Of a stretch of DNA of 42,711 nt, positions 1 through 42,711 are shown in pieces. Numbering within the stretch: the first letter of the stretch is position 1; the number at the start of each line of letters is the position of its first letter. The notes under the pieces are model-generated. The model did not search any database. It was given only the letters and a program-made list of their open reading frames with translations, and was not told the DNA's origin. The stretch is taken from NCBI RefSeq assembly GCF_012911975.1, contig NZ_SMDQ01000051.1:1-42711 (forward strand), written 5' to 3'. A program made the translations under genes and the position numbers. Origin of the DNA: Nodosilinea sp. P-1105. GTDB lineage: Bacteria; Cyanobacteriota; Cyanobacteriia; Phormidesmidales; Phormidesmidaceae.

Positions 1-77
1 CGATCGCGCTTTAGCCAGTCGTCAAGGACGTCGAACCATCCTCGCTGGGCTTGCGCGCGTCCCATTGCTATGGTCAT
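1..77 (-). CDS. psbD: Photosystem II D2 protein, N-terminal fragment cut by window edge
   Basis: D2 is the reaction-centre subunit that, with D1, carries the photosystem II electron-transfer cofactors in the thylakoid membrane. Read on the minus strand from the ATG at 75-77, the first 25 codons give MTIAMGRAQAQRGWFDVLDD followed by WLKRD, the well-known D2 N-terminus (the GRA...RGWFD.LDDWLKRDR pattern). The frame is open to the edge and the remainder lies outside the window. A Shine-Dalgarno AGAGGA lies 6 nt upstream of the ATG, supporting this start over the internal Met5. It diverges from ycf4 across a 544-bp spacer. Only 25 residues are visible, but the match is specific. Confidence 0.9.
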   Translation of the reverse strand, partial: MTIAMGRAQAQRGWFDVLDDWLKRD

Positions 78-621
78 GTCAAATCCTCTTTATATGACAT
101 CTAGTCCATATAAGGTCATGGCACTGTTGGATCCAGAACGAGTCTGGCAGAGCATTGCCTCAGAGCAGGGCTGTATTACTATTAAGTATTCCAGATATTC
201 AGAGCCAGAACAAAAAAATCTTGCTCCAACGCCTGTGGCCTGTCTGAGGTAACCCGATTAACCTTTGCAGTGATAACTGCATCAGGACAGGTTTCTACTT
301 ATGATAAGGAGTGTTCCAAGTTTTTACAATCTGATACGTAGATTCTCATAAAGATATAGGTCTACATGCCGTATGGCCCGAGGGTGGTAATTGTACTGAT
401 GGCGAGTGCTTGCGCCCCTAGAGCCTTACTTCTCTCCCTTGTCCAGATTAAGCTTTGGCCTTCTAGCATGCTTAGGTGACCTGTGGGTCGAACGTCTGGT
501 GTAGGCTGTTGCGGTTTAGACTAGGAGTTATAAACAATAGCTCTGTTGCTTCACAGCCTGTAAGGTTGCTCTAGGGGCATCAGAGACGACGTTTCAAACG
601 TTTGTATTTCTTTACACAACT
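78..621. promoter_or_regulatory. Divergent psbD / ycf4 control region
   Basis: This 544-bp gap separates the psbD start (minus) from the ycf4 start (plus) and must hold both promoters. No protein-coding pattern I trust lies here; the one open frame of 60 codons overlaps the psbD leader and looks like chance. I see no strong consensus -35/-10 pair for either gene. A small hairpin GCAGT-GATA-ACTGC lies near 266-279. psbD genes are usually light regulated with long leaders, which fits the length of this spacer, but that is family knowledge and not seen here. Confidence 0.5.
84..113 (-). promoter_or_regulatory. psbD leader stem-loop abutting the Shine-Dalgarno
   Basis: In the psbD mRNA sense, TTATATG (113-107) pairs with CATATAA (96-90) around a 10-nt loop. 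The next bases, AGAGGA (89-84), are the ribosome binding site, 6 nt from the ATG. A 7-bp A/U-rich stem directly against the Shine-Dalgarno resembles translational or stability elements known in psb leaders. Function here is inferred. Confidence 0.45.
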
Positions 622-1188
622 ATGGCAGCCTCAACTCAATCCGCTGAATCCCAATCGCTACAGCGCGCCGTCCTTGGTGCCCGTCGCCTCAGTAATATGT
701 TTTGGGCGGTGGTCTTGAGCTTAGGGGGGGCGGGCTTTTTCTTGGCGGGGCTATCGAGCTATCTAGGCCGAAATCTCTTGCCTTTTTCGGATCCCACTCA
801 GTTGGTATTTATTCCCCAGGGGATTGCCATGGGGTTCTATGGAGTGGCTGCTCTGGGACTGGCTACGTATCTCTGGTTAGTGATTGCCCTGGATGTCGGG
901 GGTGGTTACAACCAGTTTGACAAGGCGAATAATCAGGTACGCATTGTTCGCCATGGTTTCTTTGGCGATAATCGACACATTGAAATTGAGCATCCGCTGG
1001 ATCAGATCACCGCGATTCGAGTCGCCATCAAGGAAGGGCTAAACCCTAAGCGAGCCTTATATTTGAAAATTAAGGGGCGTCCTGACATTCCCCTAACTCG
1101 GGTGGGGCAGCCTATTCCCCTGGCGGAGTTGGAAAATCAAGGGGCTGAACTCGCTCGGTTCTTGCAGGTACCCCTAGAGGGGTTGTGA
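622..1188 (+). CDS. ycf4: Photosystem I assembly protein Ycf4
   Basis: Ycf4 is a thylakoid membrane scaffold for photosystem I assembly. The 188-residue product has the family length and pattern: a hydrophilic N-terminus, a first membrane helix (about 25-47, FWAVVLSLGG...), the SYLGRNLLPF and FIPQGIAMGFYG segments, a second helix (about 70-90) and the conserved DVGGGYNQFDK start of the soluble domain near residue 91. The ATG at 622 is preceded by an A/T-rich stretch without a clear Shine-Dalgarno. It diverges from psbD, so two photosystem genes share one control region. A small hairpin (CGGACA-AGGC-TGTCCG, 1197-1212) follows the stop and may end transcription weakly. Confidence 0.95.
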   Translation: MAASTQSAESQSLQRAVLGARRLSNMFWAVVLSLGGAGFFLAGLSSYLGRNLLPFSDPTQLVFIPQGIAMGFYGVAALGLATYLWLVIALDVGGGYNQFDKANNQVRIVRHGFFGDNRHIEIEHPLDQITAIRVAIKEGLNPKRALYLKIKGRPDIPLTRVGQPIPLAELENQGAELARFLQVPLEGL

Positions 1189-1345
1189 TGCTCAGGCGGA
1201 CAAGGCTGTCCGGGTGGTGAGAATGACAGAGTAGGGCGACAGGTCCAGAGCCTGACAGGTTGATCGGACTGCCATAATTTCTGAACGACCGATTTCTGGA
1301 CTACCATGAAGAGCTAACTTGAATTGATTCGGAGCAAAACAAGCA

Positions 1346-2101
1346 ATGGGACTGCATAGTCGCACATTTTCGATTGCCCTGGCCGCTCTTTTAGTACTGT
1401 GGTTAGGGGCTTGTACCAACTCTGATCCCCTAGATTCTCCCTCTGCTGAAGCCCCACCCACTGACCCAGAGGCATCGGTCGAGTTGACGGAGGTGCCAGC
1501 GGCCCTCGGTGATCTGCCTACCCTGAATGGCATGGCCACGGTAGAAATGGTGGTTAACGGCTCCTCCATCTTGATCGAAGTCGATGGGGAGAATGCCCCG
1601 ATTACGGCCGGTAATTTTGTGGACTTAGTTGATCGCGGGGTATACGACAACCTGGTGTTTCATCGAGTCGTTCGCGAACCAGAGCCATTTGTAGTGCAGG
1701 GAGGGGATCCACAGAGCAATGATCCCGATGTACCTGCCCAGCAGTGGGGTACGGGTGGGTTTATCGACCCTGACAGCGGTGCCCGCCGGTTTATTCCCTT
1801 AGAGATTACGCCCCAAGGGGCCGATGAACCGATCTACAGCCAGACCTTAGACGAAGCTCAAGTGGCGGCAGCACCGGAACTACCTCACAGCCGCGGGGCG
1901 GTGGCCATGGCGCGCTCTCAGGCGGTGGATTCAGCCTCATCGCAGTTTTATGTCACCCTGGCTGATTTGCCCTTTTTAGATGGCAGTTACGCCGTGTTCG
2001 GTTACGTTACGGAAGGCATGGATGTGGTGGACGCCATCCAGCAGGGGGACCGGATTGAGTCAGCTCGGGTGGTGGAGGGCTTAGACAATCTCCAAAGATA
2101 G
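1346..2101 (+). CDS. Cyclophilin-type peptidyl-prolyl isomerase, predicted lipoprotein
   Basis: It is predicted to catalyse cis-trans isomerisation of Xaa-Pro bonds during folding outside the cytoplasm. The N-terminus is a lipoprotein signal: MGLHSR, a hydrophobic run, then the lipobox LGAC with Cys23 as lipidation site. A Pro/Glu-rich linker follows, then the cyclophilin fold from about residue 60 with NFVDLVDRGVYDNLVFHRVV, VQGGDPQ, and the late SSQFYVTLADLPFLDGSYAVFG block. An insertion around 130-170 is common in cyanobacterial relatives. GGAG sits 11 nt before the ATG. The ketoacyl synthase starts 4 bp after the stop, so the two are probably cotranscribed, though no functional link is evident. 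Confidence 0.9.
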   Translation: MGLHSRTFSIALAALLVLWLGACTNSDPLDSPSAEAPPTDPEASVELTEVPAALGDLPTLNGMATVEMVVNGSSILIEVDGENAPITAGNFVDLVDRGVYDNLVFHRVVREPEPFVVQGGDPQSNDPDVPAQQWGTGGFIDPDSGARRFIPLEITPQGADEPIYSQTLDEAQVAAAPELPHSRGAVAMARSQAVDSASSQFYVTLADLPFLDGSYAVFGYVTEGMDVVDAIQQGDRIESARVVEGLDNLQR

Positions 2102-2105
2102 TGCC

Positions 2106-3248
2106 ATGCCCGCTGTTTTGGTGACCGGGCTGGGGATGGTGACCGCTTTAGGGCCAACGGCTGCCATCAACTGGTCTAGGCTAATCGCCCAGCAAACTGG
2201 AGTTTGCCTACGGCAGCCCTACGCCGCGTTCCCCCCCCTACCCCTGGGGATGGTGGGTAAGGCGCCAGCCCAGTTGGATGATTTGCTAGCCCAGGCACTG
2301 ACTGAAGCCCTCGCCGATGCTGGATTGCCCCCGTCACTGCCGGATTGTGGTGTGGTGATTGGATCGAGTCGCAGTTACCAGGGCCGGTGGGAGCAAATGG
2401 CCATGTCCTGGCTAACTGATCAGCAATCTCCGAAACCAGAGCAGTGGTTAGGGGCTTTACCGTCCATGGGGGCGATCGCGGTGGCCCAGTCTATAGAAGC
2501 CACTGGTCCCGTTCTGGCCCCCATGGTGGCGTGCGCCACTGGCCTTACGGCGATCTTTCAAGGGGCAGAACTGATTCGTCAAGGCCAGTGCGATCGCGTT
2601 ATCGCTGGGGCTGTAGAGGCTCCTGTTACCCCCTTGACCCTGGCTGGCTTTCAGCAAATGGGAGCCTTGGCCAACACGGGCTGCTACCCCTTTTCCCCTG
2701 AGCGGGAGGGGTTAGCGCTAGGGGAAGGGGTGGCCATTTTGGTCTTAGAGTCAGCAACGGCCCTGGCCCAGCGATCGGGCAAGCCCCCCTATGGTCAAAT
2801 CTTAGGGGCTGGGTTCCGGGTTGATGCCCACCACCGCACTGCCCCTGACCCTAACCAAATTGGCAGCCGACTGGCCCTCAGCGCCTGCTTACATCACAGT
2901 GGCTTAAGGCCTGAAGCTGTGGACTATGTGCATACCCACGGAACCGGTACTGTCCTGAATGATGCCCATGAAGCTAGATTATTGTCAGAGGGGTTTGCCC
3001 GGCCTCCTGCTGCCAGTTCTACCAAAGGGGCCACAGGGCATACCCTTGGCGCTTCTGGGGCGATTGGGGCTGCCTTTAGTCTGATGGCCTTGCGCCATCA
3101 ACAGTTGCCACCGAACGTTTGTGGCCAAAACGATTCTATTTACCCTGCCCTGGTAACCAGGCCGACCGCAGCCCCAATCAGCGTGGCCCTGTGCCTTAGC
3201 TTTGGCTTTGGCGGCCAGAATGCGGTGCTGGCCGTTGCCCGCCCCTAG
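2106..3248 (+). CDS. Beta-ketoacyl-ACP synthase (KAS II-like)
   Basis: This is a thiolase-fold condensing enzyme that elongates acyl-ACP with malonyl-ACP. The catalytic triad is visible: Cys143 in VACATG, His278 in HTHGTGT, and His312 in GHTLGASG, with Lys307 just before it. The C-terminal FGFGGQNAVL glycine loop is also present. At 380 residues it is about 30 shorter than typical FabF and lacks the usual R-R/VVVTG start, so it may be the second FabF-like paralog found in many cyanobacteria rather than the housekeeping enzyme. That distinction is inference. It lies 4 bp after the cyclophilin gene. Confidence 0.88.
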   Translation: MPAVLVTGLGMVTALGPTAAINWSRLIAQQTGVCLRQPYAAFPPLPLGMVGKAPAQLDDLLAQALTEALADAGLPPSLPDCGVVIGSSRSYQGRWEQMAMSWLTDQQSPKPEQWLGALPSMGAIAVAQSIEATGPVLAPMVACATGLTAIFQGAELIRQGQCDRVIAGAVEAPVTPLTLAGFQQMGALANTGCYPFSPEREGLALGEGVAILVLESATALAQRSGKPPYGQILGAGFRVDAHHRTAPDPNQIGSRLALSACLHHSGLRPEAVDYVHTHGTGTVLNDAHEARLLSEGFARPPAASSTKGATGHTLGASGAIGAAFSLMALRHQQLPPNVCGQNDSIYPALVTRPTAAPISVALCLSFGFGGQNAVLAVARP

Positions 3249-3283
3249 AAATCCGGTACAGAAATCCGGTACAGAAATCCGGT
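3248..3283. repeat. Short tandem direct repeat (13 bp, 2.8 copies)
   Basis: GAAATCCGGTACA is repeated perfectly at 3248-3260 and 3261-3273, followed by a 10-bp partial copy at 3274-3283. It begins at the last base of the ketoacyl synthase stop codon. Confidence 0.85.
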
Positions 3284-3620
3284 TGCTTGGCCAGACAGCA
3301 GATTATTTCGTAGAGCCGTGACGAAGAAACCGGGTTCTTAACCCTACAGGGCGGGAGCCTCGCCTTAGCGCTATGCCCCTACAGCGATCAACACTCCCAG
3401 TACTTTAATTAGAGGCACGTCCCTTTAGGGACCTGGCTGACTCTTGCTCCCGTTATCCGCTATGACTCGTTTGACTAGAGACTAGTAGTCAGTCAAAAAA
3501 ACATAACGAGAGATGTGACTTGGGGGGCACGGTGTACGGCTCGCCTTAAACGGCATACCGTACTCCGTGCACCGTATACCGTAGACCCTTCTGACCCGTC
3601 ACCTCTGGCTTGACAGACCA
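3284..3620. other. Intergenic region with inverted repeat 3527-3570
   Basis: No coding sequence is evident between the ketoacyl synthase and the CDF gene, which converge. The clearest structure is an inverted repeat: GCACGGTGTACGG (3527-3539) against CCGTACTCCGTGC (3558-3570), 12 of 13 positions paired across an 18-nt loop. Two more CCGTATACCGT-like copies follow. It could terminate both convergent transcripts, although there is no U-tract. Confidence 0.5.
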
Positions 3621-4526
3621 CTAGTAGGTAATGTCATCTTCTGTATATTCTCTGGGTTCAATGTGGATGGTAATGCGAGCTGGGCCGTAGAGGTCTTCCA
3701 GGTGATCTTCTACTGCTTCCGTAATTCTATGGGCCGCTTCTACGGTCGTGGGTTTAACCACTAGGTGCATGTCGATAAACACTTGTCGCCCGAGCAAGCC
3801 CCGGGAGGCAATACTGTGGCAATTGATTACCCCTGGAACCTGCATGACTTGCTGGTGGATGGCTTCAGGGGCGATCGCCATTTCATCCACCAGCCAGGGC
3901 AAGTTTTCCCGTAGTACCTCCCAACCACTCTTAAACACCAGTAACGCCACTGGAAAGGCGAGGACAATATCTAGCCATTGCAGCCCCTGCCAGATGCCAA
4001 TTAACCCTCCCAGCACCACAATGGTGGTCCAAATATCGCTCATGGTGTGGCGGGCATCGGCCAGCAGAAATTTGTTGCCTAGGGCTAGGCCCATTCGCCG
4101 TTCGTAGAATGCGACAAAAACATTAATGCCCAGCACAATCAGCATGATCCACAGGGCTGTGGGACCAATCGTGACGTCGCTGGTACCCGTCAAAATGCGT
4201 TCTACGGCACTCTGTAGAATTTCAAAGCAGGCGATACCTAAGAAGGCCGCCACTCCCAGAGCGCCAATCGCTTCATATTTTTGGTGACCATAGGGATGAT
4301 CCCGGTCGGGGTGAGGATTGGCCAGACGATTGGTGGCCAGCCCCAGGACATTATTCGCCCCATCGGTCACACTGTGGAGCGCATCGGCCATCAGACTCAG
4401 GGAACCGGTCAGCCAGCCCACGGTTACCTTCAGCCCCACAGTCACGATATTCAATCCTAAAGTAATGAGCAGCACCCGTTGCACAATGCCACGATGATCA
4501 GTAATTACCGGATGGGAATGGGTCAT
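3621..4526 (-). CDS. Cation diffusion facilitator family metal exporter
   Basis: CDF proteins are proton-coupled exporters of Zn2+, Fe2+, Mn2+ or Co2+ in the plasma membrane. The 301-residue product has the usual six membrane helices and a C-terminal cytoplasmic domain. The transport-site residues are present: D48-x2-H51-x3-D55 in helix 2 (ADALHSVTD) and D156-x2-H159-x3-D163 in helix 5 (ADARHTMSD). The HPYGHQKYE loop typical of the family follows helix 2. A D-x2-H-x3-D helix 2 differs from the classical Zn-specific HxxxD plus His pattern and may favour Fe or Mn, but metal choice cannot be settled from sequence. It is monocistronic. Confidence 0.92.
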   Translation of the reverse strand: MTHSHPVITDHRGIVQRVLLITLGLNIVTVGLKVTVGWLTGSLSLMADALHSVTDGANNVLGLATNRLANPHPDRDHPYGHQKYEAIGALGVAAFLGIACFEILQSAVERILTGTSDVTIGPTALWIMLIVLGINVFVAFYERRMGLALGNKFLLADARHTMSDIWTTIVVLGGLIGIWQGLQWLDIVLAFPVALLVFKSGWEVLRENLPWLVDEMAIAPEAIHQQVMQVPGVINCHSIASRGLLGRQVFIDMHLVVKPTTVEAAHRITEAVEDHLEDLYGPARITIHIEPREYTEDDITY

Positions 4527-4854
4527 AGGGATAAGTGCAACTGCCTAAATACTATCAACTATCAAAGGCTTGTATTCGCAGCAGATGGTCTGGTTGGATA
4601 GTCGGGGTCGGTCCCTGGGACTGATTCAGCCTGTATCACCCGCAAAACCGCTGATTCTCCAGGAACATTTCTTTACTTTCACCGTCTAAGCACCTAGACA
4701 CGAGTGCGTCATTGATCAAAGTGCGTTTAAGGATTATGTAAATCCCCGGATCTCCTCCCCCTCAATTACTTGCAGCTTCGTTACGGTATTAGGGGAGGAT
4801 ATCAGTGATCGCTACTCCTCCCATCGGTGAACAGTCCCCCTACCAAGACACACC
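4527..4854. other. Divergent intergenic region, no gene seen
   Basis: The 328 bp lie between the CDF start and the PEP-CTERM protein start. I see no RNA gene, strong hairpin or clear promoter box here. Confidence 0.5.
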
Positions 4855-5721
4855 ATGCAGCGTTGCTTAAAAACAAGCATAACGGCCCTAGGGGCAGCAG
4901 TAGCCATGGGGGGTTTGCCGATCGCAGTTGCCGCTAGTCATCCCCCTGGGTCGGCGTCTTCTTTGCCAGACTTGATTGAACTGCAAAGCGGTAATTCCAC
5001 CTACCGGGCCGATATCCTGCGATTTAGTGAACACCAGGGTTGGTGGGTAGACGAGGTTGACAACCTCTTTACCGATCTTTACTTTCTTAACTTTGGTAAC
5101 GACTTAGCCCAGCGAGACCTACGACTGGAAGATTTTGAGTTCCTGTCCTTTAGCCAACCATCAGCCGATCGCTTTACCGCAGATTTCTTTGTGCTGGGGG
5201 CTAATCTTAATTTTTCATTGACCTCTTCGCTGCAGGGGTTTGAGTCGGGTAGTTTTAGGTCGGTACGCGAAGAAACGGTCACCTTGCTGAACAGCAGCCG
5301 TGACCCCATAGATATCAGCCTGTTTAAATACCTGGACCTAGACCTGGGGGGGGTATTTGACAATGACAGCGTTATCTTTGCCGACAATGTTTTGACTCAA
5401 TTCGATCCGTCAGGGGCGATCGCGACGTTAAGCGTTGATCAAACCCCTGCAGCAGTAGCCATGGATGAGTATCCAATACTGCTGCAAAAGTTTTACAACC
5501 AGAACCGGACTAATTTGAGCCCCGGCAACGACAGTTTGAGTAACACTGACGTGGCTGCCGCACTACAGTTTGACCATCACCTGGCCCCAGGCGAGTCGAT
5601 TAGTTTCAATTTCGTTAAACAAATTAGCCGCCGATCGGACTCAAAGGCAGTGCCAGAACCCACAGCGTTCTTAGCCTTTGGGGTCGTAGCCGCTGGACTG
5701 GTTTTGATGCGGCGTTCTTAG
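4855..5721 (+). CDS. PEP-CTERM sorting-domain protein, secreted, unknown function
   Basis: The product is 288 residues with an N-terminal signal peptide (MQRCLKTSITALGAAVAMGG...AVAA, cleavage about residue 27). It ends in a PEP-CTERM tripartite anchor: VPEPTAFLAF, a hydrophobic helix, and the basic tail LMRRS. In bacteria with exosortase this signal directs proteins to the envelope or exopolysaccharide. The body (about 35-260) is acidic, rich in Asp/Phe/Leu and beta-like, with no enzyme motif I recognise. The alternating pattern resembles other cyanobacterial PEP-CTERM proteins with a generic beta-sandwich. Exosortase is not encoded in this window. Confidence 0.85.
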   Translation: MQRCLKTSITALGAAVAMGGLPIAVAASHPPGSASSLPDLIELQSGNSTYRADILRFSEHQGWWVDEVDNLFTDLYFLNFGNDLAQRDLRLEDFEFLSFSQPSADRFTADFFVLGANLNFSLTSSLQGFESGSFRSVREETVTLLNSSRDPIDISLFKYLDLDLGGVFDNDSVIFADNVLTQFDPSGAIATLSVDQTPAAVAMDEYPILLQKFYNQNRTNLSPGNDSLSNTDVAAALQFDHHLAPGESISFNFVKQISRRSDSKAVPEPTAFLAFGVVAAGLVLMRRS

Positions 5722-5888
5722 GGCCAGCCACTTAAGGGGGCACCTGCAATTAGGGATCGCTAAACCGAGAGGCTAGCACTGACACAAAGCAGCAGCGTCA
5801 TCTTCAACTGACTATTCTCAATGGATCAGATAAAATATAGCGCTGCCACCTTGAGGTCAGGCTATGAGGGCTTAAAGCCTGGGACTTA

Positions 5889-6125
5889 TTAGCACTTGTT
5901 GAGATTGATGCCAGCTTCCTTGGCCATGGCTTCAAGCCCCTTAGATTGAAGGGTTTTAAGAGCTTTGGTGGAAATGCGCAGCTTCACCCAGCGGTTGCCC
6001 TGGGGCCACCAAACCCGCTTATCCTGCAAATTGGCCTCTTGCAAACGCTTGGTGCGACGGTGAGAGTGGGAAATCGCAAAGGCATTGTTAGCCTTTTTTC
6101 CAGTCAGCTGACACTTACGACCCAT
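5889..6125 (-). CDS. rpmB: 50S ribosomal protein L28
   Basis: L28 is a small basic component of the large ribosomal subunit. The start is placed at [11 protein letters not shown] (6125) and not at the longer frame start at 6155, because bacterial L28 begins exactly with M-(A/S)-R-x-C. This gives 78 residues, the normal cyanobacterial length. Recognisable features are [21 protein letters not shown] and the [16 protein letters not shown] core. The Cys near the start and the single Cys at the C-terminus do not form a full zinc site. It stands alone between the PEP-CTERM gene and the divergent TVP38-like gene. Confidence 0.97.
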
Positions 6126-6386
6126 GGGTATTCTCCGACAATAATCAAACGGCATAACGGCACAGTCTTAAACTATAGCAGATAAATAACCGGCCTGTAG
6201 CCCCTATCCTGGTGGTGGGTTAGGGTTTTGCGGGTGGGATGCTCGGTGCCGCCATCCCAGTCTCAGCCAACCCTCAGCCAACCCTTAGGCGTCAATCAGA
6301 CAAGATCCCAGTAATCAGGGCATAACGATAAAGAGATACGTTCTAGTCGCGATCGCTCACCCTCCTACAGCCCAAAGGACTTTATC

Positions 6387-7163
6387 ATGAAGCCACATTA
6401 TCGCTATTTACCCCAACGGTTGAAACCCATGATCTGGTTGAGTTTAGGTAGTCTGTCTTGGGCGATCGCTGCCGCCCCGGCCCTGGCCCAAGGTGCCGAC
6501 ATGGCCACCGGTGGCTTTAATCCCCAAGCTTGGCTCCTCAGTGCCCTAGGGTGGATTGACGGCCTGGGCATCGTGGGTGGGCTGGCCTTTATGGCTGTCT
6601 ATATCGTTGCCACTGTGGCGTTTTTGCCAGGGGCAATTTTGACCCTGGGGGCTGGGATCGTGTTTGGGGTAGCCTTGGGCTCGGTCTATGTCTTTGTGGG
6701 GGCTACTACGGGGGCGATCGCAGCGTTTTTAGTTGGGCGCTATTTGGCCCGGGGGTGGGTCAGCCAAAAAATTGAGGGGAACCCAAACTTTAGCGCCATC
6801 GACCATGCGGTGGCCCATGAAGGGTTCAAAATTGTACTGCTGACCCGGCTCTCCCCGGTATTTCCGTTTAATCTGCTGAACTACGCCTTTGGGATTACCG
6901 GCGTGTCCCTTAGGGATTATGCCCTGGGCTCTGTGGGCATGATTCCTGGCACGATCATGTATGTGTACATCGGTTCCTTAGCCGGAGATTTAGCCCGTCT
7001 TGGTGCCGCCGGACCGCAGACGGCTAACCCCCTGGTACAGTGGACGATTCGGATTGTCGGGTTGGTGGCCACGGTAGCGGTGACCGTATATGTGACCCGA
7101 TTGGCTCGGCAGGCGTTGGCGAAGCAGGTGGGAGAAGGGGAGATGGGGGAGGTGAAGAGGTGA
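6387..7163 (+). CDS. TVP38/TMEM64 (VTT domain) family membrane protein
   Basis: VTT/DedA-fold proteins are membrane proteins proposed to move lipids or solutes between leaflets; the substrate of this one is unknown. The 258-residue product starts with a signal-like helix (about 15-35), then shows the VTT core: FLPGAILTLGAGIVFGVALGS around 86-106, an interfacial re-entrant segment, a basic R-x-LARGWVSQKIEG loop, and LTRLSPVFPFNLLNYAFGIT (about 152-171), the most conserved family motif. AAGGA sits 7 nt before the ATG. The last dozen codons run into a G-rich 18-bp repeat array, so the C-terminus (GEGEMGEVKR) is made of repeat sequence and is likely strain-specific. Confidence 0.88.
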   Translation: MKPHYRYLPQRLKPMIWLSLGSLSWAIAAAPALAQGADMATGGFNPQAWLLSALGWIDGLGIVGGLAFMAVYIVATVAFLPGAILTLGAGIVFGVALGSVYVFVGATTGAIAAFLVGRYLARGWVSQKIEGNPNFSAIDHAVAHEGFKIVLLTRLSPVFPFNLLNYAFGITGVSLRDYALGSVGMIPGTIMYVYIGSLAGDLARLGAAGPQTANPLVQWTIRIVGLVATVAVTVYVTRLARQALAKQVGEGEMGEVKR

Positions 7164-7168
7164 AGAGT

Positions 7169-7294
7169 GGGGGAGATGGGGAGAGTGGGGGAGATGGGGA
7201 GAGTGGGGGAGAAGGGGAGAGTGGGGGAGATGGGGAGAGTGGGGGAGATGGGGAAGGTGGGGGAGATGGGGAAGGTGGGGGAGATGGGGAAGGT
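7169..7294. repeat. G-rich 18-bp tandem repeat, seven copies
   Basis: Seven consecutive copies of GGGGGAGATGGGGAGAGT (copy 3 has GAAG for GATG; copies 5-7 end GAAGGT) fill 7169-7294. Degenerate units extend left to about 7129, inside the end of the TVP38-like gene, and right to about 7301. Runs of four or five G every 4-5 bases on the plus strand make it a strong G-quadruplex candidate. It lies between two convergent genes. Open frames seen on both strands here are products of the repeat and not genes. Confidence 0.95.
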
Positions 7295-7390
7295 GGGGAG
7301 AGTTTGCCTGAGGGGGATCAGGGTTGTGTGAAAGCACCGATAACACCCGCAAGCCGCAACCTGAAACCTGCAACCTGAAACCCGCACCTC

Positions 7391-8101
7391 CTACCCCTTA
7401 GCTTTAAATGGGTTTTTCCAATGGCGATACCAGCGGGCCAGACGTTGGGGAGATATGCCCACGTAGTAGCCGAGAATCATCAGCTGGTTCAGGAGGGTGG
7501 TATAGATGACGCCATGGGTTTGCCAGCGACGGTTAGAGGTGATGACATATCCAGGCGCGATCGCGATTCTGCCTTGCTGCCGGAGGCGTCGAATCAACAC
7601 AAAGTCTTCCATGATCGGCAGGTCTGGGAATCCGCCTAACCCATGAAACCTGGCTGCCGTCAGAAAAATACCTTGATCCCCATAGGGCATCTGCAACCAG
7701 CGGCTTCTGAGTTTGACCCCCCATTCCACCCACCGCAACCCCCAGCCTGAACCGGCGATCGCCAAGTCAAAGGCACCAGCCACGACACCGGGCTGGGCCA
7801 AGGTTCGACGGACGAGTTGGTCAACCTGGGGGGGCAGTTGGGTATCCCCATGGAGAAACAGCAACATCTGGCCTGTGGCCACCTGGGCCCCGCTATTCAT
7901 CTGCTGGGCTCGCCCTGGGGCGGTCGTGATCACCTGGGCCTGGTGCGATCGGGCGATAGCTACAGTACTATCTGTGCTGCCCCCATCGACCACAATCACC
8001 TCTAAAGGGTAAGAGGAACTGAGGGTATCTAGAGTCCGACCTAGGTGGCTAGCCTCGTTTAGGGTGGGAATGATCACAGACAGGGTAGCATTCTCTGCCA
8101 T
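7391..8101 (-). CDS. TIGR04283-like family 2 glycosyltransferase (arsenosugar-associated)
   Basis: It belongs to the GT-A family 2 transferases. The 236-residue product opens with LSVIIPTLNEASHLGRTL, has the EVIVVDGGSTDST nucleotide-sugar loop, the GRAQQMNSGA motif and FLHGDTQLP as the metal-binding DxD-like element, then GDQGIFL and EDFVLIRRLR. This GRAxQMNxGA...FLHxDT pattern is that of transferase 2 of the rSAM/selenodomain-associated set (TIGR04283), which is linked in some bacteria to arsenosugar biosynthesis. I chose the ATG at 8101; the longer frame uses TTG at 8140 and would overlap the upstream gene. The TIGR04282-like partner ends 8 bp upstream, so they form a translationally close pair. 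Confidence 0.88.
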   Translation of the reverse strand: MAENATLSVIIPTLNEASHLGRTLDTLSSSYPLEVIVVDGGSTDSTVAIARSHQAQVITTAPGRAQQMNSGAQVATGQMLLFLHGDTQLPPQVDQLVRRTLAQPGVVAGAFDLAIAGSGWGLRWVEWGVKLRSRWLQMPYGDQGIFLTAARFHGLGGFPDLPIMEDFVLIRRLRQQGRIAIAPGYVITSNRRWQTHGVIYTTLLNQLMILGYYVGISPQRLARWYRHWKNPFKAKG

Positions 8102-8109
8102 GGCAACGG

Positions 8110-8748
8110 CTAAACCAGAGCTTGGCGGTGGGATTGCCAAAATGCTAAGTCTTCTGGGGTGTCGATGTCCGTGAGAGTGGGCAGATAGGCCATGGTTAAC
8201 CCCAGGGCTTGGGCGATGGCGACGGTGCGAGCCAGGACCTCAGCCGTACTCCAGGGAATGTTCTGAAAGAGTTGGGGATAGTACTGGCGCAGGCCAATCA
8301 GGTAGTAGCCGCCATCATTCGCTGGCCCCAGTACCAGGTCATGGCTGGCCAGGGCTTGAGCCGCCTGGGCCAGAATGGCCCGATCTAGCCAGGGGCAGTC
8401 AGTGCCGATCGCGATCGCCTGCTGATACCCCTGGTCAAACGCTGCTTGGAAGGCAGTTCCCATGCGATCGCCTAAATCGCCAGATGGTTGCTGGCGATAG
8501 GTCAAGTCATCCCCAAGCCAGCGCACCATCGGGGCAACCGCCTGACCGGCAAACCACACAGTGACGTCTACTGACTGGTCTTGGCCCCAAGCTTTGACTT
8601 GAGCCAGGGTCAACTCCGTTAGCTGTCGATACAGATCAATGGCCCCTTGGGGTCCCAGGGCTGGGATTAGGCGAGTCTTGGCCCGTCCTGGTTCTGGATA
8701 GCGGGCAAACACCAGGATGGCTGTGGTATCGGTGGAGGGGGCTGTCAT
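8110..8748 (-). CDS. TIGR04282-like glycosyltransferase (arsenosugar-associated)
   Basis: This CofC/GT-A-like nucleotidyl or glycosyl transferase is the usual genomic partner of the TIGR04283 gene just downstream. The 212-residue product shows ILVFARYPEPGRAKTRLIPALG at the N-terminus (nucleotide binding), GDLGDRMGTAFQAAF, the acidic IGTDCPWLD, and LGPANDGGYYLIGL. These are the hallmark motifs of transferase 1 of the rSAM/selenodomain set. The ATG at 8748 is preferred over a TTG at 8784. The TTG extension would cross a 13-bp tandem duplication (TATCGACCAAACG at 8762-8774 and 8775-8787). Role in arsenosugar or other glycolipid synthesis is inferred from family; no ArsM or radical SAM partner is in the window. 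Confidence 0.88.
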   Translation of the reverse strand: MTAPSTDTTAILVFARYPEPGRAKTRLIPALGPQGAIDLYRQLTELTLAQVKAWGQDQSVDVTVWFAGQAVAPMVRWLGDDLTYRQQPSGDLGDRMGTAFQAAFDQGYQQAIAIGTDCPWLDRAILAQAAQALASHDLVLGPANDGGYYLIGLRQYYPQLFQNIPWSTAEVLARTVAIAQALGLTMAYLPTLTDIDTPEDLAFWQSHRQALV

Positions 8749-8787
8749 CAGCTGCCGTTTATATCGACCAAACGTATCGACCAAACG

Positions 8788-9306
8788 TCAGGCATCTGCA
8801 TCGTCCTCATCGGATTGATCTAGGTCAGGGGGGGCAGATTCCACCTCAGGCTCAGCTACGGCGGCTGGTTCGACCTTCACGGCAGCTGGGGCTGGCTCAG
8901 GGGGAGCGCTATCGACCGTAGGCTGACTCGGGGCCGCCGCTGTGGGGAGTGGCTCGGGGTCTTTTAGGCCCAACTGCTTGCGGGCCTGGCTCAACAGGTA
9001 GGTCGCTCCCGATTGGACGGTATCGAGCACCGCTTGGCCTGTGCTTGCCGCCGATTGGGCCTCCGACTTTTCTGCCTTTTCCCCCAGGCCGTTGTACCAG
9101 ATGCGGGCATTACGCCCTAATCCCACAGAGGTACGATAAAACCATTCAGCACCCACAAAGGTCAGGCAAATGACCAACCACACCAGGATCCCAGTTTCCT
9201 TCAAAATTTCCCAGGTGCGGATGAACGTTTTTTTGTATAGCTCGCCAGTGTCAGACGCAAAAACGAGCTGGCCGACCTGATTTGCTTGTTCCTTAATCTT
9301 ATCCAT
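8788..9306 (-). CDS. Conserved single-helix membrane protein of unknown function
   Basis: I do not recognise a named family. The 172-residue product starts MDKIKEQANQVGQLVFASDT and has one hydrophobic helix (about 30-50, GILVWLVICLTFVGAEWF). A Ser/Ala-rich amphipathic segment follows (GLGEKAEKSEAQSA...), then a Pro/Ala/Glu-rich acidic tail ending DLDQSDEDDADA. The start at 9306 is chosen because GGAGG lies 9 nt upstream; the longer frame to 9411 overlaps the GT9-like gene and has no such site. It sits between the GT9-like gene and the transferase pair on the same strand, so the four genes may be one operon. The shape suggests a cyanobacterial thylakoid or plasma-membrane scaffold, which is a guess. 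Confidence 0.75.
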   Translation of the reverse strand: MDKIKEQANQVGQLVFASDTGELYKKTFIRTWEILKETGILVWLVICLTFVGAEWFYRTSVGLGRNARIWYNGLGEKAEKSEAQSAASTGQAVLDTVQSGATYLLSQARKQLGLKDPEPLPTAAAPSQPTVDSAPPEPAPAAVKVEPAAVAEPEVESAPPDLDQSDEDDADA

Positions 9307-9392
9307 AGGTATTAACCCTCCAATGCCGAGATGGTCGTGGTCTATGGTAGCCCCTGATGACGGGGGGCGTAGTCTGCTCATGGTGGGAAACC

Positions 9393-10352
9393 TTAGGCAG
9401 CTTCGCTCCAAATGGTCTGTAGCACCGTTGTCGGGTCAAGATCGGCCAACTGCCCGGTTTTAGAGGCAATGGTGACCAGCCGCTGATCATCCCCATTACC
9501 GGTCACTAAGGCTGCATCAACCTCCTCAGCCCCCAGTAACCCTAGGGCATAGACATCCAAGGCTTTAGCCAGGTAGAGCGGGTAGCTGTCTACAGAGATC
9601 AGCAGATTGGCCCCAGCAATTAAAGCCGCCAATTGGCCACTGGTTTCCGGTTCCATGGTCTTGACGCTGGGCAATTGTGCTTGAATAGCGGCGACGGGGT
9701 CAGCGGTGGCGGAGGTTTGAATCAGAACCACCGGCAGGTCAGGCTGACGCTGCTGAAAATCCTTCAGGACCGACACCCATGCCTGAATTGGGTAGCTGTC
9801 TCCAGCATGGGTCGGGCCAGGGTAAGCCAACACATAGCCGCCTTCTAGATTGGCGGCCTTACCCATGGCTTCTACGGCGGCAATGTCCCCCTGGGGGACA
9901 TTGATGGTCAAGGGAGGCGGCGGGCTGCCCACATTCAACTGGTGAAGTAATGTGCTGTACTGGGCACTTAAGGGCTGATCGGCTTTGAGGGGGACTGTCT
10001 TGGTGAGTAACCAATTGTTAGCTCCCCCGGCAAACCCCAGCCGAGTGGGAATACCGCTGAGCCATAGCAGTATCGCCACCGACCAAGACTGGGTCCCTGT
10101 CAGAACCACGTCAAAGTCGCGATCGCGCACAATACCCAGAAGGTTAGCCTTATCGGCTGGGCTATTGCTGACTCCAAAGGTGTAAGGAACCACCTCGGTA
10201 ACGGCCTTCGACAGGCTATAGATATCCTTGGCCTCTGGGGACACCACTACTGTGATTTCAGAGGTCTTAAACTCACTGCTTAGCTGATTGACTATGGGAA
10301 AGAACCGCAGTTGGTCATCAATCCCCCCCGGAACCAGAGCCAGTACCCGCAT
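9393..10352 (-). CDS. Glycosyltransferase family 9 (heptosyltransferase-like)
   Basis: GT9 enzymes transfer heptose or related sugars onto lipopolysaccharide core or similar glycans. The 319-residue product has a GT-B layout: an N-terminal Rossmann half (MRVLALVPGGIDDQLRFFPIV, VVVSPEAKDIY, FDVVLTGTQSWSVA, GIPTRLGFAGGANNWLLT) and a C-terminal half with YVLAYPGPTHAGDSYPIQAW and ISVDSYPLYLAKALDVYALGLLG. The last motif, the family's donor-binding region, normally reads G-DSGP-HLAAA; here S-x-D-S-Y-P-L-Y-L-A-K-A retains Asp-Ser. It diverges from ispD across 133 bp. Overlap with the long frame downstream disappears when that gene starts at 9306. Confidence 0.82.
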   Translation of the reverse strand: MRVLALVPGGIDDQLRFFPIVNQLSSEFKTSEITVVVSPEAKDIYSLSKAVTEVVPYTFGVSNSPADKANLLGIVRDRDFDVVLTGTQSWSVAILLWLSGIPTRLGFAGGANNWLLTKTVPLKADQPLSAQYSTLLHQLNVGSPPPPLTINVPQGDIAAVEAMGKAANLEGGYVLAYPGPTHAGDSYPIQAWVSVLKDFQQRQPDLPVVLIQTSATADPVAAIQAQLPSVKTMEPETSGQLAALIAGANLLISVDSYPLYLAKALDVYALGLLGAEEVDAALVTGNGDDQRLVTIASKTGQLADLDPTTVLQTIWSEAA

Positions 10353-10485
10353 ATTTAAAGTCCATGCCTATTCGCAAGTTATTGTAGTGGAACCCGAGGA
10401 AGATTTAGGGGCTATCTGGCTAACAAAATCGAATATTTTCAATAAAGCGCTGGAAAAAACTGCCAAAGAAATTGCCAAAGTATCT

Positions 10486-11181
10486 ATGATATCTGTTCAT
10501 CTTCTCATTCCTGCCGCTGGTCTGGGCCGGCGTATGGGGGCCGATCGCAATAAGGTACTGCTCAGCCTGATGGGGCAGCCCATCATCGCCTGGACCTTGC
10601 TAGCCGCCGAAGCCGCTGAAGCGATTCGCTGGGTGGGGCTGATTGGCCAGCCTGCCGATCAATCGGCCCTGATGGCGATCGCGGCGGATCTGGGCCTGAC
10701 TACCCCGGTGCAGTTTATTGTCGGCGGCGACACCCGTCAGGAATCGGTTTATAACGGTCTGCAAGGGCTACCCGCTGACGCCACCCGAGTGCTGATTCAC
10801 GACGGGGCCCGCTGTCTGGCCACCCCAGCCCTCTTTGACCGCTGTGCTGCGGCCCTGGACGACTGTCAGGGATTGATTGCCGCCATCCCGGTCAAAGACA
10901 CGATCAAAGTGGTGGACGACCAGGGCACCATTACCGCCACCCCTGCTCGCCAGGGGCTCTGGGCAGCCCAAACCCCCCAGGGATTTGATGTGGCCCTGCT
11001 TAAACAATGTCATGAAAAGGGAGTACAAATGGGTTGGAGTGTCACCGATGACGCCGCCCTGTTCGAGCAGTGCCACCTCCCTGTCCAGGTGGTGCCTGGG
11101 GAGGAAACCAACCTCAAAGTTACTACTCCAGTTGATTTAACGATCGCTGAGTTTATCCTCAAACAGCGGTTAGCGACTTAG
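10486..11181 (+). CDS. ispD: 2-C-methyl-D-erythritol 4-phosphate cytidylyltransferase
   Basis: IspD makes CDP-methylerythritol from MEP and CTP, the third step of the plastid-type isoprenoid pathway that supplies carotenoids, phytol and quinone tails. The start is set at MISVHLLIPAAG (10486) since the first family motif, PAAGLGRRMGADRNKVLL, must lie near the N-terminus; the extra 66 codons of the longer frame overlap the divergent GT9-like gene. The 231-residue product carries GGDTRQESVYNGL, IHDGAR (substrate-binding Asp and Arg), AAQTPQGF and the TDDA segment. It is monocistronic here. Confidence 0.96.
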   Translation: MISVHLLIPAAGLGRRMGADRNKVLLSLMGQPIIAWTLLAAEAAEAIRWVGLIGQPADQSALMAIAADLGLTTPVQFIVGGDTRQESVYNGLQGLPADATRVLIHDGARCLATPALFDRCAAALDDCQGLIAAIPVKDTIKVVDDQGTITATPARQGLWAAQTPQGFDVALLKQCHEKGVQMGWSVTDDAALFEQCHLPVQVVPGEETNLKVTTPVDLTIAEFILKQRLAT

Positions 11182-11330
11182 GTGACTTCTGGAAAACTTT
11201 CTTCCCAGTGGTGAGCCATGTCCACCCTACGGTAGCTACGATCGCTGACTTAACGTGGGGATGATATCTTTGCTCGGATATCCCCTTAGCCGGGGGGAGA
11301 TAAGTCGGTGGACAAAAATAAAGGGCGCAA

Positions 11331-11412
11331 CGTCGCTGGTTGAGCGGAGTCGAAACCAGCGACGAGGCCTGAGCGGAGTCGAAACCAGCGACGAGGCCTG
11401 AGCGGAGTCGAA
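11331..11412. repeat. 29-bp tandem repeat with 11-bp stem
   Basis: A 29-bp unit beginning GAGCGGAGTCGAAACCAGCG occurs at 11342-11370 and 11371-11399, followed by a 13-bp partial copy at 11400-11412. The bases before it, CGTCGCTGGTT (11331-11341), pair perfectly with AACCAGCGACG (11354-11364) around a 12-nt loop. The GAGCGGAGTCGAA core is a common dispersed repeat motif in bacterial intergenic DNA. It lies in the gap between ispD and the psb30 terminator. Confidence 0.85.
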
Positions 11413-11495
11413 GGCCGGATCAAGGATCAGTCAGTATCAGTAATTGTGTCCATATACTTAACTGGCGGGAACCTCTAAAGCCGTTAACCGTAGCC

Positions 11496-11525
11496 AAAAA
11501 AAAAGGATGCTAGTCACTAGCATCC
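11496..11525 (-). terminator. Rho-independent terminator of psb30
   Basis: In the minus-strand sense GGATGCTAG (11525-11517) pairs with CTAGCATCC (11513-11505) around a 3-nt loop, followed by nine T (11504-11496). This is a textbook intrinsic terminator 46 bp after the psb30 stop codon. Confidence 0.88.
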
Positions 11526-11570
11526 CAATGAGAAGACAACCTACCGTTTTACCAGTCCTTGACAGATCGG

Positions 11571-11702
11571 CTACAGATCGCCGCCCCGCAGGAACAGCAA
11601 AAAGACGATGGCCGGTCCAGCAATCACGATCATGGCCAGCATCAGCAACTGAGCGATAAGCTCAAAGTTGATACTGCTGAAAACACTACTGATAAAGCTC
11701 AT
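11571..11702 (-). CDS. psb30: Photosystem II small subunit Psb30 (Ycf12)
   Basis: Psb30 is a one-helix photosystem II subunit near cytochrome b559 that stabilises the complex. The 43-residue frame (MSFISSVFSS, then INFELIAQLLMLAMIVIAGP and AIVFLLFLRGGDL) aligns closely with my memory of the thermophilic cyanobacterial Psb30: INFE-IAQL at the start of the helix, IAGP in the middle, and the basic L-R-x-G-(N/D)-L end. GGGAGG lies 4 nt before the ATG, and a strong terminator follows the stop, so it is a monocistronic transcription unit. It is too short for ordinary ORF cut-offs. Confidence 0.92.
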   Translation of the reverse strand: MSFISSVFSSINFELIAQLLMLAMIVIAGPAIVFLLFLRGGDL

Positions 11703-11854
11703 GGAACCTCCCAACACAGGCCTGTAAACTAGAACCATTAGATTCGTTCGAGGCTTATTCTACCTGGTTACGACCGGCATTTTTTAGATAACTTAACAAA
11801 ATTCTAAGGCAGCTCAAGTCTGTAGCCTGCCTGATTCATGTCTGAGGAGATTGA

Positions 11855-12211
11855 ATGGCCACCTGGCAATGTGTAACGTCCTGCGGGGCTTGCTGCTATT
11901 TAGCCCCTAACGAACGCCCTGATTTAGATCAGTACCTTTCCCCCGACCAACTGGCGCTGTACCTCAGTCTGGTGGGTGCTAACGGCTGGTGTATTCATTA
12001 CGATCCCCACGATCGCCGCTGCACTATCTATGATCAACGCCCGGACTTTTGCCGGGTTACAGCCACCACCTTTGAGGTCATGTTTAACATCGATCCATCT
12101 GAGCTGAATGAGTTCGCTATCGACTGTTGCCAGGAGCACATTGATGACATCTATGGCGAAGACAGCCCCGAGATGCAGCGGTTTAATCAGGCGGTAGGGT
12201 GGACGACGTAG
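11855..12211 (+). CDS. YkgJ family cysteine cluster protein
   Basis: The family binds zinc or iron through a conserved Cys set; the biological role is not established. The 118-residue product has the full pattern: C6-x3-C10-x2-C13-C14 at the N-terminus (WQCVTSCGACCYLAP), then GWCIHYDPHDRRCTIYDQRPDFCRV, the C-x(n)-C-xIY-xxRPxxCR signature, and a late CC pair (AIDCCQEH). GAGGAG sits 5-6 nt before the ATG. It is a short protein, normal for the cyanobacterial form. An imperfect inverted repeat (CAGAC/GTCTG, about 12210-12234) follows the stop. Confidence 0.9.
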   Translation: MATWQCVTSCGACCYLAPNERPDLDQYLSPDQLALYLSLVGANGWCIHYDPHDRRCTIYDQRPDFCRVTATTFEVMFNIDPSELNEFAIDCCQEHIDDIYGEDSPEMQRFNQAVGWTT

Positions 12212-12428
12212 GGACAGACGGGTGTGTCTGCCCTGGCGAGAAACCGTGGCCCAGTGGATGGGGATAACAAGGAGCCGCTTCCCGCAGGGTGGGGGAATGA
12301 GAAGGCTGAATTTTGAATTAAATCCATAACCGGGGTTGGAGGTTGCGATCGCGGCTGACTTTGCAGATAATGAAAAAAAAATGAAAAGTGGCGATCGCCA
12401 TGCCCTCTAGCCATGTCCTCTAAGCGTC

Positions 12429-12806
12429 TTGCCTGTGTCTTTGACTAGCTCTCGCCCATTGCCTGCATCCCCATCGTCAACCCCTGATTCTCCGACTGCC
12501 TCGCCACCAAAGGCTAGGGCTAGCTTCCAGCGGGTATTCGCCTCGACGTTCATCACGATTTTTTTAGCTGAGTTGGGGGACAAAACCCAGGTCACCACAT
12601 TGTTGATGAGTGCCCAATCCGAAGCCCCCTGGATTGTGTTCTTGGGGGCTGGGAGCGCCCTGATCGCCACCAGCTTGATTGGCGTCTTGCTGGGGCAGTG
12701 GCTGGCTCGGCGGCTATCGCCTCAAACCCTAGACACAGCTGCTGGGGCAATCCTCCTCGGTATTACCATTTGGCTACTGTGGGATATCGCCCACCTGCCC
12801 GCTTAG
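12429..12806 (+). CDS. Half-size UPF0016/GDT1 family cation exporter, first subunit
   Basis: UPF0016 proteins export Mn2+ (or Ca2+) from the cytosol, and in cyanobacteria protect against Mn overload. Full-length members carry two E-x-G-D-(K/R)-(T/S) motifs; this 125-residue product has one, E48-LGDKTQ54, then two further helices (about 67-90 and 103-122). The partner with the second motif is 129 bp downstream, so the pair probably assembles as a heterodimer. Split versions are described in other cyanobacteria (Hmx1/Hmx2, from memory). There is no ATG in frame: an upstream stop at 12408 leaves TTG 12429, GTG 12435 or TTG 12441, all without a clear Shine-Dalgarno. The first 32 residues are Ser/Pro-rich and not conserved-looking. 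Confidence 0.85.
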   Translation: MPVSLTSSRPLPASPSSTPDSPTASPPKARASFQRVFASTFITIFLAELGDKTQVTTLLMSAQSEAPWIVFLGAGSALIATSLIGVLLGQWLARRLSPQTLDTAAGAILLGITIWLLWDIAHLPA

Positions 12807-12892
12807 TACCTTCCCCTGAGCACCGCATACCTGACACCTGACACCTGACACCCTCAGCAACGGTGATTCCACTTCTGGCCAGGCCCTACTAA
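12800..12892. repeat. Interspersed repeat element, copy A
   Basis: The segment from 12827 to 12891 matches 35316-35379 over about 64 bp, including the identical core CCTGACACCCTCAGCAACGG, after two to three CTGACAC units. Imperfect inverted ends TTAGTA (12803-12808) and TACTAA (12887-12892) bound it. The left end overlaps the TAG stop codon of the first UPF0016 gene. Copy B at 35278-35381 has longer, perfect ends. Confidence 0.75.
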
Positions 12893-12935
12893 ATATCTAT
12901 CTACCCCTCTGACCCCTAACTTCCCCCTTACCCCC

Positions 12936-13220
12936 ATGGACTGGAACCTCCTTGCCCTTAGCTTTGCCGCCGTCTTCGTCTCAGAACTGGGCGATAAAAG
13001 TCAGCTAGCCGCGATCGCCCTGGGAGGCAGCTCAAAATCCCCCAAAGCTGTTTTCTTGGGCACGGCGGGGGCGCTGCTATTGGCCAGTTTCCTAGGAGTA
13101 TTGATCGGGGAAGGAACCGCCCAGATCTTGCCCGAGCGGTTGGTCAAAGCCGTGGCAGCGGTGGGGTTTGCCCTCTTGGCCGTTAGATTACTTTGGCCAG
13201 GAGAATCGTCAGGGGATTAG
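12936..13220 (+). CDS. Half-size UPF0016/GDT1 family cation exporter, second subunit
   Basis: The 94-residue product is the second half of a UPF0016 fold: motif E17-LGDKSQ23 in the first helix, a Lys-rich loop (GGSSKSPKAV), then two helices (about 40-57 and 70-86). Together with the preceding gene it supplies the two acidic motifs that form the ion path in one-piece homologs. It begins at ATG 12936 in a T/C-rich leader without a purine-rich Shine-Dalgarno, so expression is probably by readthrough from the upstream gene. The gene converges on the following membrane protein gene. Confidence 0.87.
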   Translation: MDWNLLALSFAAVFVSELGDKSQLAAIALGGSSKSPKAVFLGTAGALLLASFLGVLIGEGTAQILPERLVKAVAAVGFALLAVRLLWPGESSGD

Positions 13221-13286
13221 CCTTCTAAGGGCTACCCAGCCATAAGTAAGTCCAACCAGAATAGGCCCCCTAGACCACCCGCCTGA

Positions 13287-13817
13287 TTACCTCGCTGGGC
13301 TGTCTACCCTCAAGTCCTTGAAGGTTAGCTTTAGCAAGGCGGCGCAGCCTAACAGCTTCAGCGCTTCTAGGCCAAAATATAGCCCGTGCAGCTGGTCCAT
13401 CGCTGCTGGAACGTGGGTAGGTTCAAACAAATTCAAGGAAATACCCAACCCCCCCATGGCCGGAGATAACCCATAGGTGAGCACCAGAGTAATGGCCAGT
13501 AGGACCACGGCAATTTCCACGGCCCAGCGACTGCGCATGCCGCTGACCATCACGGCCTGCTCTTGACGAGCTTGGCGGGTGACCAGCAGGCCTGTCAAAA
13601 TTAGCGCTGCACACACTAGTTCAAGGCGGTTAAACACCCAAAACAAACCATATCCAGCGGTACCGAAGTCAGGCTGGGTCATCATGCCGCTGACGAACAT
13701 GCCGGGCATTACCACAAAGTCAATCAGCAGACTGCTGCTAAACCAGAAGGTCAACGCCAATAAGACGACCCCAACCCAGTTAATGGGCTTAGCAGTAGGG
13801 GTAAGCAAGGTATTCAT
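13287..13817 (-). CDS. Four-helix integral membrane protein, DUF4149-like
   Basis: The 176-residue product has four hydrophobic helices (about 15-38, 50-78, 97-121 and 147-168) with short loops. Features are WFSSSLLIDFVVMPGMFVSGM, WVFNRLELVCAALILTGLL and, late, MDQLHGLYFGLEALKLLGC. The P-G-M-F and H-x-x-Y-x-x-E-x-x-K patterns resemble DUF4149 proteins of cyanobacteria, but I am not certain of the assignment. Start ATG 13817 is preferred because the extra 25 residues of the longer frame are hydrophilic and unlike a membrane protein start. No function is known to me. Confidence 0.75.
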   Translation of the reverse strand: MNTLLTPTAKPINWVGVVLLALTFWFSSSLLIDFVVMPGMFVSGMMTQPDFGTAGYGLFWVFNRLELVCAALILTGLLVTRQARQEQAVMVSGMRSRWAVEIAVVLLAITLVLTYGLSPAMGGLGISLNLFEPTHVPAAMDQLHGLYFGLEALKLLGCAALLKLTFKDLRVDSPAR

Positions 13818-14135
13818 AGTTATTAGGCCCTGAAACAAGAAAGAAACGTTAGGACGGCCTGATCGAATGGCCAGGACAGAGTCTAAGCTCAAAGAGCGGT
13901 GGGAGGGCTATCCTCACCACTGGAACTCCCATACAACCTAGAGAGGTATCGATAATTTCAGCCTAACCAACTTTGCTGCGGGCGGACGTGAACTATTCTT
14001 TCAGGCCCAGGAAATTAATCCAAATGTTACAGTGAGATACAATCATCCCTGAGCCTTACCCAATAAAGGATTTACCCCAGGTAATGGTTTGCTCAGGCCC
14101 ATATTGGTTGATAAAAGTTTAAGGTTTTTAACAGT

Positions 14136-14744
14136 ATGATTAAGCACATTCTTCTAGATATGGGCGGGGTGCTGATTGACCTGCAGTGGCAAGATCGGGT
14201 AGGAAAGTTGTTGGGGCGTTCCCTGCCGATCGATGAGCTCCATCATCTCTGGGTCAGTGCCCCCAGTACCGTTGATTTTGAGTCAGGGCGTACTGATTTT
14301 GACCAATTCACGGCAGCGTTTATTCAAGATTTTGACTTGGCATTGCCTCCGGATATTGTTCAGCACGAATTCCTAGAGATTGTGCAAGCGCCTCTACCGG
14401 GTTGTGAAGCCATGCTCAGTGCCCTCAAACCCCAGTACCATCTGTCGTTGTTATCCAATACTAATCCAGCCCATTTCGGCAAATTGCGCGATCGCTATGA
14501 CTTTTTTGAGACACTAGATCGGCTGTTTTTATCTTACGAAATTGGTGTCATGAAGCCCAGTTCTGCCATTTTTGACCATGTATTAAAGGAACTGAGTGCA
14601 GCCCCAGATAAGGTGGCCTTTTTCGACGATGGTGCTCGTAATGTGGAATCTGCTAAAGCGCTAGGTATTCAGGCTTATCGAGTCGATTCTCCAGCGGAGA
14701 TTATGGCCATTGTCGAGACATTCTCTGGGGCATCAACGACCTAA
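14136..14744 (+). CDS. HAD-IA family phosphatase (YihX-like)
   Basis: HAD hydrolases dephosphorylate small metabolites through an Asp-phosphate. Motif I is LLDMGGVLID: the nucleophile Asp8 is present, but the usual second Asp (DxD) is Gly10. This is normal in the YihX/alpha-glucose-1-phosphatase and epoxide-hydrolase-like branch (DLGNV, DFGGV). Motif II is LLSNTN (Ser), motif III Lys is in YEIGVMKPSSAIF, and motif IV is FFDDGARNVESA. An alpha-helical cap occupies about 15-80. Length (202) fits. The substrate is unknown; a sugar phosphate is likely by family. Confidence 0.9.
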   Translation: MIKHILLDMGGVLIDLQWQDRVGKLLGRSLPIDELHHLWVSAPSTVDFESGRTDFDQFTAAFIQDFDLALPPDIVQHEFLEIVQAPLPGCEAMLSALKPQYHLSLLSNTNPAHFGKLRDRYDFFETLDRLFLSYEIGVMKPSSAIFDHVLKELSAAPDKVAFFDDGARNVESAKALGIQAYRVDSPAEIMAIVETFSGASTT

Positions 14745-14867
14745 TTTCACCCAGGGCATGACCCGGTAGCGGTGTTCAAATTCTGAGCAATTCAGGCAAT
14801 CGCTGTTTTCCAAGGGTGGAATTTGATTAGGACGAATTCGCGACTTGGAAAAGGCAGTGTCAACCAT
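14733..14867 (-). CDS. Possible small cyanobacterial protein (44-50 residues)
   Basis: An open frame from ATG 14867 (or ATG 14885, giving 50 residues) to TGA 14733 encodes MVDTAFSKSRIRPNQIPPLE followed by NSDCLNCSEFEHRYRVMPWV and KLGR. The composition, C-x2-C pair and EFEHRYRVMPWVKL stretch look like a real folded peptide, and codon use is like neighbouring genes. It overlaps the convergent HAD gene by 12 bp and lies after sodX on the same strand. There is no good Shine-Dalgarno. I do not recognise the family. Confidence 0.4.
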   Translation of the reverse strand: MVDTAFSKSRIRPNQIPPLENSDCLNCSEFEHRYRVMPWVKLGR

Positions 14868-14927
14868 GGCCAAGCAAAGTCCCATTTATGGTTGTATTTT
14901 ACCGCTTAGATCTGCGATCGCTATAGA

Positions 14928-15326
14928 TTAAGGAAACCGGCAAACCACTTGCCCTAGCAGGCAATGGCCTGGTACTAGGCCAAAATCCCGGCTGTCGGTA
15001 CTGGCAGCGGTATTGATTCCCCCCAGAAAATAGTCTCCCCCCTCCCCATAGACCACCCACTTAATCAGCCGCAGATGTGGGCAGGTGGGGTGTATAGCCA
15101 CCACCAGATCCCCTAGCTGGGGATCGCTACGGCGGTAAGCTCGGGGGTTCAACAGCACCTCTTCTCCAGGTTTCAGCAGAGGTACCATGGAACGGCCCGT
15201 CACCCGGAACCGTTGCCGCCGCCTTAGCAGCCAGAGGGCAATGTCCCTCAGCCGACTCGATCGTAAGGCTGAGGGAGGACCAGGATCAGGGTGATTAGTC
15301 TGGGAGGTGCCTGGAACCATAGCCAT
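14928..15326 (-). CDS. sodX: Nickel superoxide dismutase maturation protease
   Basis: SodX is an S26 signal-peptidase-like protease that removes the short N-terminal extension of Ni-SOD so that His1 can bind nickel. The 132-residue product shows the S26 catalytic Ser in VTGRSMVPLLKPGE, the general-base Lys in LRLIKWVV, and the S-x-DSRDFG-VP box. There is no obvious membrane anchor, only a short amphipathic segment (RDIALWLLRRRQRF). It lies 101 bp downstream of sodN on the same strand, the standard pairing that fixes its substrate. Two in-frame ATGs (15326, 15320) start the frame. Confidence 0.95.
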   Translation of the reverse strand: MAMVPGTSQTNHPDPGPPSALRSSRLRDIALWLLRRRQRFRVTGRSMVPLLKPGEEVLLNPRAYRRSDPQLGDLVVAIHPTCPHLRLIKWVVYGEGGDYFLGGINTAASTDSRDFGLVPGHCLLGQVVCRFP

Positions 15327-15427
15327 GGAGCCTAGACAACATCAAGGCCCAACTTCTGCAGTTGCTAATCCATGGGGCCTAGAACTACGCAGAAGTCAGG
15401 TCTCTTACAGAATTGAGCTCAAGCGCT

Positions 15428-15901
15428 TTAGCTGGCGGTATACCAAGAGATATCGCGACTCTTAGTGGCCCAAAACATGTTGTGGATCTTTTGAATGGCG
15501 TCCATCAACTCGGTGGCGTGTTGCACACTCACCTCAACCTTACAGGCCGAGCATAGTTTTGCTGCCTGCCAAAAGGTGTCATGCAAATCGGGAAACTGCT
15601 CTAGGTGCACTGGCTTAAAGTAGTCAGTCCAGAGGATGAGCAGCTCATCTTTGGCAATTTGGGCCTGCTCTTCTTTGATGGCCGTATAGCGAGAGAATGT
15701 GTTGTTGTAGGTAATGGTGGCTGCTTTATCACCAGCTGCTGGCAATTCCAGGTCCACTAGCTTTTTGGTCATCGACAGAACCGCTTCACCAGCGATCCGG
15801 GCCGAAGAAGGGTCATAAACGCCGCAGGGGCCGTCGCAATGGGCGCTAACCTCTGGGGCCGGAAACCAGGTCTGGAGCTTAGAAATGGTTTGTTTTAGCA
15901 T
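15428..15901 (-). CDS. sodN: Nickel-containing superoxide dismutase
   Basis: Ni-SOD disproportionates superoxide with a nickel centre bound by the nine-residue N-terminal hook of the mature chain. The 157-residue precursor begins MLKQTISKLQTWFPAPEVSA and is predicted to be cut before His21, exposing HCDGPCGVYDP. This motif supplies His1, Cys2 and Cys6. The rest is a four-helix bundle (SSARIAGEAVLSMTKKLVDL ... HNMFWATKSRDISWYTA). The start is placed at 15901; the longer frame to 15934 adds a non-conserved peptide. Ni-SOD in cyanobacteria often replaces Fe-SOD in marine or iron-poor lineages. Whether another SOD exists in this genome cannot be seen. Confidence 0.97.
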   Translation of the reverse strand: MLKQTISKLQTWFPAPEVSAHCDGPCGVYDPSSARIAGEAVLSMTKKLVDLELPAAGDKAATITYNNTFSRYTAIKEEQAQIAKDELLILWTDYFKPVHLEQFPDLHDTFWQAAKLCSACKVEVSVQHATELMDAIQKIHNMFWATKSRDISWYTAS

Positions 15902-16709
15902 GGTAAATCCGATGTTTGAACGCGTCTCAGTCACTTAGTAACCAGTAAACTCAAGGAGGCTCTACTCCTCTGCCGCTGCCCCCAGAGCGTTGGGCCAGGT
16001 GGCCTCATCCCTATGGGGGGCAGGGGGATATAAAGTCTATAATGCCATTCTACAGACTGATTTCGCCTCCTGCGCAACAGGCTAATATCTGTCAGATGGT
16101 TGAAATTGTGTTGGGGTAGAGTCTGCGACTCGCTCACAGCAGCCCAATGATGGTAGGCTAAGGCTCAAGCATAGCGGCACCTAGGAAACCATTGCCCCCA
16201 CGGTTGGTCCCCGCTACCGTTATAATGGGAAGATATTCATTAGTAGTATTTATGAAAATTTCAATTATGGAGATTAATATTCAGTAGTCCTTAAAATTTG
16301 CTTGTATTCTGTACGGGTTCTATTATCACCACTGCTGGTTGAACGGCCTGATATCGAGCCATGAACATTTTGGTTCGTAGTTAGATTGCTTGTCGTAGCC
16401 AGTTAGAGAGAGCGGCTTCAGGGGAGTGGCCAGGTGATGATGGGGCTAGATATTTTTAGGGGAAACCGCTAAGCTATATCTTTCTTGCCAAAATGTCCCC
16501 GCCAAAATGTGGAACGGTTCATGACCTGGCAACTTTCTTGATGGGGTTAGCCCTGGCTAGCTCTTAGGAGATTACCCCTGATGAGGTAGTCCATTGGGTT
16601 GCTGCGATTACATTTTAGATACGTCAGGGTCAGTTCATGCTACTTAAAATTTAATTTTAATGATTGATTAAACCGATTAACTATAAAACTATATCTAAAT
16701 TGATTTTTT
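15902..16709. other. 808-bp divergent intergenic region
   Basis: The gap lies between sodN (minus) and the NYN-domain gene (plus). I find no convincing ORF, tRNA or repeat array. The right two-thirds (about 16220-16709) becomes A/T-rich relative to its surroundings. A TATAAT occurs on the plus strand at 16038 but has no gene nearby in that direction. The region may hold a regulatory RNA, but nothing in it is decisive. Confidence 0.45.
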
Positions 16710-17231
16710 ATGTCTTGTAAGCACGGTCTGAAACGCCTTTCGATTTTTGTTGATGGCAACAATATGTTTTATGCCCAGCAGAAAAATGGCTGGTTTTTTG
16801 ATCCTAAACGGGTACTGGAGTATTTTTTGACCAAGGACGGCGGTGCCACTCTGGTGAATGCCTTTTGGTACACAGGGTTGAAGGATCCTCAAGATCAGAG
16901 AGGTTTCCGAGATGCGCTGATTAGTCTAGGCTATACTGTTCGCACTAAGATCCTGAAAGAATACTACGACGACAACTCTGGACGGTATTCCCAAAAAGCT
17001 AATTTAGACATCGAAATTGCCATCGACATGTTCAATACTGTCGATCAATATGACGAGGTGGTTTTATTTAGTGGTGATGGCGATTTTGAGCGGGCCATAG
17101 AGTTGTTGCGCTCTAAGAGCACTCACATTACGGTGGTCTCTACGGAAGGGATGATTGCCCGAGAACTGCGTAACGCCACCGACTGTTATATCGATCTCAA
17201 CAAAGTACGCAAGTACATTGAGAAAGATTGA
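16710..17231 (+). CDS. NYN-domain (LabA/DUF88) protein
   Basis: NYN domains are PIN-like Mg2+-dependent ribonuclease folds. The cyanobacterial LabA branch acts in circadian output, though its biochemical activity is not settled. The 173-residue product shows the acidic residues of the fold: IFVDGNNMFYAQ (Asp at about 14), KANLDIEIAIDMF and VVLFSGDGDFERAIELL, then a C-terminal VVSTEGMIARELRNATDCYIDL. These match the LabA/LabA-like pattern well. It starts at ATG 16710 after an A/T-rich leader. The stop codon touches a 103-bp structured repeat that separates it from the convergent mutL. Confidence 0.9.
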   Translation: MSCKHGLKRLSIFVDGNNMFYAQQKNGWFFDPKRVLEYFLTKDGGATLVNAFWYTGLKDPQDQRGFRDALISLGYTVRTKILKEYYDDNSGRYSQKANLDIEIAIDMFNTVDQYDEVVLFSGDGDFERAIELLRSKSTHITVVSTEGMIARELRNATDCYIDLNKVRKYIEKD

Positions 17232-17353
17232 ACTTAAGGCTAATGTCACTGATTTAAGGCTGGTGGGCAGAGCCCACCCTACGACAGATCAAGGCTTCTG
17301 GCCATTTGCAATGGTTACATTGCAGCTTATTTCAGTGACATTCAACTTAAGGC
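17231..17353. repeat. MITE-like palindromic element with flanking 10-bp direct repeats
   Basis: AACTTAAGGC occurs at 17231-17240 and 17344-17353. Between them, AATGTCACTGA (17242-17252) and TCAGTGACATT (17332-17342) are perfect 11-bp inverted ends. Inside are two further hairpins, GGTGGGC-AGA-GCCCACC (about 17262-17278) and TGCAATG-GTTA-CATTGCA (17307-17324). The whole can fold as a three-armed structure. The left direct repeat begins at the last base of the NYN gene's TGA. There is no internal ORF. Confidence 0.8.
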
Positions 17354-17413
17354 AGTTCAGGAGATTCCTCCCCTTGGTCGGAATGACATGATTTACCTAC
17401 GATTCTCTCTTGA

Positions 17414-19153
17414 TCACTCAATGCCATGGCTTTTGCCCACCACCCAGTGCCGCCTGAAGTAGCGGGCTAAACTGCTTTCTTTGAGCGTCAGGCAAATGGG
17501 GCGACCATGGGGACAGGTGCGTGGCTGACGAGTGCGTTGCCAGTCGTCCAATAGGTGCTGCATGGCCTCTAGGGTGAGGGGGGTGCCGTTGCGTAGGGCG
17601 GTGCGGCAGGCGATCGCCACTTGGGCCGCCTGCAAGTCTCCCCCCTGGCTGAGTTCTAACAGAGCCTCCGCTAGAGCGGGGTGCTGGACCAGGGGGGCGG
17701 GGGCACTGCGTACGGCCCAACCCTGCGGTCCAAAGGGTTCGATCGCTAGTCCTAGACCTTGCAACTGGTTGACCTGTTGGTCTGACAGATGATCAAGCAC
17801 GACCGGAGGCGTTAGCGGCACAATGTGCCAGCGATCTTGGAGTCGCTCGTACAGGACACGCTCATGGGCAATATGTTGCTCAATCAGGCAGAGGCCGTCA
17901 GGCTGTTCGGCCAAAATGTAGCGATCGTGGACCTGGGCGATCGCCCGCAGGGCCATCATCTTTCCTTGAGGTAATGGATCAGACAGGTCAATACTGGTTG
18001 CCACTGAACCGCTGTAAGCACCGGGCTGCTCCGCCGCTTTGATCAGCTGAGTCACGCGCTGTTGGTGGCTGTGCTCGGGAAGGGCGTCGGTCTGACCAGC
18101 CAGCAAGGTATTGACCAACCTCTGCACCTGGGTTACCCAGTGGTCCATTTGATGTAGGTATAGGGTTGATTTATCCGGGCTACGGTTCCAGTCAATGTGG
18201 CTGGGGTTGACGGTCAAGTGCACAAAACACAGGGGATAGCGATGTCGGGGCAATGTATGGCGAAAGGCTTGGATGATGCCTTGCTCTAAATCGGCGATCG
18301 ACACCAGGCGACCATTGACCGCAACTTTGATCCAGTCGGGGCGGGGGCGGTGGCAGCGATCTGGCAGACCTATCACCCCATAGAGGTGGTGGTTAGCGGA
18401 GGAGTCGGGGGTGGCCTGAACCGCATTGTCGCCGGAGTCATCCCCTTGCCGTAGATCAGCGACAGCGACGGTCTTGAGCATCTGCGGAATTAGCGACATG
18501 GCGGTGTCCCCTGGGGTCAGGCGGAGCCAGGGGCGATCGCCCAGGTGCACTGTCCAGGTGACCGCTGGATGGGCCAGGGCACTGTGATAAACCACCCACT
18601 GCACGTCTTTTAGTTGCCGAGCCTGGGTTGGCAATCGCTGCCGTCGGGCTGGCCATGGGCCAAATAAATCTGTCACCGTCACAATGGTGCCAGGGGCCAT
18701 CGCCACAGGCATCTCCCCTTCAGCCTTGCCCTGGGGGGTATAGGTCACTTGCCAGCCCGCCGTATTGCCGGGAGGCCGACTGCAAATCTGCAATTGGGCG
18801 GCCTGGGCCAGACTATGGAGGGCTTCTCCCCGAAATCCTAAGCTTTCAACTTGCCAAAGATCCTGTTGGGTACGAATTTTGCTGGTGCTATGGGGCACTG
18901 CGGCCACGAGTAAATCGGCCTTGGCCATGCCAGTCCCGTTATCCGCCACCTTGACTTGGCCCCGCTCGGGCCACAACCCAATGTCAATGTGGGTTGCTTG
19001 AGCATCTAAAGCATTATCCACCAGCTCTCGTACCACAGCCCCAAAGGAATCAATCACCTCGCCAGCGGCAATGTGGTGAACCACTTCGGTGGGCAGCGCT
19101 TGAATGATGACTGCGGTGGAACTGCTGTCAGTGGGGGGGGGATTAATGGCCAT
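17414..19153 (-). CDS. mutL: DNA mismatch repair protein MutL
   Basis: MutL links mismatch recognition by MutS to strand incision. The N-terminal GHKL ATPase is complete: HHIAAGEVIDS, ELVDNALDAQATHI, DNGTGM and STSKI...LGFRGEALHSLA. The C-terminal half carries the endonuclease-type dimerisation domain. Its metal-binding motif reads EQHIAHERVLYE (425-436), so the canonical DQHA is EQHI, with Asp replaced by Glu. The downstream ACR (Cys516) and CPHGRP (Cys547) zinc elements are intact. Length 579 is normal for cyanobacteria. A nicking-competent MutL is expected in a genome without MutH, but the D-to-E change leaves activity to be tested. It diverges from the rhodanese gene. Confidence 0.95.
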   Translation of the reverse strand: MAINPPPTDSSSTAVIIQALPTEVVHHIAAGEVIDSFGAVVRELVDNALDAQATHIDIGLWPERGQVKVADNGTGMAKADLLVAAVPHSTSKIRTQQDLWQVESLGFRGEALHSLAQAAQLQICSRPPGNTAGWQVTYTPQGKAEGEMPVAMAPGTIVTVTDLFGPWPARRQRLPTQARQLKDVQWVVYHSALAHPAVTWTVHLGDRPWLRLTPGDTAMSLIPQMLKTVAVADLRQGDDSGDNAVQATPDSSANHHLYGVIGLPDRCHRPRPDWIKVAVNGRLVSIADLEQGIIQAFRHTLPRHRYPLCFVHLTVNPSHIDWNRSPDKSTLYLHQMDHWVTQVQRLVNTLLAGQTDALPEHSHQQRVTQLIKAAEQPGAYSGSVATSIDLSDPLPQGKMMALRAIAQVHDRYILAEQPDGLCLIEQHIAHERVLYERLQDRWHIVPLTPPVVLDHLSDQQVNQLQGLGLAIEPFGPQGWAVRSAPAPLVQHPALAEALLELSQGGDLQAAQVAIACRTALRNGTPLTLEAMQHLLDDWQRTRQPRTCPHGRPICLTLKESSLARYFRRHWVVGKSHGIE

Positions 19154-19355
19154 TGCCGACAGAGAGGACTGGGTAGAGCTACTGCCATCCTAAAGGAATT
19201 GCCCGCTATCGCAATTGATTGATAGTTCTCAATGCAAGTGACGTGACTGGGTGGCAACTTTGTCCACGTTTCTAAACAAAAGTTTGCGATAAATTTTAAG
19301 GTTTGTTACATTGCAGATATTCGTTCTCTCTTCTCTCTCAAGGATCCTCCTCACT

Positions 19356-19733
19356 ATGAATCGTATTTTCGGTTTGTTTCCGAAGCCATCACCGATGCAG
19401 CCCGAATCCCGCGTGTACGACCTAAAAGAGCGGCTAGATTGGGGCGAACCAGCCCTAACTATCATTGACGTCCGCGATCGTAGCGAATTTAAAAGCAGCC
19501 ACGTCACTGGGGCTATTTCCATTCCTGCCGATGGGTTGTTGACTGCAGCGCCCAAGTGTTTTGAGTGGGACCGCGATTTGTACATCTACAGCAACACCGA
19601 TGATGAATCGATGGTGATCGCCGACCAACTGCGGCAGGCTGGATTTTCTCGGGTGTCTATTTTGCGGGGTGGCGTAGCAGCTTGGAAAGCCGCTGGCTTT
19701 CCTGTAGAAGCGGTAACGATGGCTGTCGTTTGA
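19356..19733 (+). CDS. Rhodanese-fold protein lacking the catalytic cysteine
   Basis: Single-domain rhodaneses transfer sulfur through an active-site Cys. The 125-residue product has the fold markers YDLKERLDWGEPALTIIDVR, DRSEFKSSHVTGAISIPA and the late RVSILRGGVAAWKAAGFPVE. The active-site loop reads YIYSNTDDES (76-85): Ser79 stands where Cys should be. The only Cys (68) is in a different element. It is therefore predicted to be a non-catalytic, binding-type rhodanese module. Start ATG 19356 replaces a longer frame from 19311 because the added residues are hydrophobic noise. cofG follows after 67 bp that contain a perfect palindrome. Confidence 0.88.
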   Translation: MNRIFGLFPKPSPMQPESRVYDLKERLDWGEPALTIIDVRDRSEFKSSHVTGAISIPADGLLTAAPKCFEWDRDLYIYSNTDDESMVIADQLRQAGFSRVSILRGGVAAWKAAGFPVEAVTMAVV

Positions 19734-19757
19734 CCTAGTTTGTCTGGTCTAATCTTA

Positions 19758-19781
19758 CTGGGCATGCAGCTGCATGCCCAG
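19758..19781. repeat. Perfect 24-bp palindrome upstream of cofG
   Basis: The left half CTGGGCATGCAG is followed directly by its exact reverse complement CTGCATGCCCAG with no spacer. It ends 19 bp before the cofG ATG at 19801. It is a candidate operator for a dimeric regulator or a cruciform. As RNA it would form a short terminator-like stem without a U-tract. Confidence 0.85.
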
Positions 19782-19800
19782 ACTGGATTGCTGCTTTGCT

Positions 19801-20772
19801 ATGCCTTCTGACCTCTGTCGTACCGTTACCTACAGTCCGGCCTATACCCTGGTGCCGACCTATGAATGTTTCAACCGCTGTACCTACTGCAACTTTCGTA
19901 CTAATCCTGGCCAATCCCCCTGGTTAAGCCTAACCGAGGCGGCAGAGCAATTGGTAAGCTTACGCCGCCAGGGGGTGATTGAAGTCCTGATCCTCAGTGG
20001 CGAGGTTGCCCCGGGTAGTCGACGTCGTGCCGGTTGGTTTCGTCATATTTATCGCCTCTGCGAATTGGCTTTAGAGGCCGGGCTCTTACCCCACGCCAAT
20101 GTCGGCCCCTTATCTTGGGCAGAACTGACCCAGCTGAAGCAGGTGAACGTTTCCATGGGCTTGATGGTGGAGCAGGTGTCCCCTAAGTTGTTGGAAACCG
20201 TACATCGCCATGCCCCCAGCAAGCGGCCGGAGTTACGCTTGCAGCAACTCACCTGGGCCGGGGAAATGGCCATTCCGTTTACCACTGGTCTGCTGCTGGG
20301 TTTGGGAGAAACCGAAGCTGATTGGGTGGACTCATTAATGGCGATCGCGGCGATTCACCAGCGCTACGGCCACATTCAAGAAGTGATCCTTCAGCCCCAT
20401 AGCCCTGGTCAGCGTCAGATCGTGTCTGGTAATCCCCTAGCGGAGGTGGACCTGCTGCGGGCTGTCACTCTGGCAAAAGTTCACCTGCCAGCCTCCATTG
20501 CCCTACAAATTCCCCCTAATTTGGTCAGCCGTTCGACCCTGTTGGCTTGCCTTGATGCTGGTGCTAGGGATATTGGCGGTATTAGTCCGGTGGATGAAGT
20601 TAATCCAGACTATGCTCACCCCTGTCCGGTCAGTCTTGGGGATGCGATCGCCCCGGCGGGTTGGCACCTGCGCCGACGTCTCCCTGTCTATTCTCAATAT
20701 GACAGTTGGCTACCTCCAGCGTTAGCTGCATTGGTCAAAACATGGCGCGATCGCCTCTTGGCCGCTGTCTGA
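19801..20772 (+). CDS. cofG: 7,8-didemethyl-8-hydroxy-5-deazariboflavin synthase, CofG subunit
   Basis: CofG is the radical-SAM half of the F0 synthase. With CofH it joins tyrosine and the ribityl-pyrimidine to give 5-deazaflavin F0, the antenna cofactor of many cyanobacterial photolyases. The 323-residue product has the cluster motif C-x3-C-x2-C (YECFNRCTYCNF), the LILSGEVAPGSRR and LLPHANVGPLSWAEL segments, GLMVEQVSP, and TGLLLGLGETEADW. Length and order fit CofG rather than CofH. ATG 19801 is preferred to ATG 19774, which lies inside the 24-bp palindrome. CofH is not in the window. Confidence 0.93.
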   Translation: MPSDLCRTVTYSPAYTLVPTYECFNRCTYCNFRTNPGQSPWLSLTEAAEQLVSLRRQGVIEVLILSGEVAPGSRRRAGWFRHIYRLCELALEAGLLPHANVGPLSWAELTQLKQVNVSMGLMVEQVSPKLLETVHRHAPSKRPELRLQQLTWAGEMAIPFTTGLLLGLGETEADWVDSLMAIAAIHQRYGHIQEVILQPHSPGQRQIVSGNPLAEVDLLRAVTLAKVHLPASIALQIPPNLVSRSTLLACLDAGARDIGGISPVDEVNPDYAHPCPVSLGDAIAPAGWHLRRRLPVYSQYDSWLPPALAALVKTWRDRLLAAV

Positions 20773-21017
20773 AAAATGGTCTCCCCAATAGTGGGCGATG
20801 CCCGCCCTATAGCAACTGCACTCGATGAATACAGCGGGGATCGGCTTGCCGCGTAATTTCCCTGAGGCGTTATCCCAGCTTAGGACTTGCTGTGTTACAG
20901 CAGGTTGCAACTCATCGAGGTAGCGCCTCCCCTCCGATAAGATGCTGTCAGCACCCTGTCACCTCCCTTGCAGAACCAGGGACAGGTTGATTTTGTTTTC
21001 TTATCTGAGCGGTTACC

Positions 21018-21215
21018 ATGGCTGGCCCTAGTACTCAAACCTGTTCTGTCTGTGGCGTCAAGATTCTCGTTGGTATTGTGGGCGGCGACCGGGTTATATT
21101 TTCCGCTGGCCCCCCTGGCACCCGAGCCAAGCTATATGCCCGAGTCTGTCGCTATGTCAATAAATCAGGCTGTATTAACCAAACCGGGGGGAGCAGCCGC
21201 CCGGCCTCATATTAG
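21018..21215 (+). CDS. Small cysteine-containing protein, probably conserved in cyanobacteria
   Basis: The 65-residue frame reads TCSVCGVKI near the start (C9, C12), then DRVIFSAGPPGTRAKLYARV and CRYVNKSGCIN (C44, C52). Four Cys in two pairs suggest a small zinc-binding fold, and the GPPGTRAKLYARVC stretch looks evolutionarily constrained. I recall similar uncharacterised short cyanobacterial proteins but cannot name the family. An overlapping longer frame (20968-21297) starts with TTG and looks non-coding. No Shine-Dalgarno is obvious. Downstream, 21225-21252 is two copies of a 14-bp direct repeat (GTCAGGGGTTAGGT). Confidence 0.65.
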   Translation: MAGPSTQTCSVCGVKILVGIVGGDRVIFSAGPPGTRAKLYARVCRYVNKSGCINQTGGSSRPASY

Positions 21216-21224
21216 CTGGTGTAG

Positions 21225-21252
21225 GTCAGGGGTTAGGTGTCAGGGGTTAGGT
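21225..21252. repeat. 14-bp tandem duplication of the CTGACACC-type motif
   Basis: GTCAGGGGTTAGGT is repeated at 21225-21238 and 21239-21252. Its reverse complement carries ACCTAACCCCTGAC, related to the CCTGACACC units in the interspersed elements at 12.8 kb and 35.3 kb. Confidence 0.75.
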
Positions 21253-21465
21253 GTTAGGACGGGGGCCAGGGGATATGCGAAATCACCCGACATGTGATTG
21301 TCGAGGGGGGCATAACGCTAAAGCAATACTCCGCTCACGTGCAGCAGTGCACCGATAGAGAACTATGTGGTTTAATAGGCCAACTATTCCTGATACCCTC
21401 AACCAGGGTAGTGATAATTTTCCTCAGCCAGTTAATTGACGTTTTCCTATCCGTCCTTGAACCCT

Positions 21466-21912
21466 ATGCCAGGTACCCTATCCTTACGTCGTAGCCTACT
21501 ACTACCCCTAGCGCTGTGCACCTTTGGGCTAACCGCCGTAGCGGCCAATGCGCAAGGTCGAATTTACTCGCCGATACCTCTACCCGATTCCCGAGAAGTT
21601 ACCGATACTCTCAGCGAAGAGGATATTCCCACAGGCTTTGGTGGTTTTGCCAGAGACTACACCGTCTACTTAGAAGCTGGTGACCAAGTCGCCATTGACG
21701 TCAAGTCTGATGATTTTGATACCTATGTCATCCTCCTGAACCAGGACGGCGCCGTCATTGGCGAAAATGACGATGGCCCCGACGGCACTACCAACTCGTT
21801 GCTGTTTGCCCGCATTGAGGCATCCGGTACCTATACCGTGCGGGTAAGAGCCTATGCTGGCCGTGGCACAGGGGAATTCTACCTAAAGGTGGCCCGGCTG
21901 CGGGAAATTTAG
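21466..21912 (+). CDS. Secreted protein with pre-peptidase C-terminal (PPC) domain
   Basis: PPC domains are beta-sandwich modules usually appended to secreted proteases and often occurring alone in cyanobacteria. The 148-residue product has a signal peptide (LRRSLLLPLALCTFGLTAVAANA, cleavage near residue 30). A single PPC domain follows: YTVYLEAGDQVAIDVKSDDF, DTYVILLNQDG, IGENDDGPDGTTNSLLFARI and TYTVRVRAYAGRGTGEFYLKV. There is no enzymatic domain, so binding or structural function is likely. The ATG at 21466 is preferred to TTG 21436. It converges with ctaE. Confidence 0.88.
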   Translation: MPGTLSLRRSLLLPLALCTFGLTAVAANAQGRIYSPIPLPDSREVTDTLSEEDIPTGFGGFARDYTVYLEAGDQVAIDVKSDDFDTYVILLNQDGAVIGENDDGPDGTTNSLLFARIEASGTYTVRVRAYAGRGTGEFYLKVARLREI

Positions 21913-21958
21913 TCAGTTGCTATGGCATTCTGGGGGCCTGCCTATTGGCTCACAGTCC

Positions 21959-22570
21959 CTACTGCCATACATAGATCAAAATAAACAAAATAATCCAAAT
22001 CACATCGACAAAGTGCCAGAACAGGGAGGTGGCAATCACCCCCACTTCACCGTCCTCATAGTTGCCCGGAATAAATGAGCGACCCAGCATTACCGCCATC
22101 ATCAGGACCCCTGTCAGCACATGCAGTCCGTGAAAGCCGGTCAACAAGTAAAAGGTGCCGCCATAGAGACCATCGGTAAAGCCAAAGGATAGACTGGCCC
22201 ACTCCACCGCCTGACCGTAGAGGAAGAAACTACCCATGGCCATGGTCAACAGCCACAGGGCCCGAAAACCCCAAAGATTTTCTTTTTTGAGATAACGCTC
22301 GGCAAAATAAATCACAAAGCTGCTGGACACCAGCACGATGGTATTAATCAGGGGTTCTCGTACCTCTAGTCCCTCCACCCCGGCGGGGAGCCAGTCGGCA
22401 GTGGTGGTTTTGTAGACGATGTAGCCGACAAAAAAGCTGAAGAAGATCACGCTTTCTGACAACAGAAAGATAATGAAACCCACCAGGCGGTGTTCGCCTT
22501 CTTCGTGGTGGTCGGCGGCATGGACAGTAGCCGCCGTATTCAGGTTTTGATCCAGGTTAACTGAGCTCAC
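21959..22570 (-). CDS. ctaE: Terminal oxidase subunit III (ARTO type)
   Basis: Subunit III stabilises the haem-copper oxidase core in the membrane. The 203-residue product has five helices with the family landmarks EEGEHRLVGFIIFLLSESVIFFSFFVGYIVY, INTIVLVSSSFVIYFAERY, LTGFHGLHVLTGVLM and SLFWHFVDVIWIILFILIYVWQ. The start is GTG at 22570, overlapping the ctaD stop by 14 bp, so translation is probably coupled. It is the last gene of the cluster DUF2231-DUF2231-ctaC-ctaD-ctaE. Assignment to the alternative oxidase follows from the subunit II of the same operon. Confidence 0.95.
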   Translation of the reverse strand: MSSVNLDQNLNTAATVHAADHHEEGEHRLVGFIIFLLSESVIFFSFFVGYIVYKTTTADWLPAGVEGLEVREPLINTIVLVSSSFVIYFAERYLKKENLWGFRALWLLTMAMGSFFLYGQAVEWASLSFGFTDGLYGGTFYLLTGFHGLHVLTGVLMMAVMLGRSFIPGNYEDGEVGVIATSLFWHFVDVIWIILFILIYVWQ

Positions 22571-24245
22571 TCGCTAACTCCGTAGACGCCATTTGCTGTG
22601 CAATCAAAGGTTCACTTTTGCCGTAGCCGTAGGGTTCTGAGACCACGGTGGGAATCTCGGCAAAGTTTTCGTGGGGCGGGGGCGAAGCTACCAGCCACTC
22701 CAGACCGATCGCCCGCCAAGGGTTAGCCGGTGCCTCATCCCCCAAAATCCAGGAGCTGATCATGTTCAGCAAAAAGGGCAACACCGATACCCCCAGCAAA
22801 AACGCCCCAATGCTGGCGATCACATTCCAATAGGCAAACTCGGGATCATAGGAGGCCACCCGCCGAGGCATCCCCTGCAAGCCCAAGGGGTGCATCGGCA
22901 AGAAGTTGAGGTTTACCCCAATGAAGGTCAAAACGAAATGGAGCTTGCCCAGGCCTTCGTAGTACATGTGACCCGTCATCTTGGGAAACCAGTGGTAGAT
23001 AGCTGCGTAGATCCCCATCACGGCTGCCCCATAAATCACATAGTGGAAGTGGCCCACCACAAAGTAGGTATTGTTGACGTGAATGTCAAAGGGCACTGCC
23101 GCCAGCATAATACCGGTAATGCCGGCGAACAAAAAGTTAACCAGGCCACCCAGGGCAAACAGCATCGGCGTGGTTAGGCGAATTTTGCCCCCCCATACAG
23201 TGGCTACCCAGGCAAAAATTTTCACCCCCGTAGGCACCGAGATGGTCATAGTAGTAGCCATAAACAGCATCCGCATCCAGCTGGGGGTGCCGCTGGCAAA
23301 CATGTGGTGTACCCAAACGATCGCACTCAAACCCGTAATCACAAAAGATGACACCGCCACAAATTTGTAGCCAAACAGTGGCTTGCGGGCATACACCGGA
23401 AACAACTCTGAAAACACCCCAAACACGGGCAAAATAATCACATACACCGCTGGGTGAGAGTAAAACCAAAAAAAGTGTTGGTAAAGCACCGGGTCACCGC
23501 CAGTGGCCGGGTCAAAGAAGCTAGTTCCCACCGTCAGGTCAAACAGCAGCATTACCGCCCCCGCCGTTAAGGCTGGTAGGCCAAACAGCTGGATGGTTTG
23601 TGCTGCTGCTACCGTCCAGCAGAACACCGGCATTTTGAAAAAGGTCATGCCTGGAGCTCGCATCCGAATGATGGTGGTCACGATGTTCACCGCCCCCATG
23701 ATGCTGGAAATGCCGGACAAGGCTACCGCCAAAATCCATAGGAACTGACCATTGATGAGATTGCCAGTGGGGTTTTGCAGGCTCACCGGCGGGTAGGCCC
23801 ACCAGCCCGACTGGGAAGGCCCGCCGGGCACCAAAAAACTGGCCATCAGAATCGTGCCAAACACCGGCACCATCCAGAAGGCAACGGCATTCAGCCGGGG
23901 AAAGGCCATGTCCCGTGCCCCAATTTGTAGCGGCACCAGATAGTTGGCCAGGCCATTCAGCACCGGGAACGTCCACATGAACAGCATGATGGTGCCATGC
24001 ATGGTGAACAGGGCGTTGTACACCGTGCGATCGACCAGGTCCGCTTCCGGGGTAATTAATTCCCCGCGCATCACCATGGCCAGAAAGCCACCCACCAGGA
24101 AAAACACAAAGGCGGTAACGATGTACTGAATGCCAATCACCTTGTGGTCAGTGCTGAAGGTGAAAAAGCGCCACCACTTTTCTGGTTCGCCTGGCTGCGG
24201 CTCGTTCTGGCGATAGTAGGGGGCGGTAATGGAGGTTTCAGTCAT
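22557..24245 (-). CDS. ctaD: Terminal oxidase subunit I (ARTO type)
   Basis: Subunit I reduces O2 to water at a haem-Cu_B centre and pumps protons. The 562-residue product has the 12-helix core with metal ligands H83 (TMHGTIML), H264 in YSHPAVY, H313-H314 (WVHHMF), and H399/H401 (VGHFHYV). The helix VI motif is YSHPAVY, not GHPEVY. The proton-channel Glu is absent and the Tyr-Ser pair takes its place, the A2-type pattern also usual in cyanobacterial oxidases. The ATG at 24245 lacks a Shine-Dalgarno; its leader is C-rich on the mRNA because of G-rich repeats on the plus strand. Confidence 0.96.
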   Translation of the reverse strand: MTETSITAPYYRQNEPQPGEPEKWWRFFTFSTDHKVIGIQYIVTAFVFFLVGGFLAMVMRGELITPEADLVDRTVYNALFTMHGTIMLFMWTFPVLNGLANYLVPLQIGARDMAFPRLNAVAFWMVPVFGTILMASFLVPGGPSQSGWWAYPPVSLQNPTGNLINGQFLWILAVALSGISSIMGAVNIVTTIIRMRAPGMTFFKMPVFCWTVAAAQTIQLFGLPALTAGAVMLLFDLTVGTSFFDPATGGDPVLYQHFFWFYSHPAVYVIILPVFGVFSELFPVYARKPLFGYKFVAVSSFVITGLSAIVWVHHMFASGTPSWMRMLFMATTMTISVPTGVKIFAWVATVWGGKIRLTTPMLFALGGLVNFLFAGITGIMLAAVPFDIHVNNTYFVVGHFHYVIYGAAVMGIYAAIYHWFPKMTGHMYYEGLGKLHFVLTFIGVNLNFLPMHPLGLQGMPRRVASYDPEFAYWNVIASIGAFLLGVSVLPFLLNMISSWILGDEAPANPWRAIGLEWLVASPPPHENFAEIPTVVSEPYGYGKSEPLIAQQMASTELASELS

Positions 24246-24716
24246 AGGGAGCGTGAGGGGTAGGGGTGGGTGGGTGGATGGGTAAGGGGGTGGATGGGAT
24301 GGGGGAGATGGGGAAGATGGGGAGGTGAAGAAGTGAAGGGGTGGGGGAGGTGGGGGTGGATGGGTGGGGAGGGATGGGGAGGGTGGAGAAGGTGGGGGGA
24401 GACGTAGGGGCGGACCTGGGTGTCCGCCCTAGCAGGGAATGGGGAACGGGGGGGTGAGTTTTGAGTTTTGAATTTTTTAATTGAGCCTTGAGCCGTAGGG
24501 TGGGTTAGGCGGTCGGAGTTGGGGGCTGCGGCCAGTCAATTAGAAGCCGCCGTAACCCACCTTTGGGGGGATGGCGCTATTAGTTAGTTCCTTTCGCAAG
24601 CTTTGATGTGTCTAGGTTTTCCTTTTCTGCCTTCATCCTTCTGCCTGCTTCGCACGGGCTGCGCCCTACATCCTTCTGCCTTCATCCTTCTGCCTTCATC
24701 CTTCTGCCTTCCGTTA
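24246..24716. repeat. Repeat-filled spacer inside the cta operon
   Basis: The 471 bp between ctaD and ctaC hold no gene. From about 24256 to 24400 there are degenerate G-rich units (GGTGGATGG and GGGGGAGATGGGGA types, as at 7.2 kb and 33.8 kb). At 24408-24429 GGGCGGAC-CTGGGT-GTCCGCCC forms an 8-bp hairpin. At 24450-24480 there are GAGTTTT units. At 24669-24710 CATCCTTCTGCCTT is repeated three times exactly, ending six bases before the ctaC stop codon; a fourth variant lies near 24625. Typical ctaC-ctaD spacers are much shorter. Confidence 0.85.
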
Positions 24717-25640
24717 CTAGGGTCTGGGAACGGGGAGGTCTGGGGAGCCGGGAAAGTTGACCATTGGGGTGGGGGCGGGGGTGACGGTTTTCCAGCCAGG
24801 GCGGCTGTCACGATTTTCGACTCTGACCTGGTACTCGGCGTAGGAGGGGTTGAGACCAGGCTGGGGAGCTTGGGCCGCCGCCTGGTTTAGCCACTGGCGG
24901 TAAGCGTCGGTGGACTCAACCACCACGTTGGCCTGCATGGCGGCAAAATAGGTGCCACTATATTCTGAGTCGCGCAGGCGATAGATGCCCTCGCGGATGG
25001 GGGTGAACTCAAAGTCCACCTGGCGACCGGGAATCACATCCTGCTTCACCCGAAAAGCGGGGACATAAAAACCGTGGAGCACATCTTCGGAGGTCATGGT
25101 CAACTTGGCGCGGGTGTGGTTGGGCAGGTGCAGCTCGGTGCTGGTGACCCCGGCTTCGGGGTAGTAAAATTCCCACACCCACTGGCGGGCACGCACCTCA
25201 ATCGGCTCCGGCTCGGTGGGCCGCTCAGCGTCTAGGGGGGCGGCGATGGCCTCTCCCATCATGTGTACATGCTCCATGGGGCCAAGGATGCCCATCTGGT
25301 CATAGATCTTATAGCTATAGCCTGCGATCCACACCACCAGCACCAAGGGAATGGCGGTCCAGACAATCTCCAGGGTGAGATTACCCTCAATCGGTGGACC
25401 GTCTCCTTCGTCATACTTAGCCGCCCGCTGGAACAGGACCGAGTATAACAACGTGCCAGCCACCCCCAAGAAAATGAAGGTGCCCAGGGTGGTCAGAAAG
25501 CTGAAGAGATTGTCCACCAGTAGCGCCTCTTCAGAGGCTGGCTCGGGCATCCAGTGGTAAGCCTGCTGTCCTACCCAAATACTGATCGGGGTCATAATGG
25601 CGGCTAAGAGCAGCAATCTGAGAATGACACGGACCTTCAT
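24717..25640 (-). CDS. ctaC: Terminal oxidase subunit II without Cu_A site (ARTO type)
   Basis: Subunit II normally takes electrons from cytochrome c at a binuclear Cu_A. The 307-residue product has two N-terminal helices (about 5-22 and 45-70, plus a third hydrophobic stretch 90-108), then the cupredoxin domain with VRARQWVWEFYYPE and DVLHGFYVPAFRVKQDVIPG. The Cu_A loop should read C-x-E-x-C-x3-H-x2-M. Here it is D224-S-E226-Y-S228-G-T-Y-F232-A-A-M235: both Cys and the His are lost, while spacing, Glu and Met persist. This is diagnostic of the cyanobacterial alternative oxidase (CtaCII/Cox2-type), thought to use quinol. H189 is retained. The DUF2231 gene ends 3 bp upstream of its start. Confidence 0.95.
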   Translation of the reverse strand: MKVRVILRLLLLAAIMTPISIWVGQQAYHWMPEPASEEALLVDNLFSFLTTLGTFIFLGVAGTLLYSVLFQRAAKYDEGDGPPIEGNLTLEIVWTAIPLVLVVWIAGYSYKIYDQMGILGPMEHVHMMGEAIAAPLDAERPTEPEPIEVRARQWVWEFYYPEAGVTSTELHLPNHTRAKLTMTSEDVLHGFYVPAFRVKQDVIPGRQVDFEFTPIREGIYRLRDSEYSGTYFAAMQANVVVESTDAYRQWLNQAAAQAPQPGLNPSYAEYQVRVENRDSRPGWKTVTPAPTPMVNFPGSPDLPVPRP

Positions 25641-25643
25641 GGG

Positions 25644-26267
25644 CTAGATTCCCCCCGGCAACAGCATATTCAACATCGTCAGGTCTTCACCGGCCCGCAG
25701 CAGCTGGTTGGCACTGATGTGGACCCCAAATTCGGCCGCCAACTGTGCCCCCAGGGTGCCATGGGCAAACATTAAGGTAAACACGCCTAGACCAGCTAAC
25801 AAGTAAGACCATTGCACCTGCCGGGCTCGGTCTTTGCGCCACACGTAGCGCTGGAAACCTCGCCAAATGGCCATGCCAGTAATCAAGGCCAGTAGCACCA
25901 CCCCACCCACGCCGTGCCACAGCATCGTTTCCAGGCTCTCCAACCCCCAGGCGCTGACCCCGTCGCTCAGCGGTTGGGCTAACAGCATTTCATAGAAGCC
26001 CGCCGCCACCGTCGGAAACGTGACCACTGCCGCCGCCACCATATTGAACCAACCCACATCAAAAAAGTTGGATCGGGTTGCTGGGATAGCTAAGAACTTA
26101 AACACCCGCTTTTCCAAGGGAAACAGCGCCCCAACAATATCAAAGCTAATGGCGACAATAAACAACCCTAGGGTCAAATGCACCAGGTTGGGATGGATGG
26201 GCAGATAATAGGGCAACCCATTGGGGCCCAGTTGCTCTCCCAATTGGTCAAGTAAATCAGGATTCAT
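25644..26267 (-). CDS. DUF2231 integral membrane protein (second of pair)
   Basis: DUF2231 proteins are four-helix membrane proteins of unknown function; some have putative haem or metal His residues. The 207-residue product shows YYLPIHPNLVHLTLGLFIVAISFDIVGALFP at the start, a helix around 70-95 (WFNMVAAAVVTFPTVAAGFYE), LWHGVGGVVLLALITGMAIW, and SYLLAGLGVFTLMFAHGTLG. HPNLVHLTLG and the LWHGVG and AHGTLG His are the conserved family positions. The start is ATG 26267, sharing TGATG with the stop of the upstream DUF2231 gene (a GTG at 26270 is also possible). It is 3 bp before ctaC, so it is cotranscribed with the oxidase. Confidence 0.9.
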   Translation of the reverse strand: MNPDLLDQLGEQLGPNGLPYYLPIHPNLVHLTLGLFIVAISFDIVGALFPLEKRVFKFLAIPATRSNFFDVGWFNMVAAAVVTFPTVAAGFYEMLLAQPLSDGVSAWGLESLETMLWHGVGGVVLLALITGMAIWRGFQRYVWRKDRARQVQWSYLLAGLGVFTLMFAHGTLGAQLAAEFGVHISANQLLRAGEDLTMLNMLLPGGI

Positions 26268-26767
26268 CACAGCACTCCGTCACGAATTGCTTCCACCACC
26301 TCTACGGTGTGCAGGCCATAGATCCAAACCAACTTATCGCCCAGGTAAGTCTGGAAGAAGACAAGGCCGGTCAGAAATACACTCGCCCCTAGGTAGGCCA
26401 TGGGAATGCTCTTGGGATCCTTTAGGCGCAGCACGTAGCGCCAGCCGGTAATGGCGGCAATAATCCCTGACAATGACCAACCTAGGATTGTGTGTAGGTT
26501 CAGGGTAGACTCGGCGGCAGGGACGTAGGGCATCGCCAAGCCCGCTTCAATCTGGCCAAAAATGACCGCAATGAAAATGGAAACAGTGGCAAAGCATAGA
26601 TTCCACCAACTGACCTCATAGTAGCGAGGGTTCTTGGTGAAATAGCCAATTACATCGCACACGAAGGCGAACAGGGCCATGGCAATGACGAAGTGCACCA
26701 CGATGGGATGAATGGTATCGGGATAAGGAAGATTGTGTTCATTGAGGGGGGGCAGGTACTCAAACAC
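26267..26767 (-). CDS. DUF2231 integral membrane protein (first of pair)
   Basis: The 166-residue product is a shorter paralog of the gene below it: PYPDTIHPIVVHFVIAMALFAFVCDVIGYF carries the same HP-x-VVH-x3-A motif, followed by helices around 52-72, 88-108 (LHTILGWSLSGIIAAITGWRY) and 118-136. The C-terminus ends YGLHTVEVVEAIRDGVL. GTG is the start at 26767 with AGGA upstream. It heads the operon DUF2231-DUF2231-ctaC-ctaD-ctaE. Link to the Cu_A-less oxidase suggests a role in quinol or haem handling or in assembly, an inference from position only. Confidence 0.9.
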   Translation of the reverse strand: MFEYLPPLNEHNLPYPDTIHPIVVHFVIAMALFAFVCDVIGYFTKNPRYYEVSWWNLCFATVSIFIAVIFGQIEAGLAMPYVPAAESTLNLHTILGWSLSGIIAAITGWRYVLRLKDPKSIPMAYLGASVFLTGLVFFQTYLGDKLVWIYGLHTVEVVEAIRDGVL

Positions 26768-26980
26768 GGGTGTCCTAAGGGGTTAGCGGAGTGAACAATA
26801 AAGTGGTTCAGGGTTACTACTCGGCACTGATGAGCTTAATGGAGATGGTAACCTGGGCTACCAGCAGCCTGAGCATAACAAACCCTTCTTTATAGGGTAA
26901 GTATCCCAGCTATCAATCGCCAGGGGAATTGAGATATTGGCCAAATTCTGCCATTGCTGAATTGCAGACTCTGTACAATT

Positions 26981-28336
26981 TCATTCATTCATATTCTTGT
27001 ACGTCGCCACCGCCGAGGGTGAGATCCGGTTCAGGTAGCGGAAGATCCAGTATTTGAATACCGTATCCAAAATTACGGGGAAGGTGGCGATAAACAGAAA
27101 GATAAAGTCGCGGTTGGCGGGAAAGCCCAGGTGCCGCGATAGCCCCTCTAGCAAAATCTCCCAGCCGTGGGGCGAGTGGAACCCGACAAAAATATCAGTG
27201 AATAAGATAATGATGAAGGCTTTGGCGCTATCGCTGAGACCGTAGACAATTTCGTCCATAAAGGATTTGAGATTGGCTACGTCTTGCTTGCGGGTGACCA
27301 GCACTAGGGCAAAGGCCCCAGCGGCCAGGATGTCAGCAAAGACATTTTTGACGGCATTGGTGCTGCGATCGCGATATTCGTCTTCAATGTCCGTCGCTTT
27401 GGCCCGCACCTGTTGTTCAATGCTCAATTCCGATAGGGGTGGGGCTTTGCCAATCAGTACCTCAAACCGCAGCCGCTCTTCAAATTGCTGTAATTCATGC
27501 AGGGCCTCTTCTTCCATCTCCAGATTCAGAAACACATCGGCCTGGTCGTCCACCCGTACCCGTTCCACAATCGGCCCGACTAAGAAAGCCTTGGTAAACT
27601 GCTGGGTGAGCAGAGGCACAATAATCAGCAGCAGTAGAAACCGAATGGCGGCGGTGGTTTTCGACTTTGATTTGCGAAAACTCTTAACCACCTCCTCCTC
27701 TGCATTGGGATCTAAGTCCTTGCGGATGCGGTCTACGGTACGCAAAATCGAGCGAGGTAAGACATTGGCGCGATCGGAGAGGGCATCGGGTCGGTTATCG
27801 TCATTACCATTGACCGCCCCCCCATTTTGTCCGCGCCGAGCTTGGTCCGCCTTAGCCCGCAGGACTCGGGTCGGTGAGGTGGGCTCGATGGCCACCTTTG
27901 CCCCATCGGTCAGGGTGATTACCCGCTGACTAGGCGCCTCCTGAGTGGCGTAACGGGCCAGTACCTCATCCACGAGCCGCAGCTTGCGTAGCACTAACGC
28001 CTGGCGGTCAACCACGTTAACGGTTAAATCGTCACGGGTGCCTGGCAGTTGCACCTCTGTCATGCGCGGCTCAGATCCCCGTATCACCGAGCGACTGGCC
28101 CGAAACTCAGCCATTCGTACTCGCATCAGGTTAAGGTATTTTTTCAACTCCCCCTCGAAATAGGTCATGGCACTGTTGCCATAGTTGCCATAGCGAGAGG
28201 AAATTGGATTGCCGCCAAAGTAATCTCGCTCGATTGCCTCAATGGTCTGAGCTGCTTCGTAGGCCTGGTTCAGCGCGCGTTCGGGGGTACGCAAAAACCA
28301 TTGCTGTATATTGCGAAAAAAGCCTGGAGTCTGCAT
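26981..28336 (-). CDS. pxcA: Light-induced proton extrusion protein PxcA (CemA family)
   Basis: PxcA is needed for light-driven Na+-dependent proton extrusion by cyanobacteria; its plastid relative is CemA. The 451-residue product has a soluble N-terminal half (FFRNIQQWFLRTPERALNQAY, ERDYFGGNPISSRYG, YFEGELKKYLNLMRVRM) and a C-terminal CemA-type membrane part: AIRFLLLLIIVPLLTQQFTKAFLVGPIV, LVTRKQDVANLKSFMDEIVYGLSD, KAFIIILFTDIFVGFHSPHGWE and a final FIFLFIATFPVILDTVFKYWIFRYLNRISPS. The frame extends to TTG 28351, but ATG 28336 gives the usual start. It diverges from lysC. Confidence 0.93.
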   Translation of the reverse strand: MQTPGFFRNIQQWFLRTPERALNQAYEAAQTIEAIERDYFGGNPISSRYGNYGNSAMTYFEGELKKYLNLMRVRMAEFRASRSVIRGSEPRMTEVQLPGTRDDLTVNVVDRQALVLRKLRLVDEVLARYATQEAPSQRVITLTDGAKVAIEPTSPTRVLRAKADQARRGQNGGAVNGNDDNRPDALSDRANVLPRSILRTVDRIRKDLDPNAEEEVVKSFRKSKSKTTAAIRFLLLLIIVPLLTQQFTKAFLVGPIVERVRVDDQADVFLNLEMEEEALHELQQFEERLRFEVLIGKAPPLSELSIEQQVRAKATDIEDEYRDRSTNAVKNVFADILAAGAFALVLVTRKQDVANLKSFMDEIVYGLSDSAKAFIIILFTDIFVGFHSPHGWEILLEGLSRHLGFPANRDFIFLFIATFPVILDTVFKYWIFRYLNRISPSAVATYKNMNE

Positions 28337-28645
28337 CCAACCATTAGCCAATAAGGGAGTATGGGGATTAGATTAACACCCCTCGACTCTAGCCCAGCAC
28401 CCAGTGCTGGATGGTTCTCAGGGGCGCAGCCTGATACAGTAAAGGCTCTGATTTTGGAACCTTAGATCAGTGCCGCAGACAGTGCCACAGATTAACGATT
28501 TCGGTCTAAATTTAGAGACTAAATCTGCTTGTCGGTTGGGTACTCTCGATGAATCATTGCCCTGTGCGCACCCTAGGTTAGGTTGACGGGCAGGCACGGC
28601 TTGAGAGCAGCGTTTTTTGACCATTGCAGGAGGACAGCACACACC

Positions 28646-30454
28646 ATGGCGCTAATCGTACAGAAATATGGCGGCACCTCTGTGGGTACCGTAGAGCGCA
28701 TCCAGGCGGTGGCTCGTCGGGTTAAAACCACTGTTGACGCGGGGCACTCGGTGGTGGTGGTGGTGTCGGCCATGGGCAAAACCACGGACGGCTTAGTGAA
28801 GCTAGCCAACGAAATCACCGGCCAACCCAGCCGCCGGGAAATGGATATGCTGTTATCCACGGGGGAGCAGGTGTCGATCGCATTACTGACCATGGCCCTG
28901 CATACCCTGGATCAAGAGGCTATCTCCTTGACTGGGGCCCAAGTGGGCATTGTCACCGAGACTGAACATACCCGAGCCCGCATTCTCACCATCAAAACTG
29001 AACGGCTCCAGCGGCACCTGGACGAAGGTAAAGTCATTGTGGTGGCCGGTTTCCAGGGGATTGGTCAAACCTCAGACCTAGAAATTACCACCCTGGGGCG
29101 GGGTGGCTCTGATACCTCGGCGGTGGCGTTGGCAGCGGCGCTCACCGCCGAAAAATGCGAGATTTACACCGATGTACCGGGGATTCTCACTACCGATCCC
29201 CGACTGGTGCCCGAAGCGCAGTTGATGCCGGAAATCACCAGCGATGAAATGTTGGAGCTAGCTAGCCTGGGGGCTAAAGTCCTGCATCCCCGAGCCGTAG
29301 AAATTGCCCGCAACTATGGAGTAACCCTGGTGGTGCGCTCTAGCTGGACCGATGAACCGGGAACCCGGGTGGTATCTCCCCGGCCCCAGCCGCGTCCCCT
29401 AGAGGGGCTAGAACTGGCCCACCCGGTGGATGCGGTCGAGTTTGACACCGACCAGGCCAAGGTGGCACTGCTGCGCATTCCCGATCGCCCTGGCATTGCG
29501 GCTCGGCTATTTGGGGAACTGGCCAATCAGGCGTTAGATGTGGATTTGATTATCCAGTCGATCCACGAAGGCAACACTAACGACATTGCCTTTACCACGG
29601 TCAAAGCCAACCTGAACCGGGCCGAGGCCGTAGCCGCCGCGATCGGCCCGGCCCTGCGCAGCAACCCCGCCGACACCACCCAGGCCGAGGTGATGGTGGA
29701 CACGCACATGGCCAAAATCAGCATTGCCGGGGCGGGGATGATTGGCCGTCCAGGGGTGGCGGCTAAGATGTTTTCGACCCTAGCGGAGGCAGGGGTCAAC
29801 ATTCAGCTGATTTCCACCTCGGAGGTGAAGGTCAGTTGTACGATCGCCGAAGCTGACTGCGATCGCGCCATTGCGGTTCTTTGCAATGCCTTCGAGGTTA
29901 CCTCCTCCCCGGTTCCCCATGGAGAAACCACGGGGGCTCAGACAGCCCCTGTGGTTCGAGGGTGTGCCCTCGACGTAAAGCAAGCCCAGGTGGCCATTCG
30001 CCACGTACCTGACCAGCCAGGTATGGCCGCTCATATCTTTCAACTGCTGGCCAACCAGGGGGTTAGCGTCGACATGATTATTCAATCCCAGCGGTGCCGA
30101 TTGGTCCATGGGCAACCCACCCGGGATATTGCCTTTACGGTAGCCCAGGCCGATGCCCCCGCCGCCCAAGCCCTGGTTAAGGCCGCCGCCCAGGACCTGG
30201 GTTTTGGGGATGTGGTGGTCAATGATGCGATCGCTAAGGTTAGCGTGGTCGGTACCGGCATGGTGGATGCCCCTGGAGTGGCGGCCCGCATGTTCAAGGC
30301 CCTCTCTAACCAGGGCATTAACCTGCAAATGATTGCCACCTCAGAAATTAAAATTAGCTGCGTGGTGGATGAAGTGGATGGGGTCAAAGCCCTCCAGGCG
30401 GTTCACAGCGCCTTTGGCCTGGCGGGTAAAGAAGCCGTGGTCGTGTCGGCGTAA
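28646..30454 (+). CDS. lysC: Aspartate kinase with four ACT domains
   Basis: It phosphorylates aspartate, the entry step to lysine, threonine and methionine. The 602-residue product has the kinase domain at about 1-240 (LIVQKYGGTSVGTVERI, TGEQVSIALLTMAL, TLGRGGSDTSAVALAAAL, DVPGILTTDPRLVP, GAKVLHPRAVEIA). Two tandem ACT pairs follow: VALLRIPDRPGIAARLFGEL and KISIAGAGMIGRPGVAAKMF, then AIRHVPDQPGMAAHIFQLLA and KVSVVGTGMVDAPGVAARMF. The duplicated ACT pair (four ACT) is the long cyanobacterial form with feedback control. ATG 28646 has AGGAGGA 10 nt upstream. A long linker (about 430-450) between the ACT pairs is Gly/Pro-poor and may be variable. Confidence 0.96.
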   Translation: MALIVQKYGGTSVGTVERIQAVARRVKTTVDAGHSVVVVVSAMGKTTDGLVKLANEITGQPSRREMDMLLSTGEQVSIALLTMALHTLDQEAISLTGAQVGIVTETEHTRARILTIKTERLQRHLDEGKVIVVAGFQGIGQTSDLEITTLGRGGSDTSAVALAAALTAEKCEIYTDVPGILTTDPRLVPEAQLMPEITSDEMLELASLGAKVLHPRAVEIARNYGVTLVVRSSWTDEPGTRVVSPRPQPRPLEGLELAHPVDAVEFDTDQAKVALLRIPDRPGIAARLFGELANQALDVDLIIQSIHEGNTNDIAFTTVKANLNRAEAVAAAIGPALRSNPADTTQAEVMVDTHMAKISIAGAGMIGRPGVAAKMFSTLAEAGVNIQLISTSEVKVSCTIAEADCDRAIAVLCNAFEVTSSPVPHGETTGAQTAPVVRGCALDVKQAQVAIRHVPDQPGMAAHIFQLLANQGVSVDMIIQSQRCRLVHGQPTRDIAFTVAQADAPAAQALVKAAAQDLGFGDVVVNDAIAKVSVVGTGMVDAPGVAARMFKALSNQGINLQMIATSEIKISCVVDEVDGVKALQAVHSAFGLAGKEAVVVSA

Positions 30455-30627
30455 CAGAATTTGTGCCATTGTTACAGAAGGTCGAGGGACGGCAAGGGAA
30501 TTTTTTATAATCAAGGTATAGCCCATGCCCATGGCTAGGCTCTTGCCCTGATTTTGCCGCTTCATGTTGATGGCTTGATGAGCCTGTCGAAGAGCCTGAT
30601 GTGGGTCCCAGTTACAGGAGACTCCCA

Positions 30628-31155
30628 ATGTTTAAGAAGATTCTCGTTGCTCTAGATAACTCTGATCTGCGCCCAGTGGTTTTGGACCAGGCGATTGATC
30701 TGGCGAAGGCCACAGAGGCCAAACTGATGATGGTACATGTATTGTCAGCCTATGAAGAAGGCAGCCCGGGGGTGCCAATTCGGTCTTATCAGGCTTACTA
30801 CCCGGTTTTAGACGATGCCACCTGGAAGGTATACCAACAGCGGTGGGAGGAGTTTGCCGATCGGGGTATGCAGCAACTTAACCGAGATGCGGAGCTAGCC
30901 AGACAGGCTGGGGTTACCGCAGAATTTTCACAGCTAACCGGGGAACCAGGCCCGGTGCTCTGCGACTTGGCTAAAACGTGGGAAACAGATTTGATTATGG
31001 TTGGCAGCCATGGGCGCAGGGGACTAAGTGAACTGCTCCTTGGCAGTGTCAGCAACTATGTCATGCACCGAGCCGAGTGCTCTGTGTTGGTCGTTCACAA
31101 CCACCTGTCATCTGAAGAAAAGGCTGACTCAGACTTAGCTGCTACTGAAGCCTGA
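30628..31155 (+). CDS. Universal stress protein (UspA family)
   Basis: USP proteins bind ATP or related nucleotides and act in stress adaptation. The 175-residue product starts MFKKILVALDNSDL, has the long helix insert around 45-80, and ends in the ATP-binding signature VGSHGRRGLSELLLGSVSNYVMHRAECSVLVVH (the G-x2-G-x9-G-(S/T) pattern). AGGAG lies 7 nt before ATG 30628. A TATAAT at 30506-30511 is the best -10 candidate for its promoter, with no clear -35, giving a leader of about 110 nt. It lies 173 bp after lysC in the same direction. Confidence 0.92.
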   Translation: MFKKILVALDNSDLRPVVLDQAIDLAKATEAKLMMVHVLSAYEEGSPGVPIRSYQAYYPVLDDATWKVYQQRWEEFADRGMQQLNRDAELARQAGVTAEFSQLTGEPGPVLCDLAKTWETDLIMVGSHGRRGLSELLLGSVSNYVMHRAECSVLVVHNHLSSEEKADSDLAATEA

Positions 31156-31340
31156 TTGCTCTAACTAAGCACCAGCTTAAAGACTATGTCTCAGATAGCA
31201 CCTGGCACCTCGACTTCCCAATAAGGGGCAGTACTAGGGCTCAGGGAACCTAGATGAGCCCAGTCCCTGGTTAACGGTTTGAAGTGGCAGAGTCAGTGCT
31301 CAGACGTTACCCAGAAGGGTTGGCAGATTTATGCCAGCCC

Positions 31341-31685
31341 TTAAACATGGGTTGACAAAGGACGATAGGTATCCGTGGGCTGGACTCGGAACTTGACTAA
31401 ATTAGCTAGTTCTTGCAGCTGGTGGATAGCTTCAGCCCCTTCCAGCTTCATTAATTCGCGATCGTCACGCATTTCAGTCCAGGTGATGCCGTAGTCAGAC
31501 ACTAAAAACCGAATCAGGTGGTCGTCGCCTAAGCTCACCATGAAGGAGGCGCTATTCATCTGCCCCCCACAGGTGTAACAAGAGGCGAGATAGCCCATGC
31601 CTTCTAGCACCGTCGCCAGCGCTTGGAGATTCATGACCAAGTCTCTTACAAACTGTCGATGTTGTTCAGCAAGCCTGACGAACAT
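31341..31685 (-). CDS. DUF1815-like cyanobacterial protein
   Basis: The 114-residue product begins MFVRLAEQHRQFVRDLVMNL and has YLASCYTCGGQMNSASFMVS, with a C-x2-C, and GDDHLIRFLVSDYGITWTEM. The pattern matches my memory of the DUF1815 family, uncharacterised and restricted to cyanobacteria. GAGGAG sits 7 nt before the ATG at 31685, so this start is preferred to the longer frame at 31706. It is a single-gene unit. Confidence 0.82.
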   Translation of the reverse strand: MFVRLAEQHRQFVRDLVMNLQALATVLEGMGYLASCYTCGGQMNSASFMVSLGDDHLIRFLVSDYGITWTEMRDDRELMKLEGAEAIHQLQELANLVKFRVQPTDTYRPLSTHV

Positions 31686-32234
31686 ACCGTTACTCCTCGT
31701 GATCAATCTCGATTTTAGCCTAAAGAATTAATTGATTGTTAAGAACTTGCGTGGTGGACAGTCTATCTGCTCCCTAAGTAAGATTTATCTTAGCGAGTAT
31801 GCCCTGCTCCGGACAGTTTCTCGCAAAGTAACCTTCTGCAGAAACATTTGATATCAGTCAAAACCTTGACAAGCATACTTTTGGTGAATTGTGAATACTT
31901 TGAAATTTGAGCAACAGAACGTTAACTTGTTCCTCTTTCGGGGGATATGACGCATCAATCCTGCCGCTAAGGACCTGCCGTTAAGGGTATGAGGGGTGGT
32001 GGTGGAGATCCGTAGCAATCACCACGAAACTAAAGATTATGGCAAAAAATTTATGGTTACTAATGACCCAACGCCAGTAATGGTTCTGTTGGGTTGCGCT
32101 ATCGCGATGCTGTCGGCGAAATATTGTGTCGCAACCTTCACTCTCCCCCTAGACCCCTCTCCCAGGCTGGGTCGAGGGACTTTGAAAGCAATGTTTGGCT
32201 GACCCTTTAGCAGCACCTCTGAGCCAGGCAGAGG
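31686..32234. other. 549-bp intergenic region between two minus-strand genes
   Basis: A 68-codon plus-strand frame (31996-32202) starts with GTG and reads through a short repeat with hairpin (GGTTGCG ... CGCAACC) and a CCCCTCTCCCAGGCTGGG palindrome near 32153. I regard it as non-coding. A TTGACA occurs at 31867 on the plus strand without a well-spaced -10. No RNA gene is apparent. Confidence 0.45.
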
Positions 32235-32477
32235 CTAATAGATTTCGGGCTCTGCTTGAGGCACAGTAAAGTTTGAGGGATCGTGTAAGTAGCGCAGACT
32301 GTCTTCTTCCAAACGATGGATTAAGTAAGGCTCTAGGGCGTCAGCGTGACGTAGGGCCGCCAGATAGCCTTCTAAAAAGAGACGGAGTTCACTGGTGCGG
32401 TAGCCTCGGTCCCAATGTAGTACCAGAGCATCAGTGATGCGCTGGTAGTACCGAATTGCTCTTGCATCCTGCAGCAT
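32235..32477 (-). CDS. Small helical cyanobacterial protein, probably DUF6761-like
   Basis: The 80-residue product is MLQDARAIRYYQRITDALVL, then HWDRGYRTSELRLFLEGYLA and ALRHADALEPYLIHRLEEDS. It is predicted all alpha, soluble and acidic at the C-terminus (FTVPQAEPEIY). The RxYQxxTDALVxxWDRGYxxxELRLxLxGYLAALR pattern is that of a conserved uncharacterised cyanobacterial family. I believe it is DUF6761, but am not sure of the number. It lies upstream of nothing on its strand and is 92 bp after the glycosyltransferase gene's stop. Confidence 0.8.
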   Translation of the reverse strand: MLQDARAIRYYQRITDALVLHWDRGYRTSELRLFLEGYLAALRHADALEPYLIHRLEEDSLRYLHDPSNFTVPQAEPEIY

Positions 32478-32569
32478 AGTTCTACGGGGTTTTGTCCAGT
32501 GCAGCTACGGGTAACTAGGTGCACCCTACAAATAACATGCCCATTTAGGTGCAACCTTCACCCGTACCT

Positions 32570-33781
32570 TTAGTGTAATTCCTCTGGTGGCATTAGGGAA
32601 TTGGCGGCAAGCAACTGATGGTAAACGGTTAGGGTGCGCTGGGCGATCGCAGTCCAGTTATAGTGGCAAACAGCATATGCTTGGGCATTTTGCCCCCGTA
32701 TGTGGCGTAGAGTTGGATTTTTCAGGGCTTGGCGTAAAGTATCTACTAGGTCAAGCTGAGTTAAGCCACAAGTCCAGCCCGCCTCGGCGGCGGCCACCGC
32801 TGGCCAGAGGTCAACTCTCTGAGAAATCACCACCGGTAGAGCAGCAATCATGGCTTCGGCCACGGCAATGCCAAAGTTTTCGTAGTAAGAGGGTAAGACA
32901 AACAGGGCGGCAGATTGCAGCAGGGCAGCTTTGGTCGGGCCGGTGACAAAGCCGGTGCAGGTGGTGCGATCGCCCAATGAAGAGGCTGCCAGGCGATGGA
33001 CGATATCGTCTGCATAGACCGGATCCTGGGAATTGCTCCCGGCTAGAACAAAGTGAAACGGCAACCCTTCAGCTGCTAATTGGTCTAGGGCGGGCAGCAG
33101 CAAGTCTAGCCCTTTTTGGGGATCTAGACGCGACAGGTATAACACTATGGGGTGATCCTGGGGAATCCCCAAAGCGGCCAAAATGCTGTTTCGCTCAGCC
33201 ATAGCTAGGGCAGGCAGGGGAGTGACGCCCACGGGGATCACCACGTCAGAGCACCGGGTCCCAAACCGCTGGGCTCGCTCAGCTTCTAGGGGGCTGGTGA
33301 AGTGGAGTGCCGCCGCCCCAGCGATGTTAGGCCGCTCTAGCCAATCACCATAGAGGCGCTTTAGCTGTGACTTTTTGGCCAGGTCCGCTGGGTCAAGGGT
33401 GCCTAGGGGGCGCAATACATAGGGTAAGCCCTGCCGTCGGGCCACGGTGGCAGCAGCGGTGCTTACCGGTGAAAACAAAGCGTGGATATGGGCGATGTCA
33501 TAGGTGGGGCCATGCCGCCACAGCCAAGTCAGTAACCCTGGAGAAAATTTGTAGCGCCCCCTGGGGATACAGCGAAAGTAGTGAACTGTGTAGTTGTCCA
33601 CTGCCACAGGTTGGTTGAGGGGTACCGTTAGCGGCGGTTGACCGCTATCGCCATTGGCGGTGGTGGTGAGGATGGTTACCTCTGCCCCCGCCGTGGCTAG
33701 AGCTTGGGACAGGCCACGTACCATTTGGCTAGGGCCGCCGTAGACGGGGGAGATGGCGGGGATGATTTGGAGGACGCGCAT
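32570..33781 (-). CDS. Family 4 glycosyltransferase
   Basis: A GT-B, retaining glycosyltransferase likely to act in exopolysaccharide or glycolipid assembly. The 403-residue product begins [20 protein letters not shown]. The C-terminal donor-binding half has [20 protein letters not shown] and the E-x7-E element in [20 protein letters not shown]. The frame extends to 33994, but the extra 71 residues translate the 8-bp repeat (HPPIHPST...) and the GATTTTG repeat, so they are excluded. A second GT4 gene lies 212 bp upstream on the same strand, separated by these repeats. Confidence 0.92.
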
Positions 33782-33806
33782 GGGGGGAGTGGGGAGGTGG
33801 GGAGGT

Positions 33807-33928
33807 GGGTGGATGGGTGGATGGGTGGATGGGTGGATGGGTGGATGGGTGGATGGGTGAAGGGGTGGATGGGTGAAGGGATGGATGGGTGGATGGGTGA
33901 AGGGGTGGATGGGTGGATGGGTGGATGG
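33807..33928. repeat. 8-bp G-rich tandem repeat (GGTGGATG)n
   Basis: About 15 units of GGTGGATG with AAGGGGTG variants fill the spacer between the two GT4 genes, with more degenerate G-rich sequence from 33783. Three units make 24 nt, so it stays open in every frame and produces spurious long ORFs. The same unit recurs near 24.26 kb and at the right edge (42.64 kb, as the complement). Confidence 0.95.
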
Positions 33929-33932
33929 GGGA

Positions 33933-33964
33933 GATTTTGGATTTTGGATTTTGGATTTTGGATT
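33933..33964. repeat. Heptanucleotide short tandem repeat (GATTTTG)4
   Basis: Four exact copies of GATTTTG (33933-33960) plus GATT. Heptanucleotide repeats of this kind (STRR) are typical of cyanobacteria. Related GAGTTTT/GAATTTT units occur near 24.46 kb and 42.53 kb. Confidence 0.9.
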
Positions 33965-33993
33965 CTTCTCTTTTCGTTTTTCAGATATGTACA

Positions 33994-35166
33994 TCAGGTG
34001 ACGCCCAGGTGGTGGTAGAATGCCAATTGCTTTTGGGCCAGGACTGTGTTGGTGTAATGGGCTAGAACCCGATCGCGCCCCTGTTGGCGCAAGCTAAGAC
34101 GGTCTGCGGGGTTGGTCATCAGTCGTTGCAGGCGATCGCTGAGGGCTGCTGTGTTTCCTTCCGGAAAGATCAGTCCAGCAGTGCCGATCACCTGGGGAAT
34201 TTCACCACAGTCAGAGCCAATCACCGGAACGCCAGCGGCCATGGCTTCAATCAGGACATGGCCAAATTGCTCTTTCCAGCCGGGGGCGGTCAGGGTAGCG
34301 GCGGTATGGCTCGTTTCTGATGGTAGGACCAGGGTGTGCATCAGGTTCAGGTAGCGGGGGACGGCGTCATGGGGCACACGGTCTACCCAGCGGACTCGGT
34401 CGGTGAGGCCAGCGGCAGCTATCTTAGCCTTCAGGGTTGTTTTGAGGGGACCATGGCCGACCAATAGCCAGATCCAAGGGTGCGATCGCAGACGGGTGAG
34501 CGCATCTCCCAGGGTCAGCAAACCCTTCTCGACCACAAACCGACCCACATAGCCCACCACAAAGGCATCGTCAGGAATCTTGATCTGTCGGACCAGGGCA
34601 GGTTGGGGGTGAGGACAAAATTGCGCCTCATTCACCCCTAATTGAGGCATGACCGCCGTGGGGCCACTGTAGCCCCGCTGGCGCAGGATGTCTGCCCCAG
34701 CCTGGTTACCGGCAATTAGCCCATGGGTATGTCGGAGGTTATAGGCCTCTAACTGGGCGACGGGAAAGGTGAGTTGGTAGGGTAAATTCCACCAGGTGAA
34801 CAGCAGGTTTTTGGCCCCCAAGCCCAGCCAGCGATTCAGGGTAATGGTTTGGGCATAGGCCAGGGACTTGGCCCCTTGCTCTACCTGAATAATTTGGGGA
34901 CGAAACTGACGCAGCAGCCGCACCAGATCTGGACCAAAGCAGAGCAGACCTTGATGATTTTGGCTCAGGTGCCCCAGCGGTAGGCGACGAAAATTGCCGT
35001 CATTGATAGTAGTAGGACGAAGAACATGGTGTTGTACGCCGCGGGATTGCCAGCGCTTCGGCACTCCAACAGTGACCTGGATACTAGGGTCAAGTTGGGT
35101 GAGCGATCGCAGTTTCTCGCAGTTCAGATCAATCACATAGGTATGGCTGATGACCAATAGGCGCAT
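33994..35166 (-). CDS. Family 4 glycosyltransferase
   Basis: GT-B fold, 390 residues. It begins [19 protein letters not shown] and carries [41 protein letters not shown] and the donor-site [21 protein letters not shown] (E-x7-E). The N-terminal opening (ISHTYV...NxEKLRxL) is seen in cyanobacterial enzymes of hormogonium or exopolysaccharide clusters, but the acceptor is unknown. It is paired with the downstream GT4 gene across the repeat array. Confidence 0.92.
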
Positions 35167-35698
35167 GGCCGTAAGCTACCTTTGCTGCCGACATTAGGGC
35201 CAGTCTAGCCTGGCTCCGAAAGCTTAGGGCGCAGGCCGTAACGAATAGCAGATGCCAGCTCAAAGCGGCACAAACCGCCTAGTACTCTGAGGCATAAGTC
35301 GGCCAACCATTCCTAATACCTGACACCTAGCACCTGACACCCTCAGCAACGGTGGTCATATTTCTGCCAGGCAGTACTAGGCAGCAGTCAGAAGACAAGA
35401 GGGCAAAGGCTATAATAGTAGTGGCTTCTGGCTCCTGAATGCCTTCTGCCCAATATGGTTCTGGCTGCCGCCGACATCCCAGAATTCATCCGGATTTTCC
35501 CTGGCCTAACCCGTAAATCTAAGTGAAAGCGTGGATCTCTCTTCAATGCGGTATCGAGATTTCTACGGGTTAGGGGCATGATCGTTACGATTTATTTGGC
35601 CAACCTGATCCGGAAATAGCCTCTCACGAGCTGCCCAGGGACTTAGCCATGGAGATTCACGCTTGAATTTTCCTGAAAGTCGTGTGTCGTATACTCTC
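35167..35698. other. Divergent intergenic region with structured repeats
   Basis: No protein gene is apparent in this 532-bp gap between the GT4 gene (minus) and the unknown gene (plus). It contains interspersed repeat copy B (35278-35381), a plus-strand TATAAT at 35411-35416 that could drive the downstream gene, and an 11-bp perfect inverted repeat CCTAACCCGTA (35505-35515) and TACGGGTTAGG (35564-35574) across 48 nt. Confidence 0.5.
35278..35381. repeat. Interspersed repeat element, copy B
   Basis: A 104-bp element bounded by perfect 9-bp inverted ends CCTAGTACT (35278-35286) and AGTACTAGG (35373-35381). The inner part from 35316 matches copy A at 12827-12891, including CCTGACACCCTCAGCAACGG and TTCTG(G)CCAGG. 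There is no ORF. MITE-like origin is inferred from the inverted ends and the second copy. Confidence 0.78.
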
Positions 35699-36562
35699 AT
35701 GCTGGATGATCTGACCCTACTGCAGTGGTTTGTTTCTGGGGATGCTACCCTAGAAGCCAATGGCAATCTGCGCATACAACCGACCAATAAGCTGCGTCAG
35801 TTGTTTAGCCGCCGCGGGGCATTGGTTGGCACCGCCTATGATGCGGCTCTGCCACCGCAAATCGTGGTTCAGCGAGACACCGACTACACCGCTGTATTGC
35901 ATCAGGTCTTGCTCGACCATCACTATGTGCCGGTAGGGCAGGCCGTCAACAGTCTGGGCATCACCTACAAGTATCATCCTGTCCCTGACGGCTACCAGAT
36001 TCACTACACCCCAGCCCGTGATCTGTGGAAAACCTGGTGGCGACTGCCGTACCAACATGCCCACAAACACTTGCAACTGGAACTGTTTGCCCTCACCCAA
36101 GACAAGTGGTACCCAATTCGCGACATAACCCTTAACCGGGGCACGTTATACGTAGAAACGCTGCGGGGAGAAACCATCCATGGCGGGGATGATTTGATGG
36201 TTTGGCTACAGAAAGACTCCGATGATGAGGCCGAGAAAACCCAATTTTGGGCAGCTTCCCCGCCCCTAGGTTCAGTGCCGGACCAGCCCAATGCTGCAGA
36301 TACCACTGCTCCGGTGATGAAGCCCCAACCGACGCCAACACCTGCCCGATCTCAACCCCGAGTTCTCAAGCCAGTCCCGTCACCCACGGCTCAATCGGCT
36401 CAACCTCTCGTCAAATCTGCTGCCACCGTAGACGCCAGTCTGAATGCAGTGGTGCGGGCCGCCCACAACCGGCTGTATATTCGTACTTCCCTGGGAACCG
36501 TGGTTGTGGAAGGGGATAACTTAAAAGCCTACGGCAAGGTCCCCAGTTACAGCAAATCCTAG
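35699..36562 (+). CDS. Protein of unknown function with Pro-rich linker
   Basis: I do not recognise this 287-residue protein. From MLDDLTLLQWFVSGDATLEA it shows a soluble domain (about 1-185) rich in Tyr, Trp and His, with LRQLFSRRGALVG, RDLWKTWWRLPYQHAHKHLQ and WYPIRDITLNRGTLYVETLRGE. A Pro/Thr/Ser/Gln-rich linker (about 205-250) follows, then a short C-terminal repeat (HNRLYIRTSLGTVVVEGDNL). No signal peptide or helix is evident. An upstream TTG (35663) in frame has GGAG 8 nt before it and is an alternative start. It converges with leuA. Confidence 0.72.
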   Translation: MLDDLTLLQWFVSGDATLEANGNLRIQPTNKLRQLFSRRGALVGTAYDAALPPQIVVQRDTDYTAVLHQVLLDHHYVPVGQAVNSLGITYKYHPVPDGYQIHYTPARDLWKTWWRLPYQHAHKHLQLELFALTQDKWYPIRDITLNRGTLYVETLRGETIHGGDDLMVWLQKDSDDEAEKTQFWAASPPLGSVPDQPNAADTTAPVMKPQPTPTPARSQPRVLKPVPSPTAQSAQPLVKSAATVDASLNAVVRAAHNRLYIRTSLGTVVVEGDNLKAYGKVPSYSKS

Positions 36563-36596
36563 TTGTCCTCCGAATCAAACCTTCCCTACATCTTCA

Positions 36597-36628
36597 AAGC
36601 CCCTCGCCCAGCTTTGGGAGAGGGGCTT
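36597..36628. terminator. Long hairpin between convergent genes
   Basis: AAGCCCCTCGCCCA (36597-36610) pairs with TGGGAGAGGGGCTT (36615-36628), one mismatch, 4-nt loop. It lies between the stop codons of the unknown gene (plus) and leuA (minus). There is no U-tract, and the sequence belongs to a dispersed family (compare CCCCTCTCCCAGGCTGGG near 32153), so it may be a repeat serving as terminator. Confidence 0.4.
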
Positions 36629-36693
36629 GGGGAGAGGGCTAAGGGTAGCCGCCGTCAATCAAAGAATTGGTATCAGATCGCCAGTGAAGCAGA

Positions 36694-38379
36694 TCAAACA
36701 GCCACTATCGTCTGCTGTTGCTCTGGCGATAGGCGTACTAGCCCTCGGTTGACGGCCCCCAACACGGCCAACAGAGAAGCCGTGACGATACTGCTGTGGA
36801 TGCCCACCCCGTGGACGGTACCGTCGAGCCAGTCGGCTGCCATTTCCACCATGGCGATCGCATCTGCGTCACTACCGTGGCCAATGGCTCGCTCTTCATA
36901 GTGGTGGACGCGAACCCCCAAATTCAGGGCATTGACAAAGGCATCAATGGGGCCGTTGCCACAGCCCTGTCGGCTCACGGGGGTGCCGTGGTATTCCAGG
37001 CGGGTCATGACGACCGCTGGGGATTGATCATCCTGCCAGTGGTGGGAGACATACTTAAAGGGAGCCGTGGTCCGTAGATACTCCTGCTCGAACAGGTCCC
37101 ACAGCATGGGAGCGGTCATCTCCTTACCGGTGGCATCCATCGCCCGCTGCACCACCTGGCTAAACTCAACTTGTAACCGCCGAGGCAGGCTGAGGTTGTA
37201 GTCTCGTTCGAGCAAAAAGGCAATGCCCCCCTTGCCCGACTGGCTGTTGACCCGCACCACCGACTCGTAGGAACGGCCTAGGTCAGCAGGGTCGATGGGC
37301 AGATAGGGCATATCCCAGAGATCATTGGGATTACGGTGGGCAAAGCCCTTACGAATCGCGTCCTGGTGAGAGCCAGAAAAGGCCGTAAAGACCAGATCTC
37401 CCACATAGGGATGGCGGGGATGAATCGGCAGTTGGGTACAGTCTTCGACGGTGCGGGCCACGTCGTTAATCCGAGAAAAGTCGAGTCCGGGGTGGATGCC
37501 CTGGGTATAGAGGTTGAGGGCCAGGGTAACCAGGTCCACATTGCCGGTCCGTTCCCCATTGCCAAACAGGCAGCCCTCCACCCGGTCGGCACCTGCCATT
37601 TGGCCCAGTTCAGCCGCCGCGATCGCGCAGCCGCGATCGTTGTGGTTATGGACGCTCAGCGCTACGCTGTCCCGGTAGGTCAAGTGGCGATGCATCCACT
37701 CCACTTGGTCGGCGAACACGTTGGGGGTGGCGCTTTCAACGGTGGCGGGCAGGTTGATAATGGCGTTGCGATCGGGCGTAGGTTGCCATATATCCAGTAC
37801 GGCATTGCAGATATCCCGGGCAACGTCCAACTCTGTCTGAGAAAACACCTCCGGGGAATATTGAAAGCGCCACTGGGTTTCGGGCCGCTCTGCCGCCAGG
37901 TCGCGCATTAGGGTGGCGGCGTCAACGGCCAGTTGGATGGTGGCCGCTGGATCCTTACGAAACACGACCCGCCGAAACACCGGAGCCGTAGCATTATAGA
38001 CATGGACAATGGCCCGTTTCGCCCCTTGCAGAGACTCAAAGGTGCGGCGAATTAGGTCGGCTCGGGCCTGGGTCAGCACTTGAATTTCCACATCGTCGGG
38101 CACCCGATCCTCTTCGATTAGGCGACGAACAAACCGAAAGTCGGTCTCCGAAGCCGAGGGAAAGGCCACCTCGATTTCTTTAAAGCCAATAGCCACCAGC
38201 ATCTCGAACATCTGCAACTTTTGCTCGACCGACATGGGGTCAATCAGGGCCTGGTTGCCATCCCGCAGGTCGGTGCTGAGCCAGATGGGGGGCTTTGTCA
38301 GCGTCTGGCTGGGCCAGGTGCGATCGGGCAGATGAATCGGGGCAAAGGAACGGTATTTTTCAGCAGGATTCGTCAACAT
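36694..38379 (-). CDS. leuA: 2-isopropylmalate synthase, fungal/actinobacterial type
   Basis: It condenses acetyl-CoA with 2-oxoisovalerate, the first committed step to leucine. The 561-residue product has the TIM-barrel catalytic domain: [73 protein letters not shown] and [22 protein letters not shown]-terminal LeuA regulatory domain follows ([23 protein letters not shown]). The [11 protein letters not shown] opening and the overall length identify the TIGR00970 (yeast and actinobacterial) class rather than the shorter TIGR00973 enzyme usual for cyanobacteria. ATG 38379. A second leuA elsewhere in the genome is likely but not visible. Confidence 0.93.
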
Positions 38380-39310
38380 GGATAGGTCTCTCAGGGGTCA
38401 GCGGTTAATCAGGTGGGGAAGGGTGACAGGTGTTAGGTGACAGGTCTTGATAGCACTGCACCGATCCCCAAGCTATGGGTAGCCCAAGTCAGGACTACAA
38501 CAGCAGGGGGGGGTAAACCTATTCAGGGCCTATGGCCTTTATGTCAAAAAATTAGTTGCGCCCAAGGCGCAGCAGTAGCCCCAGCCCTAGCAGCAGGCTG
38601 TGTAGTGATAGGGGGCGTAGCTGCAAATAAGTCATCAAGCTGAAGCGAAAACCCGAAGGGTTGACGTGATTACGTAATTGAATCCTAACTGGCCCTGAAA
38701 CCAGCGTCAATAGCATTGCGGGTCAAGCAGCCACTAGAGCATCGGTACAGTATGTCAAGATCCCAGGGTTCTTGGGCTGATTAGCCACGTTTTTTGGGGC
38801 ATCCAGGGACAGAACCCTGGGATCTGAACCGGCGTTCTAGTACACCAAGGCAGAAATCAACCTACTGGTCTGTCAAGACTAAAAATTAGGTTAAGTGCTT
38901 TGCAAAAGCCTTTTAATCTTCAGGGAGGTGGCTTCAACACATCGGGACCTTTCATCCCCTCCCCCGGAGGGGTGCCCGGAGGGCGGGGTGGGTTCTTCGA
39001 GCTTGCTTGACCCACCCCTACCCCTCCAAAGGAGGGGATTTCGGATCTTGATGCCACTAATAAATCTCTACGTCTGGAAACCCTAAATTCAAGTCTTGAC
39101 GCTGCACTACTGTTCCTGACGCTTAAAATCCTGGCGCAGCAACAATTTTTCACCTTGAACTTTGCATTTTGAATTCCGCGTAGCGTTACTAGGCCATAGC
39201 CTTGCTCCCTGCCCCCCAATGCTGGGGGAATCTAAAGCCCCCAAGTTTGGGGGGGTAGGGGCTGTCGCCCGACGTAACCCTTGGGCTACGACATACAGGC
39301 AATATTCCCG
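38380..39310. other. 931-bp intergenic region with inverted repeats, no gene seen
   Basis: Between leuA and the carotenoid oxygenase, both on the minus strand, I see no convincing gene. Plus-strand frames at 38437 and 38895 have repeat-derived composition. A 27-codon minus frame near 38.6 kb is hydrophobic but unsupported. Notable structures are the perfect 15-bp inverted repeat at 38758-38825 and a 9-bp stem (GGGGTGGGT at 38985-38993 with ACCCACCCC at 39010-39018). Confidence 0.5.
38758..38825. repeat. Perfect 15-bp inverted repeat, 38-nt spacer
   Basis: AGATCCCAGGGTTCT (38758-38772) is the exact reverse complement of AGAACCCTGGGATCT (38811-38825). The 38-nt spacer has no coding sense. It lies in the long gap upstream of leuA and could be the ends of a non-autonomous element. 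Confidence 0.85.
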
Positions 39311-40786
39311 TTAAACCTCGGGGCCAAAGTACTGGGAGACAAAGCTGCCGTGTAGACCGTAGGGGACATGGTGGGGCAGCTTTAGCCGGGCGATTGGGCC
39401 AGCGGTAATATCCTGGGCGGCTAAAATCACCAGCTCAGAACAGCGACGTTCAGCGTTGTACATCAATACCAACAGCCAACCATCGTCTTCTTGGGTGGCC
39501 TGGGGTCGGGGTACAAACAGCGGTTCTCCCATAAACCCACGGGGGGCTGCGCTCCAGAGTTGGCTCTCCCCAGTGTGCTGATCGAGCTTCAGCAGGGCTT
39601 GCAGGGGGGCATTGCCGCTGGGGGCATGGGCCGCCCCAATGTACAAATAGCGGTGGGGTCGCCCCACCTGGTCTGGGTGCAGGGTAGGAAACTCCACACA
39701 GCGGGTGATCAGCGGGGTCACCTGGGCGGTATTGGTGTCTAGATCCAGGGCAAAGCGCCACAGTTGCCCAGCCGGTACGGCCTCAAAGTCCACCTCTTTA
39801 TAGCTGGCGCTGCCTTCTAGGGAAGGGAAGCGATCGTAGCAGACCGACTCCACTATCACCTGGCCCTCTTGTTCGTAGGCATTGGCATGGTGGAATACAA
39901 AGCAGGGGTCAGCGTCAATCACCTGCACCTCTCCCCCACGGCGAGGAATCAGCCAAATTTTGGTGGGCTGTTTAGGATCAAATCGAATACATTCAGCCGC
40001 CCCTTTCAACCCCAGCAAAAATGGCAGTGGCCCAAAGCTGACTGGGTTTTGGAAGAAGATGGCGTAGTTGGGGGTGATGGCAAAGTCATGGATAAAGGCA
40101 AAGCCCGGCATGGTTTGGCTGCGCTGGTTTAGCAGGGTACCCTCCCCATCCAGTTCGTACAGGGTGAGGGTACTGGACAGGCCGGTTTTCACCGAAAACC
40201 CCACCAAACGAGGATCGCCATGGTGACCAGGGTCCACCTTGGGATGGGCCGTAAAGGCACCACCAGGGGCAATCAGCCCATTCAGGTAGTCGAGTCCCAG
40301 GGTATCCAGGCTGGTGGGCTCGAGGCGATGGGGTTCCGCCCCTTCCCACAGGGCCAGTAGTTTGCCCCCCCAGTGGATCACATGGGTGTTGGCAATATTC
40401 TTAAATGTCAGGTCAAAGGCGTTGGCCAGGGGACCACCGGGCCGCTGGGTGCCAAACACCCCGCGATATAGAGGTTTTTTCGCCTGCTGCTCGGCCACAT
40501 AGCCAGCGGTACGCACATAGCGATTGCGAAAATAGGCCCGTCCATGCTGGATGGCAACGCTGCTGATCATGCCATCCCCATCAAAGGGATGCTTGACCTC
40601 ATGGCCATGGATATCCAGCAGGCCAGGGCCGTTGCGGAACAAGGTGCCTTCCAGGTCAGGGGGAATAACACCCTCGATGTCGGTGATCCAGTAGCTGTAC
40701 TCTTTTGGCTGGGAGCGATAACCGCTACGCCAGTCTTCCATGGAAAATGATGGGGCGGCAGCAGGGCGAGGTTGGGTCGTGGTCAT
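39311..40786 (-). CDS. Carotenoid oxygenase (apocarotenoid/carotenoid cleavage dioxygenase)
   Basis: The enzyme cleaves a double bond of carotenoids or apocarotenoids with a non-haem Fe2+ held by four His. The 491-residue product has them all: H181 (TAHPKVD), H233 (FIHDFAIT), H299 or H300 (FVFHHANAY) and H479 (GLHGSF), close to the positions in the Synechocystis enzyme. Other landmarks are LEGTLFRNGPG and HPFDGDGM in the first blade and CVEFPTLHPDQVGRPHRYLY. Start ATG 40786 is preferred to an earlier ATG at 40816, whose extra ten residues are not conserved-looking. Substrate length cannot be told from sequence. Confidence 0.93.
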   Translation of the reverse strand: MTTTQPRPAAAPSFSMEDWRSGYRSQPKEYSYWITDIEGVIPPDLEGTLFRNGPGLLDIHGHEVKHPFDGDGMISSVAIQHGRAYFRNRYVRTAGYVAEQQAKKPLYRGVFGTQRPGGPLANAFDLTFKNIANTHVIHWGGKLLALWEGAEPHRLEPTSLDTLGLDYLNGLIAPGGAFTAHPKVDPGHHGDPRLVGFSVKTGLSSTLTLYELDGEGTLLNQRSQTMPGFAFIHDFAITPNYAIFFQNPVSFGPLPFLLGLKGAAECIRFDPKQPTKIWLIPRRGGEVQVIDADPCFVFHHANAYEQEGQVIVESVCYDRFPSLEGSASYKEVDFEAVPAGQLWRFALDLDTNTAQVTPLITRCVEFPTLHPDQVGRPHRYLYIGAAHAPSGNAPLQALLKLDQHTGESQLWSAAPRGFMGEPLFVPRPQATQEDDGWLLVLMYNAERRCSELVILAAQDITAGPIARLKLPHHVPYGLHGSFVSQYFGPEV

Positions 40787-40841
40787 AGCAGTAAGGTTTG
40801 AAGGTTGGTCAATCAATAGGCCTGGAAACAGAAGGCGATGC

Positions 40842-42245
40842 CTAGCGATCGCCTTCGCCTACCGGTAGCGGTACTTCGGCAAACTCGGTCGCGGGAATCG
40901 CGGGTTTTGGGGGTGGCCCCATGGCTTCTGTGCCCACCCCCTGGGACGTAGACTGGGGCAGCAAAAACAGCAGCGGCAAGGGCAGCAGGGTGCTGAGGTT
41001 GGTCAGCAACACCAACTGCCACAGGTGGTCAAAGTTGGTTTCGGTCACCCCCAGCCAATGGGTCAGCAAGGCCCCCAACTCGTGGGAGGTGAGGCTGGCT
41101 AGATTGACAATCGACATGAGCAGGGCAAACAGGGTGGCCTCTACCCCCGGTGGGCAGAGCCGGGCCGACAATACCAGCACCGGCATGAAGGCAATTTGAC
41201 CCATCACTGTCAGTACCAAGCTGTCTCCCAGGCTAAACCAGCGATCGTCAATACCCAGGCTACGGTTGGCATGGGTCACCAGCAGCAGCATCGACAAGCC
41301 CAGCAGGCTAGACAACACTGTGGACCAGGCAAAAATGTTGCGAAAAGGCACCGTGCGCAGAAATCGCTGAAACACCCAAATACCCAGCAGGGCCGCCACA
41401 CTGGTGACTAACCGCACCCGACCCAAGAACTCAGGCTGAAAGCCCAGGTCATTGGTGGTAAAGAAGAAAAAGGCGGCATCGGCGGTGGGGGTGGCCTGCC
41501 ACAGAAACAGAAATAGGGCGGGCATCCAAATCGCCCGTTGGCTGATGGCCCCCCACAACTGGCGGACCTGTCCCTCCATCACAGCCAGGGAAGGGGCCGC
41601 CTGGGTGCGAGACTCACTGATCATCAAGGCCACCACTGACACGATCAGCGGGAAAGTGGCCGTAATTGCAAACACGGTGCGGGTGCTCACTTGCTCTAGC
41701 AGTAGGCCACCCAGGTAAGCGGTAATCACACCTCCCACCGCTGACGCCCCCCAGGCCAGGGATTGCAGGGTGCCCGCCTGCCCCAGGGACTCGCCCCGGG
41801 CCCGCTCCACCACCAGGGAATCGACGATTACATCCCCCACGGCTACGGACAGGGAACTAAGGGTAATGGCCGCGATCGCCCCTTCCCTCGACTGCACCAC
41901 TGTGGCCAACGCCAGCCAGGCCCCGGTCCCCAGCAGCCCTGATAACATCAGGTAAGGTCGCCGCCGATAGCCCAAGATCGGAAACCCATCGGACACAAAG
42001 CCAAATAGGGGTTTGATGGTCCAGGGGAGGGTGGCAATACCGGTCAGGGCCGCCACCTCCGCCGGGGATAGGCCCAAGTCGTCCTTGAGAAAAAAGCTCA
42101 CCGCCAGCCGCGCCAGGCCTAAAATGCCCTGGACGAAGTACACCAGCAAGATGGCCGCTAGCTCTGAGGTTAAAGGTTGCCCCTGGAGCACTCGCGCTTC
42201 AATGAAGCCCTTGAGGCTGCTAGCCATAGAAGAAGAAACCGTCAT
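40842..42245 (-). CDS. Folate/biopterin transporter family (BT1/FBT) major facilitator
   Basis: FBT proteins are 12-helix secondary carriers; cyanobacterial and plant plastid members transport folates. The 467-residue product has the family opening (LTSELAAILLVYFVQGILGLARLAVSFFLKDDLGLSPAEVAAL), the signature IATLPWTIKPLFGFVSDGFPILGYRRRPYL, VGDVIVDSLVVERARGES and LQSLAWGASAVGG. Length and motif order match. The last 40 residues are a hydrophilic Pro-rich tail. It precedes the carotenoid oxygenase by 55 bp on the same strand, so they may be cotranscribed. Confidence 0.92.
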   Translation of the reverse strand: MTVSSSMASSLKGFIEARVLQGQPLTSELAAILLVYFVQGILGLARLAVSFFLKDDLGLSPAEVAALTGIATLPWTIKPLFGFVSDGFPILGYRRRPYLMLSGLLGTGAWLALATVVQSREGAIAAITLSSLSVAVGDVIVDSLVVERARGESLGQAGTLQSLAWGASAVGGVITAYLGGLLLEQVSTRTVFAITATFPLIVSVVALMISESRTQAAPSLAVMEGQVRQLWGAISQRAIWMPALFLFLWQATPTADAAFFFFTTNDLGFQPEFLGRVRLVTSVAALLGIWVFQRFLRTVPFRNIFAWSTVLSSLLGLSMLLLVTHANRSLGIDDRWFSLGDSLVLTVMGQIAFMPVLVLSARLCPPGVEATLFALLMSIVNLASLTSHELGALLTHWLGVTETNFDHLWQLVLLTNLSTLLPLPLLFLLPQSTSQGVGTEAMGPPPKPAIPATEFAEVPLPVGEGDR

Positions 42246-42711
42246 GCAAAAGTGTAGTCGAGATCTATGAAGAAATATGAACGGGTCTCCCTATCATAAC
42301 CTCCTTCCCCCAGAAGGGTCAGAGCCTCCTTAGGGATGCGCCTCGACCCGGAGGACTCGCTTAAGCCATTACCGGATCATGGATATAGTTAACTTTAAGG
42401 CCGCCATTCCCCATCCGTGGGTTACGGCGGAGCCTGAATGATCTGACCGTCCCCCCACCTCCAACCCCCTAACCCACGCTTCGGTTTCCACTCAAAATAC
42501 CTTTCGGGAAGGGCAAAGCCCTACAAAATTCAAAACTCGCCCCACCTCCCTCACCTCTACCCTACGGGAAGCCGCTCCACGTCTACCACCCCTTCACCCT
42601 TCACCCTACCCTGCGGGAAGCCGCTCCGCGTCTACCACCCATCCACCCATCCACCCATCCACCCATCCACCCATCCACCCATCCACCCATCCACCCATCC
42701 ACCCATCCACC
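42246..42711. other. Upstream region of FBT gene, repeat-rich to the window edge
   Basis: No gene is seen in the last 466 bp. 42558-42591 and 42607-42640 are a 34-bp direct repeat with two mismatches (each includes GGGAAGCCGCTCC and GTCTACCACCC). Between 42410 and 42440 is a GTGGGTTACGGCGG motif that also occurs, in the complementary sense, near 24.55 kb. GC-rich short repeats dominate the rest. Confidence 0.55.
42635..42711. repeat. 8-bp tandem repeat (CCACCCAT)n running off the edge
   Basis: Nine full copies and part of a tenth of CCACCCAT, with no interruption, continue to the last base. The unit is the complement of the (GGTGGATG)n unit found at 33.8 kb and, degenerate, at 24.26 kb. Confidence 0.95.

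Follow-up and report, generated by a model that had tools for sequence, protein, structure and literature searches.

Two DUF2231 membrane proteins, called D1 and D2, very probably form a dedicated partnership with the CuA-less cyanobacterial oxidase ARTO. Their genes lie in a 42,711-nucleotide stretch of DNA from Nodosilinea sp. P-1105 (the window), where they directly precede the genes for the three ARTO subunits. The same arrangement recurs at nearly all ARTO loci that we inspected in other cyanobacteria, and was not found at any of the sampled loci that encode a CuA-containing oxidase. Each protein carries a set of invariant histidines, and we tentatively favour a role for the pair in the entry of electrons into the enzyme.

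Organisation of the operon in the window

The genes are arranged on the minus strand in the order D1-D2-ctaC-ctaD-ctaE, with the following features:

26267..26767, minus strand: D1, a DUF2231 membrane protein and the first gene of the operon (166 aa; open reading frame and PF09990)
26693..26710, minus strand: HPxxVH motif of D1, H20-P-I-V-V-H25, at the start of TM1 (alignment; positions computed)
25644..26267, minus strand: D2, a DUF2231 membrane protein (207 aa from ATG; open reading frame and PF09990)
26178..26195, minus strand: HPxxVH motif of D2, H26-P-N-L-V-H31, at the start of TM1 (alignment; positions computed)
24717..25640, minus strand: ctaC, the CuA-less oxidase subunit II of ARTO (PF00116, PF02790; no CuA motif)
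22557..24245, minus strand: ctaD, ARTO subunit I (PF00115; haem/CuB ligands present, bo3 quinol-site residues absent)
21959..22570, minus strand: ctaE, ARTO subunit III (PF00510; 14-bp overlap with ctaD)

The Pfam scores against PF09990 are 141.7 bits for D1 and 127.4 bits for D2, compared to a gathering cut-off of 26.4. D1 begins with a GTG codon that has an AGGA sequence on its 5′ side. For D2, an alternative GTG start exists at 26270, one codon before the ATG, which would yield a protein of 208 aa (25644-26270). The D2 residue numbers used here (H26, H31, H119 and H184) are counted from this GTG. At the D1/D2 junction, GTGCTGTGATGAAT, the TGA of D1 and the ATG of D2 have one base in common (TGATG), and the end of D2 is separated from the start of ctaC by 3 bp (TAG-CCC-ATG). 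A first-pass annotation of this DNA had described both the overlap of two DUF2231 genes and the 3-bp gap, and the PF09990 matches and junction sequences agree with it. The annotation had also regarded the pair as coupled to the ARTO genes in general, which holds only in part. Specifically, ctaC and ctaD are 471 bp apart, and therefore the tight coupling involves D1-D2-ctaC on the one hand and ctaD-ctaE on the other.

Within the spacer between ctaC and ctaD (24246-24716) there are repeats of the GCAGAAGGATGAAG type as well as a low-complexity tract rich in C. Elsewhere in the window, an open reading frame at 32570-33994 that appears by eye to code for a glycosyltransferase-like protein has THPPIHP-type repeats in its N-terminal ~70 residues, which are probably a C-rich microsatellite read into frame. 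No sigma-70-like promoter was found upstream of D1 when positions 26700-27000 were scanned. A terminator-like site is present on the operon strand at 26898-26882 (0.3 expected by chance), and falls between D1 and pcxA. The latter (26981-28351) is the next large open reading frame upstream, is located on the same strand as D1, and encodes a proton extrusion protein of the CemA family.

Occurrence of the pair at oxidase loci

PF09990 is present in 78 of 244 cyanobacterial genomes, and the CtaC protein of the window was used to search 244 genomes drawn in the same way. This search defined a group of 68 ARTO-type ctaC genes from 58 genomes and 33 genera, comprising 67 matches at E ≤ 2.6e-74 and one gene in two pieces. 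Those pieces aside, the next matches have E values of at least 2.7e-59. Every one of the 58 ARTO genomes has the pair (at least two DUF2231 matches each), and inspection of all 68 loci revealed D1-D2 immediately upstream of ctaC at 64 of them. Because this gene order recurs at so many loci and across 33 genera, it is not a product of chance. L090, L093 and L103 account for three of the exceptions. They come from a single genus, one genome each, and here ctaC lies apart from the pair (L090/L091, L093/L094 and L103/L104). Retention of the pair in these genomes thus reflects more than mere linkage. The remaining exception, L039, has an ARTO ctaC with no adjoining pair, and two pairs are found elsewhere in its genome. 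At L108 the pair lies beside ctaC and ctaD remnants, and ctaD is broken in L056 and L101. A 401-aa frame in one genome (G077) was considered as a fusion of the pair and rejected, as the locus shows two open reading frames.

A D1 profile gave 561 confirmed matches, and among the best 80 of these, D2 is present in all 80 and ctaC in 78. At the two loci without ctaC (L133 and L197), the contig ends there. Across the 244 genomes, the pair occurs in 58 of 58 with ARTO versus 2 of 186 others, both of which are cbb3-type cases (Fisher test, p ~2e-54, a value that is not an independent-sample probability because the genomes are related). The genomes that lack ARTO and carry two DUF2231 genes are G036 and G105, where the pair is cbb3-linked, and G056, which has two adjacent genes of the stand-alone type. 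There are 17 further genomes with one DUF2231 match each, and the match in G002 is below the cut-off. Genera g45, g47 and g62 each include genomes with both ARTO and the pair alongside another genome that has neither. In genus g15, two genomes without ARTO retain just one stand-alone DUF2231 gene each, and in genus g36, G105 is without ARTO and has the cbb3-linked pair.

For contrast, we assembled a chosen sample of control loci, consisting of 20 from the weaker CtaC group and one from the genome to which the window belongs, namely its conventional oxidase. The CuA motif is present at all 21 ctaC loci, and no DUF2231 gene was found at any of the 21 in the 8-10 kb covered per locus. A 22nd ctaC with CuA (L111) likewise has no D1 or D2 match at its locus. 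The first-pass annotation had held that its proposal would fail if pairs were equally frequent beside CuA-positive oxidases. The pair was found at 0 of 22 such ctaC loci versus 64 of 68 ARTO loci, and the proposal withstands this comparison. The window's own genome also contains a third COX1-family gene (L262:2283-4592, contig C1) coding for 770 aa, a length suggestive of a quinol-dependent NO reductase.

The claim that the pair goes with the CuA-less oxidase is upheld by these counts, but needs to be widened, since four cbb3-type operons contain the pair as well. At L112 (genome G105), a CcoN-like gene and a CcoO-like gene are followed by the pair and then by a Pyr_redox_2 gene. At 263 bits, the CcoN match at this locus stays below the cut-off for the family (583). 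A search with the L112 CcoN in 388 class-level genomes (E ≤ 1e-40) gave 10 matches. All four operons with a CcoN identity of at least 54% (in G105, G036, G261 and G344) have the order CcoN-CcoO-D1-D2, and in three of these a Pyr_redox_2 gene, which we read as NDH-2-like, comes after the pair. These operons (L112:1008-6135, L211, L228 and L229) demonstrate that the pair is not exclusive to ARTO. Their D2 proteins are 304-311 aa in length with a C-terminal extension of ~100 residues, and nothing resembling ctaC or ctaE was found alongside.

The pair is missing from the other six of the 10 CcoN-CcoO operons, which have ~40% identity, within the loci covered (3.5-4.3 kb in four cases, and 10.6 and 14 kb in two). 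No CcoP-like gene was noticed in the open reading frame lists of CcoN-CcoO operons with or without the pair, as judged by eye and not by family. Missing cytochrome c docking is therefore not always tied to the pair, and the idea that the pair replaces CcoP is weak.

D1 and D2 are inherited jointly with the oxidase operon. Among 59 complete operons, eight genomes have two each, and for all 16 of these operons the nearest D1 and the nearest D2 are in another genome and not in the sibling operon. For D1 of L107, the distance to the sibling equals the nearest distance at two decimals. The same pattern is seen for CtaC, CtaD and CtaE, except for L107 (CtaC and CtaD) and L041/L049 (CtaE). Distance correlations between subunits range from 0.78 to 0.93, but these follow the species tree and add no weight to the comparison of genomes with two operons. 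Mean pairwise identity over the 59 operons is 0.67 for D1, 0.64 for D2, 0.55 for CtaC, 0.74 for CtaD and 0.66 for CtaE, such that both DUF2231 proteins are more conserved than CtaC.

Conserved residues and candidate roles of D1 and D2

Each of the two proteins in the window has four hydrophobic peaks. As the first-pass annotation had noted, both keep an HP-x-(V/L)VH motif (H20/H25 in D1 and H26/H31 in D2), and this feature proves to be distinctive within the phylum. The form H[P/A]xxVH is found in 140 of 140 D1, 144 of 144 D2 and 8 of 8 cbb3-linked proteins, and in 0 of 16 stand-alone DUF2231 proteins. In addition, H20, H25, H92 and H153 of D1 are invariant in 66 of 66 aligned rows (66 kept of 69 matches; L091, L094 and L112 scored lower and were set aside), and all four histidines are present in the D1 proteins of L091 and L112 too. 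In D2, H26, H31, H119 and H184 are invariant in 69 of 69 rows. A wider alignment of 140 D1 and 144 D2 sequences retains the same four histidines in each partner at 99-100%, and a TM2 Glu is conserved as well.

Lysine and arginine are concentrated in two of the loops. Mean K+R counts in D1 are 1.9 for loop 1 and 3.8 for loop 3, versus 0.1 for the N-terminal region, 0.5 for loop 2 and 1.1 for the C-terminal region. The corresponding values for D2 are 3.2 and 4.6, versus 0.3, 0.9 and 2.2. Given this placement of positive charge, the N- and C-termini of D1 and D2 and all four invariant histidines of each should face the p-side (lumen or periplasm).

Electron entry into ARTO calls for an explanation of its own. 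The motif CxxxCxxxHxxM is absent from CtaC of the window and from 67 other aligned ARTO CtaC proteins, and is present in 22 of 22 conventional CtaC proteins examined. We checked 61 ARTO CtaD proteins longer than 500 aa in E. coli CyoB numbering, leaving out shorter ones. The haem/CuB ligands (H106, H284, H333, H334, H419 and H421), K362 and RR481-482 are present in all 61, and D135 in 60. R71, D75, H98 and Q101, which we take to be the bo3 quinol site, are each kept in 0 of 61. The conventional CtaD of L111 is also without equivalents of R71, D75 and H98, and has Q at position 101. A review portrays ARTO as a bo3-type quinol oxidase whose subunit I receives electrons directly from PQH2 (PMC6616624). 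Because ARTO has neither CuA nor the quartet of bo3 residues, this description does not explain how electrons enter the enzyme. A quinol site of another kind may be present in CtaD.

The explanation that we prefer, with slightly less than even confidence, is that D1 and D2 are the electron-input module of ARTO. The two proteins would bind each other and the oxidase, forming a dedicated two-protein membrane module and making ARTO a five-protein oxidase. On its His/Glu cluster, each DUF2231 bundle would carry either a plastoquinol site or a cofactor on the p-side, for which haem b is the likeliest candidate and another metal a possible one. Plastoquinol would be oxidised at the module and the low-spin haem of CtaD would receive the electrons, and in this manner the module would do the job that CuA and cytochrome c perform in a conventional oxidase. 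Counting against this explanation are the review's statement that subunit I is fed directly by PQH2, the six CcoN-CcoO operons that lack the pair in the stretches covered, and the ARTO ctaC at L039 with no pair next to it. The finding of D1 and D2 next to a cbb3-type core as well suggests a module that is portable between haem-copper oxidases. The more specific proposal of a portable quinol-oxidising input for both A-type ARTO and C-type cbb3 enzymes, with the p-side histidine clusters as the redox centre, is conceivable but doubtful.

Predicted models of D1-D2 have mean pLDDT values of 60.4 and 64.5. The D1 helices span residues 19-44, 48-77, 82-115 and 122-150, with block pLDDT values of 57-90 that are lowest at the p-side ends, and the second model gives D2 four helices matching those of D1. 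Foldseek returned no PDB match for the D1-D2 model at E ≤ 0.001, and the D1 profile found nothing among PDB chains at E ≤ 10. These models, whose pLDDT is too low for locating cofactors or an interface, resemble just generic four-helix bundles. For example, the D2 model aligns with the cytochrome b561 structure 4o6y (Z 10.4, rmsd 3.6, 142 residues, 14% identity), with unrelated helical bundles scoring alike. Similarly, the D1 model aligns with helices III-VI of COX3 (Z ~12-14, rmsd 2.0-3.3, ~130 residues), with designed bundles scoring equally high. A role for D1 and D2 as non-redox structural subunits, for example through packing on subunit III or by lending stability to a subunit II that has no CuA, would suit the tight coupling and co-inheritance of the genes and the likeness of D1 to COX3, although that likeness is within the range of any helical bundle. 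However, eight invariant histidines and a conserved TM2 Glu exceed the needs of packing, and the pair also accompanies a cbb3-type core beside which no gene resembling ctaC or ctaE was found. We consider a purely structural role distinctly unlikely.

Stand-alone members of the family provide a further point of reference. No oxidase matches were found at six stand-alone DUF2231 loci inspected, and at L110 and L116 a gene for a DUF2809 (PF10990) membrane protein lies near the stand-alone DUF2231 genes. A 17th stand-alone protein, from Paracoccus yeei, has an over-long start and contains HPLHAMAVHF, which matches HAxxVH. Within the phylum, the motif is thus a marker of the oxidase-linked pair, although the pair is not its sole carrier. 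When plasmids were searched, D1 and D2 retrieved cyanobacterial plasmids, and D1 also retrieved three P. yeei records, whereas a stand-alone DUF2231 query matched 126 records. We inspected eight among 40 listed of these 126, as well as one P. yeei record. In five of the nine (two from Roseomonas and one each from Shinella, Sulfitobacter and Paracoccus), a single DUF2231 gene is located on the opposite strand beside genes for oxidase subunits, CopD and an assembly protein. No oxidase is annotated near DUF2231 in the Azospirillum, Sinorhizobium and Pelagibacterium records, and one record is unannotated there. CuA is intact in three of the five subunit II proteins (Shinella, Roseomonas mucosa and P. 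yeei), one has His in place of the last Met, and in the Sulfitobacter protein CuA is lost. Pfam confirmed Caa3_CtaG and UPF0093 in the oxidase cluster of R. marmotae. In the alphaproteobacterial plasmid clusters L198, L232, L234, L235 and L239, the lone DUF2231 gene accompanies genes for subunit II, a long subunit I (~800-850 aa), CopD and an assembly protein.

The occurrence of single DUF2231 genes beside CuA-positive oxidases means that an association with CuA-less enzymes is true of the pair and not of the whole family. It points to a wider oxidase role for DUF2231 in general, and also keeps alive the reading of D1 and D2 as assembly factors. These would act from the p-side to supply subunit I with copper or haem, and would remain outside the finished enzyme, with the invariant histidine cluster holding copper or haem in transit. 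A p-side histidine cluster, an association with two different types of haem-copper oxidase, and the proximity of single DUF2231 genes to assembly-protein and CopD genes in the five records are all in keeping with this function. Yet the pair is absent from the 22 CuA-positive cyanobacterial loci, where CuB and haem must be inserted too, and operon-specific copies of both partners with translational coupling to ctaC are more subunit-like. On balance, an assembly function appears unlikely, but deserves serious weight.

Relation to known systems

The first-pass annotation had presented the pair as a candidate for an undescribed functional unit. The layout is in fact in print, as one paper includes the five-gene operon alr2729-alr2730-coxB3-coxA3-coxC3 (ARTO/Qox) of Anabaena PCC 7120 (PMC6616624). 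Two others place an NtcA-bound region upstream of alr2729 in the 'cox3 operon' (PMC3898017) and list alr2729 and alr2730 as hypothetical proteins (PMC4390870). Judging from operon position, these two are presumably DUF2231 proteins. The functional side of the claim stands, in that the portions of the open-access literature at hand contain no function for the D1/D2 pair or for DUF2231. Nor was any mention found in those portions of the contrast in CuA, the histidine signature, the absence of the quinol quartet or the link to cbb3.

Another study ties Fe(III) reduction to ARTO in Synechocystis and Prochlorococcus, and reports that a Synechocystis ctaD2/ctaE2 mutant is impaired in iron reduction and uptake (PMC10119275). 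D1 and D2 could accordingly connect ARTO with a different acceptor or donor on the p-side, for example in Fe(III) reduction, and their p-side histidines would be compatible with such a role. The pair is also present in cbb3 operons, however, and we consider this link very improbable. The single further neighbour identified near the operon is pcxA. Functions other than electron input, assembly or structure have, as a whole, a small chance of being correct.

Heterocyst nitrogen fixation (PMC6616624) and life in ocean water poor in iron (PMC10119275) have both been connected with ARTO. If the pair is indeed the entry point for electrons, then ARTO has five proteins, its three-gene versions are incomplete, and the DUF2231 family gains a respiratory role. 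If the portable-input proposal is true, haem-copper oxidases of two classes can use plastoquinol with no need for cytochrome c, CuA or a bo3-type quinol site, which would be an undescribed feeding route. Through the cbb3 link, the electron-input idea can be tested in a second enzyme.

Stand-alone DUF2231 proteins of the phylum share PF09990 with D1 and D2, along with histidines equivalent to H20 and H92. They differ in having HPxHP (16 of 16, versus 0 of 292 oxidase-linked proteins, where HPxxVH occurs), an Asp in place of the TM2 Glu in most cases, and a last histidine three residues earlier. Compared with bo3 of E. coli (cyoABCD), ARTO has the same haem/CuB ligands and K362 in subunit I, and CyoA, the bo3 subunit II, is CuA-less as well. 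Unlike bo3, ARTO is missing the CyoB residues R71, D75, H98 and Q101 from all 61 CtaD proteins, and the annotated cyoABCDE stretch of E. coli K-12 contains no DUF2231 gene. The cox3 operon of Anabaena PCC 7120 has the same layout as the five genes of the window, although the available text of that report assigns no function to the first two genes (PMC6616624), for which we propose the module described above. A cbb3-type oxidase is reported for Synechococcus elongatus PCC 7942 in a study that calls the function of cyanobacterial Cbb3 genes unclear (PMC13208690). This enzyme (RS01020/RS01025) differs from ARTO in being a C-type oxidase, and in four cyanobacterial CcoN-CcoO operons the oxidase genes are adjoined by the same D1-D2 pair.
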